NCBI GenBank assembly: GCA_028285415.1
Contig: JANQPF010000027.1
Coordinates: 1-64,000 of the forward strand
DNA length: 64,000 nucleotides
Origin: Pseudomonadales bacterium
GTDB taxonomy: Bacteria > Pseudomonadota > Gammaproteobacteria > Pseudomonadales > Azotimanducaceae
Reading direction: 5' to 3'
Below the pieces are notes generated by a model. The model was given only the letters and a program-made list of their open reading frames with translations, was not told where the DNA came from and did no database searches. This document shows positions 1-64,000 of this stretch, piece after piece (positions within the stretch are counted from its first letter, which is position 1; the number at the start of each line of letters is the position of its first letter). Made by a program: the position numbers and the translations under genes.

Positions 1-1167
1 GGACGCGTGCTCGCGCAGCACGATACGGGTCTGAAAGCGGACGTTCCGACAGCAATTTCGCCGCGCTCGGACGTGTTCATCGCCGCCGGTAGCGGCGGAG
101 GCCTGCAGCGTTTCGGGCTGAACAACAAGCATCCGGAAATATCGTTCAGTACCTTGTGGCAGGAAGTCTGGTACGAAGGCTACGAGGAACCCATCTTCAG
201 CTGGCAGTCTTCCTCCGCTGACAACGACTTCGAGCCGAAGTTTTCGCTCACGCCGCTCGCTTTCGGCACCCTGAAGGCTGCGTTTTACGCGCTCCTCTTT
301 GCCGTGCCGATTGCCATCATGGGCGCGCTCTACACGGCCTATTTCATGGCTCCAGCCATGCGCGCCTGGGTCAAGCCGGGCATCGAAATCATGGCTGCGC
401 TCCCGACCGTGATTCTCGGTTTCATTGGCGGTCTGTGGCTCGCGCCAATCATCGAAGCCAACCTGTCCAGCGTGCTGGGCATATTCGTCGTCCTGCCCGT
501 GGGGCTTTTTGTGCTGGCGCTCGTCTGGTCCTGGTTACCGGACAAAATTTCCAAGCCGTTTGCAGGTTGGTACGGCCTGCTTGCTGCACCCCTCATCGTC
601 ATCACGGTCTATGTTGCATTCGACGTCGGTCCTTTTCTGGAAGATACTTTTTTTGGCGGCGACAGCAGGGCCTGGTTCCTGGAGGTCATGGGTTTGAGCT
701 ACGACCAGCGTAACGCGCTGGTGGTTGGACTCATCATGGGTCTGGCGGTGATCCCGGTCATCTTCTCCATTGCCGAAGACGCCATATACGGGGTGCCGAC
801 GCACCTGATACAGGGCTCGCTCGCGCTCGGCGCGACGCCCTGGCAAACGCTCGTGCGCGTCGTTCTTCTGACCGCAAGCCCGGGTATCTTTTCCGCCGTC
901 ATGATTGGCATGGGCCGGGCAGTCGGCGAAACGATGATTGTGCTGATGGCCACCGGAAACACGCCGTTGATGGACATGAATATTTTCGAGGGCATGCGCA
1001 CGTTTGCAGCCAATATTGCGGTGGAACTGCCTGAATCTGAAGTCGACAGCAGCCACTACCGCATTTTGTTCCTGGCAGCGCTGGTGCTCTTCATGCTCAC
1101 CTTCGTCTTCAACACGTTTGCAGAAGTGGTCCGCCAGCGTCTGCGGGTCCGCTACGGAAGTCTGTGA
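1..1167 (+). CDS. pstC: Phosphate ABC transporter permease PstC (3' part, partial)
   Basis: This is an inner-membrane permease subunit of the high-affinity phosphate importer PstSCAB. The reading frame is open from base 1, so the gene begins upstream. A GTG at 7 is in frame but has no special merit as a start. The visible part has several hydrophobic segments and ends with the permease coupling region (EDAIYGVP, then GSLALGATPWQT and GMGRAVGETM), which contacts the PstB ATPase. Pseudomonas-type PstC proteins carry a long periplasmic stretch before these helices, and the non-hydrophobic first 90 residues fit that. The stop at 1165 lies next to the pstA start at 1169, so the two are probably translationally coupled. 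Confidence 0.93.
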   Translation, partial: GRVLAQHDTGLKADVPTAISPRSDVFIAAGSGGGLQRFGLNNKHPEISFSTLWQEVWYEGYEEPIFSWQSSSADNDFEPKFSLTPLAFGTLKAAFYALLFAVPIAIMGALYTAYFMAPAMRAWVKPGIEIMAALPTVILGFIGGLWLAPIIEANLSSVLGIFVVLPVGLFVLALVWSWLPDKISKPFAGWYGLLAAPLIVITVYVAFDVGPFLEDTFFGGDSRAWFLEVMGLSYDQRNALVVGLIMGLAVIPVIFSIAEDAIYGVPTHLIQGSLALGATPWQTLVRVVLLTASPGIFSAVMIGMGRAVGETMIVLMATGNTPLMDMNIFEGMRTFAANIAVELPESEVDSSHYRILFLAALVLFMLTFVFNTFAEVVRQRLRVRYGSL

Positions 1168-1168
1168 A

Positions 1169-2857
1169 ATGAATGGTTTACGTCAATTTGTGCGTCAGTG
1201 GTTTGCCTCCGGCGAGCCCTGGATATGGATGAACGCCGCGGCCGTTGGCATCAGCATCACGGCGGTGATCGGCATTCTCGGCCTGATTGCGGTCAAAGGT
1301 CTGGCGCACTTCTGGCCGGCCGACATCACGCTGATCGAATACGTGGATGAGCAGGACCAGCCGCAGCAAATCTATGGTGAGCTGGTTGAACTCGACGCCC
1401 TTCCGGTCAGCCAGTTTCTGGAAGCCGGCGGGCCTGCCGCATGGGTAGCGCCTGATCAGGAAGTGACGGAGCGCTGGCTTGTGAAAACGGGCAACCGGCG
1501 TATCAATCCGCCGGACTTCCGTTTCATCTACGTGGGTCAGATCAAACAGATATCCTCACCTCCCGGCGTCTTTGCCGTCGAACGCATCGAGTGGGGCAAT
1601 GCGTACGGTCAAGCACAGAGCTTGACGGTGGGGCGAGAGTCGCCACAGCGGGTGAATCCGCAGGACATTGAGGCCACGCTCGTCGAGCGAGTAGCCCGCG
1701 CCAACGAAATTCGCGGTCAGATCGATGAGATAGAAGGTGGCGTGCTCAACCGCATCAACTACGAGCTCGAACGGCTGCGTCTCGAAGCTCGGGGGCTGTC
1801 GTTGCAGGGTCTCGAGAGCAGCGCGCGGATGACCGAAATCGACGCGACCCGAGCAGAGCTGCAGGCGGAGTACGCCATCCACGAGGCGGACCTGCGCAAG
1901 CTCTATGAGCAGCTCGACCAGGATACGCTGGTGCTCGGCACCGCGGACGGTCGCACGCTGGAAATCGACCTGGCTGACGTCCTGCATACCTGGCAACCCA
2001 ACGACATGTCGACGCTGGCGAAGCTCGGTCACTACACCAGCGCCATCTGGCGGTTTTTGAGTGAAGACCCGCGCGAGGCGAATACGGAAGGTGGTATCTT
2101 TCCGGCAATCTTCGGCACGATATTGATGGTGTTGCTGATGTCGGTGATGGTCACCCCGTTCGGCGTCATTGCGGCGGTTTATTTGCGTGAATATGCCAAG
2201 CAGGGTCCGTTTGTGCGGGTCATCCGGATAGCCGTCAACAATCTGGCCGGCGTGCCTTCGATCGTCTATGGCGTCTTCGGGCTCGGCTTTTTTGTCTATT
2301 TCCTCGGCGGCAACCTCGATCGTTTGTTTTATCCGGAAGCGCTGCCGGCCCCCACGTTCGGCACCCCGGGTCTGGTCTGGGCGTCGCTGACGCTTGCGCT
2401 CCTGACCGTGCCGGTGGTCATCGTCTCGACGGAAGAAGGTTTGACGCGGATCCCGCGTTCGCTCAGGGAAGGCAGTCTTGCGCTGGGTGCAACCCAGGCG
2501 GAAACGCTCTTCAAAGTCATTTTACCAATGGCAAGCCCGGCCATTCTGACCGGCGTGATTCTGGCCGTAGCCCGAGCAGCCGGTGAGGTGGCGCCGTTGA
2601 TGCTCGTTGGCGTCGTGAAGCTTGCACCCACCCTGCCCCTCGACGGGAATTTTCCGTTTCTGCACCTTGACCGCAAGTTCATGCATCTGGGTTTCCACAT
2701 TTACGACGTTGGCTTCCAGAGCCCCAATGTCGATGCCGCGCGCCCCCTGGTGTACGCTACGGCACTCCTGCTGGTCATCATCATCGTTGCCCTGAACCTG
2801 ACCGCCATCAATCTCCGCAGCCGCCTCGAGCGCCGTTACCGCGGAGTAGAGAGTTAA
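1169..2857 (+). CDS. pstA: Phosphate ABC transporter permease PstA
   Basis: This is the second inner-membrane permease of the phosphate importer. I chose ATG 1169, just after the pstC stop, rather than the longer open frame, because upstream residues lie inside pstC and the product then starts MNGLRQFVRQW. The product has 562 residues. After a first membrane segment comes a large soluble, partly coiled-coil insert (about residues 60-290, with ERVARANEIRGQIDEIE), then the transmembrane permease core with EGLTRIPRSLREGSLALGAT, the EAA loop that docks on PstB. The long insert is typical of the Pseudomonas-type family and is absent from the 296-residue E. coli protein. Confidence 0.93.
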   Translation: MNGLRQFVRQWFASGEPWIWMNAAAVGISITAVIGILGLIAVKGLAHFWPADITLIEYVDEQDQPQQIYGELVELDALPVSQFLEAGGPAAWVAPDQEVTERWLVKTGNRRINPPDFRFIYVGQIKQISSPPGVFAVERIEWGNAYGQAQSLTVGRESPQRVNPQDIEATLVERVARANEIRGQIDEIEGGVLNRINYELERLRLEARGLSLQGLESSARMTEIDATRAELQAEYAIHEADLRKLYEQLDQDTLVLGTADGRTLEIDLADVLHTWQPNDMSTLAKLGHYTSAIWRFLSEDPREANTEGGIFPAIFGTILMVLLMSVMVTPFGVIAAVYLREYAKQGPFVRVIRIAVNNLAGVPSIVYGVFGLGFFVYFLGGNLDRLFYPEALPAPTFGTPGLVWASLTLALLTVPVVIVSTEEGLTRIPRSLREGSLALGATQAETLFKVILPMASPAILTGVILAVARAAGEVAPLMLVGVVKLAPTLPLDGNFPFLHLDRKFMHLGFHIYDVGFQSPNVDAARPLVYATALLLVIIIVALNLTAINLRSRLERRYRGVES

Positions 2858-2860
2858 TCC

Positions 2861-3682
2861 ATGAATGAAGTAACGAATATGGAATCGAATGTCGATAGCC
2901 CGGCCGCCGATGACAGCCTGGAAGATCTGCCGAAGAGTTTGCACGTCAACGACCTGTCGCTGTTTTACGGCGACGCGCAGGCGCTGGCTAACGTCACCAT
3001 GGACATCGTCAAGCAGAAGGTAACGGCTTTCATTGGTCCTTCCGGTTGCGGCAAATCGACGCTGCTGAGATGTTTCAACCGCATGAACGATCTCATTGAT
3101 GACGTGCACATCAGCGGCCGCATCGAATTTGATGGCTACGACATTCACGATGAAAGCGTCGATGTTGCAACGCTCAGGCGAAAAATTGGCATGGTCTTCC
3201 AGCGACCGAACCCTTTTCCGAAGAGCATCTACGAAAACGTCGCCTACGGGCTGCGTATTCAGGGTGAAGATTCCAAGGCGGTACTCGACGAACGCGTCGA
3301 GTGGGCGCTCAAGAGCGCTGCGCTGTGGGACGAAGTCAAGGACCGTCTGAAAGAGTCGGCGCTGGGACTGTCCGGCGGTCAGCAACAGCGGCTCGTGATT
3401 GCGCGTGCGGTGGCGATCAAGCCGTCGGTATTGCTGCTCGATGAACCCGCATCGGCGCTCGACCCGATATCCACGCTGAAAATCGAGGAGCTGATCGATC
3501 AGCTCAAGAACGATTACACGATTGTCATCGTGACGCACAACATGCAGCAGGCTGCGCGTGTCTCGGACTACACGGCGTTTCTGTATCTCGGCGAGTTGGT
3601 GGAATTCGACGATACCGATACCATTTTCAAGAACCCCAAGGAAAAGCGCACCGAAGACTACATCACCGGGCGTTATGGCTAG
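2861..3682 (+). CDS. pstB: Phosphate ABC transporter ATP-binding protein PstB
   Basis: This cytoplasmic ATPase powers phosphate import through PstC/PstA. It has 273 residues, with Walker [10 protein letters not shown] at 59-67, the Q-loop in [10 protein letters not shown], the ABC signature LSGGQ at 170-174, Walker B LLLDEP at 191-196 and a switch histidine in [15 protein letters not shown] and FNRMNDL are characteristic of PstB. It starts 3 bp after the pstA stop and is followed 9 bp later by phoU. An N-terminal extension of about 28 residues before the ABC domain is longer than in E. coli PstB, so ATG 2879 (MESNVDS) is an alternative start. Confidence 0.96.
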
Positions 3683-3691
3683 GTAAGACTC

Positions 3692-4387
3692 ATGTCGAGA
3701 CACATATCTGAACAATACGATCTGGAACTTGCCCAGATCAAAGAACTGCTGATGGAAATGGGCGGCATGGTGGAGCAGCAGGTGAACCACTCGTGCACGG
3801 CTCTGGTCAACCATGACGACGCGCTGGCGGAACAGGTGCGCGACGTGGAATCGAGGCTGAACCAGTTTGAAGTGGAGCTCGATGATCACTGCGTTTCCAT
3901 CATCGCCAGGCGCCAGCCCGCCGCGGGTGATCTGCGTAACGTCGTGAGCATGATGAAAGCCATTACCGATCTCGAACGTATCGGCGATGAGGCTGACCGG
4001 ATTGCCAAGATGGCGCAGCGCATGACTGATGATGAGCCGCCGACCGACCTCTATGCCGACTTTCGCAGTATTCACGAGAACGTCGGTCGCATGCTGCATC
4101 GCGCGCTGGACGCGTTTGCCCGTCAGGATGTCGAGAACGCGTTGCGGGTCATCGAAGCCGACGAAGAAATCGACCAGGCTTACAACAGCCTGGTCCGCAA
4201 GTGCGTGCGTGAAATGCGCGACAAGACGGAAGGCATCGAAAACTCCGTGAACATGATGTGGGCAGCGCGCGCGTTGGAGCGAATCGGTGACCATTCGAAG
4301 AACATTGCCGAGTACGTGATCTATCAGGTGAAAGGCCTGGACGTGCGTCATGGCGGCGACACCGAGATCGACCCCTCCGAGGATTGA
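3692..4387 (+). CDS. phoU: Phosphate signalling complex protein PhoU
   Basis: PhoU links the state of the Pst transporter to the PhoR sensor kinase and so represses the phosphate regulon when phosphate is plentiful. The 231-residue length is normal. It is made of two three-helix PhoU repeats with the metal-binding-type motifs DLERIGDEADRIAK (first repeat) and ALERIGDHSKNIAEYV (second repeat). It is the last gene of the pst operon, 9 bp after pstB. The partner regulator phoB is in this window at 31.7 kb, but no phoR is seen. Confidence 0.95.
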   Translation: MSRHISEQYDLELAQIKELLMEMGGMVEQQVNHSCTALVNHDDALAEQVRDVESRLNQFEVELDDHCVSIIARRQPAAGDLRNVVSMMKAITDLERIGDEADRIAKMAQRMTDDEPPTDLYADFRSIHENVGRMLHRALDAFARQDVENALRVIEADEEIDQAYNSLVRKCVREMRDKTEGIENSVNMMWAARALERIGDHSKNIAEYVIYQVKGLDVRHGGDTEIDPSED

Positions 4388-4448
4388 GCCCCGGGCCTGG
4401 TAGGTTGCCTCGCTCTCAGCGTCGCCGTACTATGCGCGGCTCGCGAAT

Positions 4449-4534
4449 GCCCAGGTGTTGGAACTGGTAGACAAGCTGGATTTAGGTTCCAGTGCCCCCG
4501 TGGCGTGAGGGTTCGACTCCCTCCCTGGGCACCA
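4449..4534 (+). tRNA. tRNA-Leu (anticodon UAG)
   Basis: An 86-nt class II tRNA with encoded CCA. The acceptor stem pairs gcccagg with cctgggc, and the anticodon arm is ctgga/tccag around a 7-base loop with TAG at 4483-4485. It has a long variable arm and a T-arm containing gttcgactc. It follows phoU by about 60 bp. Confidence 0.95.
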
Positions 4535-4558
4535 GTCGCGCGCTACGCTTGCTTAGCG

Positions 4559-4581
4559 CGTTTTCCGCTGCGCGGAAAACG
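4559..4581. other. Perfect 10-bp hairpin between the two tRNA-Leu genes
   Basis: Inverted repeat cgttttccgc (4559-4568) / gcggaaaacg (4572-4581) with a tgc loop. No T-run follows on the + strand, so it is not a classic intrinsic terminator. It may be an RNA-processing hairpin between co-transcribed tRNAs. Confidence 0.5.
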
Positions 4582-4619
4582 TCGGTCGACGATCGGGGGT
4601 ATCTCGCCAGTCCTCAATT

Positions 4620-4706
4620 GCCCGGGTGGTGAAATTGGTAGACACAAGGGACTTAAAATCCCTCGGAGGCAACTCCATGCGGGTTCAAGTCCCGCCCCGG
4701 GCACCA
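4620..4706 (+). tRNA. tRNA-Leu (anticodon UAA)
   Basis: An 87-nt class II tRNA with encoded CCA. The acceptor stem is gcccggg/cccgggc, and the anticodon arm is aggga/tccct around a loop with TAA at 4654-4656. The long variable arm and the T-arm gttcaagtc are intact. Its 3' end marks the left edge of the AT-richer block that follows, a common insertion position for islands. Confidence 0.95.
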
Positions 4707-5035
4707 ATCATCAGCTACGACCGTACACCTATTCTCAGCGGCAAGAAGAATATCGCTTGCCGGGCTGATTGCCGGACTTTAATTCGCTATCAGAATGACC
4801 GCGGTGATTCTAAACCTGAGTTCCTACTTCGCACACCACTTCACCGAATTGAGTCTATGAGCTGCCCCTCCACTCAACAGCTCTATCCAATGAGTGCTTT
4901 GTTAGCACTATCTTTCAGGTCCATACATCTATCAAACATTATTCCACGAGTTTTGGGGTACTTTTGTTAGTTCGCGTTCTGGGAGTAATCCGCACGCTAT
5001 CAGTCTCGGATTCCAGCAGTTAGGAAGCAGTCAAC
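4707..5035. other. Gene-free spacer at left edge of accessory block
   Basis: 329 bp between tRNA-Leu(UAA) and the ThDP-enzyme gene. It reads clearly more AT-rich than the core genome. I see no integrase, no copy of the tRNA 3' end and no convincing coding frame. Open frames running out of the tRNA are tRNA read-through artefacts. The promoter of the next gene should lie here. An AGGAAG Shine-Dalgarno element sits about 8 bp before ATG 5036. Confidence 0.5.
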
Positions 5036-6772
5036 ATGTCGACGGAATCAATAACAACGTCAGCGGATTTGCGCACCCAAAGCACTAGCCCTTTGCAAGC
5101 AACGCCACGCGGTCGGTCCACTTCGGAACTGGACATACCGCGCTCAACGACGGGGCAGATCATCGCTGACTCGTTACTTGCCCATGGCGTCGACACTGTC
5201 TTTGGGATTCCCGGAGTACACACTTACGAACTAACCGATGCGCTGCAGCGAGCCGGTGATTCAATGACATTCATACCAACACGGCACGAGCAAGGTGCAG
5301 GCTACATGGCTTACGGTTATGCCAAGTCTACTGGCAAACCAGGCGTGTACGCGGTGGTTCCAGGGCCCGGCATGCTCAATTCGAGCGGAGCGTTGTGCAC
5401 GGCATACGGAGCCGGAGCCCCGGTCATGTGCCTTACCGGCAATGTGATGTCCGACTTGATTGGCCAAGGCCGCGGCCAGGTGCACGAGTTACCCGACCAG
5501 TTAGCGACCATGCGGGGACTAACCAAGTGGGCAGCTCGAATTGAGCACCCAAACGCAGCCGCAGACACGATGGCTGAGGCATTCAAACAGATGCGAACAG
5601 GACGCGTTCGACCCGTAGCCGTCGAAACTCCCTGGGATGTCTTTGGAATGAGCGTTCCTGCCCAGAACGTCACACCAGTTCCTAACCAGGATCCTCCAAA
5701 GCCTGACCCACTTGCCGTCGAACGGGCGGCAGAGATTCTCCGCCACGCGCGCAATCCGTTGATCTGGGTTGGAGGCGGTGCGCTTGATGCTGGGGAGAGC
5801 GTTCTTGAATTGGCTGAGTTACTGCAAGCGCCAGTCACGAGCTTTCGCAGTGGCAAGGGCATCGTCAGTGAAAAACTACCCTACGGCATGTCATTTGCCG
5901 CTGCCCACAAAGGCTGGAAGGACGTTGACGTCTTGATCGGAATAGGCACCCGTTTGGAGATGCCGTATTTACATTGGCGATGGACGCCACCGGGTTTGAA
6001 GGTCATTCGTATCGATATCGATCCCAGTGAAATGGTTCGCTTACCTCCAGACTTAGGGATCGTGAGCGATTCGGATCTAGGTGCGCGAGCTTTGGTCAAA
6101 CAACTTACTGGCGTCATGCGTTCAAAACGCCCCACGCGCGTCGACGAGTTCGTAAAACAGAAAAAGGCAGCGCGGAACGCTTTCGATGCGATTCAGCCTC
6201 AAGTGGACTACCTGAGTTCAATACGCAAAGTGCTGCCCGACGACGGCATCTTTGTCGAGGAAGTATCGCAGGTGGGGTTCGCCGCACGCTATGCTTTTCC
6301 GGTTTACGAACCACGAAGCTACATCTCATGCGGCTATCAGGAGACCCTCGGATTCGGCTTTAATACAGCGCTTGGCGTGAAGGTTGCCAATCCAGATAGG
6401 CCCGTTGTGTCAGTATGTGGCGATGGCGGATTTCTATTTGGCATACAAGAATTGGCAACGGCCGTTCAGCACCGGATAAACGTTGTTACGATTGTGTTCA
6501 ACAATAATGCCTATGGTAACGTTCGGCGCGATCAGCTCGAAAATTTTGATGGATGTGTCGCAGGTGCTGAACTCGAAAACCCTGATTTTGTTCGCTTGAG
6601 CGAGAGTTTTGGGGCGAACGCGTATCGAGTATCAACTCCCGCTGATCTGGAAAGCGCATTGTCAAGTGCGCTATCAACGCAAGCTCCAGCGGTCATAGAA
6701 GTGCCAGTCGAGAGAGGTTCTGAAGCATCTCCGTGGCCTTTTATTCAGCCACCGCCACCGGACAACAGCTAG
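5036..6772 (+). CDS. ThDP-dependent carboligase/decarboxylase, acetolactate-synthase-like
   Basis: A 578-residue enzyme of the thiamine-diphosphate superfamily (acetolactate synthase, benzaldehyde lyase, 2-keto-acid decarboxylase group). It acts on the C-C bond next to a keto group. It has an N-terminal pyrimidine-binding domain with the catalytic Glu85 (TRHEQGAGYMA), a central domain (about 225-360) with GGGALDAGE, and a C-terminal pyrophosphate-binding domain with GDGG at 462-465 and the metal-ligand Asn at 489-491. The first ~35 residues are a Ser/Thr-rich extension. No small regulatory subunit gene (ilvN type) is adjacent, so a housekeeping role in branched-chain synthesis is unlikely. 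It is convergent with the NRPS-like gene, 65 bp apart, in an AT-richer block beside a tRNA. The substrate cannot be told from sequence alone. Confidence 0.85.
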   Translation: MSTESITTSADLRTQSTSPLQATPRGRSTSELDIPRSTTGQIIADSLLAHGVDTVFGIPGVHTYELTDALQRAGDSMTFIPTRHEQGAGYMAYGYAKSTGKPGVYAVVPGPGMLNSSGALCTAYGAGAPVMCLTGNVMSDLIGQGRGQVHELPDQLATMRGLTKWAARIEHPNAAADTMAEAFKQMRTGRVRPVAVETPWDVFGMSVPAQNVTPVPNQDPPKPDPLAVERAAEILRHARNPLIWVGGGALDAGESVLELAELLQAPVTSFRSGKGIVSEKLPYGMSFAAAHKGWKDVDVLIGIGTRLEMPYLHWRWTPPGLKVIRIDIDPSEMVRLPPDLGIVSDSDLGARALVKQLTGVMRSKRPTRVDEFVKQKKAARNAFDAIQPQVDYLSSIRKVLPDDGIFVEEVSQVGFAARYAFPVYEPRSYISCGYQETLGFGFNTALGVKVANPDRPVVSVCGDGGFLFGIQELATAVQHRINVVTIVFNNNAYGNVRRDQLENFDGCVAGAELENPDFVRLSESFGANAYRVSTPADLESALSSALSTQAPAVIEVPVERGSEASPWPFIQPPPPDNS

Positions 6773-6837
6773 GCAACCGGCTCTCCTTCCCATTCGATGC
6801 CTGTGCCGCAATCAGTGTTACAGGCTCCGTCGCAAAG

Positions 6838-9800
6838 TCATGATTTGACGCAACCACCAAGATGTTCTGCCAGCAAACTGACGTTAGGTGGTTCGAGAAT
6901 GCCGAGGTGATCTCCTGGTACGTCCACAACGTCAAGATCGTGCAGAATTTTGGACCATCCCAAACAACGATCTTCCGGCTCTAGCGGTTCGCGCTCACTC
7001 GCGCGATAAAGCACCACGTGGCCGTGGTACGGCGTAGCACGATAACCACTCAACGCTTTAGCTCTTGCTATTTCACGCGCCTCCATAACGTTGGGCGCTT
7101 TGTCGCCCGCATGCTGATTCGGCAGAAAGTGTGATCTCAAGCGACGCGTGACCGAGCTCAGGGTTTTGCGTGGATAGCCTGTCGGATCGTTGAGAAACGC
7201 GTGCAGGTGGGTGTGTAAGCGGGAGGTTAGTCCGCTATTGCGCTCAAATCCCGGACACCACGTGTCCATCAGAGCAACCAAAGGCACTGATTCTGAGGCT
7301 GCGGTCAGTATGCGTGCAACTTCAAGTGCGATGATGCCGCCAAAAGACTCGCCCGCCAGGTAATACGGTCCTTCGGGTTGCGTGGCGCGAATGGCCGCCA
7401 CATATTGAGCGGTAATGAACTCGATGCTCGAAAGCTTCTCTAGTATGGCTGCGTTGTCGCCGCTCTGAATCAGGTCAACTTCTTCCTGGAGAAAAATGCT
7501 ATAGAGCGGCTGGTTGTCGTCCAGCGCCAGTGCCAGGTCCCGGTACAACATGACGCCATAAAGGCACAGAATTGGCGGATTCGTTCCGCGCTTGAGACAG
7601 ACCGCATCGGAAACGAGCGATTCGGACGGCCCATCGTCTATGAATTGAGCCATCTGCCTGAGCGTGGGTGCTTCGATAAAAGCTCTTATCGATAACTCGA
7701 CATCAAAGGCCTGATTCGTGCGATCGATCGCTTTCGCAGCAAGTAGAGAAGTTCCTCCGAGATCCTGAAAGTCTTCATCCAGGGTGATCTCGGGCAAACT
7801 CAGGATCTCTGCCCAGATGCGAGCGAGCAGTTTTTGGGTTGCCGTTATCGGTTGCTCACCAAGGCCACGAATGACGTTGCTCGCGTCTGGTGCAGGAAGT
7901 GCGTTACGGTCAATCTTGCCGTTTGGATTGAGCGGCAAAGCATCCAAGGCAATGTAACCGTTGGGACGCATGTAGTCCGGCAGCCTGTCCTCGACGAATT
8001 TTCGAATGTTCCCAATCTCGTCTGCGCCGATATCGCCAATGATGTAAGCATACAACCCGTCGTCTCCTGTGGGGGTTTTCGCTGGCATGACTATGGCGTT
8101 GTCGACGTGTGGTGCCTCGCGAAGCGTTTGCTCGACTTCTAAGACTTCTACACGAATTCCTCTCACCTTAACTTGAAAGTCTTGGCGACCGATGATTTCT
8201 AATTGACCTTCGGGATTCCAGCGTCCGAGATCACCGGTGCGAAAAAAGGGTATCCCGTCAATTCGAACGAATTTTTCTGCGGTCTGGTCTGGAAGGTTCA
8301 AGTACCCGGGTGAGATACCTGCTCCCCCCAGGTAAACCTCGCCAATAACACCGTTAGGTAATAGATTGCTGTCTTCATCGTAGATCCTTGCGTACGTGTT
8401 ACTGATGGGGCGACCAACTACCGTCTTGCTTAGTGTGACATCCCTGGGCACTACGTAGTTGCAAGCGGTTGCGCTGCTTTCACTGCATCCATAGTTTGTA
8501 AAGAGCTTGGCATTGGGGAAGTAGCTGAGAACAGCTGAAGCCATTGAAGCGGGTATTACATCACCCCCCGTAAATAGGCACTTGATCTGGCCTAGATCCA
8601 CGCTTTCGGTCGATTCTTCAAGGTAATCCATGACTCGCTTCAACAAGCTTGGACCAATATGCACAATCGATGATTCGGAGAGATGCGCGAGTAGCTTTCG
8701 GGTCTCAAGTATGTCTTCGGGCTGTACGATACGAAGCGTTCCCCCGGCGACCAATGGCGAGAGGGTTTCAAACATGGTTATGCTGAACGTATGTCGCGCG
8801 AGGACGGGCATTTTGTCTGAGCGGCTGAACTCCGTCTGATCGATGCTCGACCAAACATTGTTGATGAGATTCGCATGGTTCATCAACACACCTTTGGGGC
8901 GACCGGTGCTACCTGAGGTGTAAATAACGTAGGCGGCGTCTTCGGGTTCCACGGGCACTTCGAGCCCGACCTCAGGCTTATCGAGAAGCCAATGTGGCTC
9001 AGACAAGTTGACAATTTGACGGCTTGTCTGGGCGAGAACTTCCAGGGTTTTCGACTCTGCTATGACGCAGATCGCTCCACAGTCCTCCACAACAGTAGCT
9101 ATCCGTTGCGCTGGGTGATCAGCATCAACAGGTACATAGACCGCTCCGAGCTTGAAGATGCCCAGCATGCTTGCGATAACGTCCGTTGACATTCTGAGAC
9201 AGACACAAACCCTGTCACCTTTCACCACGCCGAGACCATGCAGCATGTGCGAGATTTTGTTAGATCGTGCGTTGACTTGTCGATAGGTTAACGTGTTAAA
9301 GTCAGATTCTACGGCTGACGCCTCTGGTTGTGACTCGGATAACCTCTCTACCTCGCGAAAAACCGGTTCGGTCGGATAGCTCTTTCTTTGGCCCTGCCAA
9401 TTCTGCAGCTGCTGATTTATTTCGGTGGGAGAGAGCATCGCCACGCCCGCCACATCTTTGTCGGGTGAACTTGTGACATGGTTCAGCACCGCGCTGAGGT
9501 GATCGACGAACTGCTGCACCTTGGCTGCATCTGCCAGGGCGGGATCGTAGGCTGCCATAACGCTCACCGTATCTCCGTCAATGCAGAGAATTGGCTGTAA
9601 AGGGTGCGTCTGCGAATCGTTGTGCCTGGCAAACAGTCTATCTGTAATGATGTTTCTAAGCCGGTCTGTGGGTACAGCAAATTCGGGTTGTACGATGAGC
9701 ACCTGCATGTCGACAGGTTTGTCACTGATGGGATTGGTAGCGTCGTTTATGGCTTTGCTGCATCGAGAGATCAGTTCTTGGATGGGAAGTTTGCCGGAAA

Positions 9801-10092
9801 CAAACTGTGATGTTTCACAGTTTGATGTGGTGTTGTCCGAAAGACTAATAGTACGGAGACCGAGACTCATCGTCTTGCGGAGCCCGTATCGATAGAGCAA
9901 TACAAAAACGCTTGCAAGCATTCGGGAGCGGAGTTCTGAGTCAAGTCCCCCGCGTACATCGTATGTTGCTTCGGCGAGTGCGGTGTTGGAGCTCGCAACG
10001 CCGCCGAAGTGTGTCAAGCCGGCGGAATCTAAGAGTGAACTGGTAGGCCGCGCTTCGCGATCTGGCTGCCTCGTTTCTGAAACCGTATCCAT
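6838..10092 (-). CDS. NRPS-like A-T-TE protein with a condensation-domain remnant
   Basis: A 1084-residue protein that should activate an acid as an adenylate, load it on a carrier arm and release it with a thioesterase. Residues about 1-235 resemble only the C-terminal half of a condensation domain and have no HHxxxDG motif. The adenylation domain (about 245-735) has YTSGSTGRPKG at 391-401, YGCSE near 534, RTGD at 618-621 and the catalytic Lys in NGKIDRN (K726). In the A4 motif FSITMFE (436-442), Ser437 replaces the Asp that binds the amino group of alpha-amino acids, so a keto, hydroxy or aryl acid is more likely. The carrier serine is S782 (LGGTSL). The thioesterase has GESFG (S916), D943 and H1062. 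Bacterial and fungal A-T-TE enzymes such as ralfuranone or atromentin synthetases dimerise aryl-pyruvates, an analogy only. No phosphopantetheinyl transferase is seen. Confidence 0.88.
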   Translation of the reverse strand: MDTVSETRQPDREARPTSSLLDSAGLTHFGGVASSNTALAEATYDVRGGLDSELRSRMLASVFVLLYRYGLRKTMSLGLRTISLSDNTTSNCETSQFVSGKLPIQELISRCSKAINDATNPISDKPVDMQVLIVQPEFAVPTDRLRNIITDRLFARHNDSQTHPLQPILCIDGDTVSVMAAYDPALADAAKVQQFVDHLSAVLNHVTSSPDKDVAGVAMLSPTEINQQLQNWQGQRKSYPTEPVFREVERLSESQPEASAVESDFNTLTYRQVNARSNKISHMLHGLGVVKGDRVCVCLRMSTDVIASMLGIFKLGAVYVPVDADHPAQRIATVVEDCGAICVIAESKTLEVLAQTSRQIVNLSEPHWLLDKPEVGLEVPVEPEDAAYVIYTSGSTGRPKGVLMNHANLINNVWSSIDQTEFSRSDKMPVLARHTFSITMFETLSPLVAGGTLRIVQPEDILETRKLLAHLSESSIVHIGPSLLKRVMDYLEESTESVDLGQIKCLFTGGDVIPASMASAVLSYFPNAKLFTNYGCSESSATACNYVVPRDVTLSKTVVGRPISNTYARIYDEDSNLLPNGVIGEVYLGGAGISPGYLNLPDQTAEKFVRIDGIPFFRTGDLGRWNPEGQLEIIGRQDFQVKVRGIRVEVLEVEQTLREAPHVDNAIVMPAKTPTGDDGLYAYIIGDIGADEIGNIRKFVEDRLPDYMRPNGYIALDALPLNPNGKIDRNALPAPDASNVIRGLGEQPITATQKLLARIWAEILSLPEITLDEDFQDLGGTSLLAAKAIDRTNQAFDVELSIRAFIEAPTLRQMAQFIDDGPSESLVSDAVCLKRGTNPPILCLYGVMLYRDLALALDDNQPLYSIFLQEEVDLIQSGDNAAILEKLSSIEFITAQYVAAIRATQPEGPYYLAGESFGGIIALEVARILTAASESVPLVALMDTWCPGFERNSGLTSRLHTHLHAFLNDPTGYPRKTLSSVTRRLRSHFLPNQHAGDKAPNVMEAREIARAKALSGYRATPYHGHVVLYRASEREPLEPEDRCLGWSKILHDLDVVDVPGDHLGILEPPNVSLLAEHLGGCVKS

Positions 10093-10449
10093 GTGTTTGA
10101 AGAATTATCAAGTAAACATACATTATATGGTCAGATAGTGTATGCACAATCAGCAAATTGTGATGGGAAGTTCATCGCAAACATGCCCAGCTCCGTCATC
10201 TTCTGCCAATCCAAGTGTTTGCCAGGTGATATGAGCTTGGGATCAACACCGTTGCTAGCGAGGGATGGTTGCGTTTTTGTCGGCTGCTTATCTTGCAGAT
10301 CCTTCACTAAATATTCATAAAATACAAATAGATAAATCTCTATTTTTAAGTGATTTATCGAGATGCGGATCTGCAAGTGCCGCGTCTCCAAGCCCTGGAA
10401 TGCCACCCATGTCACGGTGAGTTTTTCTCGCCCTCGCTACAGTAGTCGC
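10093..10449. other. Gene-poor spacer at right edge of accessory block
   Basis: 357 bp of AT-rich sequence between the NRPS-like gene and the next + strand gene. It must contain the promoter of the NRPS-like gene. A 94-codon open frame on the minus strand (10131-10415) has no recognisable domain and no good ribosome site, and I do not call it a gene. Base composition returns to the genome norm around 10.4 kb, which I take as the right boundary of the block. I found no copy of the tRNA-Leu 3' end here. Confidence 0.4.
10117..10144. promoter_or_regulatory. Possible operator upstream of the NRPS-like gene
   Basis: A 6-bp inverted repeat CATACA (10117-10122) / TGTATG (10139-10144) with a 16-bp AT-rich gap, starting 24 bp upstream of the start codon at 10092. 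Position and symmetry would suit a repressor or activator site. The half-sites are short, so chance is possible. Confidence 0.25.
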
Positions 10450-10806
10450 ATGATAGAAGTACTCCTGATTACGACCCTTGCGCTGGGCCTGAGCGAGAGC
10501 ATCGAAAGTCGTCTGCCGGAAGACCCGGGGATGATCTACACGGTGGGATTTAAATATGACGGCGTCAAAGTTGGTCTCGACTGGAAAAATCGACAGATTG
10601 TTCCGTCTCGGGCCTGCCGCAAAGCGAGCGCCGTAGATAAGCCGCGCTGTCAGCAGGCGGCCATCGAATGGCTGAAGGCTGAGTGTGCTTACTATGGTGA
10701 TATGCCCAGGCGCACAGCCAAGCAGTCCCATATGCAGGCTGCAGTCTGTCAGGGTGCCAAAGATCTGGCAGAGTTCGTGCGCGCCCGTCAGGTCGCCGAA
10801 CGCTGA
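10450..10806 (+). CDS. Small exported protein of unknown function
   Basis: A 118-residue product if started at ATG 10450 (MIEVLLITTLALGLSESIESR). The open frame runs further upstream to 10363, but those residues look non-coding. The hydrophobic start could be a signal peptide. The rest is polar with four cysteines (ACRK, RCQQ, ECAY, VCQG), which might form disulphides. I do not recognise a family. A strong terminator follows 17 bp after the stop, which supports it as a transcribed gene. It lies just outside the AT-rich block and its codon use looks like the core genome. Confidence 0.6.
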   Translation: MIEVLLITTLALGLSESIESRLPEDPGMIYTVGFKYDGVKVGLDWKNRQIVPSRACRKASAVDKPRCQQAAIEWLKAECAYYGDMPRRTAKQSHMQAAVCQGAKDLAEFVRARQVAER

Positions 10807-10822
10807 TGACACTCCGTGACTG

Positions 10823-10852
10823 AAAACGCCGCGACCATCGTCGCGGCGTTTT
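10823..10852. terminator. Bidirectional intrinsic terminator
   Basis: A 12-bp perfect stem aaaacgccgcga (10823-10834) / tcgcggcgtttt (10841-10852) with a 6-base loop, A-run on one side and T-run on the other. It ends the transcript of the small gene at 10450-10806. Confidence 0.85.
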
Positions 10853-10936
10853 CGTTATGGGGCATCAGAAGTGTCGAACAGGCTGGCCAAAACGGCTCAG
10901 TTCGGTAAAATGCGCCGCTCTTTGCGAAGCGCAAAC

Positions 10937-11010
10937 GGCTGGGTGGCAGAGTGGTTATGCAGCGGACTGCAACTCCGTGTACGCCGGTTCGATTCCGACC
11001 CCAGCCTCCA
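10937..11010 (+). tRNA. tRNA-Cys (anticodon GCA)
   Basis: A 74-nt tRNA with encoded CCA. The acceptor stem is ggctggg/cccagcc, the discriminator base is T as usual for tRNA-Cys, and the anticodon arm is gcgga/tccgt with GCA at 10969-10971. Its last 24 bases recur 100 bp downstream. Confidence 0.95.
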
Positions 11011-11110
11011 TATTTATCAGATGGTCCCCGCCACCCGGCATTGCCATCCCGGCGTACACCATGTGTCCGCCGCCGGGGGCCGGCCCGTTCGATTCCGACC
11101 CCAGCCTCCA
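10987..11110 (+). repeat. 24-bp direct repeat of the tRNA-Cys 3' end
   Basis: Bases 10987-11010 (T-arm, acceptor strand and CCA of tRNA-Cys) are repeated exactly at 11087-11110, starting with gttcgattcc and ending in agcctcca. The 76 bp between the copies hold no gene. The second copy has no matching 5' half. It is either an attachment-site duplication left by an integrated and lost element or the remnant of a deleted second tRNA. Confidence 0.8.
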
Positions 11111-11157
11111 CTTTCTTGTGTGTTCCAGCGACGCTCTCGCGGTGGTTGCAGCGTTCG

Positions 11158-11430
11158 CTACTCCCGGTAAGCGGTCAGCTGATAGCCCCGACTGGTCATG
11201 CACTGCTTGTACGCAGTAAATAGAGGCGAGCCTGCATCCAGCGCTCGGGTTGATGCTTCGATGCCGGCCTCTGCCTGGCACACGGCGTGATCGTTGTGAT
11301 ACTGGACTGAGTCGGCGGCGTGATTGCCGGCCCAGCGATGGGTTGGCGCCTGTGTCTCAACGGCTGAGCAGCCGATGCATAGCACCGCTGCCGCGCCCAA
11401 AGCCGTCAACTTTGCTACCGGGTTCTGCAT
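11158..11430 (-). CDS. Small putative lipoprotein
   Basis: A 90-residue product with a clear lipoprotein signal: a hydrophobic stretch ending in the lipobox LCIGC around residues 17-21, so it should be lipidated on that cysteine and anchored in a membrane. The mature part is polar and holds two more cysteines (AVCQAEAG and KQCMTSRGYQL). CMTSRGY recalls the C-terminal motif of small bacterial lipoproteins of unknown function. It lies downstream of pgsA on the same strand with a 94-bp gap. No specific function can be assigned. Confidence 0.7.
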   Translation of the reverse strand: MQNPVAKLTALGAAAVLCIGCSAVETQAPTHRWAGNHAADSVQYHNDHAVCQAEAGIEASTRALDAGSPLFTAYKQCMTSRGYQLTAYRE

Positions 11431-11524
11431 ATAACCTACTCCTGCTTCCGAGCATTGCTGCTTTGAGTCGTTTTATAACAGATCCGGATCATAGAATTGT
11501 TACAGTTTGATGACACTCGTGGCG

Positions 11525-12106
11525 TTATTTTCCGCCCGCGTGACGTTTGTTCTGTAGGCCTGCCTTCAGCGCAGGCCAGGCCGCCCGCAGGTACACCGTC
11601 ATCGACCAGAGCGTCATGAAGGCCGCGACGTACAGCAGCACGTAGCCGGAAATGACCCAGATAGAGTCGAGATCGGGTTTATGCGCCAGGAGGACAACAA
11701 TGGCAATCATCTGCAGCGTGGTTTTGACCTTGCCGAGCATGCCGACGATGACCCGCCCGGAGCTGTTCATCTCGGCCATCCACTCCCTGAGCGCGCTGAT
11801 GACAATTTCCCGCCCGACGATGATGAGCCCGGGCAGCGTCAGCCACACGTTTGCATGGTGCGCCATGAGGAGCACAAGCGCGCTCACGACGATGAGTTTG
11901 TCCGCCACGGGGTCGAGAAAGGCGCCAAACGGCGTCGTTTGATTGAGCTTGCGGGCGAGATAACCGTCGAGCCAGTCGGTGAACGCCGCCAGGCCGAACA
12001 TGGCGGCCGTCAGAATGTAGGTCCACTGACCGGGTACGAGATATAGCATCACAAACACCGGAATCAGGAGAATACGTGCCAGGGTGATGATGTTGGGTAA
12101 ATTCAT
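11525..12106 (-). CDS. pgsA: Phosphatidylglycerophosphate synthase PgsA
   Basis: CDP-diacylglycerol-glycerol-3-phosphate 3-phosphatidyltransferase, the committed step to phosphatidylglycerol and cardiolipin in the inner membrane. The 193-residue length is normal. The CDP-alcohol phosphotransferase motif DG-x2-AR-x8-G-x3-D-x3-D is complete (DGYLAR, then FGAFLDPVADK). Several transmembrane helices surround it, starting at LARILLIPVFVMLYLV. It follows uvrC by 17 bp, the usual gacA-uvrC-pgsA order of Gammaproteobacteria. Confidence 0.96.
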   Translation of the reverse strand: MNLPNIITLARILLIPVFVMLYLVPGQWTYILTAAMFGLAAFTDWLDGYLARKLNQTTPFGAFLDPVADKLIVVSALVLLMAHHANVWLTLPGLIIVGREIVISALREWMAEMNSSGRVIVGMLGKVKTTLQMIAIVVLLAHKPDLDSIWVISGYVLLYVAAFMTLWSMTVYLRAAWPALKAGLQNKRHAGGK

Positions 12107-12123
12107 GTGGGGCTCGTGGCAGG

Positions 12124-13944
12124 CTACTGATGCAGCGCGCCGTAGACGGTTTCCGCCATTTTGCGACTGATACCTGGAACTTTAGCAAGCTCTTCGACAC
12201 TCGCACCCTTCACGCCCGGCAGACCGCCGAAGTGGGTCAACAGCTGCTTACGCCGTTTCGGCCCGACCCCTTCTATGCCCTCGAGCTCCGATTGCTGGCG
12301 TGCTTTCTGGCGGCGCTGGCGATGGCCTGTGATGGCAAAGCGATGCGCTTCGTCTCGGATGTGCTGCAGCAGATGGCCGGCGTCACCGGCACCGTCCACG
12401 GCAATTTCGCTGCCGTTCAGAAAATAGCGTTCGAGCCCTACCCGCCGGTCCGGCCCCTTGGCGATGCCGAGAATCTGTACGTCGTCGACCTGCAGCTCGT
12501 CGAGCACGGCGTGGGCGCGACCCACCTGGCCGGGCCCGCCGTCGATGACGAGCACGTCGGGAAGCCGCCCCTCGCCCTGTTTCAGACGGGTGTAACGCCG
12601 CCGCAGCGCCTGTTCCATGGCGGCGTAATCGTCTCCTGCAGTGATGTCTTCGATGTTGAATCGCCGGTAGTCGGATTTGAGCGGACCGTTGCTGTCGAAG
12701 ACCACGCAGGAGGCGACCGTTGCCTCACCCATCGTGTGGCTGATGTCGAAACACTCGAGTCGTTCCGGCATCGTTTCCATGCTGAGCGCATCCTGCAACG
12801 CCACAAAGCGCGCGAACATGTTGCGCCGGTCGGCAATGAAGCTCTTGAGGCTGAGGCTCGCGTTCTCGTGCGCCAGCGCCAGCCAGCGGGCACGCTGGCC
12901 GCGCACGTCGCGCACAATCTCGACCTTACGGCTGCCCATGGTGGTCAGCGCCTCGCGCAGAACGTCGCGATCGTCGCCGATGTGTGACACCACAACAGTT
13001 TTCGGCAGATCACGGTTTTTCGATGCGAGATAATACTGAGACAGAAACGCGTCCATCACGTCTTCAACGTCGAGCTCGAGCTCGTTTTTCGGATAGAAGG
13101 TGCGCTGGCCCAGCATGCGCCCTTTGCGCACGAAGAGCGCCTGCACACAATTCACGCCGCTCTCCCGTGCGAGCGCAAAGATGTCGACGTCACCGCCCTC
13201 CCCGTGCACGTACTGATTTTCCTGCACTTTGCGCAAGTGCTGAATCTGGTCGCGCAACCGCGCCGCCTTCTCGTACTCGAGATCAGCCGCGGCCTGGTCC
13301 ATTTTGCGCTTGAAGCTGTCGAGCACCTGCTGACTCTTCCCTTCCAGAAAGAGGACGGCCAGCTCCACGTCTTCACGGTAGTCGTCGGGGTCGATCAAAC
13401 CCACGCAGGGACCGCTGCAGCGTTGAATCTGATACTGCAGGCAGGGACGCGAACGGTTTTTGAAATAGCTGTCGTCACAGTGCCGCAGCTGAAAGAGCTT
13501 CTGCAGAATGTTGATGCTGTCGCGCACGGCGTAGGCTGAGGGAAACGGTCCGAAGTAGCGGCCGTTTCTGCGCTTGGCACCACGGTGAAAGGTCAAACGG
13601 GGATAGTCGCCGTGGTCCGTCAGATAGATATAGGGATAAGACTTATCGTCGCGCAGCACGATGTTGTAGGGCGGACGTTCAGCCTTGATGAGGCTCTGCT
13701 CGAGGAGCAGGGCCTCGGTTTCGCTCTGGGTGACGGTGATTTCGATCCGGGCAATTTTGGCCACCATGGCCATCGTCTTTGCCTGCAGCCCCGACGCCCG
13801 AAAATAGCTGGTGACTCGATTTTTGAGGTTTCGCGCTTTACCGACGTAGAGGATCTTGTCGTCCGCGTCGACCATGCGGTAGACGCCGGGCTTCCTGGTC
13901 AGAGTTTTGAGAAACGCCTCGGCGTCGAAAGCGGGTGTGGACAT
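12124..13944 (-). CDS. uvrC: Excinuclease ABC subunit C (UvrC)
   Basis: UvrC makes the two incisions on either side of a DNA lesion in nucleotide excision repair after UvrA/UvrB recognition. The 606-residue length is standard. It has an N-terminal GIY-YIG nuclease domain (KPGVYRMVDADDKILYVGKA), a UvrB-interacting UVR motif (DLEYEKAARLRDQIQHLR), an RNase H-like C-terminal nuclease domain (ECFDISHTMGEATVAS, VLVIDGGPGQ) and tandem helix-hairpin-helix motifs at the end (LEGIEGVGPKRRKQLL). It is co-transcribed with gacA, an inserted uracil-DNA glycosylase gene and pgsA. Confidence 0.97.
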   Translation of the reverse strand: MSTPAFDAEAFLKTLTRKPGVYRMVDADDKILYVGKARNLKNRVTSYFRASGLQAKTMAMVAKIARIEITVTQSETEALLLEQSLIKAERPPYNIVLRDDKSYPYIYLTDHGDYPRLTFHRGAKRRNGRYFGPFPSAYAVRDSINILQKLFQLRHCDDSYFKNRSRPCLQYQIQRCSGPCVGLIDPDDYREDVELAVLFLEGKSQQVLDSFKRKMDQAAADLEYEKAARLRDQIQHLRKVQENQYVHGEGGDVDIFALARESGVNCVQALFVRKGRMLGQRTFYPKNELELDVEDVMDAFLSQYYLASKNRDLPKTVVVSHIGDDRDVLREALTTMGSRKVEIVRDVRGQRARWLALAHENASLSLKSFIADRRNMFARFVALQDALSMETMPERLECFDISHTMGEATVASCVVFDSNGPLKSDYRRFNIEDITAGDDYAAMEQALRRRYTRLKQGEGRLPDVLVIDGGPGQVGRAHAVLDELQVDDVQILGIAKGPDRRVGLERYFLNGSEIAVDGAGDAGHLLQHIRDEAHRFAITGHRQRRQKARQQSELEGIEGVGPKRRKQLLTHFGGLPGVKGASVEELAKVPGISRKMAETVYGALHQ

Positions 13945-14001
13945 AGCCGCGCACTATAGCCCCGCGCACCGTCAGGGCCAAGCCGAACACCCGGCGTTCG
14001 C

Positions 14002-14652
14002 TCAGCGCTGCAGCTCAGTGCGGACGCGCTCGAAAATGCGCTGCAGCATGTCGGCCGTCAGGCGGCCGGTATTGACGTTCAGCCGGCTCGGATGAAAGCT
14101 CGCGAGTAAGAGCAGGTTGGGCTGCAGATACCGCTCGCTACCGTGGGCAAAGTCGTTGCCCGGGACTTCGAGGGCGCGACACACGGCGCGATGGGCAACG
14201 CCACCCAGCGTCAGCAGCACTCGGGGAGCTGACCGCGGACCGGGGGTAAAGGCGGCAAGCTCCGCCTGCAGGAACGGCGCGCAGTTCCGGGTTTCGACAG
14301 CCTGCGGTGCATTTCCCGGCGGCAGACATTTCACCGCGTTGGTGATGCGCGCACCGTGGAGGCGCGCCCGCTGCGGGTTGGCGTTGCTGGCGAAACCGGT
14401 TGCGTGCATCGCGGTAAACAGGAACTCGCCGCTCGCGTCGCCGACAAATGCTTTCCCGGTCCGTGCAGCACCATGCAGTCCTGGCGCCAGGCCTACAATC
14501 AACAGTCGATGCCGCGCACTGCCCCATGCCCCGACGGGGGCGGCGTGATAATCCGGGTACTGCTCCCGAACCTCCAGATGATGTCGCGCCAGCCGTGGAC
14601 ACCTGCGGCAGCCGGCGAGTCCGGCGAGGGTTTCCTCAGGCGCTCTGCGCAT
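14002..14652 (-). CDS. Uracil-DNA glycosylase, family 5 (UDGb) type
   Basis: This enzyme excises uracil and other deaminated bases from DNA to start base-excision repair. ATG 14652 was chosen because the longer open frame runs far into gacA. From there the product is 216 residues. The first active-site motif GLAPGLHGAARTGKAFVGD matches the family-5 pattern GLAPAxHGxxRTGRxFTGD, and the second motif is ASFHPS. Early CRRCPRL and later Cys residues fit the iron-sulphur cluster of families 4 and 5. Its start overlaps the gacA stop by 17 bp and uvrC follows, so three repair or response genes share one operon. Its presence between gacA and uvrC is not the usual order. Confidence 0.85.
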   Translation of the reverse strand: MRRAPEETLAGLAGCRRCPRLARHHLEVREQYPDYHAAPVGAWGSARHRLLIVGLAPGLHGAARTGKAFVGDASGEFLFTAMHATGFASNANPQRARLHGARITNAVKCLPPGNAPQAVETRNCAPFLQAELAAFTPGPRSAPRVLLTLGGVAHRAVCRALEVPGNDFAHGSERYLQPNLLLLASFHPSRLNVNTGRLTADMLQRIFERVRTELQR

Positions 14653-15349
14653 GGTCCATTGGCGGCGTTGGTGGCATTGGCGCATGCGCGCGCGCCGGCT
14701 GCGGCAGCTGGGGTGACAGCGTGACCATCCCATGTTTGACGGCAAGGAGCACAAGCTCGACGTCGCTGGATATGTTGAGCTTTTCGAAGATCCGATAGCG
14801 GTAGCTGTTGACGGTTTTCGGTGAGAGATGCAGCGATCCGGAAATCTCCCGTACCTTCTGGCAGCCGACCACCATCATCATGATCTGCATTTCCCGGTGT
14901 GAGAGGACGTCGAATGGGCTCTGCGAGCGGTCTTCGTAGGCGTAGCTTGCAAGCTCCTGGGCGACCTCAGCGCAAACGTAGCGTTTGCCGGCGAAAACCC
15001 TGCGGATGGCGGTTTCGAGCTCGTGCATGGCGACACCTTTGCTGAGATAGCCGAGCGCTCCTGCTTTCAGCATCTGTGCCGGAAACGGCGCCTCTGAGTG
15101 TGCCGTGAGCGCAATGATGGCAGTGCGGCCGCCGCCGCGAACAATCCGCTGCGTCGCTTCGAGGCCACCCATACCGGGCATCACAATGTCCATGAGGGCA
15201 ATGTCCGGTTGCAGGTCCCGGCAGAGATGCACTGCCTGCTCGCCGGTCTGGGCTTCTCCGACGACCTGCACGTTTGACATGCCGGTCAACGCTTTGATGA
15301 GGCATTCTCGGACCAGCGCGTGATCGTCGACGACAACTATGCGAATCAT
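14636..15349 (-). CDS. gacA: LuxR-family response regulator GacA/UvrY
   Basis: Response regulator of the Gac/Rsm (BarA/UvrY) system. It normally activates small RNAs that sequester the translational regulator RsmA/CsrA. ATG 15349 (MIRIVVVDDHALVR) was chosen over an upstream in-frame start. It has a receiver domain with Asp54 (ALMDIVMPGM) as the phosphorylation site and a C-terminal LuxR helix-turn-helix (LSHREMQIMMMVVGCQKVREISGSLHLSPKTVNSYRYR region). A Pro/Ala-rich tail of about 25 residues is longer than usual. Position upstream of uvrC supports the orthology. The sensor GacS is not in this window. Confidence 0.93.
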   Translation of the reverse strand: MIRIVVVDDHALVRECLIKALTGMSNVQVVGEAQTGEQAVHLCRDLQPDIALMDIVMPGMGGLEATQRIVRGGGRTAIIALTAHSEAPFPAQMLKAGALGYLSKGVAMHELETAIRRVFAGKRYVCAEVAQELASYAYEDRSQSPFDVLSHREMQIMMMVVGCQKVREISGSLHLSPKTVNSYRYRIFEKLNISSDVELVLLAVKHGMVTLSPQLPQPARAHAPMPPTPPMDHAQSA

Positions 15350-15481
15350 GTTTCTCCCGCTCCCTTGCACCCTGCGTGAGGAGAACATAGATTCGCGACC
15401 GCACCCGGACAACAGCGGTGGGCCGATTTCACCCTGACTTTCAGGATATCTCCATATTGCGATATGGCCGTGATATCACTT

Positions 15482-16666
15482 TCAGCCGGTAAACGCCTGC
15501 AGTCCCGTCAGCGCCCGCCCCAGAATCAATGCATGGATGTCGTGCGTGCCTTCGTAAGTGTTGACGGTTTCCAGGTTCATGACATGCCGGATCACGTGAA
15601 ACTCGTCATGAATGCCGTTGCCGCCGTGCATGTCGCGGGCGACCCGCGCGATGTCCAGCGCCTTGCCGCAGTTGTTGCGCTTCATGAGCGAGATGACTTC
15701 GATCGGGAGATTGCCTTCATCGAAGAGGCGTCCCATGCGCAGACAGCTCTGCAGGCCCAGCGTAATTTCCGTCTGCATGTCGGCCAGCTTCTTCTGCACC
15801 AGCTGCGTCGCCGCAAGCGGCCTGCCGAACTGCTGGCGCTCGAGCGTATAGGTACGCGCGGCGTGCCAGCAGAACTCCGCCGCTCCCATGGCGCCCCAGG
15901 CAATGCCGTAACGTGCGCGGTTCAAGCAGCCAAACGGACCGCCGAGTCCACGCCCCTCGGGCAGCAGGTTCTCGGCGGGCACAAAAACGTTGTCGAGCAC
16001 AATCTCACCGGTGATGGAAGCGCGCAGGCTCATCTTGCCTTCGATCTTGGGCGTGCTGAATCCTTCGAATGCCCGCTCCACGACAAAGCCGCGGATCTCA
16101 CCGTCGAGCTTTGCCCACACGACGGCAAGGTCGGCGATCGGTGAGTTGGTGATCCACATCTTGGCGCCGTTCAGCACGTAGCCGCCGTCCACCGCCTTGG
16201 CGTTGGTGACCATACTGCCTGGATCCGAGCCGTGGTCCGGTTCGGTGAGGCCGAAGCAGCCCACCCATTCACCCGTGGCAAGCCTCGGCAGGTACTTCTC
16301 GCGCTGCGCTTCGTTGCCGTAAGCGTGAATCGGGTGCATCACCAGCGACGACTGCACGCTCATGGCTGATCGGTATCCGGAATCGACCCGCTCGACCTCA
16401 CGAGCCATCAACCCGTAGCAGACATAGTTGACGTTGGAGCAGCCGTATTTTTCCGGCAGCGTTGCCCCCAGCATGCCAAGCGCACCGAACTCGTTCATGA
16501 TCTCCCGATCGAACGTTTCGTGGCGGTTTGCCATCAGCACGCGGGGCATCAGTTTGTCCTGTGCATAGTCGCGCGCGCTGCGCTGCACCATGCGTTCTTC
16601 CTCGGTCAACTGCGTGTCGAGAAAGAGCGGGTCTTCCCAGGAAAACGGCGCTTTGTCGGTGGCCAT
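15482..16666 (-). CDS. gcdH: Glutaryl-CoA dehydrogenase
   Basis: An FAD enzyme that oxidises and decarboxylates glutaryl-CoA to crotonyl-CoA in lysine, tryptophan and glutarate breakdown. It has 394 residues with acyl-CoA dehydrogenase motifs throughout ([15 protein letters not shown] for the FAD/substrate site, [21 protein letters not shown], and the catalytic Glu in [16 protein letters not shown]). [13 protein letters not shown] and [15 protein letters not shown] are typical of GcdH rather than other members. It is divergent from the next acyl-CoA dehydrogenase gene with a 151-bp promoter region between. Confidence 0.93.
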
Positions 16667-16817
16667 ATTTTGTTCCTTCCAGCGGATGAAAAAAGCTGCA
16701 GAAGGCTAAAGCAGCGTCGGTCGATCTGCAATTCGAATCGATCCGGCGCCGGGGTCGGCCTGGCGGCAGCTTTTCTCTATACTCCCGCGCCGACACAGGA
16801 AGGAAGCTCAAGCAACC

Positions 16818-17972
16818 ATGGCACTCGATCAGGACACCCTCGCGCAGCTGCGCACGACCGTGCGGCGTTTCGTCGACGAGCAGCTGATTCCGCTGGAAGA
16901 ACAGGTGGCGGAAGAGGACCGCATGCCGGAAGCGGTCATTCAGCAGATGCGCGAGCTTGGCCTCTTCGGGCTCACGATCCCGGAGGAATACGGTGGCCTG
17001 GGTCTGAATACGGAGGAGGAGTGCCTGGTGGTCATGGAGCTCGGCCACGCCGCCCCCGCTTTTCGATCGATCATCGGCACCAACAATGGTATCGGCTCAC
17101 AGGGGCTGGTGATGGACGGCACCGAAGCGCAGAAAGCGTATTACCTGCCCCGGCTTGCGAGCGGTGAGTTCATCGGCTCGTTTGCCCTCACCGAGCCGGA
17201 TGCCGGCTCCGACGCCGGCGCGGTGAAAACCCGGGCAGTACGCGAGGGTGACGAGTTCGTGCTGAACGGCACCAAACGCTACATCACCAACGCTCCCAGC
17301 GCGCAGCTCTTCACAGTTTTTGCGCGCACTGATCCGGATCTGCCGGGCTCACGCGGCGTGTCGGCTTTCCTGGTTGACGCAGCTTCTCCGGGCATCACGC
17401 TGGGACCGAAAAACAAAAAGATGGGCCAGCAGGGTGCGCACGTCTGCGACGTCATTTTCGAAGACTGCCGGGTACCGGCGGAAAACATCATCGGCGGCCC
17501 TGACAACCTGAACAAGGGGTTCTCCACCGCCATGAAAACCCTCGATCGGGGGCGGCTGCACATCAGCGCGCTCTCCGTCGGCTGCGCCGACCGCCTGATC
17601 GACATGTCCGTCACCTATGCCACCGAGCGTCAGCAGTTTGGACAGCCCATTGCCGAGTTTCAGCTTCTGCAGGGCATGCTCGCTGACAGCCAAGCCGAGT
17701 GTTACGCCGCCGAGTGCATGGTGCTGGATGCCGCCAGGAGAAGGGATCAGGGAGAGTTCGTGACCATGCTCGCTTCGTGCTGCAAGCTATACGCGACGGA
17801 AATGGTGGGCCGTGTTGCGGACCGTGCCGTGCAGATTCACGGCGGCGCCGGCTATATGGAAGAGTACGCCGTCGCCCGCTTCTATCGCGACGTGCGGCTC
17901 TTCAGGATTTACGAGGGGACGAGCCAGATTCAGCAGGGGATCATCGCCCGCAACCTGATCAAAAACGTTTGA
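16818..17972 (+). CDS. Acyl-CoA dehydrogenase (substrate undefined)
   Basis: An FAD-linked enzyme of 384 residues that introduces the 2,3 double bond in acyl-CoA chains. It has the N-terminal helical domain, FALTEPDAGSDAGAVKTRA at the flavin site, RQQFGQPIAEFQLLQGMLADS, and the C-terminal catalytic base region IYEGTSQIQQGIIARNLIK. It reads divergently from gcdH, so both may be part of fatty-acid or amino-acid breakdown. Sequence does not settle chain length. It is nearly adjacent to the convergent sensor gene (7 bp between the stops). Confidence 0.92.
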   Translation: MALDQDTLAQLRTTVRRFVDEQLIPLEEQVAEEDRMPEAVIQQMRELGLFGLTIPEEYGGLGLNTEEECLVVMELGHAAPAFRSIIGTNNGIGSQGLVMDGTEAQKAYYLPRLASGEFIGSFALTEPDAGSDAGAVKTRAVREGDEFVLNGTKRYITNAPSAQLFTVFARTDPDLPGSRGVSAFLVDAASPGITLGPKNKKMGQQGAHVCDVIFEDCRVPAENIIGGPDNLNKGFSTAMKTLDRGRLHISALSVGCADRLIDMSVTYATERQQFGQPIAEFQLLQGMLADSQAECYAAECMVLDAARRRDQGEFVTMLASCCKLYATEMVGRVADRAVQIHGGAGYMEEYAVARFYRDVRLFRIYEGTSQIQQGIIARNLIKNV

Positions 17973-17979
17973 GCACGTT

Positions 17980-19989
17980 TCAGGCCGGCTGAGCGGTCAG
18001 GGGATCGATCGGCGCAAAGAGCGTGAACGTTGTGCCCTGCCCCGCACCGGTGCGTACGTCCAGGGCACCGTCGAGCTCGTCGGCGAGTGCAAACGCAACC
18101 TGCAGGCCGACGCCCTGGTGATCACCGCCTTTGCTGCTGCGTTTGGCCACCGTCAGATTGGCGAGCACCTCTTCAGGCAACCCCGGCCCGCTGTCGGCAA
18201 CGACCACCTCAGCGCCGAGACGACCGTTGCGATACACACCCGTGCGATAACCTACCGTGACGTCATCGCCGTCCACGCAGGCCTCCAGCGCGTTCTTGAG
18301 CAGGTTGGTGAGAATCTGCGTCAGCTTGTCCTGCTGGGAGTGGATCGTCACGGCCGTTTCAGGAAAATCGGTGTTCAAAGGCACGCCGCGCTCCGCCGCG
18401 TATCCACTGTGCAGCTCGGTGATCTGCCGCAGCCAGTGACCGACGTCGATTGCGCTGACTTCGCCCGGCGCCGTCGCTTTCACCTGAACCTGCTTGGGGA
18501 CTTCCCGAGCGGTGGCAAATACGTCTGCCGCGCGCCGCAGCTCGCTGCTGATCAACGCAAGCTGTTCCGCGGCTTCGGGTTCGTGCTGCAGGCGCAGCTG
18601 CAGGATGTGCAGGTAGTTGTGCACGATGCTCAACGGATTGTTGGCTTCATGCACAATTTCCCGCAGGCGCTTCTGTTCGGCTGAACGGAACTGCTCGAGC
18701 TGGCCGTCCTCGGCGCCCTGCGATGCCTCGACGCCGGCGTGCAGCAGGCTGGCCGGACGCGCCAACGCCTGTGCATAGAGCTGGGTGAGGTTTTCGCTGT
18801 CGATGTCTTCGTCCGCGGCAGCAACCAGCACTACCGCAGGTTCCATGTCGGGCGTGCGCATGACCAGCGCTTCGTCGGCGGCAAGCCGCCGCAGCAGCTG
18901 GCGATCCACGACCGCAAGATCGGCCCCTTCGCGTATCTGCGTCAGCTCGCCGCTGCGCGTGGCCGCCGCCACGTGGCTTGTTGTGCTGTTTGGATGGATG
19001 CTGACGGCAGTGCCGCCATCACCGAGGATCTCGAGCGGACCGCCCGCCTCCCGCTGCACCAGCACCAGCGGGACGTGATCGAACAGGCTGCGGCTGACGA
19101 GCGTGTGCGTTTCGGCGAAAGTTTCCCAGTCCCTGCAACCCTGCAGGCCCGCGGTGACGACGCTCACCTGCTGGCGCAGCCAGATCAGCTGTGCCCAGTC
19201 GGCGCCCGTGTCGCTGTTGATCTCGAGATCTTCGACAAAGCGCCTCACGCGCGCCTCGGCGGTCTCCAGGAGCGGTTGAAACTGCGCTTCTGACAAACCG
19301 AGCAACTGTGCGGCCAGCTCACTTTCACGACCAATCTCGAGCCCGTCCACCACGGCAAAAATACGCAGCTCCAGGCTTGCATCTTCCAGCAGCGCCGGGT
19401 TGATGCCGCGAAAATCGTTCAGCTCGGCAAGGAGCGGATCATTGGTGAGCTGTACGCCTGAAATGGCCAGCAAAGTGCGCAATCGCACGTCCGTGGGATC
19501 GAGGGATGCCGCATCGTCCGCTTCGGCAAGCACCTCGGCGAGAAACGCGGCCCGCAGCACCCCCATCCACTGGTCGAGGGACAGCCTGGCGCTGCCAACG
19601 ATGGGCAGCACCGACCAGGCCTGAGCTTCGGCCAGGCCCGTGAACTCTTCGGGTTCGAGGCGGCTGAGCGCGTCATCGAGTGCGGCGAAGCTGGCGGGCA
19701 CTTCGAGGAGCTTCAGCCAGCGCATCAAAAGGTCTGCGTCAGCGGACAGCAATTTCCCGAGCGCGGCGGTATCCGCACCCGCGCTGCTGATCAGCTCCAG
19801 ATATCGATAGATGACGGCGTCAGGCGTCACGTATGCCTCTCTGTGCGCGTCGCAGAACGACTCACCATGATGGGCTCCCACCCTTTCTTTGAAACCAGCC
19901 GCGCTGACCGTGCACAGCGAGTGTGTGACCAAGCCGTGCTCTGCCTCGCGTACGCCGTGAAGTGAGGTTGTCGCCGCCGCTGCCGTCAT
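17980..19989 (-). CDS. HDOD-like / sensor histidine kinase fusion protein
   Basis: A 669-residue signalling protein. Residues about 55-250 look like an HDOD-type helical domain (YRYLELISSAGADTAALGKLLSADADLLMRWLKLL). Residues about 260-425 could be a GAF-like sensor region. The C-terminus is a histidine kinase: a dimerisation helix with the phospho-acceptor H447 in REIVHEANNPLSIVHNYL, N-box NLLKNALEACVDG, G1 box VADSGPGLP and G2 box HQGVGLQVAFA. I see no membrane segment, so it should be cytoplasmic. The first ~53 residues are unconvincing, and GTG 19830 (VTPDAVIYRY) is a plausible start. No response regulator gene is adjacent. Confidence 0.78.
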   Translation of the reverse strand: MTAAAATTSLHGVREAEHGLVTHSLCTVSAAGFKERVGAHHGESFCDAHREAYVTPDAVIYRYLELISSAGADTAALGKLLSADADLLMRWLKLLEVPASFAALDDALSRLEPEEFTGLAEAQAWSVLPIVGSARLSLDQWMGVLRAAFLAEVLAEADDAASLDPTDVRLRTLLAISGVQLTNDPLLAELNDFRGINPALLEDASLELRIFAVVDGLEIGRESELAAQLLGLSEAQFQPLLETAEARVRRFVEDLEINSDTGADWAQLIWLRQQVSVVTAGLQGCRDWETFAETHTLVSRSLFDHVPLVLVQREAGGPLEILGDGGTAVSIHPNSTTSHVAAATRSGELTQIREGADLAVVDRQLLRRLAADEALVMRTPDMEPAVVLVAAADEDIDSENLTQLYAQALARPASLLHAGVEASQGAEDGQLEQFRSAEQKRLREIVHEANNPLSIVHNYLHILQLRLQHEPEAAEQLALISSELRRAADVFATAREVPKQVQVKATAPGEVSAIDVGHWLRQITELHSGYAAERGVPLNTDFPETAVTIHSQQDKLTQILTNLLKNALEACVDGDDVTVGYRTGVYRNGRLGAEVVVADSGPGLPEEVLANLTVAKRSSKGGDHQGVGLQVAFALADELDGALDVRTGAGQGTTFTLFAPIDPLTAQPA

Positions 19990-20106
19990 TGCCGCGCCAG
20001 GGACCGAGCACAGTGAAGTAGTTTAACTACGACACGCCGACGGCAACATCATAATGTTGTAGTCGGATATTATTTTTATATATTTCAGTAATTTATGTAT
20101 ATTTTC

Positions 20107-20973
20107 TCAGGTTGTATCTCGGTTTTTGTTGATCTCGTCCCTGAGCGCCGCAGCGGCGTTGGCGGCATATTGCGCAAAATCCGCGGTCACACGCTCGCCG
20201 TTTGCCGCTGCCGCATACAGGATGCCGCGCGAGCTGGATATGATTAACCCCGTTCCCTGCGGATCGAGACCGTGTTGCAGCACCGCAACGAGATCACCAC
20301 CCTGGGCGCCGATACCGGGCACCAGCAGCGGCATATTGCCGACCAGCTGGCGGATGCTGCCGAGCTCCTCGGGGTACGTGGCGCCCGCTACCAGCATACA
20401 CTGGCCCTGCGCGTTCCATTCAGCCACCCGCCGCGCCACCCTCGCAAACACCGGCTCCGTGTCGGCCGGATCGTTCTGCAGCCAGTTGCTGTCCGGATTG
20501 CTGGTGCGACAGAGCACCACCAGCCCGCGCTCGGCGTAGGCGAGATAGGGCGCCACGCTTTCGTAGCCGAGATAAGGGCTCAACGTCACCGCGTCGGCGC
20601 CATATCGCTCGTAGGCTTCTTTGGCGTAGTAGGTGGCGGTGCTGCCGATGTCACCGCGCTTGGCATCCAGAATCGTGACGAGATGTGGATAGCGCGCGTG
20701 AATGTAGTTCAGCACCTCGGCAAGCTCTGTTTCCCGACCCGCTGCCGCGAAGTGGGCGAACTGGGGTTTGAAGGCGCACACGTACGGCGCGGTTGCGTCC
20801 ACGATGGCGCTGCAGAAGTCGAAATACGGCGTGCTACTTTCGAGCAGATGCTCAGGCAGAAACGCCATTTCAGGGTCGAGGCCGACACAGAGCAGAGAGT
20901 TCTGCGTCTGCCAGGCCTGGCTCAACTTTGCGTAAATCCCCACGAGCGAACCGGCAGTTAAATTGCGCTGCAT
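20107..20973 (-). CDS. pyrF: Orotidine 5'-phosphate decarboxylase (PyrF, group 2 type)
   Basis: Last step of UMP synthesis, decarboxylation of OMP. ATG 20973 (MQRNLTAGSLVGIYAKLSQAW) gives 288 residues; the frame continues upstream without coding character. Catalytic segment LDAKRGDIGSTATYYAKEAYERYGADAVTL, upstream FKPQFAHFAAAG, phosphate site PGIGAQGGD and ISSSRGILYAA identify the longer group 2 form found in actinobacteria and some proteobacteria, rather than the ~230-residue E. coli form. It is a single gene with AT-rich flanks on both sides. Confidence 0.92.
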   Translation of the reverse strand: MQRNLTAGSLVGIYAKLSQAWQTQNSLLCVGLDPEMAFLPEHLLESSTPYFDFCSAIVDATAPYVCAFKPQFAHFAAAGRETELAEVLNYIHARYPHLVTILDAKRGDIGSTATYYAKEAYERYGADAVTLSPYLGYESVAPYLAYAERGLVVLCRTSNPDSNWLQNDPADTEPVFARVARRVAEWNAQGQCMLVAGATYPEELGSIRQLVGNMPLLVPGIGAQGGDLVAVLQHGLDPQGTGLIISSSRGILYAAAANGERVTADFAQYAANAAAALRDEINKNRDTT

Positions 20974-21311
20974 GTTAGACGAATGTACCGATAAGTGCCA
21001 AAGTCGAGCCTGGAACTGCCGCAGCAGGTCAGTATCAGGCCCCCTGTGGGTTGATCCGGTCGACATACGCCCCGGAAATTGATTGAGGTATATATCGTAA
21101 CCCATTGTATTTTAATGTTATTATCGTCTGGCACGATATTCGCATTGTCTTCTACAGGTTATGTTTGATGTGTACAAATGTGACGAGAAGAGTCGCCACA
21201 ATTGACACATGTGAATTACAGTGCAGAACGACCGGAACCGCTACTATGCCCTCCGGTCACGAGAAAGCTGCTTTCAACAGGGACCGTTGAGACAGTGGAA
21301 GGGAGAGCGTC

Positions 21312-21734
21312 ATGGCTGACAACATCATCGAATTCAATCGCGCCCGCGTGAAGCGTCTGTCGACCAATGACAAGCGGATGCATCCGCGTACCGAAAGCGA
21401 TGACCGCCTGTTCACTCAGGTTGTGCTGGCGGCGGATGAGCCCGATCTCGTTGGCGCGACGCTGTCCTGCACGGCGGTCAACATGTCCATGGGCGGCATT
21501 CAGTTCAAAACCACCCAGGCGGTGCCGGTGGGTACGCTCCTCGATCTCTGGGTGGACGTCTCTTCACGTCCCGGCAAGTTTTTCCTCGCCGGTGAGGTGC
21601 GCTGGAGCCGGCCTACCAGTGAAACGGATGAAAACGGCGCGGAGATGCATTTCGTGGGCGTGCAGTTGAAATCCGGCGCTGCCACCGACATTCTCGACTG
21701 GCGCGACTTTCACGCGACCGCCTACGCCCGCTGA
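21312..21734 (+). CDS. PilZ-domain protein
   Basis: A 140-residue protein with one PilZ domain, a c-di-GMP-binding fold. The basic motif KRMHPRTE (residues about 21-28, RxxxR type) and NMSMGGIQF (NxSxxG) about 35 residues later are both present, so ligand binding is plausible. FLAGEVRWS and MHFVGVQL follow as the barrel strands. ATG 21312 has a GGGAG ribosome site in aagggagagcgtc. The next gene downstream encodes a DUF1631 protein. Confidence 0.88.
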   Translation: MADNIIEFNRARVKRLSTNDKRMHPRTESDDRLFTQVVLAADEPDLVGATLSCTAVNMSMGGIQFKTTQAVPVGTLLDLWVDVSSRPGKFFLAGEVRWSRPTSETDENGAEMHFVGVQLKSGAATDILDWRDFHATAYAR

Positions 21735-21874
21735 GCATTCCGTTCAGCACGTTCCAGCGCCATACCCCCTGCCCCGGGGGTGTGACTCGTGATCCTGCCA
21801 AGGTGTGATGACCGACACACATTGAGAGCGGCTTAGCGCGCAGTTCCGGCTTGCAGAAATTGCTGTAATAGCTC

Positions 21875-24211
21875 GTGGAGCAAACCATTCGGGCAGCATT
21901 TGTGAGTCAAGTAAAGGTCGTTGAATTAAACGTGCAGGGGAAAAAAGCCGCCAGCCTGCCGCCGATCGTTCACACCATCCGTCAACAGGGCAAAAAGCAG
22001 CTCAACGACCTGCTGCAGAACCTGTTCAACAACACCGACGATGCGCTCTTTGAGCTCGCCGACCGCAGTCAGAGCGACCAGCAGCAGGAGATGTATTTCG
22101 ACTCGATGCGGCTGATTCGCCTGCACCGGAAGGAGATTGCCTCGAACTTCATGCGCAGCTTCTACCAGGGATTCGAAGACGCGTACGCACCTAACGCCAG
22201 CGACGACATCGAAGAAGAAGAGGAGCTCGATGCAGACAGCTTCTCGCTGCTGGAACAAGACGAGCTCGAGATGACGGTTGCCGTTTCCGGCATCGTTTCC
22301 AAGGTGACGAGTCAGTACAGTCTGGCGGTGATGCAGTTGACCAAACGGCTGGATTTCCTCGCCAAACACAGCACGGTCACCGAGCGCAGCAATCCCATCG
22401 GACCGCATGCGCTCAGCACCAGCTTTGCCGATGCGCTCGCCGTGCTCGAAGTGGGCATTAAAATCCGCATCATTCTGATGAAGCTCTTCGAACGCTTTGT
22501 CATGGAGCGGCTGGGCCCGGTGTTCGAATCCGCAAACCGGGCGCTCATCGACGCCGATGTGCTGCCGGATGTTTCGAGCCGCCTCAAAGGCAGGCACAGA
22601 AACGGGCCCAGCGCGCCGTCGACGCGGTCTGCAACGGCACCCGATCTGAATCCGGCCCAGGGTCTGAGCCCGTCCCAGGGTGGTCCTGCGGCGCTCGGCA
22701 CCGGTGGTGGCGGCTTCGGCTTCAACACGGTGCAGTCCCTGCTTGCCGGCGTGCGTGACGCACAGGGCGGCGGGCTCGGAGTTGGCGGTTCCGGCGGCGG
22801 TGGCGGACTCGGAGGTACTGGACTCGGCGGCGGTGGCGGCGCCGGCACGGGTCTCGGCGGCATTGGTGAGGGCAGCATCGTCCTGCCGACCATTGAATCG
22901 AATGAGTTGATTCATGCACTCAGCCGCATTCAGCGTGAAGCAACGCCCGAGCGCATCGACATCAACGTCGTGCCGGAGCTTTCCGACGTTCGCTCGCTCG
23001 TCCTTTCCCACGTCGATCCCGAATCGGCCAAAGCGCTGGGGCAGGCTGACGACGACACGGTCAACTTTGTGGGCATGCTGTTCGACTACATTCTGAACGA
23101 CCGCAACCTTGCCATTCCCATGAAGGCGCTGATCGGGCGGCTGCAGATCCCCATTATCAAGCTCGCCATTCTCGACAAGGGCTTTTTCGAAAAGCCGGGC
23201 CACCCTGCCCGCGCGCTCCTGAACGAGCTTTCCAGCGCCGGTATCGGCTGGAGCAGCGCGCAGGAACTGAAACGCGACGCGCTTTACGACAAGATCGAGT
23301 CGGTCGTGCTGCGGGTGTTGAACGAGTTTGCGGAAAATCCGGACGTGTTTGCAGAGCTTCTGAAGGAGCTCAGAGAATTTGTCACCAAAGATTCCCGCCG
23401 CAGCGTCATGGTGGAACAGCGCGTCAAGGAATCTGAAGCCGGTAAAGCCAAAACGCATGGTGCCAAGCTGCAGGTACAGGCGCTGATCAATCAGAAGGCG
23501 TGTGGCCTCAGATTGCCGGCGGAGGCCGGCAAGTTTATCAGCGATACGTGGAGCCGTGTCATGACGCTGCAGAACGTCAAGCACGGCGAGCAGTCGGGGG
23601 AATGGAGCGACAGCGTTGCCATTCTCGATGACCTCTTGTGGGCGCTGCAGCCCTTTTCAGAGCTCGATGAAGTGCAAAAGCGCGACGCGATGATGGACGG
23701 GCTTACCACGGATATTGCGGCCGGGATGGCGGAAGTCGGCTGCCCCGAAGACGAAAGCGACGTGTTTCTGCACTGGCTGGAAAGTCACCTGCAGGCGCTG
23801 TCTGCAAACGACCGCGCTTATCTGGAGGAGGACGAGCGACCGGCGACCGCGTTCGAGGAAACCGTGGTCGAAGAGATTGTGCTGGCCGCTCCCAGTCTCG
23901 ATGTGGAGCTCGAGTCGATCGAGCCCGAGTTCGCGGAGCGAATCAAAGCGATCACCGAGGGCACCTGGATTGAAATTACCAGCGATCCGGAACGCGTTGT
24001 GCGCTGCAAGCTTGCAACGATCACCCAGCCCGGGAACAACTACATCTTCGTCAACCGGCGCGGTATGAAGGTACTGCAGAAGAACCGGATGGAGCTGGCG
24101 TGCCTCCTCAAGGACAAAGAGCTCAAGCTCATCGACGAGTCACAGGTCTTCGATCGCGCATTGCAGTCGGTGATCGGCAACCTGCGGCAGATGCAGCGCC
24201 AGCGCTCGTAG
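21875..24211 (+). CDS. DUF1631 family protein with Gly-rich linker
   Basis: A 778-residue protein of a family of unknown role, sometimes mislabelled thymidine phosphorylase. The N-terminus (LPPIVHTIRQQGKKQLNDLLQNLFNNTDDALFELADR) and FMRSFYQGFED are family hallmarks. Residues about 268-335 form a Gly-rich, very low-complexity linker. Then a helical domain and a beta-rich C-terminus (GTWIEITSDPERVVRCKLA, NYIFVNRRGMKV) that resembles a small barrel. The start is GTG 21875 or GTG 21902. It lies 140 bp after the PilZ gene on the same strand, a possible functional link. It ends 4 bp from the convergent ribE. Confidence 0.85.
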   Translation: MEQTIRAAFVSQVKVVELNVQGKKAASLPPIVHTIRQQGKKQLNDLLQNLFNNTDDALFELADRSQSDQQQEMYFDSMRLIRLHRKEIASNFMRSFYQGFEDAYAPNASDDIEEEEELDADSFSLLEQDELEMTVAVSGIVSKVTSQYSLAVMQLTKRLDFLAKHSTVTERSNPIGPHALSTSFADALAVLEVGIKIRIILMKLFERFVMERLGPVFESANRALIDADVLPDVSSRLKGRHRNGPSAPSTRSATAPDLNPAQGLSPSQGGPAALGTGGGGFGFNTVQSLLAGVRDAQGGGLGVGGSGGGGGLGGTGLGGGGGAGTGLGGIGEGSIVLPTIESNELIHALSRIQREATPERIDINVVPELSDVRSLVLSHVDPESAKALGQADDDTVNFVGMLFDYILNDRNLAIPMKALIGRLQIPIIKLAILDKGFFEKPGHPARALLNELSSAGIGWSSAQELKRDALYDKIESVVLRVLNEFAENPDVFAELLKELREFVTKDSRRSVMVEQRVKESEAGKAKTHGAKLQVQALINQKACGLRLPAEAGKFISDTWSRVMTLQNVKHGEQSGEWSDSVAILDDLLWALQPFSELDEVQKRDAMMDGLTTDIAAGMAEVGCPEDESDVFLHWLESHLQALSANDRAYLEEDERPATAFEETVVEEIVLAAPSLDVELESIEPEFAERIKAITEGTWIEITSDPERVVRCKLATITQPGNNYIFVNRRGMKVLQKNRMELACLLKDKELKLIDESQVFDRALQSVIGNLRQMQRQRS

Positions 24212-24215
24212 CGCT

Positions 24216-24857
24216 TCAGCCCGACGCTCCGGCGAGGGCCTGGCGGTAGGCTGGATCTGCAAGTATCCGTTCGACCGTCTCCACGGTGGTCACCGTCTGA
24301 TTGTCCACCTCGACGTTGACCCGCTCCCCCTGCGCCCGTTGACCGAGGGTCGTGCGCGCCAGGGTCTCCGGGATCAGACTCACTTCGAACCATCCCGCTT
24401 CGCGGTTGATGGCTGAAACGGTCAGGCTTGCGCCGTCGAGCGCAATAAATCCTTTGTGAAAGACGAATCGTCCCCACGCGGCAGCGAGTTCAAACCGCAG
24501 CACGTGGTCGTTGCCGTTCACCCGGCGCTCTAGAAGCTCTGCCGTGCCGGTGACGTGACCGGACACGATGTGACCGCCAACCTCGTCGCCAATCTGAAAA
24601 GAACGCTCGACGTTGACCAAACTCGTCTCACTGAGCGCCCCCAGATTGGTTGTACGCAGCGTTTCAGGGATGACGTCGAAAGACACGGTGTCTCCAGTAA
24701 CGCCCGTCACGGTCAAACAGGTACCGTTCACGGCGACCGACGCGCCGAGCTCGAGACCTTGTGTCATGTCGGTCATCGTGACGCTCAGGCGAATGAGGCC
24801 GCTTTCGTCGGCAATGTGCTTGATTGGCGCCAGCGCCTGGACAATGCCGGTAAACAT
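24216..24857 (-). CDS. ribE: Riboflavin synthase alpha chain
   Basis: It dismutates two 6,7-dimethyl-8-ribityllumazine molecules to riboflavin. ATG 24857 (MFTGIVQA, the family-typical start) gives 213 residues; a longer open frame upstream is ignored. Two internally repeated lumazine-binding domains are visible, each with GHIVSGHV or equivalent and the pair NGTCLTV and DGASLTV. It stands alone here, 39 bp beyond the terminator of the TonB operon, so its promoter is probably in that short gap or it relies on read-through. Confidence 0.95.
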   Translation of the reverse strand: MFTGIVQALAPIKHIADESGLIRLSVTMTDMTQGLELGASVAVNGTCLTVTGVTGDTVSFDVIPETLRTTNLGALSETSLVNVERSFQIGDEVGGHIVSGHVTGTAELLERRVNGNDHVLRFELAAAWGRFVFHKGFIALDGASLTVSAINREAGWFEVSLIPETLARTTLGQRAQGERVNVEVDNQTVTTVETVERILADPAYRQALAGASG

Positions 24858-24895
24858 GCTGAACCTCCTATGGCTGCGGGACAAAAGACCGCGGG

Positions 24896-24928
24896 CAAAA
24901 AAAAGCCGGTGCGCCATGCACCGGCTTT
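24896..24928 (-). terminator. Intrinsic terminator of the TonB2-type operon
   Basis: An 11-bp stem aaagccggtgc (24902-24912) / gcaccggcttt (24918-24928) with a gccat loop, followed on the minus strand by eight Ts. It lies 68 bp after the stop of the TPR gene. Confidence 0.9.
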
Positions 24929-24996
24929 CAGTCTCCGGGAGTCGCTGCTGTCGATCAAACGATACTTATTCAGCAGCGCCCCGAATTGCGCTCATA

Positions 24997-26316
24997 TCAG
25001 CCGGCGGCAGCCAGCTTCGCGATGCGGTCCTTCTCACGGTCGATGAAGGTGATCCACTGCAGGCAGGTGCGCTGGTTCGTGTCGTCTTCCTTGCGCCGCG
25101 CTTCGTTGCGGCAGGAAACGAACGAGCCACGCGCGTCGTTCAGCTTGTCCTGGTTGTACAGGCACAGCCCGCGCACGAAGTAGGTGCTCTGCACTTTGCG
25201 CACGCCGCCTTTGTCGAGCGCGCCGTTGGCGGAGCGAATGCAGTCGTCGAAACGGTCTGCTTCGAGATAGACGTAAGCAAGCTGGTCGTAGATGCGGCCG
25301 TCATCAGCAAGCTTCGCGGCGTCCTCCAGCACGGGGATTGCTTTGTCGACCTCCTGGGCGAGCTGCCAGGCCTGACCGAGGGCGCGCAGATTCTTGGAGC
25401 TGCGCTCGACGATTTCGTCATCAATGCCTTTCTCGAGAATCTTCGCCGCTTTGTAAGGGATTTCCTCCTGCATGAGGAGACCTGCCAGGTTGGTCAGATC
25501 GGTCTCTTTGTCGAGGTAGTCACCTGCATAGGCCGCCTGCAGGGTTTTCATGTGTTTGATGTCCTCGCCTTCCTGACCGTACATACCCGCCAGACGCACC
25601 CAGTAGTCGCGCTTGGGATAGTCGCGTACGAGGATTTCGAGGATTTCGATGACCTTCGGCATGTTCTCCTGCTCGTAGTACAGGAAGTTCAAGAGCTGCC
25701 ACCAGTTTTCCTTGATGGTCATGTCGCGCTCTCGGGCCATTTGAATACCCCCTTCCATCTTGTCGATGGCCGCGGGGTAATCTTTCATCTGATAGTAGAC
25801 CTGGCCCATGAATATCTGCGGCTGCGGTCCCGGATTGTCAGCCTTAGAGATCCAGGTTTCCATGTAGTCGAGCGCATCCTGGAAACGCCCTTCAACGAAC
25901 GAAAGCTGTGCCAGCGTGTACAGCGTTGTGGTTTCGAGACCCTCGGGGATGTCCTCACCCTGGGCAACCACAATCTTGTACTCGCTGATTGCCTTCACGT
26001 ACTCCTCTTTGAGGAAGTACACGTAGCCCAGCATGCTGTGCACCTGCCCGATCTCATTGCCGTTATAGCGCTTGCTGCGATCGAGCATGTTTTTCAACAC
26101 GTTCTCGGCGCCGTTGTAATCCTTGGCGTCGATGAATTCCTGCGCTTCTGCAAGCTTCTTGTAGACGGCTTCGGATATGGACGGAACGCGGCGTGTTTTC
26201 TGTGGTTTCTTCTGCTCTTCGGCCGCGTGTGCGGTGGTGCTCCAGATTGCAGGCGTGGCGCCCAGGACAAGCGCACACAGACCCGTGTAGAGCAGAGATC
26301 TAAGAGATATCTTCAT
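24997..26316 (-). CDS. TPR protein of a TonB2-type system
   Basis: A 439-residue secreted protein, presumed periplasmic, with a Sec signal peptide (MKISLRSLLYTGLCALVLGATPAIWS...AHA). ATG 26316 is preferred because AGGAG lies 6 bp before it. Tetratricopeptide-like repeats fill the rest (for example GQVHSMLGYVYFLKEEYVKAISEYK and QIFMGQVYYQMKDYPAAIDKMEGG). In Vibrio and relatives a TPR protein is encoded with the TonB2 cluster and assists energy transfer to outer-membrane receptors. It is the last gene of the six-gene operon, 12 bp after tonB. Confidence 0.88.
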   Translation of the reverse strand: MKISLRSLLYTGLCALVLGATPAIWSTTAHAAEEQKKPQKTRRVPSISEAVYKKLAEAQEFIDAKDYNGAENVLKNMLDRSKRYNGNEIGQVHSMLGYVYFLKEEYVKAISEYKIVVAQGEDIPEGLETTTLYTLAQLSFVEGRFQDALDYMETWISKADNPGPQPQIFMGQVYYQMKDYPAAIDKMEGGIQMARERDMTIKENWWQLLNFLYYEQENMPKVIEILEILVRDYPKRDYWVRLAGMYGQEGEDIKHMKTLQAAYAGDYLDKETDLTNLAGLLMQEEIPYKAAKILEKGIDDEIVERSSKNLRALGQAWQLAQEVDKAIPVLEDAAKLADDGRIYDQLAYVYLEADRFDDCIRSANGALDKGGVRKVQSTYFVRGLCLYNQDKLNDARGSFVSCRNEARRKEDDTNQRTCLQWITFIDREKDRIAKLAAAG

Positions 26317-26328
26317 AGCCAACTCCTA

Positions 26329-26928
26329 TCAATCAGCCAGCTCGAAAGTAATGCGGTTACGCACGCCGGCCACGTCGATGGCGGCGCCGTTGACCACTTT
26401 CGGCTTGTATTTGAACTTGAGTGCGGCGTTGATTGCTGCCCGGTCGAAGATGCCGGGCGGTTTTGCTTCTATGACCACCGGATCGCGCACGGCGCCGGTT
26501 TTGGTGACGATGAACTCGAGGAGGACGTAACCCTCAATGCCTCGAGTCTGCGCGCGCCGGGGATACACGGGCGCCACCTTGACGATGGGCAGGTATTCCC
26601 CGTCGGAACTGAATCCCCCGCCACCCACATCGAGGTCCACATTGACGTCTACCGCACCGATGTCGACACCCGTAGACACGTCAGACGAATCAAACGTGGG
26701 CTTCGGCATGTCCGGTGGCGGCTCGTCCGGCGGTGGTGGCGGCTTGGGTTTGCGTTGTTTGGTCTGAATTTCTTCGTCGTCGGTGAGACGAACCATGTCG
26801 AGGAGCTTACCTTTTACCCCTTCATCGATGTTGGCTTCGTCATTGGCAATGACGGCCTGCATGATGAGGAAGAGCAGAAAGGTGACGATGGCTCCGAGAC
26901 CAACTCCGATGGCGTAGCGTACGATCAT
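26329..26928 (-). CDS. tonB: TonB2-type energy transducer
   Basis: A periplasm-spanning protein that passes proton-motive energy from ExbB/ExbD to outer-membrane receptors. It has 199 residues: an N-terminal membrane anchor (YAIGVGLGAIVTFLLFLIMQAVI), a short Pro/Lys linker (KPKPPPPPDEPPPDMPKP) and a C-terminal TonB domain with YPRRAQTRGIEGYVLLEFIV and AAINAALKFKYKPKVVNG. The short length and the anchor sequence match the TonB2 subclass. It is flanked by exbD upstream and the TPR gene downstream. Confidence 0.93.
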   Translation of the reverse strand: MIVRYAIGVGLGAIVTFLLFLIMQAVIANDEANIDEGVKGKLLDMVRLTDDEEIQTKQRKPKPPPPPDEPPPDMPKPTFDSSDVSTGVDIGAVDVNVDLDVGGGGFSSDGEYLPIVKVAPVYPRRAQTRGIEGYVLLEFIVTKTGAVRDPVVIEAKPPGIFDRAAINAALKFKYKPKVVNGAAIDVAGVRNRITFELAD

Positions 26929-26952
26929 GACAATAACCCTAGCTTTCGCTTC

Positions 26953-27363
26953 CTAGTTCTTTTCCGTCGAGATTGCGACTTCACGCAATCCCGCCGCCCT
27001 GGCCGCGTTCAACACAACCATGAGTTTTTCGTTGGTGGATTCTCTGTCCGCCTGGATGACGAGCCCCCCTTTCGGGTTCTCCGCGTGCAGCTTCTCGATG
27101 TGTGCACGTACGGTACCCGGATCGACCCGCTTCTTGTCGATCCAGATCTCACCGTTCGGGCTGATGGCAATCAGCATGCTGACCGTGGGCTTCTGCTCCG
27201 CCGTCAGCGCATCGGGACGCAGCACCTGGATGCCCGCCTGCTTGATGAACGTGGCCGTCACGATGAAGAAAATCAGCATGATGAACACGACGTCCAGCAT
27301 CGGGGTCAGGTTGATGTCTGCGTCTTCGTCGCCTGAGCCGCGTCTTCGGGATTTCATGCGCAT
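26953..27363 (-). CDS. exbD: ExbD-type biopolymer transport protein (TonB2 cluster)
   Basis: An inner-membrane proton-channel partner of ExbB. It has 136 residues with one transmembrane helix carrying the conserved Asp (INLTPMLDVVFIMLIFFIVTATF), the proton-handling residue, and a periplasmic domain that binds TonB. A GGAG ribosome site is present before ATG 27363. It lies between exbB (13 bp gap) and tonB (24 bp gap). It belongs to the TonB2-type operon, distinct from the other exbD at 58.7 kb. Confidence 0.94.
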   Translation of the reverse strand: MRMKSRRRGSGDEDADINLTPMLDVVFIMLIFFIVTATFIKQAGIQVLRPDALTAEQKPTVSMLIAISPNGEIWIDKKRVDPGTVRAHIEKLHAENPKGGLVIQADRESTNEKLMVVLNAARAAGLREVAISTEKN

Positions 27364-27376
27364 ACGTGCGTGCTCC

Positions 27377-27895
27377 TTAGTGGTCCAGGGTCAGGTGGTC
27401 TTCGAAAAGCTCTATTTCGTAGTCCACCTTGCGCCGCAGCCAGGTGCTGCCGACCAGGCCTGACAGCGAAGCAATCATACCCGACATGGTCGGAATGGTT
27501 GCCATCGATACGCCGGCTGCCATGGAGCGGGCGTTACCACCCTGGGTCGCCATGGCGTCAAACACCGCGATCATGCCCGTTACCGTGCCAAGCAGACCGA
27601 ACAACGGGCATAGTGCCACGCAGGTCTGAATGATAGGCAACGATCCTGTTATACGATCCGACGCGTCGGAAATCATGGCCTCGCGAACCTGATGAGCGCT
27701 CCAGGAAGTGCGCTCATCGCGACCCTCCCAGCGTTCGGTGGATTCGCGCACTAACGACTTGTGCTCGGTGTAGAAAAACCAGAAGCGCTCGAAGATCAGC
27801 GTCCACATCAGAAACGTGATCAGCGCAATCAGCCAGAGCACGTCACCGCCCATTTCCATGAAGCGGATAATTGCAAGATAAGCGTCGCCTAACAT
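27377..27895 (-). CDS. exbB: ExbB-type proton channel protein (TonB2 cluster)
   Basis: A MotA/TolQ/ExbB-family inner-membrane protein of 172 residues, the short ExbB2 form. Three hydrophobic segments are visible: VLWLIALITFLMWTLIFERFWFF, then LPIIQTCVALCPLFGLLGTVTGMI and MATIPTMSGMIASLSGLVGS. GLLGTVTGMI is the family signature. It forms the proton channel with ExbD encoded next to it, and energises TonB. It is preceded by the larger TtpC-like gene, another family member. Confidence 0.94.
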   Translation of the reverse strand: MLGDAYLAIIRFMEMGGDVLWLIALITFLMWTLIFERFWFFYTEHKSLVRESTERWEGRDERTSWSAHQVREAMISDASDRITGSLPIIQTCVALCPLFGLLGTVTGMIAVFDAMATQGGNARSMAAGVSMATIPTMSGMIASLSGLVGSTWLRRKVDYEIELFEDHLTLDH

Positions 27896-27952
27896 CTAAC
27901 GGCTACTCCTTAAACTGTCTGCATCAACTGCCTGCAAGAACAGATCAGCCGC

Positions 27953-29416
27953 TTAACCCAGCGGCTGACCTGATTTCTCTGCGTGATCGGCAATGATGCC
28001 TGCACTCTGCTCTTCGATGACGTGGATGACGGACTTGGAGCGCGCGTTGACGAGCGCATGCAGCAGCGTGGTCGGAATGGCCACACAAAGACCCAGTACC
28101 GTTGTCATCAACGCCTTGGAAATACCGCTGGCCATCGTCTTCGGATCACCTGCGCCGAACAGGGTAATGGCCTGGAAGGTTTCGATCATGCCGATAACCG
28201 TTCCAAGCAGGCCCGTGAGCGGTGCAACAACCGAGATCACCTGGATCAGCGTGATATTCCTTGTCAACCTGGGTGTCTCCCCAAGTATCGCCTCGCCCAG
28301 CTTCAGCTCCAGCGTCTCCACGTCGACGTCTTTGTTTTCGTCGTAAACCTTGAGCACGCGTCCCAGCGGGTTGTCGTCGCTCGGCGTCGGATTCTTGCGC
28401 TGGGAGTTGACCTTGGCGCCAACCATGGACAGCGTGAGCAGACGCTCGAGAGCAAGCAGCACACCAATCACGCCGCCGAGGATGATGATGGCGCCGACGG
28501 TGCCGCCCTGACCGTCACAGAACGGCAGGTAACATTCGGCAACCGCGCCGAAGGAGCCCACCTGCTCACCCAGCGTGGCCGCCTGAATCAGGAGGGCCAG
28601 TAGTGAGCCGCGCAGCGGGTCGATGGAGAATTCGACGATTTCGCCAGGAGCGGCAGTCTGCACGGCCTCCGCGGTGTCGACGTGACGTCCCGTGGGCTGA
28701 CGTGCCAGCTCGATGATGGCCTGGGTGTCAGGGTCCCACTGCAGGTACTCTCCTTCGCCGAGGAGCGCGTAGGAGCCAACGCGGACAATGTCGGTGTTGA
28801 CCTTGTCACCGGAAAGCTTGGTGATCGTGCCCGGGAACTTGGACACTTTGCCGGACTCGGTCATCTCACGCTGCAGCTCGAACCACAGCTCTTCCATCTC
28901 GTTGATGGTTGCCAGCTGGCTGGCCGTGCCCATCTTCTTGGCAAGGTCACCAAGCCAGTCGCCGCGGTTGGGGTACTGCGAGCTGATCAGCGACGCTTCG
29001 AACAGACCCCGGGTATCACCCGCAACCTGCTGCAATACGCCGAAGAGCTCGCGCAGGCTGCCGAGCCGCTTGTCGAGCTGCTCGGTCAGGTCACCAATGC
29101 GGATTTCGTTCTCTTCGAACTGTGTCTCCAGACGGTCGGAGCGGCGTTCCTCGCGGGTGCGCTCGGCTTCCGCATCGTTCAGCAGTCTCTGCTGATTGTC
29201 TTTTTCCTGCGTGAAACGGCGCTCGCGGGCGGTGTGCTCACGCGATTCGACCACGCGGCGGTCTTCGACGTTCTGCAGCAGCTCGTCCAGCGAATTGGCT
29301 TCGTTGACCACGAGATCGTTCGCCGCCGTCGGTGCCGCCTCTTCTGCAATCGCCTGAGGGGCAAGCGCCAGCAACGCGGCCAGCAGTAGTGTTTTTGACT
29401 TCATTATGATTCTCAC
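27953..29416 (-). CDS. TtpC-like MotA/TolQ/ExbB-family protein
   Basis: A 487-residue inner-membrane protein. It has a signal peptide (LLLAALLALAPQAIAEE), a long coiled coil (about 30-125), a soluble region, and a C-terminal ExbB-like domain with GLLGTVIGMIETFQAI. In Vibrio the TtpC protein of this architecture is required for TonB2 but not TonB1. GTG 29416 has GGAGG 7 bp upstream and overlaps the DUF3450 stop by 4 bp, so it is favoured over ATG 29404. It acts with the downstream exbB, exbD, tonB and TPR genes. Confidence 0.88.
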   Translation of the reverse strand: MRIIMKSKTLLLAALLALAPQAIAEEAAPTAANDLVVNEANSLDELLQNVEDRRVVESREHTARERRFTQEKDNQQRLLNDAEAERTREERRSDRLETQFEENEIRIGDLTEQLDKRLGSLRELFGVLQQVAGDTRGLFEASLISSQYPNRGDWLGDLAKKMGTASQLATINEMEELWFELQREMTESGKVSKFPGTITKLSGDKVNTDIVRVGSYALLGEGEYLQWDPDTQAIIELARQPTGRHVDTAEAVQTAAPGEIVEFSIDPLRGSLLALLIQAATLGEQVGSFGAVAECYLPFCDGQGGTVGAIIILGGVIGVLLALERLLTLSMVGAKVNSQRKNPTPSDDNPLGRVLKVYDENKDVDVETLELKLGEAILGETPRLTRNITLIQVISVVAPLTGLLGTVIGMIETFQAITLFGAGDPKTMASGISKALMTTVLGLCVAIPTTLLHALVNARSKSVIHVIEEQSAGIIADHAEKSGQPLG

Positions 29417-30204
29417 TGTGCTGCCTCCGCGCCGTGTACGGGAATGCTGAACATGTCCTGAGTGGCCTGCTGACGGGCCATGCGGATACCCTGGCGGATC
29501 GACGCCTGGTAGTCGTCGGATACGGCTTCGTAAGCGCCGGTACCTTTGTTGTACATGCCGGTCTCTTCACCATCGGGCGTCTGGTAGACGAGTGCAACGC
29601 GCCCGACTTTCAGGATGTCGACTTTGCGCTCGGTGCCGTCAATGACAATCGTGTCCCCGTACGTTTCCATGGTGCGGCCGTATTCGTTCTCGATCTGATA
29701 GGCACGTAGCACCTGAGAGAACTTCTCCGACACCGCAACGTCGGCGCGGTCCATCATCTCACGCAGCCGCTCGATGCGCTCGTTGCGCTCTTTCAACAGG
29801 AAAGGCATGTCGAGGCCGACGAACTGCTCCAGACCGTCGATCATGCGCAGCATCAGCGGCGTGATCTGCCGCTCGATGACCGTCACCTCGTCGATGGACG
29901 AGGTCAGCTGCGTCATTTCCTCTTCCTGATTGGAAATCTGCTTTTCGAGCTGCCGGTTATAGACACGCAAGCCCTCGATCTCCTTGAGCACCGTCTTGTA
30001 CTCATTGAGCAGCTTTCGCGTTTCTTCGGTCAGCGCATCAATTTTAGCCTGTGACCTCGTCGCGGCCTGATTCATCCTTTCAGCAACCTGAAAGATGTCA
30101 TTCAGCGTCGTGGCATTTGCCTGGGTGCCGAGCACCAGCGCAAACAAGCCGGCCAACACTGGAACAAGCCTTAAGGTAGTGAGCCTCTGCATAAGATTTT
30201 TCAT
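29413..30204 (-). CDS. DUF3450 periplasmic coiled-coil protein
   Basis: A 263-residue protein with a signal peptide ending near TQANA. It has long coiled coils (about 35-120, for example EETRKLLNEYKTVLKEIEGLRVYNRQLEKQI) and the C-terminal segment DGTERKVDILKVGRVALVYQTPDG typical of the DUF3450 family. Members of this family sit at the head of TonB2-type operons in marine Gammaproteobacteria. The function is unknown; a role in the periplasmic part of the complex is likely by context. ATG 30204 has AGGAAG 5 bp upstream. The operon promoter must lie in the gap upstream. Confidence 0.88.
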   Translation of the reverse strand: MKNLMQRLTTLRLVPVLAGLFALVLGTQANATTLNDIFQVAERMNQAATRSQAKIDALTEETRKLLNEYKTVLKEIEGLRVYNRQLEKQISNQEEEMTQLTSSIDEVTVIERQITPLMLRMIDGLEQFVGLDMPFLLKERNERIERLREMMDRADVAVSEKFSQVLRAYQIENEYGRTMETYGDTIVIDGTERKVDILKVGRVALVYQTPDGEETGMYNKGTGAYEAVSDDYQASIRQGIRMARQQATQDMFSIPVHGAEAAQ

Positions 30205-30548
30205 TACAACTTCCTACTGGAAAGATCCGTTCTTACGTGCCTTTTGCAACATATCTAGAAGCAGCCCGTGTGCCTCAACGCACAGACTGCGACAGATAAC
30301 GCTTGCGGCAAGTTTCTTTTATTTGGCCCGCTTACCTTCTACCGCTGATCTACCTCTGGTTTCCCATGGGTAGTCCCTCGATACCCTGGCTTGCGGCCTT
30401 ATGGCCCAAGCTGATTCTGGTGGTTCAGAACAGCCCGGGCACACAACGGGTGAAGTATGATTCGCCCGCCCCATTCCGTTTTCGAAGGATCAACAAACCC
30501 CCCATAGATGTCAAGCACGCAGCTTGCTGATATGTAAACACTGTTGCG
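30205..30548. other. Intergenic region upstream of the TonB2-type operon
   Basis: 344 bp between the DUF3450 start and the stop of the next minus-strand gene. It must carry the promoter of the six-gene operon. I looked for an iron-repressor (Fur) 19-bp palindrome and do not see one. No coding frame looks convincing. Confidence 0.4.
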
Positions 30549-30818
30549 CTAACCCGGCGCCGCCGTATTGGGCTGATCGAGTATCCGGCGAACCGATTCC
30601 TGCGACGCCTCCTGCTGTGCCTTCCAGACGCTGCGCTTCTGACACACGCGCTGTCGCATATGACTGCCGGTGACCTTGATCCGCTTGCACAAGACTTTGT
30701 CTTCCTTGACCTCGACGGCCTCACGCGCGGGTGTGTCCTGCGGGTTGTCATCCGCCGTTTCCGCGAGGGCGGCGAACGGCAGGCAGCTGAGCAGGCAAAC
30801 GCTGATCAAGTAACGCAT
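30549..30818 (-). CDS. Small secreted protein of unknown function
   Basis: An 89-residue product with a signal peptide (MRYLISVCLLSCLPFAALAE). The mature part holds CKRIKVTGSHMRQRVCQKR, two cysteines 14 apart in a basic segment, then a helical end. Proteins with the pattern CKRxxxTGSxxxxRVC recur as small exported proteins in Gammaproteobacteria, but I know no function. The start codon shares one base with the stop codon of the dienelactone hydrolase gene, so the two are translationally coupled. Confidence 0.7.
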   Translation of the reverse strand: MRYLISVCLLSCLPFAALAETADDNPQDTPAREAVEVKEDKVLCKRIKVTGSHMRQRVCQKRSVWKAQQEASQESVRRILDQPNTAAPG

Positions 30819-31492
30819 CAGCCTGCGAGGTTCGCTGCAAAGTGCTCGAGCGTGCGCGCCTTTGCCGTTGCCGCAGCGGTGGCGTCGTAGCTCGCCCGAT
30901 GATCACAGTTGAAACCGTGATCGGCGTTGTACACATGGACCGGGGTGTCCGGCTGGGCAGCTTTGACCGCGTCGACGTCCGACATGGGGATGTGCGCATC
31001 GAGCTCGCCGAAGTGCATGATGACCGGGCACTTGGGGGTCTTTTCCATCTGACCGGCCACGCCGCCACCATAGTAGGAACTCGCCGCCGCGACGCCGTCC
31101 AGATCGCACGCGCTCAACCACGTCAGCAGTCCGCCGAAACAGTAGCCCACGACGCCGACCTTACCCTCGGCCGATGCGTGATTGATTGCGGTCTGAATGT
31201 CACCAAGCGCAGTGGCGAGATCGAGCTGCTGGAACGCAAGGTCAATCCCCCGACCCATGTCCGCTTCTTCATAACCGAGCTCAATGTCCCGCTCGATGCG
31301 ATCGAAGATCTTCGGGGCAATCGCAAAGTACCCATCCGCCGCGTAGCCGTCGGTGACTTCCCTGATGTGCTGATTGACGCCGAAAATCTCCTGGATGACG
31401 ACCACCGCGCCCTTGGCGGCGCCTGCAGGTGTTGCGACGTAGGCGCCGAGCTCGAAGCCGTCGCTGGCCGCTAGTGTGATGTTCTCGCCCAT
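30818..31492 (-). CDS. Dienelactone hydrolase family protein
   Basis: An alpha/beta-hydrolase of 224 residues. The nucleophile is Cys in GVVGYCFGGLL, the acid is Asp in ELDAHIPM and the base is His in YNADHGFNCDHR, the Cys-Asp-His triad of dienelactone hydrolases. In aromatic degradation this class opens dienelactones, but most genomic copies have unknown substrates, and no catechol-pathway genes lie nearby. GGAGG precedes ATG 31492. It is transcribed divergently from phoB with a 183-bp shared intergenic region. Confidence 0.88.
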   Translation of the reverse strand: MGENITLAASDGFELGAYVATPAGAAKGAVVVIQEIFGVNQHIREVTDGYAADGYFAIAPKIFDRIERDIELGYEEADMGRGIDLAFQQLDLATALGDIQTAINHASAEGKVGVVGYCFGGLLTWLSACDLDGVAAASSYYGGGVAGQMEKTPKCPVIMHFGELDAHIPMSDVDAVKAAQPDTPVHVYNADHGFNCDHRASYDATAAATAKARTLEHFAANLAG

Positions 31493-31601
31493 GGGGGCCT
31501 CCCTCCGTGCTGATCAAGAAAATCCACCCTAATGCGCGCCTCGAGCCAGAGCAAGACCCGGGCTGAACGGCAGATGGTTTTGCATTACAATTTTTGGCGT
31601 T

Positions 31602-31619
31602 ACGTCACTCAAATGTCAT
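31602..31619 (+). promoter_or_regulatory. Pho box upstream of phoB
   Basis: Two PhoB half-sites acgtcac and atgtcat separated by tcaa, close to the consensus CTGTCAT-N4-CTGTCAT. It is 56 bp before the phoB start, in the position that replaces the -35 element of a Pho promoter. This predicts phoB autoregulation. Confidence 0.7.
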
Positions 31620-31675
31620 AAACGCAGGCTCTAATGCCGACTCGTTAACACCACCCGACGCAGACCGCATCGCAC

Positions 31676-32359
31676 ATGGCGACACCCATACTTGTAGTCG
31701 AAGACGAGCCCGAGATTCGCGAGCTTCTTGCATTCACCCTGTCCAGAGCCAGCTATGACGTTGTCGAAGCGGAATCCTCTGAACAGGCGCTGCAGCTGTT
31801 GGACAGGGGCATCCCGGAACTGGCAATCATCGACTGGATGCTGCCCAACATGAGCGGCGTCGATCTTGCGCGGCGCCTGCGCCGCGACGAGCTCACTCAA
31901 TCCATGCCGATCATCATGCTGACCGCGCGCGGCGAGGAAGCGGACAAGTTGCGCAGCTTTGAGTCGGGCGTGGACGACTACGTCACCAAGCCGTTTTCGC
32001 CGCGAGAATTGCTCGCCAGAATCAAGGCGTTGCTGCGCCGTTCCGGCGCGCCTGCAGACAACATTCTGGAAAGCGGTGGGATCCGTCTGGATCTGAACAG
32101 TCACCGGGTCACCATCGAGGGTGAGCTCGTGCACGTGGGGCCAACCGAGTATCGCCTCCTCGAGCTCCTGATGCGCCATCCGGATCGCGCATTCGATCGC
32201 AGCCAGCTCCTCGATCGGGTCTGGGGACGTAGTGTCTATGTGGAGGAGCGCACCGTCGACGTGCACGTATTGCGCCTGCGCAAAGTGCTGCAGCCGTTCA
32301 AGCTCCAGCATCTCATTCAGACCGTGCGTGGCGTCGGCTACCGGTTCTCACCGCAGTAA
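31676..32359 (+). CDS. phoB: Phosphate regulon response regulator PhoB
   Basis: An OmpR-family activator of the phosphate-starvation regulon, including pst. It has 227 residues: a receiver domain with acidic residues D10/E11, phosphorylation site D53 (IIDWMLPNMSG) and K in TKPF, then a winged-helix DNA-binding domain (HVGPTEYRLLELLMRHPDRAFDRSQLL, SVYVEERTVDVHVLRLRKVLQ). RTVDVHVLRLRKVL is the DNA-recognition helix of PhoB. The usual partner phoR does not follow; a small convergent gene does. A Pho box is upstream. Confidence 0.93.
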   Translation: MATPILVVEDEPEIRELLAFTLSRASYDVVEAESSEQALQLLDRGIPELAIIDWMLPNMSGVDLARRLRRDELTQSMPIIMLTARGEEADKLRSFESGVDDYVTKPFSPRELLARIKALLRRSGAPADNILESGGIRLDLNSHRVTIEGELVHVGPTEYRLLELLMRHPDRAFDRSQLLDRVWGRSVYVEERTVDVHVLRLRKVLQPFKLQHLIQTVRGVGYRFSPQ

Positions 32360-32370
32360 CCGGTTCCCAA

Positions 32371-32574
32371 TCAGCCACCCGGCTCGCGGTGCAGATCGTC
32401 GCGCTCGTCGAGCGCGGCGAAGTGCACGAAGGTTGCAAACAGTGCGCCACCCATTGCGTACGGCCACGGCGCGAATATCGCAATCAGCAGCACCGCTGAC
32501 CACAGACCGCACAGCACGCGCCAGAGGCGGCGCCTGCCCTGTTGAGAACGAGATCCTGATTCAGCAAGTGGCAT
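32371..32574 (-). CDS. Small membrane protein of unknown function
   Basis: A 67-residue product. A basic segment RSQQGRRRLWRVLC is followed by two short hydrophobic stretches, LWSAVLLIAIFAPWPYA and GGALFATFVHFAAL, so it probably sits in the inner membrane. ATG 32574 has GGAG about 8 bp upstream. A TTG start at 32598 is possible but poorer. It is convergent with phoB (11 bp between the stops) and occupies the place where phoR would be expected. No family is recognised. Confidence 0.55.
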   Translation of the reverse strand: MPLAESGSRSQQGRRRLWRVLCGLWSAVLLIAIFAPWPYAMGGALFATFVHFAALDERDDLHREPGG

Positions 32575-32684
32575 ATCGGTTCTCCAATGGTTTCGCAAAC
32601 GACGGTTGCGGAAACGACTACTGGGCTTTTGCCAAGCAACCTTCCTTGACCCTATAGTCTCGCCTTTCGTGAACGGAGACGACG

Positions 32685-33335
32685 TTGTCAGATTCTATAT
32701 CGGCCATCTTGTGGGATTTTGGAGGGGTCATTACGACCAGTCCGTTCGAGGCGTTCAACGTGCTCGAGGACAGCCTCGGCGCGCCGCGTGACTTTATCCG
32801 CGGCATCAATGCCACGAACCCGGAAACCAACGCCTGGGCGCAGTTCGAATCCAATGCCATATCGCTGGACGAGTTTGATGCGCGCTTTGCCGAGGAATCT
32901 GCGGCGCGCGGCCACCGGATACCCGGACGCGACGTCATCGCCCGTCTGAGCGGAGACGTCCGCCCGCGCATGGTCGAAGTGCTGAAACACTGCAAGCGCC
33001 ATTTCAAGATTGCCTGCATCACCAACAACGTGAAGGCTGGCGAAGGCCCGGGAATGAGCCGCAGTACCGCCAAAGCCGCCGCCATTGCCGACGTCATGTC
33101 GCTGTTTGATCTTGTCGTCGAATCGAGCGTCGAGGGTATCCGCAAGCCGAATCCGGACATTTATACGCTGACCTGCGAGCGCCTGGGCGTTGCGACCCGC
33201 GGCGCGGTGTTTCTCGACGATCTGGGGATCAACCTCAAACCCGCCGCGGCGCTCGGCATGCACACCATCAAAGTTCTGAATGAAGAGCAGGCAATCACCG
33301 ACCTGAGCAAAGTCACCGGCTTAGAGTTCGCTTAA
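32685..33335 (+). CDS. HAD-superfamily (IA) hydrolase
   Basis: A 216-residue phosphatase-type protein. The nucleophile motif LWDFGGVITTSPFEAF is followed by ACITNNV (motif II), the motif III lysine in GIRKPNPDIY and FLDDLGINLKPAAALG (motif IV). This is close to the phosphatase domain fused to epoxide hydrolase in mammals. The physiological substrate is unknown. It starts at TTG 32685 with a GGAG site a few bases upstream. Its last 15 bases overlap the convergent PfkB-family kinase gene. Confidence 0.88.
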   Translation: MSDSISAILWDFGGVITTSPFEAFNVLEDSLGAPRDFIRGINATNPETNAWAQFESNAISLDEFDARFAEESAARGHRIPGRDVIARLSGDVRPRMVEVLKHCKRHFKIACITNNVKAGEGPGMSRSTAKAAAIADVMSLFDLVVESSVEGIRKPNPDIYTLTCERLGVATRGAVFLDDLGINLKPAAALGMHTIKVLNEEQAITDLSKVTGLEFA

Positions 33336-34247
33336 CGGCGCGCTCAAGGTAGCGCGCTCCAACATGTCTGCAACCGCCGCTGCATTCGGAATAGAGGGCG
33401 CTGCACCCTCCCGGGTCACGGCAAGCGCACCGGCGGCGCTCGCCTTCGGCAACGCCTCGGAGATGCTTGCACCGCTGACCAGACCAGCCATGAGATAACC
33501 GACAAAGGCGTCCCCCGCCGCGGTTTCGTCCACTGGCTGGACGGAGTATGCGCCCATCTGCTGGCGCGCCTGACTCGCCGCATCGTAGAAGCACAGCCCG
33601 TCTTTGCCCCTGGTCATCACGATGCTGACATGGGGATACCGATCGATGAGCGCGTCGAACGCCTGTGCGGATTCCGCGGTCCGTGCCAGAGCGCAGGCTT
33701 CGGGTTCGTTGGCGATGAGGAGGCTCAGCGCGTCTATGGGGTAATCGTGAATCCGCTCATCAGGCGGTGCCAGGTTGAAGGCAACCTTTGCGCCGGCGTC
33801 CGCCGCCGCCCGCATGGCCGTGCCTACGTCGTTGGTTTCGTTCTGCAGGAGCACCCAGTCACCCGCTTCGAGGGCGCCGAGCATCGTGTCGAGCAGACTC
33901 CCGGGCAGGTTGCGGTTACTGCCACCGCTGATCACAATTGCGTTCTGTCCTGCGTTGTCTACCTGGATGACCGCATGGCCGGACGGCCCGGGGAGGCGTA
34001 GCACACCCGTCACATCGACGTCCTGGGATCGGAGTATGTCGAGCAACATGTCACCGTCCTCACCGACGGCGCCGAAGTGCATGACGCTTGCACCGGCGAG
34101 CGCTGCGGCCAGAGACTGGTTGAGCCCCTTGCCGCCGGCAAATACCTGCCGCTCCGTGCTGGCAATGGTTTCGCCCGCTCCCGCCAGCGCGGGTACACCG
34201 TACACGAGATCGATACACAGCGACCCGAGGTTGAGGAGCCTGGCCAT
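33321..34247 (-). CDS. Ribokinase-like PfkB-family carbohydrate kinase
   Basis: A 308-residue sugar or nucleoside kinase. GGKGLNQSLAAALAGA and GAVGEDGDG-type motifs at the N-terminus bind the sugar. The C-terminal anion-hole motif is DETAAGDAFVGYLMAGL, where the usual GAGD reads AAGD and the last Asp is the catalytic base. The whole matches ribokinase but the exact sugar cannot be read. It lies 17 bp downstream of the molybdenum-hydroxylase small-subunit gene in the same direction, which suggests co-transcription with a purine, nucleoside or aldehyde pathway. Confidence 0.88.
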   Translation of the reverse strand: MARLLNLGSLCIDLVYGVPALAGAGETIASTERQVFAGGKGLNQSLAAALAGASVMHFGAVGEDGDMLLDILRSQDVDVTGVLRLPGPSGHAVIQVDNAGQNAIVISGGSNRNLPGSLLDTMLGALEAGDWVLLQNETNDVGTAMRAAADAGAKVAFNLAPPDERIHDYPIDALSLLIANEPEACALARTAESAQAFDALIDRYPHVSIVMTRGKDGLCFYDAASQARQQMGAYSVQPVDETAAGDAFVGYLMAGLVSGASISEALPKASAAGALAVTREGAAPSIPNAAAVADMLERATLSAPLSEL

Positions 34248-34264
34248 GCCTCAGCAGATCCGTT

Positions 34265-34741
34265 CTATGCCGGATGTGCCAACGTCTTGGCGGCGTCCTG
34301 CACGGCTCGAATGATCTTGTCGTACCCCGTGCAGCGGCAGAGATTTCCGGCCAGCCAGTAGCGGATGGTCGTCTCGTCCGGGTCGGGGTGTTTCTCCAGA
34401 AGCGCTTTGGCCGCAACGACAATCCCCGGAGTACAGATGCCACACTGCAGCGCTGCGTGCTCGAGGATGGCGGTCTGGACCGGATGCAGCTCCTCGCCGG
34501 CAACGCCTTCGATGGTTTCGATGTCCTTGCCAGCGGCTTCCGCGCCGAGCATGAGGCAGGAGCAGATGAGCCGGCCGTCCACGAGCACCGAACAGGCGCC
34601 GCAGTCCCCGGTTGCACACCCTTCTTTGGTGCCCGTTAGACCAAGCTCGTCGCGCAGGACCTCCAGTATGGTCTGATTGGGCTCGCACAGGAACTCCTGC
34701 GTCTGGCCGTTGATACGACTCGTTACGTGTACTTTGGCCAT
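34265..34741 (-). CDS. (2Fe-2S)-binding subunit of a molybdenum hydroxylase
   Basis: The small subunit (CoxS/XdhC-type) of the xanthine dehydrogenase/aldehyde oxidase family, 158 residues. It has four cysteines for the plant-type cluster (GCATGDCGACSVLVDGRLICSC) and four for the second cluster (QCGICTPG and NLCRCTGYDKI). It passes electrons from the molybdenum centre to FAD. It follows the FAD subunit by 5 bp. The catalytic large subunit is not in this cluster. Confidence 0.92.
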   Translation of the reverse strand: MAKVHVTSRINGQTQEFLCEPNQTILEVLRDELGLTGTKEGCATGDCGACSVLVDGRLICSCLMLGAEAAGKDIETIEGVAGEELHPVQTAILEHAALQCGICTPGIVVAAKALLEKHPDPDETTIRYWLAGNLCRCTGYDKIIRAVQDAAKTLAHPA

Positions 34742-34746
34742 GGTTC

Positions 34747-35613
34747 TTAAGCTCCTCTTGCCCGTTGTCCAGCAATCTCAGCGGCGCGTCGACACAGTAC
34801 CGCAACGACTTTGCGGCGATATTCGGCGGTGCCGCGTTTGTCGGTGATTGGCGACGATGCCGCCGTGCAGGCTTCGCCGGCCGCCTGCAGTGCCGCCTCG
34901 TCGAGTTTGCCGCCGATGAGCGCATCCGCCGCGGCGGGTACGAGAATGGCCGTTGGGGCAACAGCCCCTATGGCTACGCGGGCCGCGGTGCAGGTGCCGT
35001 CGTCATCCAGGGTGACGCTGACGCCGCAGCCGGCTACCGCAATGTCCATCTCCGTGCGGGGAATGAAACGCAGGTAGGCATCGCGGCTGTGGGCCGCCGG
35101 CCTGGGGATTTTTACGCCGAGCAGAAACTCTCCGGGTTCGAGAGCATTCGTACCCACACCGGTGACAAACTCGTCAACGGGAAGCTCGCGACCACCGTTT
35201 GCGTTTGCGATATCGCAGATGGCGCCGGCGGCAATCAGTGCCGGAATGCTGTCACCTGCCGGGGAAGCGTTGCAGAGGTTGCCGCAGATGGTTGCGCGCC
35301 CCTGAATCTGCGTCGAGCCGATGAGATCGCCGGCCTCCGTGACGCCGGGCAGCAGATTGCACAGCGCTTCGTTCTCGTTCATCAAGGCGCTGCTGACCGC
35401 TGCGCCGACATAAACCTCGTCATCGCCGATGTCCAGACGATTGGTCTCGGCCAGCGATTTGATATCGACGATGGTGCGTGGTTCGCGATCCACCGATCGC
35501 ATCTGCACCAGGAGATCCGTTCCTCCCGCAATCACCTGTGCTCTGTCCGCCGCGCCCAGGGCTGCGACGACGTCATCGACAGATTGTGGCGCCACGTAGG
35601 CAAATGCCCCCAT
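34747..35613 (-). CDS. FAD-binding subunit of a molybdenum hydroxylase
   Basis: The medium subunit (CoxM type), 288 residues. FAD-binding motifs VIAGGTDLLVQMR (near residue 42) and IQGRATICGNLCNASPAGDSIPALIAAGA are both clear, followed by the C-terminal CODH_FAD domain. It is first in a three-gene minus-strand unit with the 2Fe-2S subunit and the PfkB kinase. Upstream is 206 bp shared with the divergent pepQ. No large subunit gene (750-800 residues) lies on either side. Confidence 0.92.
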   Translation of the reverse strand: MGAFAYVAPQSVDDVVAALGAADRAQVIAGGTDLLVQMRSVDREPRTIVDIKSLAETNRLDIGDDEVYVGAAVSSALMNENEALCNLLPGVTEAGDLIGSTQIQGRATICGNLCNASPAGDSIPALIAAGAICDIANANGGRELPVDEFVTGVGTNALEPGEFLLGVKIPRPAAHSRDAYLRFIPRTEMDIAVAGCGVSVTLDDDGTCTAARVAIGAVAPTAILVPAAADALIGGKLDEAALQAAGEACTAASSPITDKRGTAEYRRKVVAVLCRRAAEIAGQRARGA

Positions 35614-35819
35614 GTGTCCTCCCGCTTGAAAGTATGTAAGTGCTCAATTGCAGCGGCAATCTATCACGGAAGCCAGCGGGTCAAAAGCCTGCGTCTGCGC
35701 ACAGCGGACTAGCGACCGGGTTGGCGAAAACGCCTGCGCGAGTGGCGCTGGCACTTTACTACGCCCCCAGTTCTCACCGTAGAATGCGCCGCTCAGACAG
35801 CAAATTCAGGTAGGGTCCC

Positions 35820-37178
35820 TTGGCGCAAGATCCGGAAGCAGAATCGCTGCAGGCGCACCGCGCGGAACACGTGGCAACGCTCAGCGAACGTTGGACGCAG
35901 GCACTTGCCAGGTTCGACTATGACGGCGCGTGGCTCGGCGCGGGCAGCGAGTCGTTCTATTTTCAGGATGATCACGGGCCGCGCTTCAAGCCGAATCCGT
36001 ATCTCTGTCAGTGGCTCGACCCGCAGTTCGTCAGCCCGGAAGCGAAGCTCCTGCTGCGTCGTGATGCCCGTCCGCAGCTTTTCCTCGTACAGTCCGAAGA
36101 CTACTGGCACGCGAGCGCCCCGCTGCCGGAGCACATGCAGGCGCATCTGGACATCCGGACTTTTCCAGATGCCGCCGCCCAGCTGGCAGCCTGTCAGGCC
36201 GCGGTGAGTGCGGAGGAAACGCTGGCCCACGTCGGGCCCGCGGTTGCGGACAACGAAGCGATGGGGGATCTCAATCCGCCTGCTCTCCTCGATCACCTGC
36301 ATTTTGGCCGCGCGGTCAAAACGAGCTACGAGATTGCCGCGATGCGGATTGCCAGCGACGTCGGCGCCCGTGGACATCTTGCGGCGGCGCAGACGTTCCA
36401 CGCAGGCGGATCGGAGTTCGACGTTCACATGGCGTATTTGGCCGCGTCACAGCAGAACGAGGCTGCGCTGCCCTACGGCAACATCGTCGCCATCAACGAG
36501 CATGCAAGCGTGCTGCACTATCAGTTCCAGGAACGCATGCGCCCGGACAGGGCGCGGAGTCTTCTGATCGATGCGGGCGGTGAGTACCGAGGTTTTGCCA
36601 GCGACATCACCCGCACCTATGCCGCAGCCGAGGGTGATCACGACGAGTTTGTCGCGCTGCTCGACGCGATGCAGGTGCACCAGGACCGCCTTGTAGCCGG
36701 GGTGCGGCCCGGACGTACGTTTGCCGATCTACACGTGCAGATGCACGAACAGCTTGCCGAGGTGCTCGCCACAAACGGTCTCGTCACCTGCAGCGCGGAA
36801 GCGGCCTTTGCCGACGGATTGACAACCTGTTTCTGTCCGCATGGACTCGGACACCTGCTTGGCCTGCAGGTGCACGACGTTGGTGGCCATCTGGCGGATG
36901 CCGAGGGTAACGCCGCGCCGCCGCCGGAGCAGTATCCAACGCTCCGCTTCACCCGGGCGATGGAGACGAATCAGGTGTTTACGATCGAGCCGGGACTCTA
37001 CTTCATCCCCATGCTGCTCGAACGCGAGCGGCGTAACGGTTCGGCAATCAACTGGGACGCGGTCGACCGGCTGATGCCCTATGGCGGCATCCGCATCGAA
37101 GACAATATCCGCGTGCTGGACGACGGTGTCGAAAACCTGACTCGGGACGCGTTTGCCAGAGTTGCCGATGAGTGCTGA
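35820..37178 (+). CDS. pepQ: Xaa-Pro dipeptidase (PepQ, M24B)
   Basis: A manganese metallopeptidase that cleaves X-Pro dipeptides. It has 452 residues, near the 443 of E. coli PepQ. Metal ligands occur in the usual order: Asp in LIDAGGEYRGFASDITRTYA, His in GLGHLLGLQVHDVGG, Glu in FTIEPGLYFIP and Glu in GGIRIEDN. It starts at TTG 35820, preceded by AGG. Its 3' end overlaps the S9 peptidase gene by 11 bp, so a peptide-degrading operon is likely. Confidence 0.93.
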   Translation: MAQDPEAESLQAHRAEHVATLSERWTQALARFDYDGAWLGAGSESFYFQDDHGPRFKPNPYLCQWLDPQFVSPEAKLLLRRDARPQLFLVQSEDYWHASAPLPEHMQAHLDIRTFPDAAAQLAACQAAVSAEETLAHVGPAVADNEAMGDLNPPALLDHLHFGRAVKTSYEIAAMRIASDVGARGHLAAAQTFHAGGSEFDVHMAYLAASQQNEAALPYGNIVAINEHASVLHYQFQERMRPDRARSLLIDAGGEYRGFASDITRTYAAAEGDHDEFVALLDAMQVHQDRLVAGVRPGRTFADLHVQMHEQLAEVLATNGLVTCSAEAAFADGLTTCFCPHGLGHLLGLQVHDVGGHLADAEGNAAPPPEQYPTLRFTRAMETNQVFTIEPGLYFIPMLLERERRNGSAINWDAVDRLMPYGGIRIEDNIRVLDDGVENLTRDAFARVADEC

Positions 37179-39312
37179 GCGTCTCACACCGAAGCGCCTT
37201 TTCAGCGCCCCGCCGCTCACCGGCAGCACACCTCAGGACCTCAAGTTCACGCCCGACGGATCGGGCCTGACTTATCTCCGCGCGGCGGATGACGATCGCG
37301 AGCGTATGGATCTCTGGCGAATCGATCTCGCCGATCTCAGTCATCACCTCTGGGTGGATGGACGAACGCTCGCAACCGATGCGGACGTGGCCAGTCTCAC
37401 CGCTGCGGAGCGCGCAGAACGCGAACGCCGTCGTCGTTTCCATCACGGTGTGACCGAATACGACTGGCATCCGGACGGCAGCCGGCTGCTCCTGCCCGCC
37501 GACGGCAGAGCGCTCCTGCTGACGCCGGGCGGTGACGGCACCTGGCTGTGTCCGGCGGGTACCCGGCAGAGCGGCTTCACCCTGGACCCGCAGGGCCAGC
37601 GGCTGAGTTATGTGCGCGGTGGTGATCTACATGTCTGGGACGTCTTGGAGGGCACCGAGAAACGCCTCACGGAAGATGCGTCTGACACGTTGTCCAACGG
37701 GCTGCCGGACTTTCTCGCGGCCGAAGAGATGCATCGCTTTGCCGGGCACTGGTGGTCCAGCGACGGTGCCAGCATCTGCTATTGCAAGGTGGACGAATCC
37801 ACGGTTGCCGTCAGCCACCGTCTCGAGATGGAAGCTGACGGGGCGCGCACCATCGAACAGCGTTACCCCTACGCGGGTGCCGAAAATCCGCGTGTGGCGC
37901 TCTGGAGGGTTGATCTGACCACCGGCGAGCACGCCTGCCTGTGGCAGTGCGACGGCGCAGAGGCTTATCTGGCCCGGGTGACCATGGGCGACAACTTTGC
38001 GCTCCTGCAGATCCAGGATCGATTGCAGCAGCGTCTCACGCTCAGGCGGATAGAGCTCGCCTCAGGCGAAGCCCGGGAGCTCTACACGGAAACGGTCGAT
38101 ACCTGGATCAATCTCAGCGACGACTTAAAGCTGCTCGATGACGGTACGGTGCTGCTCAGCTCGGAACAAAGCGGTACGCGGCAGGTGTATGCTCTGGGAC
38201 AGGACGGAGCGGTGCAGGCGATCCCCTGCCCGACCCACGTCAACGCGGTGCACGGATGTCACGACGACGCCGTGTTCGTATCCGGCTGGCAGGACAGCCC
38301 CACAGAGAATCATCTTTTCCGGCTCGCCGGCGGCGCTGTAGAACAGCTGACGCAGGCAGCCGGCTGGCACGACGTTGCCCTCGATGTGACGTGCACCCAA
38401 TACCTGGACCGATTCTCCAGCCCTGACGTGTTGGTGGAAGTCAGCGTCGCAAGCCTCAGCGCGCAGACGCCACCTCGGCAGATCCATGCCGAAGTGGTGG
38501 ATGGCGAACATCCGTACGCGCCGTACCTGGCTTCCCATGTGATGAGTCAATTCGGCGAGATTCCGGCGGCGGACGGCCAGCGCCTGTGTTATCGCCTGAC
38601 GCCGCCCGCCAGGATCGAGGGGCAGCACGCGACCATCGTTTACGTGTACGGCGGACCCGGTGCACAGAAAGTGCGCCGGGATTGGGGATCGCTCCTGGTG
38701 CAGATGTTTGCTCACTACGGTTTTGCGGTGCTCGAGGTCGACAATCGAGGTAGCGGCAACCGCGGTCATGCATTCGAAGCGCCGATTTACCGCCAGCTTG
38801 GGGAAGTTGAAGTTGTCGATCAGCTCGAGGGGCTCACCGTGCTCCGCGAGCAGCCGTGGGCGGACCTCAATCGTGTGGGCATTTTCGGACACAGCTACGG
38901 CGGCTACATGACGCTCATGTGCATGAGCAAAGCGCCGTCAGCGTTCGCTGCCGGTGTGGCCGTCGCACCGGTGAGCGACTGGCAGCTTTACGATACCCAC
39001 TATACGGAACGCTACATGGGGCTGCCGGCGGATAATGCGGCCGGTTATGAAGCCGCGAACGTATTACCCCACCTGCACAATCTCAACGCGCCGCTCCTTT
39101 TGATGCACGGCATGGCCGATGACAACGTGCTCTTTACCAACAGCACGCTCTTGATGGGCAAGCTGCAGGATCTGGGTATCCCGTTTGACCTGATGACTTA
39201 TCCGGGCGCGAAGCATTCGATGCAGGAGCAGAGCGTGTCGGTGCATCGTTTTGAGATGATTCTCAGCTTCTTTGCGCGTCATCTGCAGCAGGGTCATCGG
39301 CAACATGGGTGA
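37168..39312 (+). CDS. S9-family prolyl oligopeptidase / DPP IV-like peptidase
   Basis: A serine peptidase of 714 residues if started at ATG 37168 (a TTG at 37153 is also in frame). The N-terminal half is a beta-propeller (DPP IV-type). The C-terminal alpha/beta-hydrolase domain has the nucleophile in GIFGHSYGGYMTLMCM, Asp in GMADDNVLFTNS and His in GAKHSMQEQ. HRFAGHWWSSD and KVDESTVAVSHR resemble DPP IV subfamily members, which release X-Pro or X-Ala dipeptides. No signal peptide is obvious, so it is probably cytoplasmic. It pairs functionally with pepQ. Confidence 0.9.
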   Translation: MSAERLTPKRLFSAPPLTGSTPQDLKFTPDGSGLTYLRAADDDRERMDLWRIDLADLSHHLWVDGRTLATDADVASLTAAERAERERRRRFHHGVTEYDWHPDGSRLLLPADGRALLLTPGGDGTWLCPAGTRQSGFTLDPQGQRLSYVRGGDLHVWDVLEGTEKRLTEDASDTLSNGLPDFLAAEEMHRFAGHWWSSDGASICYCKVDESTVAVSHRLEMEADGARTIEQRYPYAGAENPRVALWRVDLTTGEHACLWQCDGAEAYLARVTMGDNFALLQIQDRLQQRLTLRRIELASGEARELYTETVDTWINLSDDLKLLDDGTVLLSSEQSGTRQVYALGQDGAVQAIPCPTHVNAVHGCHDDAVFVSGWQDSPTENHLFRLAGGAVEQLTQAAGWHDVALDVTCTQYLDRFSSPDVLVEVSVASLSAQTPPRQIHAEVVDGEHPYAPYLASHVMSQFGEIPAADGQRLCYRLTPPARIEGQHATIVYVYGGPGAQKVRRDWGSLLVQMFAHYGFAVLEVDNRGSGNRGHAFEAPIYRQLGEVEVVDQLEGLTVLREQPWADLNRVGIFGHSYGGYMTLMCMSKAPSAFAAGVAVAPVSDWQLYDTHYTERYMGLPADNAAGYEAANVLPHLHNLNAPLLLMHGMADDNVLFTNSTLLMGKLQDLGIPFDLMTYPGAKHSMQEQSVSVHRFEMILSFFARHLQQGHRQHG

Positions 39313-39760
39313 CCTTGTCGTCGAAGGCGCAACCGCGGCCGACATCGATTTCATCGTGCAGTGTAATCGGGACATGGCCGGCGAGACGGAAGACCTCGGA
39401 CTCGACGCCGATGTCCTGCGCGGCGGGATCAGCTATCTCATGGCGCACCGCGGGGAAGGATTTTATCTCGTCGCCCGCCGGGATGGCGTTGCGGTCGGTA
39501 CGCTGATGGTGACCTTCGAATGGAGCGACTGGCGTAACGGCCGCTTCTGGTGGATCCAGAGCGTTTATGTGCTGCCGGCGGCGCGGCGTCAGGGCGTCTA
39601 TCGCGCGTTGCACGAAGCGGTGCGGCAAGCAGCCAGCCGCGATGCACAGGCGTGTGGTATCCGCCTCTACGTCGAGCGTGAGAACGTGACGGCGCAGCAG
39701 ACCTATCGGGAGATCGGCATGCAGGAGACGCGCTACCGTCTATACGAGGAAGAGTTCTGA
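39305..39760 (+). CDS. GNAT-family N-acetyltransferase
   Basis: A 151-residue acetyltransferase. ATG 39305 overlaps the stop of the S9 peptidase gene by 8 bp. The acetyl-CoA-binding pattern is in VYVLPAARRQGVYRALHEAV, where the usual RxxGxG/A reads RRQGVY, and the C-terminal strand LYVERENVTAQQTYREIGMQETRY is typical of the fold. The substrate is not evident. It is the third gene of the pepQ-S9-GNAT unit, 14 bp from the convergent tatD. Confidence 0.87.
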   Translation: MGDLVVEGATAADIDFIVQCNRDMAGETEDLGLDADVLRGGISYLMAHRGEGFYLVARRDGVAVGTLMVTFEWSDWRNGRFWWIQSVYVLPAARRQGVYRALHEAVRQAASRDAQACGIRLYVERENVTAQQTYREIGMQETRYRLYEEEF

Positions 39761-39774
39761 TTCTATTGCACGGA

Positions 39775-40527
39775 TCAAGCGCTCGCGGCGCTGAAGAGCG
39801 CGTAGAAGTTGCCGCGGGTCACGTCTGCAAGCTCAGCCGCGGACGTCTGGCGCAGCGCCGCCAGAAAGTCTGCGGTATCGGCCACATAGGCCGGTTCGTT
39901 TTTCTGTCCCCGGTGCGGTACGGGCGCAAGCCACGGCGCGTCGGTTTCGATCAGGAGGCGCTCGTCGGGGACGCGCTCGGCGACGTAGCGCACGTTAGCC
40001 GCGTTCTTGAACGTGACGATGCCGGAGATGGAGATGTAGTACCCCATGGAAAGAGCCTGCTCAGCCATCTGCCACGACTCGGTGAAACAGTGCAGCACCC
40101 CGCGCACGCCGGGAAAGTCCCGCAGTAGGGCCAGGGTGTCTGCCTCTGCGGCTCTGGTATGCACGATCACCGGTAGCTGATGCTCGTCCGCCAACGCCAG
40201 TTGTTGCTCGAAGGTTCGCCGTTGCGCCGCCTGCTTCTCAGAGTCGGTTTCGTAGTGGTAGTCGAGTCCCATTTCACCGACGGCAACGACGCGGGGCTTG
40301 TCCAGATACTGCGCGACCCAGCCGGCATTGCCGCTGCAGCTGCCCGGGTGTTCACCGACGCTTGCCCAGACATCCTCGTGCAAGGCGGCCAGTTCCAGCA
40401 CTTCCTCAATGGCTGCGGCTTCGACGCCGATGCACAGGCACGCGGATACGCCCCGCTCCCTGGCTCGAGCCAGAGCGGCCGTCGGGTTTTCCAGATAGTT
40501 CAGATGGCAGTGTGAGTCGACGAGCAC
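39775..40527 (-). CDS. tatD: TatD-family metal-dependent hydrolase
   Basis: An amidohydrolase-fold deoxyribonuclease of about 250 residues. VDSHCHLNYL gives the HxH metal motif, VAVGEMGLDYHYE the Glu ligand, VIVHTRAAEADTL a His, HCFTESW another, and LLIETDAPWLAP the Asp. GTG 40527 is the sensible start; upstream residues are a non-coding run. It is the last gene of the fab-holB-pilZ operon, 10 bp after pilZ, the usual position in Pseudomonas and relatives. Confidence 0.92.
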   Translation of the reverse strand: MLVDSHCHLNYLENPTAALARARERGVSACLCIGVEAAAIEEVLELAALHEDVWASVGEHPGSCSGNAGWVAQYLDKPRVVAVGEMGLDYHYETDSEKQAAQRRTFEQQLALADEHQLPVIVHTRAAEADTLALLRDFPGVRGVLHCFTESWQMAEQALSMGYYISISGIVTFKNAANVRYVAERVPDERLLIETDAPWLAPVPHRGQKNEPAYVADTADFLAALRQTSAAELADVTRGNFYALFSAASA

Positions 40528-40537
40528 GAAGCGCCGA

Positions 40538-40891
40538 TCACATGGTATGGGTATGGCGATCCGATTGCAGCGCACCGGCCAGATACGTTTCGATCTTGCT
40601 GCGTGCCACGTCGTCCTGATCGTTGAACTGGACACCAATACCGGCCGCGCGGTTGCCCTGCGCGCCCTTTGGTGTAATCCAGACGACCTTGCCGGCAACC
40701 GGGATCTTCTCTGCCTCATCCATCAGGTTCAGCAGCATGAACACCTCGTCGCCGAGTTCGTACTCTTTCTTGGTTGGGATGAACAGTCCGCCGTTGCGAA
40801 CGAAGGGCATGTAAGCGGCATACAGCACCGCTTTGTCCTTGATGGCCAGGGACAGAATACCGTTTCTGACTCCACGCTTACCTGCTGACAT
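40538..40891 (-). CDS. pilZ: Type IV pilus assembly PilZ protein
   Basis: A 117-residue PilZ-fold protein (YAAYMPFVRNGGLFIPTKKEYELGDEVFMLLNL, then VAGKVVWITPKGAQGNRAAGIGVQF). In this operon position (holB-pilZ-tatD) the orthologue acts in type IV pilus biogenesis. The canonical RxxxR motif before the barrel is absent (the start runs NGILSLAIKDKAVLYAAYMP), so c-di-GMP binding is not expected, as in Pseudomonas PilZ. No pilus genes lie in the window. A 269-bp spacer separates it from holB. Confidence 0.9.
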   Translation of the reverse strand: MSAGKRGVRNGILSLAIKDKAVLYAAYMPFVRNGGLFIPTKKEYELGDEVFMLLNLMDEAEKIPVAGKVVWITPKGAQGNRAAGIGVQFNDQDDVARSKIETYLAGALQSDRHTHTM

Positions 40892-41160
40892 TTGAAACTG
40901 ACGTCCTATTTCCTGCGTGTTCCTGCGTGTGGTGCACGCTGATTCAGTGGGTTGACCTGATTGATTCTAGAAAGATTCTCTAAGAGTTTGATTTAGATGA
41001 TAAAAACCATCGCTCACTAGCAGAGTGCCTCGAATCCGAGCGGCCTACCGGCTGACCCAGGTCCACGCCTTATGTTCCGTGCCCCGGCGCGCCCCGTCAA
41101 TGGTCAAAATATGAACCAGCGCGCATTTTGAACCGCCCTGATGGTTGAAATGGCAACCCA

Positions 41161-42021
41161 TCACCCGGCCAGACGTCGCCAGCGCACGACCAGATTTTCC
41201 AGCAGCAGCTGGGCGTTTGCCGCATTGGACGTCTCAATCTGTCGGCGTGCCGACAGAATGTCGTCGCTGAACCCGTGCAGCACCCCTGCCGGGGCGTTCA
41301 GACCCGGAATGACATCGCCGCCGAGGTGCATCAGCAGGCGCCGGTACCAGCGTCCCAGCCATGCGGCGGCGCCCTGCTCGACCGCAACCGCAACCGCTTT
41401 GGAAAGCTCTGCGGTCGTCAGGGTCGCAAGCCACGCGGTCAGGTTTTCCGCGCCTTCAGCCAGCACCGATTGCACGGTCAGCGGCGCGCGGCCGCACTCG
41501 GCGAACTCGGCGTCACTGACGTCAATGCCCTGCTCGGCGAGCCACGCGCGCGCCAGAGCCGCGTCGGGCGCGACGACAAATCGCTGACAGCGGCTGCGTA
41601 TGGTCGGCAGGAGGCGTCCCCAGTTGGTGGTTGCAAGCAGCAGGTGGGTTGCGGGTGGGGGTTCCTCGAGGGTTTTCAGCAGCGCGTTGGCCGCAGCCTG
41701 GTTCAGGAGATGTGCATCGAGAATGGCGACAACCTTGCGCGGTGCGGATTGTGCGGTCTGCACGGCGAACTGATTGATCTGCCGCACCTGATCAATTTTG
41801 ATTTCAGCGCCGTCAGGGACCACCCAGCGGAAATCGGGATGCGCAAACTCTGCCATCGGGGCAGCCGTTTCCGCATCGATCAGCGACAGCGCGGTGGCGG
41901 CGAGCAAATTTTCCTCACCCCACCCGACCGGAGCTGACAGTGCCATCGCGTTGGGTAGTCTGTCCGAATCTCTGAGCGCCGCAATTCGGCTGAGCACGTC
42001 GTTGTGCCAGGGGTAGGTCAT
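41161..42021 (-). CDS. holB: DNA polymerase III subunit delta'
   Basis: A clamp-loader subunit, 286 residues. It starts MTYPWHNDVLSRI and contains DAHLLNQAAANALLKTLEEPPPATHLLLATT and the sensor motif SRCQRF, typical of delta' proteins. The region corresponding to the nucleotide-binding P-loop reads APVGWGEENLL and is degenerate, as expected, because delta' does not bind ATP. Start ATG 42021 overlaps the tmk stop by 4 bp (ATGA). Confidence 0.93.
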   Translation of the reverse strand: MTYPWHNDVLSRIAALRDSDRLPNAMALSAPVGWGEENLLAATALSLIDAETAAPMAEFAHPDFRWVVPDGAEIKIDQVRQINQFAVQTAQSAPRKVVAILDAHLLNQAAANALLKTLEEPPPATHLLLATTNWGRLLPTIRSRCQRFVVAPDAALARAWLAEQGIDVSDAEFAECGRAPLTVQSVLAEGAENLTAWLATLTTAELSKAVAVAVEQGAAAWLGRWYRRLLMHLGGDVIPGLNAPAGVLHGFSDDILSARRQIETSNAANAQLLLENLVVRWRRLAG

Positions 42022-42641
42022 GTCTGCGATGCGACGAAAGTTTGAACGACGCCCGCCACGGCAGCGCTGACCTCCGCCAACGGTACGCTGGCGTCGATGA
42101 CGTGCATGTGGGACTGCTCCCGCGCGCGGGCGAGGTAGCCCTGGCGCACGGCTTCGAAGAACATCAATTCCTCTCGCTCCAGCCGATCCTGGACCCGGTC
42201 GGCGATGCGAGCGCGTCCGATTTTCGGGTCGAGATCGAGATAGAGAGAGAGGTCCGGGCGGCGTGACTCTTGTACCCAGGATTCCAGCGCCTCGATGTAG
42301 CTGAGCGGCAGGCCGCGCCCGTAGCCCTGATAGGCAAACGTGGCATCGGTGAACCGGTCGCAAACAACCCACTGCCCTGCTGCGAGTCGCGGTTCGATCT
42401 CATTGACGAGATGCTGGCGGCGTGCAGCGAACATCAAGAGCAGCTCCGCCACCCCGTCGACGGTTTCGTCCCATTCCGCCAGGAGCAGCTTGCGCAGTGC
42501 TTCCGCCAGCGGGGTCCCACCGGGCTCCCGGGTGCGGTACACGTCAATGCCGGCCTGTACCAGCGTCTTGCAGACCACCTCGAGGTTGGTGGACTTGCCG
42601 GCCCCTTCAGAGCCTTCGAGCGTGATGAAGCGGCCGCTCAC
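42018..42641 (-). CDS. tmk: Thymidylate kinase
   Basis: It phosphorylates dTMP to dTDP. It has 207 residues with P-loop EGSEGAGKST (residues 9-18), the DRFTDATFAYQGYGRGL substrate motif and LDLDPKIG. It overlaps mltG upstream and holB downstream by 4 bp each, so all three are translated together. This is the standard order mltG-tmk-holB. Confidence 0.96.
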   Translation of the reverse strand: MSGRFITLEGSEGAGKSTNLEVVCKTLVQAGIDVYRTREPGGTPLAEALRKLLLAEWDETVDGVAELLLMFAARRQHLVNEIEPRLAAGQWVVCDRFTDATFAYQGYGRGLPLSYIEALESWVQESRRPDLSLYLDLDPKIGRARIADRVQDRLEREELMFFEAVRQGYLARAREQSHMHVIDASVPLAEVSAAVAGVVQTFVASQT

Positions 42642-43651
42642 GAGCGATCTATGCCGAGCTGATAGCGCCGTACGGCGGCGTTGTGCTCCTCGAGCGTGCG
42701 CGAAAACTGGCTGGAGCCATCCCCCCTGGCAACAAAATAGAGATAGTCGCCCGGTTCCGGGTGTGCCGCTGCCTCGAGGGAGGCGGCGGAAGGCAGCGCA
42801 ATCGCGGAAGGCGGCAGACCGCGGCGGGTATAAGAGTTGAAGGGCGTATCCTGTCGCAGGTGTGCACGGGTCAGATTGCCGTCGAAACTTTCGCCCAGCC
42901 CGTAGATCACCGTTGGATCCGTCTGCAGCAGCATGCCTTTCTCCAAGCGCAGATGAAATACCTGTGAGATTTTAGCCCGATCCGCAGCTCTGCCGGTTTC
43001 TTTTTCCACGATGGAGGCAAGAATCACAAGCTCCTCCACGCTGTTCAGCTGAAGATTTTCGGCGCGACCGTCCCAGGCAAGTTGCGCTCGGGTCAGCATG
43101 GCTTCGTGCGCGCGCATGAGAATGCTACGGTCCGATGCGCCTCGCGTGAACGTATAGGTGTCAGGAAAAAACATGCCCTCCGCAAAGCTCCCGCTCAAAC
43201 CGAGCTCCGCGTGCAGGGCTGCTGCCGTGGCTGCGTGCAACGTGTGCTCGAGCGCGCCTGCCTGACGCAGCACTTCGAGCACCTGCCTGACGGTCGTCCC
43301 TTCCAGCAGCTGCACCTGATGTTGCACCACCGCACCGTCGGCCATGGCGTTGAGCAGCCCGTCTGGCGTGGTTGTACCCGCCAGCGCGTATTCGCCAGCC
43401 TGCAGCCGGGTATCGAGGCCGCGCCAGCGGGAGTACCAGACCAGCAGTTCTGGATCATCAAGCAGCTCGCGCCGGTGTAAGCGCTGTGCGAGCTGACTGA
43501 CGCTCTGTCCGGGCTCGAGGATGATGGTGTTCGCAGCGGCGATCGCGAGCGGCTTGTTTGCCCAGCGATCCACGTAAATGGCCAGAGCAACTGCGGCTCC
43601 GGCAGCAGCGATTACTGCCGCAACCGCTACGTACAGGAGTTTTCGCGTCAT
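42638..43651 (-). CDS. mltG: Endolytic murein transglycosylase MltG
   Basis: A membrane-anchored enzyme that cuts nascent glycan strands. It has 337 residues with an N-terminal transmembrane helix (VAVAAVIAAAGAAVALAIYV), a LysM-like region, and the YceG domain with the catalytic Glu in LASIVEKETGRAADRAKISQVFHLRLEKGMLLQTDPTVIYG. It follows fabF by 11 bp. The pabC gene usually found between fabF and mltG is absent. Confidence 0.94.
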   Translation of the reverse strand: MTRKLLYVAVAAVIAAAGAAVALAIYVDRWANKPLAIAAANTIILEPGQSVSQLAQRLHRRELLDDPELLVWYSRWRGLDTRLQAGEYALAGTTTPDGLLNAMADGAVVQHQVQLLEGTTVRQVLEVLRQAGALEHTLHAATAAALHAELGLSGSFAEGMFFPDTYTFTRGASDRSILMRAHEAMLTRAQLAWDGRAENLQLNSVEELVILASIVEKETGRAADRAKISQVFHLRLEKGMLLQTDPTVIYGLGESFDGNLTRAHLRQDTPFNSYTRRGLPPSAIALPSAASLEAAAHPEPGDYLYFVARGDGSSQFSRTLEEHNAAVRRYQLGIDRS

Positions 43652-43662
43652 TGAGCGGGCTG

Positions 43663-44895
43663 CTATGCCTTCCCGAAAACGAGCGTTCCGTTGGTGCCGC
43701 CGAAGCCGAAAGAGTTGCTTGCTGCGGCAGTGATATTGGTTTCACGTGCCTCGTTGGGCACGTAATCCAGATCACATTCGGGGCTCGGATTGTGCAGGTT
43801 GATGGTCGGCGGCAGTATTTGCTCGTGCAGCGCCTTGATCGTGAAGATCGCTTCGACCGCGCCGGCCGCGCCGAGCAGGTGGCCGATCATGGATTTGGTC
43901 GAGCTTACCGGCGGACAGCCTGTGCCGAAAACCGATTTGATGCCTTTGGTCTCGGAGACATCGCCCAGCGGCGTTGACGTGCCGTGTGCGTTGATATAAC
44001 CAATATCCTCCGGATTCAGACCCGCATCGTTGAGGGCATTCTGCATGGAGGCTGCACCACCCTCACCGTTTTCTGATGGTCCGGTGATGTGAAAGGCATC
44101 AGCGCTCATGCCGAAGCCGAGGAGTTCGCCGTAGATATTTGCGCCGCGAGCTTTGGCGCGCTCATATTCTTCGAGGACCACAACGCCTGCGCCGTCGCCC
44201 AGCACAAAACCGTCTCTTTCATCGTCCCAGGGCCGACTGGCAAGTTCCGGTGCGTCGTTGCGCGTGGACAGCGCCTTCATCGAATGGAACGTCGATACGC
44301 ATATCGGCGAAGTGGCGAACTCCGAACCGCCGACTACCATGACGTCAGCTTCGCCGTACTGGATCAGTCGAGCGCCGAGCCCGATATTGTGAGTTCCGGT
44401 AGTGCACGCGGTAACCACGGCCAGATTGGGGCCGGTATATCCGTATTTAATAGACAGGTTGCCGGAGATCATGTTGATCACCGAACTCGGAACGAAGAAT
44501 GGAGATACCTTGCGCGGACCGCGATTCAAGAGGGTGCTGTGGGTGTCTTCGATCGTGAAAATCCCGCCGATTCCGGACCCGATAGATACGCCGTAGCGGT
44601 GCGGATCGTCCGGGTTTTCTTCCAGCCCGGCATCTGCGATTGCCTGCTGTCCGGCTGCGAGCCCCATCTGGACGAAGACGTCCATACGGCGGGCTTCTTT
44701 CGGGTTAATGTACTCTGAAACGTCGAAATTCTTGACCCCTGCACAGATTTTGACGCCGTAGTCCTCGACCTCGAAATACTCGTTCATTGCAACGCCGGAC
44801 TGACCCGCCAGCGCTGCGTGCCACGAATCGGTAACGTTGTTCCCGATGGGCGTCAGCATGCCCATGCCCGTTACGACCACCCTTCTTCTAGTCAT
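43663..44895 (-). CDS. fabF: 3-oxoacyl-ACP synthase II (FabF)
   Basis: A condensing enzyme that elongates acyl-ACP with malonyl-ACP. It has 410 residues with the active-site Cys in AVVTACTTGTHNIG and the two histidines in NAHGTSTPLGD and SMIGHLLGAAGAVEA. GFGGTNGTLVF closes the protein. It lies 238 bp downstream of acpP in the fab operon. The start is MTRRRVVVTGMGMLTPIGN. Confidence 0.96.
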   Translation of the reverse strand: MTRRRVVVTGMGMLTPIGNNVTDSWHAALAGQSGVAMNEYFEVEDYGVKICAGVKNFDVSEYINPKEARRMDVFVQMGLAAGQQAIADAGLEENPDDPHRYGVSIGSGIGGIFTIEDTHSTLLNRGPRKVSPFFVPSSVINMISGNLSIKYGYTGPNLAVVTACTTGTHNIGLGARLIQYGEADVMVVGGSEFATSPICVSTFHSMKALSTRNDAPELASRPWDDERDGFVLGDGAGVVVLEEYERAKARGANIYGELLGFGMSADAFHITGPSENGEGGAASMQNALNDAGLNPEDIGYINAHGTSTPLGDVSETKGIKSVFGTGCPPVSSTKSMIGHLLGAAGAVEAIFTIKALHEQILPPTINLHNPSPECDLDYVPNEARETNITAAASNSFGFGGTNGTLVFGKA

Positions 44896-45133
44896 AAATT
44901 CGAATACCCCTCACAAACCACACGTGCTCTCCCAGGAGCGCGTTCAACTTCGGCACGAAGACCACCCGGTCCGTCCACATAATCTGTGGCGGACAGTAGC
45001 AGCTAACGCCGCTGCCCGCCAAGGGCGAAGCGCATGGCGCCGCTGTCTTAGGATGGAGCTGCATGCAGGTGGATCAGAGGGTGGGACCACCCTCCGATTC
45101 GACCCGGGTGCGTCGTTGCGCAGCCCGAGTGGA

Positions 45134-45367
45134 TTACTGGTGGGCCAGGATGTAGTCGATGGCTTCTTTTACCGTGGTAATTTTCTCAGCCTCTTCGTCG
45201 GGAATTTCGGTTTCGAATTCCTCTTCGAGTGCCATTACCAGTTCAACGGTATCGAGCGAATCAGCACCAAGGTCTTCTACGAAAGACGCGTCGTCTTTGA
45301 CTTCGTCGTCTTTCACGCCAAGCTGTTCACAGATTAGTTTTTTTACGCGTTCTTCAACACTGCTCAT
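45134..45367 (-). CDS. acpP: Acyl carrier protein
   Basis: A 77-residue carrier for fatty-acid intermediates. The phosphopantetheine serine is in [20 protein letters not shown]. The acidic composition and length match E. coli AcpP. It lies between fabG and fabF. The 160-bp gap upstream and 238-bp gap downstream leave room for its own promoter and terminator, as expected for the most abundant product of the cluster. Confidence 0.97.
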
Positions 45368-45528
45368 GCTAAAGGGGTCTCCCTCAAAGGTTCCTGGGTG
45401 CAGGGCGAGCGCATTCTATAGAGGCGATTTCGGCAACGCAAGCTGGCCAAGCCCCCCGATGTGTGCTGCATTCTGCGATCGTTCGGGAGTCCAGGCTCGC
45501 GGTCTCAGCCGCGCTGCCGTGGCTCCGA

Positions 45529-46257
45529 TCATGCGGCATACAGGCCGCCGTTTATGTGCAAAGTCTGGGCGGTGACGTACCCGGCAGCGTCGCTGACAAG
45601 GTAACTCACTGCCGCGGCAATTTCTTCCACGTCCCCCACGCGGCCCAATGGGATGCGCTCGAGCATCGCTTCGGTCTGAGCGTCAGTAAGTTCATTAGTC
45701 ATATCGGTGCCGATGAAGCCCGGAGCCACAGCGTTCACGGTGATGTTGCGGGAGGCAACTTCCAGGGCCAGCGCCCGGGTGAATCCCTCAATAGCCGCCT
45801 TGCTGGCGACGTAGTTGCTCTGCCCTGGATTCCCCATGCGCGCGACAACCGAGCTGAGGTTGACGATGCGCCCCCAGCGCGCTTTGATCATCCCGCGTAG
45901 GAGACCCTTGGTCACGCGATAGAGACCGTTGACGTTCGTATCCACAACGTCCGTCCACTCGTCCTCACCCATACGCATCAACAGGTTGTCGCGCGTCACT
46001 CCGGCGTTGTTGACGAGCACAGTGGCCGGATTCTCCAGCCCGTTGATCGTATCGAGGGCCGCGGCTACCGACGTCGCATCGTTCAGTTCGAGAGCCACCC
46101 CCATGCCCTTGTCGCCAAGCTGCTCTGAGATGGCGTTCGCGCCCGCCTCGCTGGTTGCGGTTCCCACGACAAAGAGTCCGTCACCGGCGAGTCGACTGGC
46201 AATGGCTGCACCAATACCTCGGGAGGCGCCGGTGACAACGGCAACTTTTTCTGTCAT
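45529..46257 (-). CDS. fabG: 3-oxoacyl-ACP reductase (FabG)
   Basis: An NADPH-dependent short-chain dehydrogenase of 242 residues that reduces the keto group in each elongation cycle. The N-terminal TGASRGIGAAIASRL binds NADPH. The catalytic Ser lies in the NLSSVVARMG segment, with the YxxxK pair in NYVASKAAIEGFTRALALE. It follows fabD by 52 bp. Near the C-terminus, INGGLYAA ends the protein as in E. coli FabG (NGGMYMV). Confidence 0.96.
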   Translation of the reverse strand: MTEKVAVVTGASRGIGAAIASRLAGDGLFVVGTATSEAGANAISEQLGDKGMGVALELNDATSVAAALDTINGLENPATVLVNNAGVTRDNLLMRMGEDEWTDVVDTNVNGLYRVTKGLLRGMIKARWGRIVNLSSVVARMGNPGQSNYVASKAAIEGFTRALALEVASRNITVNAVAPGFIGTDMTNELTDAQTEAMLERIPLGRVGDVEEIAAAVSYLVSDAAGYVTAQTLHINGGLYAA

Positions 46258-46309
46258 GGAGATTCCTCAGTATGCAGGCCCGGGTCGACCGAACATCGTG
46301 TGCGTTCGA

Positions 46310-47218
46310 TCAAGCGGCGCCCAGCGCGGCCGGGTTTTCGAGACTGGTCGTTGGCGTGTCGCGCGAAATGCGCTTGATCAGTCCCGCCAGGACCTTGCCG
46401 GGGCCGCACTCGGCAAATTCGGTGACGCCAAGCGCAACCATACGCTCAACGCTTTTACTCCACAGCACGGGCTCGGCGAGTTGTGCAAGCAGGTTCCCGC
46501 GGAGCGCTTCGATGTCGGCGGGTACATCCGCCTGTACGTTCTGCACGATCGGCACGTCAGGCATACGCAGATCTACCGCAGACAACGCCTCTGCAAACTC
46601 GTCTTTGGCCGCAGTCATGAGTGGGCTATGGAAGGGTCCGCTGACGTCGAGGACAACGGCACGTTTGGCACCCGCCGCTTTGCAGGCTTCCGCTGCCTCG
46701 GCCACGGCGTCTGCGGCACCGGCAATGACAACCTGGCCAGGTGCGTTGAAATTGGCTGCGACCACAACTCCGGGGACCGCGTCACAGCAGCCGGCAACCT
46801 CTTCGTCGGTAAGGCCCATCACGGCCGCCATGCCGCCCTGCCCCCGCGGTACGGCCGCTTCCATGAGCTCACCCCGCAGTCGCACGAGACGAACGGCGTC
46901 CTCGAAATCGAGCGCGCCGGCACACGCCAGCGCCGAATACTCGCCGAGGCTGTGCCCGGCAACATAGGCTGGCGACGCGGCGCTTGCCTGCCAGACATCC
47001 CAGATTGCTTGACTGGCCGTCAGGAGAATGGGTTGCGTGTTCTGCGTAGCCGACAGGTCTTCAGCGGGTCCATCCTGCACCATGCGCCAGACGTCGAAGC
47101 CCAGACAGTCCGAGGCTTGAGTAAACCGTGTTTCAACGGCAGGAAAGTGTGCTGCCAGGTCGGCAAGCATGCCGACGCTCTGCGCGCCCTGCCCCGGAAA
47201 AACCGCTGCGAGTGACAA
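46310..47218 (-). CDS. fabD: Malonyl-CoA:ACP transacylase (FabD)
   Basis: It loads malonyl groups onto ACP. It has 302 residues with the N-terminal AAVFPGQGAQSVGML, the nucleophile in AGHSLGEYSALACAGAL and the His in SGPFHSPLM. The ATG is 4 bp after the rpmF stop. In most Gammaproteobacteria plsX (and often fabH) would lie in that place. Confidence 0.96.
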   Translation of the reverse strand: MSLAAVFPGQGAQSVGMLADLAAHFPAVETRFTQASDCLGFDVWRMVQDGPAEDLSATQNTQPILLTASQAIWDVWQASAASPAYVAGHSLGEYSALACAGALDFEDAVRLVRLRGELMEAAVPRGQGGMAAVMGLTDEEVAGCCDAVPGVVVAANFNAPGQVVIAGAADAVAEAAEACKAAGAKRAVVLDVSGPFHSPLMTAAKDEFAEALSAVDLRMPDVPIVQNVQADVPADIEALRGNLLAQLAEPVLWSKSVERMVALGVTEFAECGPGKVLAGLIKRISRDTPTTSLENPAALGAA

Positions 47219-47222
47219 GACG

Positions 47223-47399
47223 TTACTCTTTGTCAGCGATGACCTGGCGCCCGCGGTAGTAGCCGTCCGCGGTCACATGATGACGACGGTGGGTTTCACC
47301 GGTGGTCGAATCAATGCTCGTGGTCGGATTCTTGAGACTGTCGTGCGAGCGGCGTTGACCGCGGCGCGCGCGCGTCACTTTGTTCTGCTGTACTGCCAT
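47223..47399 (-). CDS. rpmF: 50S ribosomal protein L32
   Basis: A 58-residue ribosomal protein, found by reading the minus strand between fabD and yceD. It begins [20 protein letters not shown] and ends [25 protein letters not shown] matches E. coli L32 ([15 protein letters not shown]). It lacks the cysteine pair of zinc-binding L32 forms, as in E. coli. It is 117 bp downstream of yceD and 4 bp upstream of fabD. Confidence 0.97.
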
Positions 47400-47441
47400 T
47401 CTAATTGTCCTCTGTCGTATTCTGTTCTACTAACTATCTAA

Positions 47442-47481
47442 CTTTTTGTATCTATCTTTTTGTATCTATCTTTTTGTATCT
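47442..47481. repeat. 14-bp tandem repeat upstream of rpmF
   Basis: The unit ctttttgtatctat occurs at 47442-47455 and 47456-47469, with a third copy at 47470-47481 that is nearly complete. It lies in the yceD-rpmF gap on the transcribed minus strand. It could act as a spacer or fluctuate in copy number. Confidence 0.75.
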
Positions 47482-47516
47482 CTTTTCTCAAACCTGGCGC
47501 CGTCTGACGCGTTTTG

Positions 47517-48059
47517 TCAATCCGAATTCGACGCTGAGTTTTGCAGGGCAGCGAGCTTTTCGAAAGGGCTCGCTGCACGTTCTACTTCTGCTTCACCATA
47601 GTCCATTGCGGGTCGCCGTGGACAGGCGTTGTCGGCGCAGACTCTCACCGGCAGCTTGAGCAGCAGCTCGTCTTCTATCAACTCGACGACGTCGAGTTCC
47701 GCACCCGCGACGACCACCACGTGCTCGGGATCGTCCGCAGACCTCCAGGCTTGCGCCTGTCCGTCCGACGCTGCCAGCACGCCGTCCACGTCAGCCTGTA
47801 TCTGCAGGGTGACCGGCTCTGCGCACAGCTGGCAGTCCATGGTGATGGAAGCTGCGGTGGTACCCTGCACGCAGGGCCTGCCGTGATCGTCCAGATGGAA
47901 TGCCAATACCGCGCTGATCTGGTGGACATCGCCAACCGCGGTGTGCAATCTGGCGCACGCAGAGGCTTCAACCTGCCGCTCAACCTCCGCACCAACCCTG
48001 GCGAGATCGACATAGGTTGGAACTTTGGATTCTTGCGTCGCCATGGCGGCGGCAATCAT
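47517..48059 (-). CDS. yceD: YceD/DUF177 family protein
   Basis: A 180-residue protein with ATG 48059 (or 48044). Family features: the CQLC motif in MDCQLCAEPVTLQIQ, ELDVVELIEDELLLKLPV, CADNACPRRP and a C-terminal SPFEKLAALQ. YceD homologues are linked to 23S rRNA accumulation and always sit next to rpmF. Upstream residues in the open frame overlap maf and are not coding. It is divergent from maf (69 bp between the starts). Confidence 0.92.
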   Translation of the reverse strand: MIAAAMATQESKVPTYVDLARVGAEVERQVEASACARLHTAVGDVHQISAVLAFHLDDHGRPCVQGTTAASITMDCQLCAEPVTLQIQADVDGVLAASDGQAQAWRSADDPEHVVVVAGAELDVVELIEDELLLKLPVRVCADNACPRRPAMDYGEAEVERAASPFEKLAALQNSASNSD

Positions 48060-48128
48060 AGGTATCTCGATGACCCATGTAAACCCGTACAAGCTTATGA
48101 ATTCTGGGCACATTTCGGGGTTTTTCCG

Positions 48129-48737
48129 GTGAGTGCGGGCACCCCGGCGCGCGCGGACGCGCCGGCTTTGGTGCTGGCGTCCGGTTCGGTCTATCGGCGT
48201 GCCGCGCTCGAGGCGATGGGCATCCAGGTTACCGTCGATGCCGCCGGCATCGACGAGATCCCGCTGGCCGGTGAATCTCCAGCAGACCTCGCCCGCCGTC
48301 TGGCCATCGCCAAGGCGGCGGCGGTGGCACCGCGCCATCCCGGGGCGTTAATCATCGGTGCCGATCAGGTCGGTGAATGCCAGGGGCGGCAGCTGTCCAA
48401 ACCGGGTACGGTGGCGGCGGCTGAGGCCCAGCTAGCGGCGCTCAGCGGACAAACCGCGTCTTTCCACAGCGCCGTGGCGCTGCACGACGGCGTCGCCAGT
48501 GAGTGTGAAGTGGTGCCAACGCGCGTACGCGTGCGCGAATTGACCAGCGATGAAATTCGCCGTTATGTGGCGCTCGACGAACCACTCGACTGTGCGGGGA
48601 GCTTCAAAGTCGAAGCCCGCGGTCTTACGCTCTTTGCTGCGGTCATTGCGGACGACCCGAGCGCGCTGGTCGGGTTGCCGATGATTGCGCTCCTGCGCAT
48701 GCTGCGTACCCGCGGGATCAATCCGCTGCAGTCTTGA
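48129..48737 (+). CDS. Maf-family nucleotide pyrophosphatase
   Basis: A 202-residue Maf protein that hydrolyses non-canonical or m7G-type nucleotides. The N-terminal LVLASGSVYRRAALEAMGI is the family signature, ADQVGECQGRQLSKPGT the substrate motif. GTG 48129 is the start. It diverges from yceD and its last 20 bases overlap the convergent rluC gene. The YceF or YhdE subtype cannot be called firmly, but the position next to yceD-rpmF suggests YceF. Confidence 0.9.
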   Translation: MSAGTPARADAPALVLASGSVYRRAALEAMGIQVTVDAAGIDEIPLAGESPADLARRLAIAKAAAVAPRHPGALIIGADQVGECQGRQLSKPGTVAAAEAQLAALSGQTASFHSAVALHDGVASECEVVPTRVRVRELTSDEIRRYVALDEPLDCAGSFKVEARGLTLFAAVIADDPSALVGLPMIALLRMLRTRGINPLQS

Positions 48738-49623
48738 GAGCTTGCCAGAACGCTTCGAGATCGCCGGGTACCGCAGCGCTGACCCTGATCTGACCGTCAA
48801 GTCCGGGAAAGCTGAGTCTGCTGGCGTGCAGGCATAGTCGCGGGCCGCTGGCTCCGTCGCCGTATTTCTCATCGCCGAGGATCGGGTGGCCGCTGGCGCT
48901 TGCGTGCACACGGATCTGGTGCGTCCTGCCGGTGTGCAGCGACGCCTGCAGGCGGGTTGCCGCAGGCGCGCGGTCCAGGACGGCAAAGTCCGTCCGTGCG
49001 GCTTGTCCCGCCTGACTGACACGGACCCGGCGCTCACCCCAGGCGGTCTCGTAGCGTTTGAGTTTCAGCGCGACGGTGCGGTTGCGTTCCGGCCAGGCGC
49101 CTGCCACGAAAACTTCATAAATCTTTTTGACCTGGCGTTGCCGGAAAGCCGCCTGAGCCGTCTTGAGCGCGGTTCGAGTTTTCGCCAGCGCCAGGCAACC
49201 CGACGTTTCGCGATCGAGACGATGCACCAGCTCCAGACGCGGCAGATTCAAGGCGTCACGCATGATCTCGACGATACCCGCACGGATCGAAGAGCCACCG
49301 TGCACCGCCATGCCCGCGGGTTTGTCGAGGATCAGGTACGCCTCGTCTTCATAGATGGTTGCTGCCTGCAACGTCTGCAGGGCATCCTGCGAGTATTCGA
49401 CCGGCATCTCCTGCCGCGTGCGCACCGGTGGTATGCGCAGCCGATCGTTGCGCTGCAGACGATAGCTTGAGCGAATACGGCCACCGTTGACGCGTACCTC
49501 GCCTTTGCGTAGCACCCGATAGACATGCTGACGGGGCACACCTTTGAGCACCCGCAGCAGATAGTTGTCGATCCGCTGACCGATATCGTTCTCGTCGACG
49601 ATGTCAACGTAAGTGACGGGCAT
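48718..49623 (-). CDS. rluC: 23S rRNA pseudouridine synthase RluC
   Basis: It makes pseudouridines at three positions of 23S rRNA in E. coli. It has 301 residues with an N-terminal S4 RNA-binding domain (QRIDNYLLRVLKGVPRQHVYRVLRKGEVRVNGGRI) and the catalytic Asp in VHRLDRETSGCLALAKTR. TGRTHQIRVHASASGHPILGDEKYG is also typical. It is divergent from rne across an 802-bp region, the usual arrangement. Confidence 0.94.
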   Translation of the reverse strand: MPVTYVDIVDENDIGQRIDNYLLRVLKGVPRQHVYRVLRKGEVRVNGGRIRSSYRLQRNDRLRIPPVRTRQEMPVEYSQDALQTLQAATIYEDEAYLILDKPAGMAVHGGSSIRAGIVEIMRDALNLPRLELVHRLDRETSGCLALAKTRTALKTAQAAFRQRQVKKIYEVFVAGAWPERNRTVALKLKRYETAWGERRVRVSQAGQAARTDFAVLDRAPAATRLQASLHTGRTHQIRVHASASGHPILGDEKYGDGASGPRLCLHASRLSFPGLDGQIRVSAAVPGDLEAFWQALKTAAD

Positions 49624-50425
49624 ACGGTGCCTCAGTTAAAAATTCCAGCGGTTTGAAGGGCTTAGCAAAGACTGCTAACATCGAGCCACCTCGCTGCAGG
49701 TGAATACCGAACACCCACGCTTTCATGGCCCGGCATCATGCCTTGTGTACCAGAATCAAGGCAAACGGCGCTGCTGAAAGCGGGTGGCAGACACACCCTC
49801 CGGTGTTGGACTGCTAGACTGCAACGAGACAGCGCGCTTACGACGGCATAAGAGCCAGAATGGCGTATCTCCCCCGGTAGACTGCCGCTCAGGCATCGAC
49901 GGGTTAGAGAGCCGGATAGACAGCCGGACACAGCAACGGAGATGCGCGCCAGCCCTTGCAAGCCGCCTCTGCAGTGGACGCATACGCAGCCCGCAGAGCC
50001 AATCCGCCGTGACCACGGTCTGCGGACGGAACGTTTAACGATAAGACGAGTCATCGACGGAATTAGAACGTCGATCGTCACCAGCGTACGCAGTGCGTAC
50101 AGCGAAGGGAAAGAGAATTAACGGTAGCGCAGGGAAACAACGCGCTATCGTCGACTGGGGAATGATGCGAACCCGGATTGGTTCAGCACCTGGTCGAACG
50201 AGTGACCTGGTGAAGTGTGGTGAACCGTTGTCAGTTCCGCACAGTCGTCGCCAACCGCTGATTCACCGAGTGACAGCAACGGCGCACTGGTGCATCGCCA
50301 GACGATGCGACTGACGACCCCTGCCGAGCATGCGCACCCGCGCGTGTGTGGTTTGTCCATGAATGCCGCGTCAGCCTCCCTCCGCGCCGCACTGTGTTAG
50401 GCATAACACAGGAATAACTCGATCC
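49624..50425 (+). promoter_or_regulatory. Long rluC-rne intergenic region with rne leader
   Basis: 802 bp with no convincing gene between the divergent rluC and rne. In E. coli rne has a 361-nt structured leader through which RNase E cleaves its own mRNA, and a long leader is conserved in related bacteria. Here the sequence before ATG 50426 is rich in short inverted and direct repeats, such as the doubled agccgga near 49910-49930. I cannot define individual hairpins with certainty. Open frames on either strand look like shadows. Confidence 0.55.
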
Positions 50426-53400
50426 ATGAAAAGAATGTTGATTAACGCCACGCAGCCGGAAGAAGTCCGCATTGCGTTGGTGGATGGACAGAAACTTTAC
50501 GACCTGGATATTGAAAACCGCACTCGCGAGCAGAAAAAAGCCAGCATCTACAAAGCCAGAATCACCCGTGTCGAACCGAGTCTCGAAGCCGCGTTTGTCG
50601 ACTTCGGCTCTGAGCGCCACGGGTTTCTGCCCCTCAAGGAGATCGCGCGCAGCTACTTTAAAAAACGCATGACCGAAGGCGGCCAACGCACCCCCATTCA
50701 GGACCTGGTCGAAGAAGGCCAGGAAGTGCTCGTGCAGGTCGACAAGGAGGAGCGCGGCAACAAAGGGGCTGCGCTGACCACCTTCATCAGCCTCGCCGGA
50801 CGCTATATGGTTTTGATGCCCAATAACCCGCGCGCCGGAGGCATTTCGCGTCGAATTGAAGGTGATGACCGCGACGAACTTCGCGAAGCGCTGTCCGGCC
50901 TGGAAATCCCGGACGGCATGGGCGTCATCGTCCGCACCGCCGGTGTGGGACGTTCCACGGAAGAGCTCAACTGGGATCTCAACTATCTCATGCAGCTCTG
51001 GCAGGCCATCCAGACTGCCAACGAGGAGGAGCGCGCACCGGCACTGCTCTACCAGGAAAACAGCGCGGTGCTGCGGGCAATACGCGACAACCTGCGACGT
51101 GACATCGGCGAAGTGCTGATCGAAGGGGACGACGCCTACAACGAGGCGTCCAATTTCATCGCCCAGGTCATGCCGCACTACCGCGATAAAGTGAAGTCGT
51201 ATGCAGAAGGCATTCCGCTCTTTTCGCGCTACCAGATAGAAAGTCAGATCGAATCGGCTTTCGAGCACACGGTAAAGCTGCCGTCAGGAGGCAGCATTGT
51301 CATTGATCCGACCGAAGCGCTGGTGTCGATCGATATCAACTCAGCCCGGGCAACCAAAGGCGCGGACATTGAGGAGACCGCCCTCAACACTAACCTCGAA
51401 GCCGCCGACGAAATTGCGCGGCAGCTCAGAATTCGCGACATTGGCGGTCTGATCGTGATCGATTTCATCGACATGGTGAATCAGAAGAATCAGCGCGCGG
51501 TTGAGAACCAGATGCGCGATGCGCTCGAGGCCGACCGGGCGCGTGTGCAGACCAGTCGCATTTCGCGGTTTGGCCTCATGGAAATGAGCCGTCAGCGGCT
51601 GCGCCCCTCGCTGGAAGAGATCAGCACCGAGCTGTGTCCGCGCTGTAACGGTCAGGGCCGTATTCGCGATACCAAATCGCTGGCGCTCGCCATCCTGCGC
51701 GTCATGGAAGAAGAGTCGCTCAAAGAGCGCAGTGCTGTCGTGCGCGCGCAGGTGCCGCTTGCGGTTGGTGCGTATCTCCTCAACGAAAAGCGCCAGGACG
51801 TGGCGGACATTGAGCAGCGCACCGGGACACACGTGCTGATCATCCCGAACATGAACCTCGAAACACCCCACTACATTGTCGAGCGCCTGCGCGACGATCA
51901 TGTTCAGGAAGAAGGGGAAGTGCCGAGTTATACGCTGTCGGAACTGGCCAATCAGGCCACAACCCAGGAGCTGCCGACAGATGCGCCGGTAGTCCGGCAG
52001 CCGAAAGCGGCGGTCCAGGCCATTCAACCGCAGCAGCCCCCGCCTCCGCCGACGCCTGCACCGGCTCCAGCTCCGGCTGCAGCCGCGGCACCCGCGAATC
52101 CGGGTTTCATCAAGCGTTTCATGACGAGCCTCTTTTCTGACGAGCCAACCGCAGCGCCCGTCGAGGAGAAGCCGGCGCAGTCTCAGGATCGCAAAAAAGG
52201 TGAACGCAAATCCGAACCGCGCAACAGACGAGACGGCGGCGAGCGGCGCGAACGGCGTCCAAAGAGTGAAGGTAAATCCAATCGCGACGGCGGTAAGCCC
52301 GACAAACGCGGCGGTGAACGCAAGCGATCCGGTCGAGATGACAAGCCCGCTGGGAAGCAATCGGCGAAACCGGCGCGTGACAAGCGTGGTGACAAGGCAC
52401 CTGCCGAACGGCAGCCCGGAGAACGCAACAGGGGTGGCGACGGCAGAGATGGCCGGAAAGGTGACGAAGGACGCCGCCGTCGTGAACCGAAACGCGAAAA
52501 GCCGCGTGAGAAGGACGTTGAGCAACAGCCGCGAGCGAGCCGTGAGGAGCGTCAGCCGTCGGACGAAACGCTCGAGAGCAGCAAACGCGTTCCCAAACGG
52601 GATCGCAGCAAGCCACGCAGCGACGCCCAGCGGCAGTCTCCGGAAACTCCGGCCGCTGCTTCAGCCGTAGCAGACGCAGCCCCCGAGGCAGCGTCTGCCG
52701 CCAGCACCGAGAAACCTCGGGAGAAAGTTGAACCCCGCAGCGAACGCCCGCGTGGTCGAGCAGCAAACGATCCTCGTAACCGGGGCGCAAACGCAGCGCC
52801 GGCTGCAGATGCCGTTGCCGAGCCGGAGGCCAAACCTGCGGCGAAATCCGCCGCCGCCGTGGCGACCGCTGAGACGGCGGTTGAGCCGGCCCCGACGCCG
52901 TCTGCAGACGCCGAGCGTGGGTCCTCACAACCGCCTGCCGCCGACGAAGGTGATGCATCTGCGGCGCGCCCAGCGCCCGCGGCTCAAGAAGCGCCCGCGG
53001 CTCAAAAAGCCCCCGCGGCAGAAAGCGCACCTGTGGCGCAGGAAGCGCCTGCGGCTCAGGAAGCGCCTGCGGCTCAGGAAGCGCCTGCGGCTCAGGAAGC
53101 GCCCGTGGCTCAGGAAGCGCGCGCGGCAGAAGAGGCGCCAGCCCCTGCGGCTGAAAAAGCGCCTGCGGCTCAAAAAGCGCCTGCGGCTCAAAAGGCGCCT
53201 GCGGTTGACGACGCTTCAGAGTCGAAGGCGGACAGTGCGCCCGCTACGCCTGACATCGAACCCGCGCCATCCGACGAGGTGGACGCCAGCGCCGCCGCAC
53301 CGGAGCAAGGGTCACGTCCCTCACGAGCCAGCAACGATCCGCGTGAAGTGCGCCGCCGCCAGCGCGAAGCGGAACTACGTCAACAAGGTGTGTTGGGTAA

Positions 53401-53455
53401 AGGCGGCGACGATCAGGACAGCAGCGAAGGCTCGAGCTCGAGCTCCACGCCGTAA
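50426..53455 (+). CDS. rne: Ribonuclease E
   Basis: The main mRNA-decay endonuclease and degradosome scaffold, 1009 residues. The start is [17 protein letters not shown] as in E. coli; an upstream in-frame ATG is ignored. The N-terminal catalytic half has an S1 domain, [13 protein letters not shown] and IVIDFIDM (magnesium-binding Asp residues) and the Zn-link CPRC in [14 protein letters not shown]. The C-terminal half is disordered: Arg/Lys/Glu-rich (about 570-760), then Ala/Pro-rich with hexapeptide repeats of the EAPAAQ type (about 850-925), and ends [15 protein letters not shown]. The last 43 bp overlap the convergent murB. Confidence 0.95.
52975..53205 (+). repeat. 18-bp repeats coding EAPAAQ hexapeptides inside rne
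   Basis: A run of near-identical 18-bp units (pattern gcgcctgcggctcaggaa) with at least ten protein repeats such as [12 protein letters not shown] and EAPVAQ. It lies in the disordered tail of RNase E. Such arrays can change length by slippage. Confidence 0.85.
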
Positions 53456-54408
53456 CGGGCCGCAATGTCGCGACGGATGTCCGCTGCAAATGCAAGGACG
53501 TCCGTTGCGCTCTGGTGATCCGGATTGATCAACACCAGAGGCTGGCGCGGCCAGACGGTTACGCCGCCGCGGTGACGGTTTTTCCACCCGCCGCGATCGA
53601 TGAGCTGTGCGGCGCTCAGCTTGATCCCTGCTGCCTGAGGAAACGTCACGAGATCAGGGATGGTTTTTTTCAGGGCGTCTACCCGCTCGCGGCTGACGAG
53701 CGGATTCTTGAAGAAGCTGCCCGCGTTGGGTGTGTCTGCAGGATCCGGGAGTTTCCGCTGCCGTACGGCGATCACCGCCGCAGCCACATCCTGCGGTGAA
53801 GGCTCGTCTACTCCGCGAGACGCAAGCTCTTCCTGTATGTCGGGGTATGTGGTCACCGGTGTTGCGGCTTTCGAGAGGCTGAGTCTCACGCCGACAATGA
53901 TCCACTCCGGTTCGCGCTTGAATACGCTATCCCGGTACGCAAACTCGCAGTCCTCGCATGACAGCGTGCGGCGTCCGCCGCCGGCATCCACCACGTCGAC
54001 AGATTGGACAAACGCGGCCAGCTCAACGCCATAGGCGCCGATGTTCTGTACGGGCGCTGCACCGACTGATCCGGGTATGAGCGCCAGATTCTCCAGGCCG
54101 AACCAGCCCGCATCGAGACAACGCATCACACAGGCGTGCCAGTTTTCTCCGGCAGCAACGTCGAGCACCACACGTCCGCTTTCCTCGGCAATCACTTCAA
54201 AACCTTTGATCCGCATCAGGCCAATTTCGGTTTTCACCTCGGGCATGGGCACGACGTTCGAGCCTTCGCCGAGGACCGTGAGCCCCGACGCGGCGTTCCG
54301 GCACACCGCTTGCAGGGTGTCGACGGAGTCGATCACGGTCGCGCGCGCCGCCACTGCGGGCACGCCGAGCGTATTGGGTATGTTCACGGCGTCCACTACG
54401 CGATGCAC
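53413..54408 (-). CDS. murB: UDP-N-acetylenolpyruvoylglucosamine reductase (MurB)
   Basis: The second step of peptidoglycan precursor synthesis, NADPH-dependent. It has 331 residues: an FAD-binding domain ([11 protein letters not shown]), [31 protein letters not shown] and the catalytic serine region [11 protein letters not shown]. This is the type I E. coli form with the Tyr loop. The start is GTG 54408 or a nearby GTG. It overlaps alkB by 13 bp and the convergent rne 3' end by 43 bp. Confidence 0.94.
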
Positions 54409-54920
54409 CGGAACGTGAGATTGATGCGGGTTGCAACGGTCCGTTTCGTTCTGCAGAGCATGTGCTGCACACGACCGTCGAATACCAGAAGAGAGCCGTG
54501 CCCAAGATCCAATGCCTCGGACGGACAGCCTGGACCTTTTCGGTGGCGAAAGCGGCGGGAACCGCCAAGGCTCAGTGAGGCAATGCGCGGTGCTGCCTCC
54601 CGCTCATCGTCGCGGTGCCAGCCCATGTGATGCTGCCCGTGATCGTAGCGGTTGAGTAACACAAAGTTGAACGGGCTGTCTGCCTGACGGGACACGCATT
54701 CGCGCAGTTCGAGTAACTCCCGCGGCCATCCTTCCCCGGGGTGGTCGAGACCCGTGTAGCGGTAGTTGAGACCACGGTCGCCAAACCAGGTGGTCAGGCG
54801 CGGGACGTTCAATTGCCGGCCATACAGAGAGAATGTCTCCTGTTGCCAGCGCAGATTTCTGGCCCAGAGTAACAGTGAATCCGCGGCGGGGGCGCTGAGG
54901 TATCCCGGCGTATATTGCAA
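54396..54920 (-). CDS. AlkB-like 2-oxoglutarate/Fe(II) dioxygenase
   Basis: An oxidative DNA/RNA demethylase-type enzyme. TTG 54920 fits just after the kdsB stop (174 residues); a longer frame reaches GTG 54980. The iron ligands are HxD in YDHGQHHMGWHRDDE and a distal His in [24 protein letters not shown], with the 2-oxoglutarate-binding Arg at the end. The N-terminal PRLTTWFGDRGLNYRYTGL matches the AlkB-like nucleotide-recognition lid. It sits between kdsB and murB in a cell-wall operon, where it is not a usual member. It may protect against alkylation, but I see no Ada site. Confidence 0.88.
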   Translation of the reverse strand: MQYTPGYLSAPAADSLLLWARNLRWQQETFSLYGRQLNVPRLTTWFGDRGLNYRYTGLDHPGEGWPRELLELRECVSRQADSPFNFVLLNRYDHGQHHMGWHRDDEREAAPRIASLSLGGSRRFRHRKGPGCPSEALDLGHGSLLVFDGRVQHMLCRTKRTVATRINLTFRCIA

Positions 54921-54921
54921 C

Positions 54922-55698
54922 TCAGTGCCCCGCCAGAACGGCTTCCACGCGCGCCAGATCTTCCGGCGTGTCGATACCACCCGGTACCGCTGTCACACTC
55001 TCGAGCACGGACAGCTTGCGGCCTGCCTCGAGCCAACGCAGTTGCTCCAGGGATTCAATCCGTTCCAGCCGGGAATCTTTGATGCCGACGAACGTACGTA
55101 GCGCCGCCGTGCGGAATCCGTACACGCCAATGTGACGCTGGATTCGATTGTTCTGCACGACGCCGTCTTCCAGCGAACTCCCGCCTGCCGCCGCCATGGC
55201 GTCTCGTGGAAACGGGATCGGTGCGCGCGAAAAGTAAAGTGCGGTACCGTGTGCGTCCGTGACGACCTTGACGATGTTGGGATTGAGAAAATCTGCCGCC
55301 GTTGCGAGCGGCTCACTCAGCGTTGCCATCTCGAGGTCCGGTTGTTCGGCAAACGCTTCGACGATTTGCATGATCACCTGCGGGGGTATCAACGGTTCGT
55401 CACCCTGGACGTTGATGATGACGTCGTCGCCAGACCAATTGAGCTGCGCAGCCACCTCCATGACGCGATCAGAGCCCGACGCGTGGTCGATGCGGGTCAT
55501 CACGCACTCGTATCCGGCTTGCAGCACCACGTCGCGCACGCGTTCGTCATCGACGGCGACCACCACGCGATCGACGTTCGCGCGGCTGACCTGTGCCGCA
55601 ACGCGGACGATCATGGGCACACCCGCTATCCGCGCCAGCGGTTTGCCGGGCAGACGCATGGATGCGTATCTCGCCGGGATGACGCAGCAGGTTTTCAC
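54922..55698 (-). CDS. kdsB: 3-deoxy-manno-octulosonate cytidylyltransferase (KdsB)
   Basis: It activates Kdo as CMP-Kdo for lipopolysaccharide core synthesis. It has 258 residues from GTG 55698, which overlaps the lpxK stop by 4 bp (GTGA). Motifs: CVIPARYASMRLPGKPLARI, VVVAVDDERV, MTRIDHASGSDRVMEV and VINVQGDEPLIPP-type IINVQGDEPLIPPQV. It follows the MsbA-LpxK fusion gene, the classic lpxK-kdsB order. Confidence 0.96.
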   Translation of the reverse strand: MKTCCVIPARYASMRLPGKPLARIAGVPMIVRVAAQVSRANVDRVVVAVDDERVRDVVLQAGYECVMTRIDHASGSDRVMEVAAQLNWSGDDVIINVQGDEPLIPPQVIMQIVEAFAEQPDLEMATLSEPLATAADFLNPNIVKVVTDAHGTALYFSRAPIPFPRDAMAAAGGSSLEDGVVQNNRIQRHIGVYGFRTAALRTFVGIKDSRLERIESLEQLRWLEAGRKLSVLESVTAVPGGIDTPEDLARVEAVLAGH

Positions 55699-58616
55699 GA
55701 CGCTTCGTCTTCGGCACTGCGGCGCGGAGATATGGCGCGTTCCGTAAGCATCCCGAGGAGACGTTCTCGAGCACCGTCCGGCAGCGCCACCGACACGCGC
55801 AGGTACCACACCTGCAGAAACTCTTCTTCGAGGTTTTTGAACTTGGCCGCATCTTTCTCCGTGCAGACCACGGGCAGCGTATCGTCGAAGCGGACTTCCT
55901 CACCGTTAAAATTGTAGTGGTCGCTGTAAATATGCTTGATCGAGTTCAAGCCCAGATCCTGGAGTGTCTGAAAAAAGCGGTTGGGATTGCCGATGCCGCA
56001 CACGGCGTGCACGTCGCTGTGGGTGTCGACGAATGCTTCGGGGGTCATCAGTTCGCCCGTCACGAGATTGTAGAAACCGTCAGCGTGCATGCGCATGACG
56101 GTTTCTTCATCGACGAGGTGGCTGGGTTCGCCATTGGCGATGACCCAGTCGACACTATGCAGCCGCCCGAGGGGCTCGCGCAGGGGGCCGGCCGGCAGCA
56201 GCAGCCCGTTGCCGAGACCGCGGGTGCCGTCTACCACGGCAATTTCGAGATCACGGGCCATGGCGTAGTGCTGTAGACCGTCATCGGCGATGGCGATGTC
56301 GCAGACCTGGGTTTCGAGCAGGCGCAGGCCTTTAATGCGGTCCGCGGCAATCGTAACGGCACAGCCCAGCCTGTCACGGAGCTGTACCGCTTCGTCACTG
56401 TAGCGCTCAGGATCTGCGCCGCTCGGTACCAGCGTGCCGGTCTTGCTTAGAGCGCCGCCGTAGCCGCGCAGCACAATGCCGGGGCTGAATCCCGCTTCCC
56501 GTAGCGTCTCCACAAGCCAGCTCACCATCGGTGTTTTGCCGGTGCCGCCGACGGTGATGTTGCCAACCACAACGACCGGGAGGCTCGTGCGCGCCGGCAC
56601 TTTCTTACCGGTCAGGTATGGCTTCAACCGGCGCCTGCGTGCCCAGTCGTAGACCGCAGACAACGGTCGCAGAAGCTGCAGCCACCAGGCGCCCGCGTAC
56701 CATGCGCGGGTAATGCCCAGCGCCGACTTCTCGAAGTACTCGACTTTGGGCTGTACGGTGGGCGTCTTCTTGCGGTGTCCGCGCCTCTTACTGAAGGTGC
56801 CACTGGTGGGTTCGTCCTGAAACTGGGCGGAATGCAGCTCGGCGTAGAGTCCGCCTGCCGCCAGGAGCTCAGCATGGGTGCCGGTTTCGACGATGCGGCC
56901 CTCGTCGAGTACAACAATCAGGTCGGCGGACTCGATGGTCGAAAGCCGGTGGGCTATTACCAGCGTCGTCCGCCCTTCCATGACCGCCTGCAGCGCCGCC
57001 TGAATGTGTCGCTCGGATTCGTTGTCGAGCGCCGAGGTCGCTTCGTCGAGTATCAGAATCGGGGCGTTTTTCAGCAGCGCGCGGGCAATGGCAACGCGCT
57101 GGCGTTGACCACCGGACAGGAGCACGCCGTCGTCACCCACGATGGTGTCGAGCCCCTGCGGCAGCGTGTGGATGAATTCGCCCGCGTGGGCCTGCTCAAT
57201 GGCGGTTTCAAGCTCGTCATCGTCGACGTCGGCGAGATCGCCGTAGGCTATATTGTTGCGCAGCGTGTCGTTGAAGAGTGTCACCTGCTGGGATACCAGC
57301 GCAATCTGCTGGCGCAGCGCGCTCAGTTCGTATTCTCTGATATCGCGTCCATCGAGCAGGATGCGTCCGCTCTCCAGCTCATAGAACCGGGGGATGAGAC
57401 TTGCGAGGGTCGTTTTACCGCTGCCGGACCGGCCGACCAGCGCGACGGTCTGCCCCGGCTCGATGTTGAGGCTGACGTGATGCAGTACGGGCGTTTCCTT
57501 CTCGTAGCGAAAAGACACGTCGTCGAAGACGAGGCTGCCCCGCGACCTGTCGACCGGCTGCTCACCCTGATTTTCCTCGACCGTCTGGTCGAGCTGGTCG
57601 AATACGTCGTGCGCGGCAACCAGGCCGCGTTGCAGCTTGGCGTTGACTTCCGAGAGCTTGCGGATGGGTCGTCCCAGCATGCCGGCCCAGCCGAGGAACA
57701 TGACCGCTTCCCCGGCCGTCATACCGCTGCTGCCCTGATAGAGGAGCAGAATGAGGATGCACAGTGCCAGCGCCACGATGGTCTCATTGATCTGCGCGCT
57801 CATGACCTTGGTGATTGCCATTTTCAGATTCTGCTGGCGGTTCACCCGGCTGAATTTCTGAAAGCGGCTCTGCTCGTAGTCCTGCCCGCCGAAGGTCCGC
57901 ACAACCCGGTAGCCGGAAACCGCTTCGGAGACGACGTGGGTGACGTCACCCATTGAGCTCTGAATGCGGCGGCTGATGCGCCGGAATCGATTGCTGGCAA
58001 AGACGACCAGCAGCGCAAGAATGGGTACCGTGCCGATGAACAACAGCGTCAGACGCCAGTCGAGCCAGAGCATGAAGCCAAGGTACACGATGACCTTGAG
58101 GCCGTCCTGAATGATGGTTTTGAGCGCGTCCGTGCCGGTATCACGTAGTTGAGCCACCGTAAACGTGAGACGGGAGACGATGTGCCCCTGCGTGTTTTTA
58201 TCGAAGAAGGCGCTTGGCAGCCGCAGCAGCTGCCCAAAGAGCTCCTGGCGTAGGTTGAACACGACGTTGAACGACACCCGGGATATCAGCGCTTCTCCGC
58301 TGATGGTGCCCACGGCCCTGATCAGTGCCGTGGCGAACATGATCAGGGGAATGCTGATGACGGCTTGGCCAATCGCACCGTCCCAGGAGTCGATCAGCTC
58401 ACCAAACAGCTTGGCGAAGTAGCCCTCTGCGCCGGCGGCGATGAGGAAGGCGACGAACGATACGACGAGCAGGAACCAATACGGCGCAACGTAGCGCAGC
58501 AATCGTTTGTACGTTGCCCAATCGCCTTCGCCCGAGGTTTTAGTACTCGAGGCGTTGGCGGGGAGCACAGCGTCGGCTGCCTTGTCATTGGTCGTGCGTG
58601 CGTTGCTCATGGCCAT
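55695..58616 (-). CDS. Fused lipid A flippase MsbA and lipid A 4'-kinase LpxK
   Basis: A single open frame of 973 residues joins two lipid A enzymes. Residues about 30-600 are MsbA: six transmembrane segments, Walker A GRSGSGKTT (395-403), LSGGQ (500-504), Walker B ILILDEAT (520-526) and switch H in VIAHRLST. A basic linker (601-630) leads into LpxK from about residue 631 (SALGITRAWYAGAWWLQLLRPLSAVYDW), with P-loop VGNITVGGTGKTP (684-696). No ATG, GTG or TTG lies near the junction, so no separate LpxK start is evident. MsbA flips core-lipid A and LpxK phosphorylates the disaccharide on the same cytoplasmic face, so the fusion is topologically reasonable. It overlaps kdsB by 4 bp. Confidence 0.9.
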   Translation of the reverse strand: MAMSNARTTNDKAADAVLPANASSTKTSGEGDWATYKRLLRYVAPYWFLLVVSFVAFLIAAGAEGYFAKLFGELIDSWDGAIGQAVISIPLIMFATALIRAVGTISGEALISRVSFNVVFNLRQELFGQLLRLPSAFFDKNTQGHIVSRLTFTVAQLRDTGTDALKTIIQDGLKVIVYLGFMLWLDWRLTLLFIGTVPILALLVVFASNRFRRISRRIQSSMGDVTHVVSEAVSGYRVVRTFGGQDYEQSRFQKFSRVNRQQNLKMAITKVMSAQINETIVALALCILILLLYQGSSGMTAGEAVMFLGWAGMLGRPIRKLSEVNAKLQRGLVAAHDVFDQLDQTVEENQGEQPVDRSRGSLVFDDVSFRYEKETPVLHHVSLNIEPGQTVALVGRSGSGKTTLASLIPRFYELESGRILLDGRDIREYELSALRQQIALVSQQVTLFNDTLRNNIAYGDLADVDDDELETAIEQAHAGEFIHTLPQGLDTIVGDDGVLLSGGQRQRVAIARALLKNAPILILDEATSALDNESERHIQAALQAVMEGRTTLVIAHRLSTIESADLIVVLDEGRIVETGTHAELLAAGGLYAELHSAQFQDEPTSGTFSKRRGHRKKTPTVQPKVEYFEKSALGITRAWYAGAWWLQLLRPLSAVYDWARRRRLKPYLTGKKVPARTSLPVVVVGNITVGGTGKTPMVSWLVETLREAGFSPGIVLRGYGGALSKTGTLVPSGADPERYSDEAVQLRDRLGCAVTIAADRIKGLRLLETQVCDIAIADDGLQHYAMARDLEIAVVDGTRGLGNGLLLPAGPLREPLGRLHSVDWVIANGEPSHLVDEETVMRMHADGFYNLVTGELMTPEAFVDTHSDVHAVCGIGNPNRFFQTLQDLGLNSIKHIYSDHYNFNGEEVRFDDTLPVVCTEKDAAKFKNLEEEFLQVWYLRVSVALPDGARERLLGMLTERAISPRRSAEDEAS

Positions 58617-58673
58617 GATCCGCGCGTACGTGCCCGCAAGGCACGAGAGATGCAGTTCAACGTAAAATCAGCC

Positions 58674-59105
58674 CTACTCTTCTTCGTCGGGTTGCTGGGT
58701 GGTGATACTGACACGGGTCAAGCCTACTGTGCCAGCGGCATCCATGGCCTTGACCACCGCCTGGTGGGCCGCCATGGCGTCGGCGGTGATGATGACGCGG
58801 GGCGCCGCTTCGCTGCTCTGCATTTCGCGGACCTCCTGCAGTGCTCTGACCAGGGTGCGCTTATCGGAATTGACCAGCACACGGTCGTTAACCGCATAGT
58901 CGCCGCCACGATCAATGGTGATCTCGATGGTGCCACTCTCGACTTCCTGCAGTTCGCCGCTGGCTTCGGGCAGATTGATCTTGAGCTGGGTTTCGCGAAT
59001 GAACGTGGTGGAGACCATGAAGAAGATGAGCAGCAGGAACACCACGTCAATGAGCGGGGTCAGCTCGACGGTCGCCTCATGTCGGCCGCGTCTGCGCTTA
59101 ACCAC
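58674..59105 (-). CDS. ExbD/TolR-family protein (lipid A operon)
   Basis: 143 residues: a basic N-terminus, one transmembrane helix with the conserved Asp (LIDVVFLLLIFFMVSTTF) and a periplasmic domain. It is the partner of the ExbB-like protein encoded just upstream. In many Gammaproteobacteria this pair precedes msbA-lpxK-kdsB, although its role there is not settled. This copy is distinct from the TonB2-type exbD at 27 kb. Confidence 0.93.
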   Translation of the reverse strand: MVKRRRGRHEATVELTPLIDVVFLLLIFFMVSTTFIRETQLKINLPEASGELQEVESGTIEITIDRGGDYAVNDRVLVNSDKRTLVRALQEVREMQSSEAAPRVIITADAMAAHQAVVKAMDAAGTVGLTRVSITTQQPDEEE

Positions 59106-59153
59106 GGGGCGTCCTCGAAAACTGCGGGTAGGCGCGCGGGATCATTCGCGGGA

Positions 59154-59774
59154 TCATTGTTGGGGCTCGTCCTCGTGGCCGTGAATCATGTCCACGAGCT
59201 TGCTGCTTTCCGTTTCCACATCCACGACCAGCTCGTCAACGCGGCGCAGGAAAAAGCGGTGAAACATCATGGCCGGAATGGCGACGGAAAGACCCGCGGC
59301 GGTCGTAATCAGCGCCGTCGAGATACCTCCGGCCAGCACGTTGGCGTTACCGGCGCCCTCCAGCATCAGAGAGTCGAACACGTCAATCATGCCGACAACC
59401 GTGCCGAGCAGACCCAGCAGCGGCGCGATGGAGGCGATGATGCCGAGCGCGGTCAGGTAACGTTCGAGGTCGTGGTTGACCTGCGTCGTGGCCTCTTCCA
59501 TGGCTTCTTTCATGATTTCACGACCGCGGCGGGCGTTGCTGATGCCGGATGCCAGCACGTGGCCCAGCGGTGAACCCGCGCGCAAATCGCGCGTGCGCTG
59601 CTGATCGAAGTCTTCCTGCTTCAGCGCATTCCAGGTCTGCGCAAGCAGGTTCTTGGGCAATATACGCGTACGCTGGAGCGACCACAGACGTTCCACGCTG
59701 ATGGCCGCTGCGACCACGCTGCAGAGCAGAATGGGCACCATCAGCCACCCACCGGCTTGAATGATTTCTAACAC
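59154..59774 (-). CDS. ExbB/TolQ-family proton channel (lipid A operon)
   Basis: A 206-residue inner-membrane protein. The N-terminal helix WLMVPILLCSVVAAAISVERLWSL, then LTALGIIASIAPLLGLLGTVVGMIDVF (family signature GLLGTV) and ISTALITTAAGLSVAIPAMMF. It forms a proton channel with the ExbD/TolR partner, 48 bp downstream. It is first in the exbB-exbD-msbA/lpxK-kdsB-alkB-murB series. Confidence 0.93.
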   Translation of the reverse strand: MLEIIQAGGWLMVPILLCSVVAAAISVERLWSLQRTRILPKNLLAQTWNALKQEDFDQQRTRDLRAGSPLGHVLASGISNARRGREIMKEAMEEATTQVNHDLERYLTALGIIASIAPLLGLLGTVVGMIDVFDSLMLEGAGNANVLAGGISTALITTAAGLSVAIPAMMFHRFFLRRVDELVVDVETESSKLVDMIHGHEDEPQQ

Positions 59775-59884
59775 TGTTACCTCTCGCCTAATGTCCTTTT
59801 ACAGGGTCCGGTTCCTCGATGCCGGTTATCGGAAGCGCACTATATAGGGGATCACGCAGCCTGACGCAATATCTCCCGCCGGCC

Positions 59885-61054
59885 TCACCAGCTCGCGCCG
59901 CGCGCCGTGATGGGCCAGCAACTGTGAACCAGGTTGTCTTCTTCCTGTACCCAGTAATAGTCGTGGAGATTGACCGTAGGGTCGCAGTGCGGTGTCACGA
60001 ATTGAAGAATCTGTCCGAGCCGCAGTTCCTGCTCGCCGTCAGGCAGCGCCAGCACGCCGTGTTCGTCCCCGGCAAAATGGAATTTGACGTCCGGCAGCGC
60101 ATCGGTGACCGGCGCGACGGAGTCGGAGGCGAACGCTTTGTATCCTCCGTCCACGGTGATGGCGCCGTTACGCGGCTGGCTGATGGTTGTGCAGGCGACG
60201 TTCAGCGATACCTCAAAATCGTCGAAGCGCTCGGATTCGCGTCCGCCGATGAGGCGATACTCTTCGTCCATGAATATGTAGCTGCCGACCTGCAGGTCGG
60301 TCAGCTCCGGCACTTCGACATCAATGTTGTAGGTGCCCGTACCCGCGCCGGTAACAACGGCGCACTCGATGCCCCGCTCGGCAAGGCCGGTCAGCACCTC
60401 GTCACGCAGGCGCGACCACAGTGACAGGGACTTCTCCCGACGCCTGTCGAATCCCTCGACGTGCATGAGGTGGCCGGCGTAGTGCTGCACGCCTGCGAAG
60501 CGCATCATGGGGTGCGCAACAATTCGCTCGTGCAGCGCAAGCACCTTGTCGAGGCCGCGGGCGCCGGTCCTGCCCATGGCGACGTCGAGATCGATCAGCA
60601 CCGCAACCGGACTGGATGCATCCAGTTGAGCGGCCAGGACGTCCACACCCGCCATGCTGTCCACGACAACGCTCAGCCCGGAGATCTGCCGGGCCAGGTC
60701 TGCAATCACGGCCGCTTTGGGTGCTGTCGTCACGGGCGACGTGATGAGGATGGACTCGATACCCGCTGCAGCGTGAGCCACGGCTTCGCCGACTTTGGCC
60801 ACGCAGATGCCGACAGCCCCGGCGGCGATCTGGCGCTGGCAGATGAGCGGACATTTGTGGGTTTTCGCATGCGGCCTGAACCCTTTGCCGTGAGACTCGA
60901 GGTAGGTGGCCATGGCGCTGATGTTGCGCTCCAAAGCAGGGCGGTTAAGCAACAACGCCGGCGTTGGCAGTTCACTCGTTGGGACCGGCTCTTCGAGCAT
61001 TACGGCCTCGTGAGAGCGGCTGCGCAGCTGTTCGAGAACGAGAGGAATCGACAT
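59885..61054 (-). CDS. PLP-dependent D-threonine aldolase / DSD1-family enzyme
   Basis: 389 residues of the alanine-racemase-fold III/D-threonine aldolase family. The PLP lysine is in RPHAKTHKCPLI, GTGTYNIDVEV binds phosphate, and the C-terminal FVTPHCDPTVNLHDYYWV carries the His/Cys metal ligands of DSD1-like enzymes. Such enzymes cleave D-threonine or dehydrate D-serine, with a divalent metal. It is 8 bp downstream of galU in the same direction. The first ~25 residues before ELPTPALLLN are an extension. Confidence 0.88.
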   Translation of the reverse strand: MSIPLVLEQLRSRSHEAVMLEEPVPTSELPTPALLLNRPALERNISAMATYLESHGKGFRPHAKTHKCPLICQRQIAAGAVGICVAKVGEAVAHAAAGIESILITSPVTTAPKAAVIADLARQISGLSVVVDSMAGVDVLAAQLDASSPVAVLIDLDVAMGRTGARGLDKVLALHERIVAHPMMRFAGVQHYAGHLMHVEGFDRRREKSLSLWSRLRDEVLTGLAERGIECAVVTGAGTGTYNIDVEVPELTDLQVGSYIFMDEEYRLIGGRESERFDDFEVSLNVACTTISQPRNGAITVDGGYKAFASDSVAPVTDALPDVKFHFAGDEHGVLALPDGEQELRLGQILQFVTPHCDPTVNLHDYYWVQEEDNLVHSCWPITARGASW

Positions 61055-61062
61055 GGGGCGAC

Positions 61063-61899
61063 CTACTGTTTGGCGCGAATCTTGTCGTAATAATAGTTGG
61101 TGGCTTCGACAAACCCGCTCACGGAGCCGCAGTCGAAGCGGCGCCCTTTAAATTTGTAAGCCATGACGCAGCCGGATTTTGCCTGCTGGAGCAGTGCGTC
61201 AGTAATTTGCACCTCCCCGTTCCTGCCGGGCGGGGTTTCGCGGATAATGTCGAAAATATCCGGCGTCAGTACGTAGCGGCCGATGATCGCAAGGTTAGAC
61301 GGTGCGTCCTGCGGCGCTGGTTTTTCGACCATGTTGGTCACGCGTACGAGCCGATCGCTGATCTGCTCGCCATCGATGACGCCGTAGCTGTGCGTCTGGT
61401 CCGCAGGCACTTCTTCAATGGCGACAATGCTGCAGCGGTACTGACGATAGAGCCCGACCATCTGAGCAAGCACGCCCTGCTCCTCGCCGATACAGAGATC
61501 GTCTGCCAGGACGACCCCGAACGGCTCGTCACCGACGATGGTCTCGCCTTTTAGAATGGCATCTCCCAGGCCCCGCATGTGCATCTGGCGGGTGTAAGAA
61601 AACGTGCACGTTTCGATCAGCGAACGAATCCCTTCCAATGCCTGTTCTTTGCCGGTCCCGGCAATCTGGTGTTCCAGCTCGTAGCTGATGTCGAAGTGAT
61701 CTTCGATCGCACGCTTGGCCCGCCCTGTGACGAAGCCGATATCGGTGAGGCCGGCTTCCGCCGCTTCCTCGACGGCATACTGCACCAGCGGTTTGTCCAC
61801 GATGGGAAGAATTTCTTTCGGCATCGCTTTCGTCGCCGGCAGAAAGCGTGTGCCGTAGCCAGCCACCGGGAAAAGACACTTTTTGATCATCGGTTCCAT
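61063..61899 (-). CDS. galU: UTP-glucose-1-phosphate uridylyltransferase
   Basis: It makes UDP-glucose for polysaccharides. It has 278 residues, with the nucleotidyltransferase motif FPVAGYGTRFLPATKAMPKEILPIVDKP at the N-terminus, VQYAVEEAAEAGLTDIGFVTG and GDEPFGVVLADDL. ATG 61899 and the in-frame ATG 61890 are both possible. It precedes the D-threonine aldolase-like gene by 8 bp. A 10-bp tandem repeat lies upstream at 62 kb. Confidence 0.95.
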   Translation of the reverse strand: MEPMIKKCLFPVAGYGTRFLPATKAMPKEILPIVDKPLVQYAVEEAAEAGLTDIGFVTGRAKRAIEDHFDISYELEHQIAGTGKEQALEGIRSLIETCTFSYTRQMHMRGLGDAILKGETIVGDEPFGVVLADDLCIGEEQGVLAQMVGLYRQYRCSIVAIEEVPADQTHSYGVIDGEQISDRLVRVTNMVEKPAPQDAPSNLAIIGRYVLTPDIFDIIRETPPGRNGEVQITDALLQQAKSGCVMAYKFKGRRFDCGSVSGFVEATNYYYDKIRAKQ

Positions 61900-62000
61900 T
61901 TGAGATCTTCACAAAAGGTCTATTGTACCTTCTGTGGCGCGCCTTGCGGGTGTCATCCGGAGCGGAAATTCACCCGTCCGTCTATCTCACTTTCTTTCCC

Positions 62001-62050
62001 ATCGGAGCCCATCGGAGCCCATCGGAGCCCATCGGAGCCCATCGGGCCCC
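62001..62050. repeat. 10-bp tandem repeat, four perfect units plus one variant
   Basis: The unit atcggagccc occurs four times at 62001-62040, followed by a diverged fifth (atcgggcccc) at 62041-62050. It lies between galU and the unknown gene at 62.1 kb. The array is perfectly periodic and probably of recent origin. It could vary in copy number. Confidence 0.9.
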
Positions 62051-62090
62051 ATCAGCTACAGCGGAACGCCTCACGTCGCGCTGCTCGCAG

Positions 62091-62513
62091 TCAGGGCTTG
62101 CTGGATTCCGCCTCCACCTGGGCGCGCAGCGAAGCGAGCAGATGACCGCAGATGACGTTCCCCACCCGGTGGCGCTGACCCGGCGTCAGCCGGCGCAGGT
62201 TACGCGCGTTGTGGTGGCCGGTCGCAACGCCTTTCATGGCTTGTGACAGGCGCCAGGCGATGGCCATGTGGTAATCCGGGTCCGTGACGGCTCGCTCAGT
62301 CGGTTGCGGAGACGGTTCGAAACCGTCCAGCAGGGCCTGGCGTGGTTGCGGATCGCCCGCATCAGCAGCGTGAGATGCTGGGCCTGTCTGCCGCTCAGCA
62401 AGGTGAATTTTCGGAACGGCCGCAGGCCTCGGCGGTACCAGGCCAGGAAACAACGGCAGTGTTTCTGTTTCATGCGTGCGATGTTGCGCGTGTTGTCCGT
62501 ACTGTCCGTACAT
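62091..62513 (-). CDS. Unknown small gene under tandem LexA boxes, probably frameshifted
   Basis: The frame 62091-62513 would encode 140 residues starting at ATG 62513, with GGAAGG about 10 bp upstream. Only its second half looks coding (LLDGFEPSPQPTERAV, DPDYHMAIAWRLSQAM, LTPGQRHRVGNVICGHLL). In the first half the other minus-strand frame (ATG 62473, 79 codons) looks better: CFLAWYRRGLRPFRKFTLLS then LLMRAIRNH, with roughly four-fifths GC-ending codons against a little over half in the first frame over about 40 codons counted by hand. I infer one gene split by a frameshift near 62340, real or from assembly. Two LexA boxes lie directly upstream. No family is recognised. Confidence 0.5.
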   Translation of the reverse strand: MYGQYGQHAQHRTHETETLPLFPGLVPPRPAAVPKIHLAERQTGPASHAADAGDPQPRQALLDGFEPSPQPTERAVTDPDYHMAIAWRLSQAMKGVATGHHNARNLRRLTPGQRHRVGNVICGHLLASLRAQVEAESSKP

Positions 62514-62533
62514 AGCCGCCATGCCTTCCATAG

Positions 62534-62549
62534 CTGTTCATACTAACAG
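62534..62549 (-). promoter_or_regulatory. LexA (SOS) box, perfect consensus
   Basis: CTGT-N8-ACAG with exact half-sites: on the minus strand it reads CTGTTAGTATGAACAG. It lies just before the ATGs of the unknown gene at 62.1-62.5 kb and is 2 bp from a second box. Confidence 0.75.
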
Positions 62550-62551
62550 TA

Positions 62552-62567
62552 CTGTATAAATATACAA
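62552..62567 (-). promoter_or_regulatory. Second LexA (SOS) box, one mismatch
   Basis: TTGT-N8-ACAG on the minus strand (TTGTATATTTATACAG), with an AT-rich centre as in strong LexA sites. It is adjacent to the perfect box. Tandem boxes are a mark of tightly SOS-controlled genes. Confidence 0.7.
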
Positions 62568-62574
62568 TAGCAAG

Positions 62575-64000
62575 TTAGTTGAGCACTAGACCGGTCTCAG
62601 ACCAGGTCCCGCGGATGGTCGTACCGCGTTCGAAGCCGCGTTCGAGCATGGCGTTGGCGAGCGGATTCTCCACCAGGCGTTGAAACGCCCGCTTCAGCGG
62701 ACGTGCGCCGTAGACGGGATCGTAGCCGGTCTCCGCGATGTGCTGCATGACCTCGGCATCGAGCTCCAGGGTGAGCTCCTGATCCGTCAGCCGTGCATTG
62801 AGCGCCTTCAGCTGTAGCTCGGCAATCTCTGCAATCTGCGCCTGGTCCAGGGGTTTGAAGACGATCTGGTCGTCGACGCGGTTGATGAACTCCGGCCGGA
62901 AATGCTGTTCGATTTCGCCGCGTACGGCACTCTCGATGCGATCGAGCTGTCCTTCCTGAGTCAACGCCTGGATGGCCTGGGAGCCGATGTTGGACGTCAT
63001 CACCAGCACCGTGTTGCGAAAGTCGACCGTGCGGCCGTGACCGTCGGTGAGGCGCCCGTCGTCCAGTACCTGTAACAGAATGTTGAACACGTCCGGGTGG
63101 GCTTTCTCGATCTCATCCAGGAGGATCAGGGAGTACGGCCGGCGGCGTACCGCTTCGGTCAGATACCCGCCCTCTTCATAGCCTACATAGCCGGGTGGTG
63201 CGCCAATCAGACGCGCGACGGAGTGTTTCTCCATGAATTCCGACATGTCGATGCGCACCAGCGCGTCTTCGCTGTCGAAGAGCACCACCGCAAGCGCTTT
63301 GCAGAGCTCCGTTTTGCCGACGCCGGTGGGACCGAGGAACATGAACGAGCCGTTCGGGCGATTGGGATCGGACAGGCCCGCGCGGGAACGCCGCACCGCC
63401 TGGCTGACCGCGCTGACCGCCTCATGTTGACCAATCACCCGTTCGTGCAGGAGCGTTTCCAGCTGCAGGAGCTTGTCCTTCTCTCCTTCCATCAGCTTGG
63501 CCACGGGAATGCCGGTCCACTTGGCGACGACTTCGGCCACCTCTCCTTCCGTGACTTTGTTGCGCAGGAGCTGTTGCGGGGTCTCTTCGACGGGCGCTTC
63601 CAGGCGCGCCTCCAGCGCCGGAATCACGCCGTACTGAAGCTCGGACATGCGCGCGAGGTCACCGGCACGCCGCGCGGCGTCGAATTCGATGCGGGCCACC
63701 TCGAGCTCCTCTTTGACACCCTGGGAGCCCTTGAGCGCCTGCTTTTCCGCCTGCCAGACCTGCTCCAGCGCCTGATACTCCTCCTGCAACTCGGCAACGG
63801 ACGCTTCCAGATCCTTGAGCCGTTTTTGACTGGCTTCGTCTTCCTCTTTCTTGAGCGCCTCCACCTCCATCTTCTGCTGGATGAGGCGACGTTCGAGCCG
63901 GTCCATGCTCTCCGGCTTCGAATCCATCTCCATGCGGATGCGGCTGGCAGCTTCATCCACCAGGTCGATGGCCTTGTCCGGCAGCTGCCGGTCGGTGATG
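62575..64000 (-). CDS. clpB: ATP-dependent chaperone ClpB (3' part, partial)
   Basis: The C-terminal half of the disaggregase ClpB, which with DnaK resolves protein aggregates. The frame is open to the window edge ([25 protein letters not shown]), so the gene starts beyond 64000. Visible parts: the middle coiled-coil domain ([17 protein letters not shown] and following, about 90 residues), then the second AAA+ domain with Walker [10 protein letters not shown], Walker [15 protein letters not shown] and sensor motif [10 protein letters not shown], and the C-terminal domain ([18 protein letters not shown]). Its 3' end lies 8 bp from the second LexA box of the unknown gene. Confidence 0.95.

Follow-up and report, generated by a model that had tools for sequence, protein, structure and literature searches.

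The 64-kb stretch of DNA analysed here (the window) carries, between tRNA-Leu(UAA) and tRNA-Cys, a block that is most likely accessory cargo in a variable spot. The block most likely holds two accessory genes, one of them encoding an orphan synthetase of a clade that we name after its adenylation pocket, SIF, and of which we found no earlier account. With modest confidence, we read the whole as an accessory block that would encode a non-amino-acid A-T-TE synthetase and a ThDP-dependent 2-oxo-acid decarboxylase.

Table 1. Coordinates of the two-gene block, its borders and parts of the synthetase gene
Feature	Position	Strand	Basis
tRNA-Leu(UAA), left border	4620..4706	+	ARAGORN
ThDP-dependent enzyme gene, 578 aa	5036..6772	+	ORF; NF006122; TPP_enzyme Pfam domains
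NRPS-like A-T-TE synthetase gene, 1084 aa	6838..10092	-	ORF; Pfam; relative L109; clade
A-domain stretch aa 432-545, nine of ten pocket positions	8458..8799	-	motif-anchored alignment
Condensation-domain remnant, without active-site half, aa 46-235	9388..9957	-	similarity to L109; PF00668
Small ORF outside the block, marking its right side	10451..10806	+	similar ORF in G006 gap
tRNA-Cys(GCA), right border of variable spot	10937..11010	+	ARAGORN; tRNA order in relatives

ORF and tRNA coordinates bear out the sequence-only reading that two convergent genes, 65 bp apart, lie beside tRNA-Leu(UAA) (Table 1), and these are, as it stated, the sole genes of the block when ORFs of more than 200 aa are counted. 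Its description of the block as AT-richer stands in part: the codon composition of both genes is unusual, but GC reaches 0.57-0.59 over the 5' half of the ThDP gene. GC is 0.549 in the ThDP gene and 0.529 in the synthetase gene, with GC3 of 0.546 and 0.563, respectively; the mean GC3 is 0.721 (sd 0.051, lowest 0.553) in the window's remaining 37 ORFs of more than 200 aa, a greedy non-overlapping set that was called mechanically and includes some antisense frames. Other NRPS and PKS genes of the same genome also have low GC3 (0.58-0.60), and for this reason we rejected composition as proof of co-transfer. A promoter and terminator scan yielded no more sites than were found in shuffled sequence.

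The order tRNA-Leu, tRNA-Leu, tRNA-Cys is common to four relatives. An empty site, which the earlier reading had proposed looking for, occurs in G018, where only 24 bp separate the tRNAs; the gap between tRNA-Leu(UAA) and tRNA-Cys is 465 bp in G030 and holds other genes in G006 (5.6 kb) and G003 (10.6 kb). The printed translations, compared by eye, show in the G006 gap an ORF similar to the small ORF on the right side of the block, suggesting that the genome-specific part stops near 10.4 kb. Such variable occupancy is shared with tRNA-borne integrative islands. The block lacks two other marks of such islands, an integrase and a repeated tRNA end as flank: no further copy of the 3' end of tRNA-Leu turned up in the 64-kb window, and neither of the two ORFs of more than 200 aa is an integrase.

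Pfam matches support the A (approximately aa 247-740), T (755-818) and TE (approximately 830-1080) domains of what had been called simply an A-T-TE protein, but about 235 residues precede the A domain and include a remnant of a condensation C-lobe. The Pfam match to this remnant is confined to aa 100-227 and is weak, covering positions 327-454 of PF00668, the C-terminal end of the condensation domain (21.8 bits, below the cut-off of 30.6). The T-domain serine and the Ser, Asp and His of the TE are all present. Motif-anchored alignment gave the full pocket code SIFHFGNATK, in which the tenth position, K726, lies outside aa 432-545.

In having A, T and TE domains without a working C domain, the protein resembles the synthetases that act on aryl-2-oxo acids. 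The fungal quinone/furanone synthetases (atromentin, polyporic acid) are likewise free-standing A-T-TE enzymes whose pocket lacks the amino-acid aspartate, and RalA is presumably a bacterial member of the same group. The window protein differs from them by the additional condensation remnant. Comparison of the pocket with keto-acid activators, as had been suggested, gave a divided answer: D235 is absent, as expected for a non-amino-acid substrate, but the first residue is S, not the V reported at this place in keto-acid activators, including the quinone/furanone synthetases (PMC10316625).

By its sequence, the window protein is a member of a SIF-pocket A-T-TE clade that we define here by the pocket letters SIF and a single A-domain branch. 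Its A domain and those of 18 SIF relatives (L056-L059, L102-L114 and L132, all from the same order as the window genome) make up one side of a branch (98/91). When 41 columns, covering the pocket and the positions around it, were removed, the branch lost its star (90/91) but remained, and it was present in 92% of 200 bootstrap trees; in this pocket-free alignment the highest identity of the window protein is 37%, to the non-SIF row L049. L132 is a longer NRPS, and L113 has a different C-terminal part. Pocket positions 8 and 9 are A and T in the window protein and C and M in all 18 relatives. In phmmer searches the full-length protein scored 354-637 bits against 13 SIF loci and 438-480 against four more, and the best non-SIF match seen scored 421 bits. 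Identity to SIF members is 29-34% over the whole length (12 aligned) and reaches 38% within the A domain, the best full-length match being L109 (34% over 1067 columns). The window synthetase is most likely the earliest-branching member found of a mostly free-standing A-T-TE clade. The pattern of this clade, with S at position 235, is unlike amino-acid codes and unlike the published keto-acid code. We did not count an own-genome paralogue of 1114 aa (L079) as a member, given that it has D235 in its pocket and lies outside the SIF branch.

Searches of relatives, class, order and phylum, in which each genome count includes the window's own genome, found no close orthologue of the synthetase. Among 58 relatives, the strongest outside matches were NRPS domains with at most 36% identity. 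We recovered one other match, with pocket DVQR, in 369 genomes of the class (E 1e-122), 14 others, including the first four SIF members, in 390 genomes of the order (1e-110), and none in 398 genomes of the phylum (1e-122). Six exact 8-mers retrieved six loci from GTDB contigs at no more than 33% identity, a weak test, and viral contigs gave no match. Plasmids were rejected as a source of relatives, as the best 30 of 2,882 records were general NRPS matches (28-34%). A profile search of 120 genomes of family f16 found matches in 17, every one of which has a SIF protein, together with two further matches (L098 and L101) that are not SIF. The same approach returned 8 others in 303 genomes of the class, none SIF; two others in 170 genomes of the window's own family, with pockets DAFW and DILL, neither SIF; and in 15 genomes of family f210 only G593, found previously.

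A gene for 4-hydroxyphenylpyruvate dioxygenase (HPPD), or an HPPD-C-half-like gene, adjoins the synthetase gene, or stands one gene off, in 14 of the 18 SIF loci. Eight of these neighbours are half-size, occupying a conserved place within a single genus, and six are full HPPDs from six genera, in differing orientations. All six full proteins keep H, H and E at the iron positions of HPPD. No HPPD-type gene occurs within the stretches that were read for the other four loci, including L109; there is none in the 64-kb window either, where the synthetase gene has a ThDP gene beside it instead. The SIF pocket and the recurrent HPPD neighbour provide a concrete substrate hypothesis. Without the aspartate that holds the alpha-amino group, the A domain (pocket SIF-H) probably adenylates a carboxylic acid that lacks this group, from the tyrosine/4-hydroxyphenylpyruvate branch. 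The activated acid would then be loaded on the T domain, and the TE would release a small product, perhaps an ester, a lactone or a dimer.

The ThDP protein belongs to NF006122 (PRK08266; 818.8 bits, cut-off 571), a family that NCBIfam names merely 'hypothetical protein', and has three TPP_enzyme Pfam domains. It has the RHEQ glutamate and, as cofactor motif, GDGG...NN. It is not a housekeeping IlvB, in agreement with the sequence-only reading: it scores 326.8 bits against TIGR00118 (cut-off 538.35) and falls in a different clade from the genome's own IlvI (L004, 796 bits), which pairs with the IlvI of L112 (100/100). The second-best model is the AruI-type 5-guanidino-2-oxopentanoate decarboxylase (NF005712), but the score of 393 bits is below its cut-off of 500, which L003 of the same genome exceeds. 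AruI-type enzymes follow a transaminase-decarboxylase logic. Among solved structures matched by the window ThDP protein is BbmA, a ThDP enzyme, for which the best 20 of 130 literature matches listed included nothing relevant.

The nearest ThDP sequences found are on rhizobial plasmids (58-63% identity), and five scanned relatives also pass the PRK08266 cut-off. An aromatic aminotransferase gene lies directly upstream in five of the eight plasmid loci read (two of the five were scanned: NF006719, 494 and 500 bits, cut-off 377) and is absent from three. The L066 copy adjoins aminotransferase and aldehyde dehydrogenase genes, and copies in the window's genus adjoin others (for example TauD, MFS and dimethylformamidase-like). 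Although the plasmid and own-genus proteins share the family cut-off with the window protein, the window copy has an A-T-TE neighbour and no aminotransferase gene beside it. The aminotransferase neighbours of its relatives suggest that the ThDP protein is probably a 2-oxo-acid decarboxylase, one that would act on the product of amino-acid transamination in the manner of the Ehrlich pathway. PRK08266 thereby acquires a testable role as a decarboxylase behind an aromatic aminotransferase.

Judged by the neighbours of their respective families, each gene hints, by a separate and indirect line, at 2-oxo acids that derive from amino acids. This much of the earlier proposal of a common keto-acid pool is retained, since relatives of each gene adjoin genes for such acids; the minimal pathway drawn from it found no support, the pair being unlinked. 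Conservation of the pair as neighbours failed in both directions: a PRK08266-type gene is present in none of the 18 SIF loci, and a synthetase in none of the 15 ThDP relatives read. A shared pathway is possible, and we regard it as doubtful that the synthetase and the ThDP enzyme work together. The fullest version of that idea is a single minimal pathway, with the ThDP gene standing where relatives have HPPD: the ThDP enzyme would make an aldehyde or acyloin from an aryl-2-oxo acid, and the synthetase would activate that 2-oxo acid or a sister one and either join it to the ThDP product or dimerise it, giving a furanone-like product. We think this unlikely. The genes are adjacent, convergent and similar in their unusual GC3, and the neighbours of both families elsewhere agree on the class of acid, but convergent genes share no common promoter and the low GC3 of the genome's other NRPS/PKS genes does not single out the pair. 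The linkage counts above also argue against it, as does the distribution of the closest relatives, which for the synthetase are in other families of the order and for the ThDP enzyme in rhizobia and the window's own genus. Obafluorin offers a precedent, in that the ThDP phenylpyruvate decarboxylase ObaH is clustered with an NRPS; however, ObaH works with the transaldolase ObaG and the bimodular NRPS ObaI, and yielded an aldehyde and no acyloin (PMC5490192). Among the matches listed from the open-access literature, titles and the starts of abstracts describe no pairing of such a synthetase with HPPD or with a ThDP enzyme. Quite improbable, in our estimate, is a more specific scheme in which SIF synthetases, with a serine-type pocket blind to the amino group, use 4-hydroxyphenylpyruvate or the HPPD product homogentisate, and the ThDP enzyme here replaces HPPD, so that two genes would suffice for an aryl acyloin ester or furanone.

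Alternatively, the synthetase may load the acyl or aminoacyl group with which an exopolysaccharide (EPS) is decorated, as EPS-linked members with MBOAT and SGNH-like proteins may do. Eight clade members of one genus lie in apparent EPS clusters, and an MBOAT-type gene adjoins seven of them (assigned by eye, with a scan for L056 only). Among the ten members outside this set, however, only L110 and perhaps L114 adjoin sugar or EPS genes; the window gene is surrounded by phosphate-transport, PgsA and UvrC genes, as read from translations, and D235 is missing from its pocket. We consider this role very unlikely. There is only a slight chance that the synthetase is a decayed, disused NRPS module lying by accident beside a catabolic ThDP gene: the condensation part is truncated and genus and family hold no close relative, but the 1084-aa frame is open with A, T and TE motifs intact, and the long stretch before the A domain recurs in L109 and L110, being alignable with that of the window protein in L109, which also has a condensation remnant, so that the truncation is not recent.

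The sequence-only reading had described a convergent gene pair with 65 bp between its members next to tRNA-Leu(UAA), and ORF and tRNA coordinates confirm this arrangement (see table). Both genes are low in GC3 (0.546 for the ThDP gene and 0.563 for the synthetase gene) relative to the 37 other ORFs >200 aa in the window (mean 0.721, sd 0.051, minimum 0.553), a comparison set of mechanically called ORFs that partly includes antisense ones. Other NRPS and PKS genes of the same genome (contig C7) are also low in GC3 (0.58-0.60), and composition thus does not prove that the pair arrived jointly; low GC3 may be a general mark of accessory genes.

Features of the gene block, the corresponding tRNA gap in same-genus relatives (G numbers) and neighbours of related genomic ThDP genes (L numbers)
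Feature	Location	Position or size	Strand	Content or role
tRNA-Leu(UAA)	window	end 4706		left border
ThDP gene	window	5036-6772	+	
A-T-TE synthetase gene	window	6838-10092	-	
tRNA-Cys	window	start 10937		right border
tRNA-Leu(UAA)-tRNA-Cys gap	G018	24 bp		
tRNA-Leu(UAA)-tRNA-Cys gap	G030	465 bp		
tRNA-Leu(UAA)-tRNA-Cys gap	G006	5.6 kb		sensor-like, PurU-like, small ORF resembling window 10451-10806, transporter-like ORF
tRNA-Leu(UAA)-tRNA-Cys gap	G003	10.6 kb		RND-like efflux genes and others
ThDP neighbours	L060, L061			TauD, MFS, dimethylformamidase-like gene
ThDP neighbours	L065			nitrilase-like
ThDP neighbours	L066			aminotransferase and aldehyde dehydrogenase

Pfam supports the earlier A-T-TE call for the large protein, and the part upstream of the A domain weakly matches the final third of a condensation domain. 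The A-domain pocket reads SIFHFGNATK, obtained by anchoring on conserved motifs A4, A5 and A10. D235 of amino-acid A domains binds the alpha-amino group; in an alignment to gramicidin synthase LgrA, the window has S opposite the D of FDxS. PMC10316625 gives V at the first pocket position of keto-acid activators, where the window has S. As the published V is absent, the activated acid may be a different one, for example homogentisate or some hydroxy-aryl acid. Another free-standing A-T-TE protein is encoded in the same genome (1114 aa; contig C7, L079 9639-12983); it has a normal D235 pocket, and its gene adjoins ORFs resembling acyl-CoA dehydrogenases and one resembling a TonB receptor. The genome also encodes a 1564-aa protein (L080 10308-15002) comprising a formyltransferase, a split A domain, a luciferase-like monooxygenase and a T domain.

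The fetched loci yielded 74 distinct A-domain rows of 350 or more aligned positions, and in 18 of them the pocket starts SIF (17 SIFH, one SIFL). A tree of these rows and the window places the window, diverging first, and the 18 SIF rows on one side of a branch (98/91). With 41 columns covering the pocket and its surroundings removed, this branch persists (90/91; 92% of 200 bootstrap trees) with its star lost, and the row most identical to the window (37%) is then a non-SIF one. Over the full length the closest match is L109 (34% identity across 1067 columns), whose similarity includes the region preceding the A domain; in L110 this region is long as well. A search of 170 genomes from the organism's own family brought up no further SIF member. 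The SIF synthetase at L113 5339-7927 has a C-terminal part that does not align with other TE domains and by eye resembles a different alpha/beta hydrolase.

The SIF clade and its neighbours are of more interest than the pair itself. All 18 SIF loci (L056-L059, L102-L114, L132) were read with flanks, 14-20 kb each, and 14 carry a gene of the 4-hydroxyphenylpyruvate dioxygenase (HPPD) type adjacent or one gene off. Eight of these (L056, L058, L059, L102-L106) encode a ~235-residue protein resembling the HPPD C-terminal half; the two scanned reach just 35-36 bits against TIGR01263 (cut-off 277). Since the eight come from one genus and keep a conserved place, they amount to roughly a single event. 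The other six loci (L057, L107, L108, L113, L114, L132), from six genera and in varied orientations, encode full-length HPPDs: that of L057 exceeds the TIGR01263 cut-off (332 bits), the other five match it at 282-317 bits, and all six retain H, H and E at the iron ligand positions. No HPPD-type gene was found in the stretches read of L109-L112 or in the 64-kb window. In the eight half-size loci the HPPD-like gene lies together with the SIF A-T-TE gene, an MBOAT-type gene (in L105, a different acyltransferase-like ORF) and a gene for a conserved ~325-aa protein, in surroundings that resemble exopolysaccharide clusters; a system for aryl-acid decoration is possible. Adjoining the SIF synthetase of L107, a protein (1554-6263) is similar in length and start to the 1564-aa protein of L080.

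The ThDP protein has three TPP-enzyme Pfam domains and belongs by NCBIfam to PRK08266 (NF006122; 818.8 bits, cut-off 571), scoring below the cut-off for AruI-type NF005712 (393 bits, cut-off 500). That it might be a housekeeping IlvB/IlvG orthologue, a caveat of the sequence-only reading, does not hold: its clade is separate from the genome's own IlvI (L004), and its acetolactate synthase score (TIGR00118, 326.8 bits) falls below the cut-off of 538. Besides its own there are eight genomic matches, of which seven (L060-L066; the L060 contig is just 6 kb) were read and have flanks mixed in gene content. The nearest sequences found are encoded by plasmids of rhizobia, where a limit of E 1e-100 gave 102 records (58-63% identity among the best 40). 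In a tree that includes three of these proteins the window enzyme groups with the rhizobial ones at 82/88, which is less than strong support. Eight of the 102 plasmid loci (L133-L140) were read. A gene for an aromatic amino acid transaminase lies immediately upstream in five (L133-L136, L139; two scanned, 494 and 500 bits against NF006719, cut-off 377), with an Lrp-type regulator also adjacent in L133-L135; none is upstream in L137 (60% identity), L138 (43%) or L140 (50%). The five loci with the transaminase follow the logic of pairing such an enzyme with a putative 2-oxo-acid decarboxylase.

The proposal that the two genes form a minimal pathway is unsupported by conservation, as they are unlinked in every locus read, an outcome that the sequence-only reading had named as refuting it. 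None of the 18 SIF loci has a PRK08266-type gene (the only ThDP-type gene of L112 is ilvI, with ilvH, 1.7 kb from the synthetase), and the synthetase is absent from all 15 ThDP relatives whose flanks were read, seven of them genomic and eight on plasmids. A recent pairing is possible, the relatives being distant (best identities 38% for the A domain and 63%). The proposed shared substrate pool has indirect support: the neighbours of each family, separately, suggest amino-acid-derived 2-oxo acids, and those of the synthetase suggest specifically a 4-hydroxyphenylpyruvate step. There is a parallel in obafluorin, where a ThDP phenylpyruvate decarboxylase sits in one cluster with an NRPS (PMC5490192); that enzyme yields the aldehyde, and acyloin is reported there as not detected. 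On balance we consider a common pathway possible but less likely than not, and the pair would be best accounted for as two accessory genes occupying a variable tRNA spot.

The order PhoU, tRNA-Leu, tRNA-Leu, tRNA-Cys, PgsA, UvrC is kept in all four same-genus relatives with PhoU and UvrC on one contig; G040 and G041, from other families, where the two genes share a contig but lie far apart, were left out. The gap between tRNA-Leu(UAA) and tRNA-Cys differs in size and content among the four (gene names in G006 and G003 were assigned by reading translations) and is thus a variable spot, the anticipated empty site being that of G018. The search for a repeat of the tRNA-Leu end in the window was negative, and by Pfam neither large ORF of the block is an integrase. 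The last 24 bases of tRNA-Cys (window 10987-11010) are exactly repeated 100 bp further, at 11087-11110, resembling what might be left of a small attachment site; among the four relatives' stretches, this end matches (<=3 mismatches) only in G018, at the tRNA itself. In G030, 1.65 kb with a VIT1-like ORF, read from translation (L076 1686-3340), separates the two tRNA-Leu genes, and thus both gaps of the tRNA group accept inserts.
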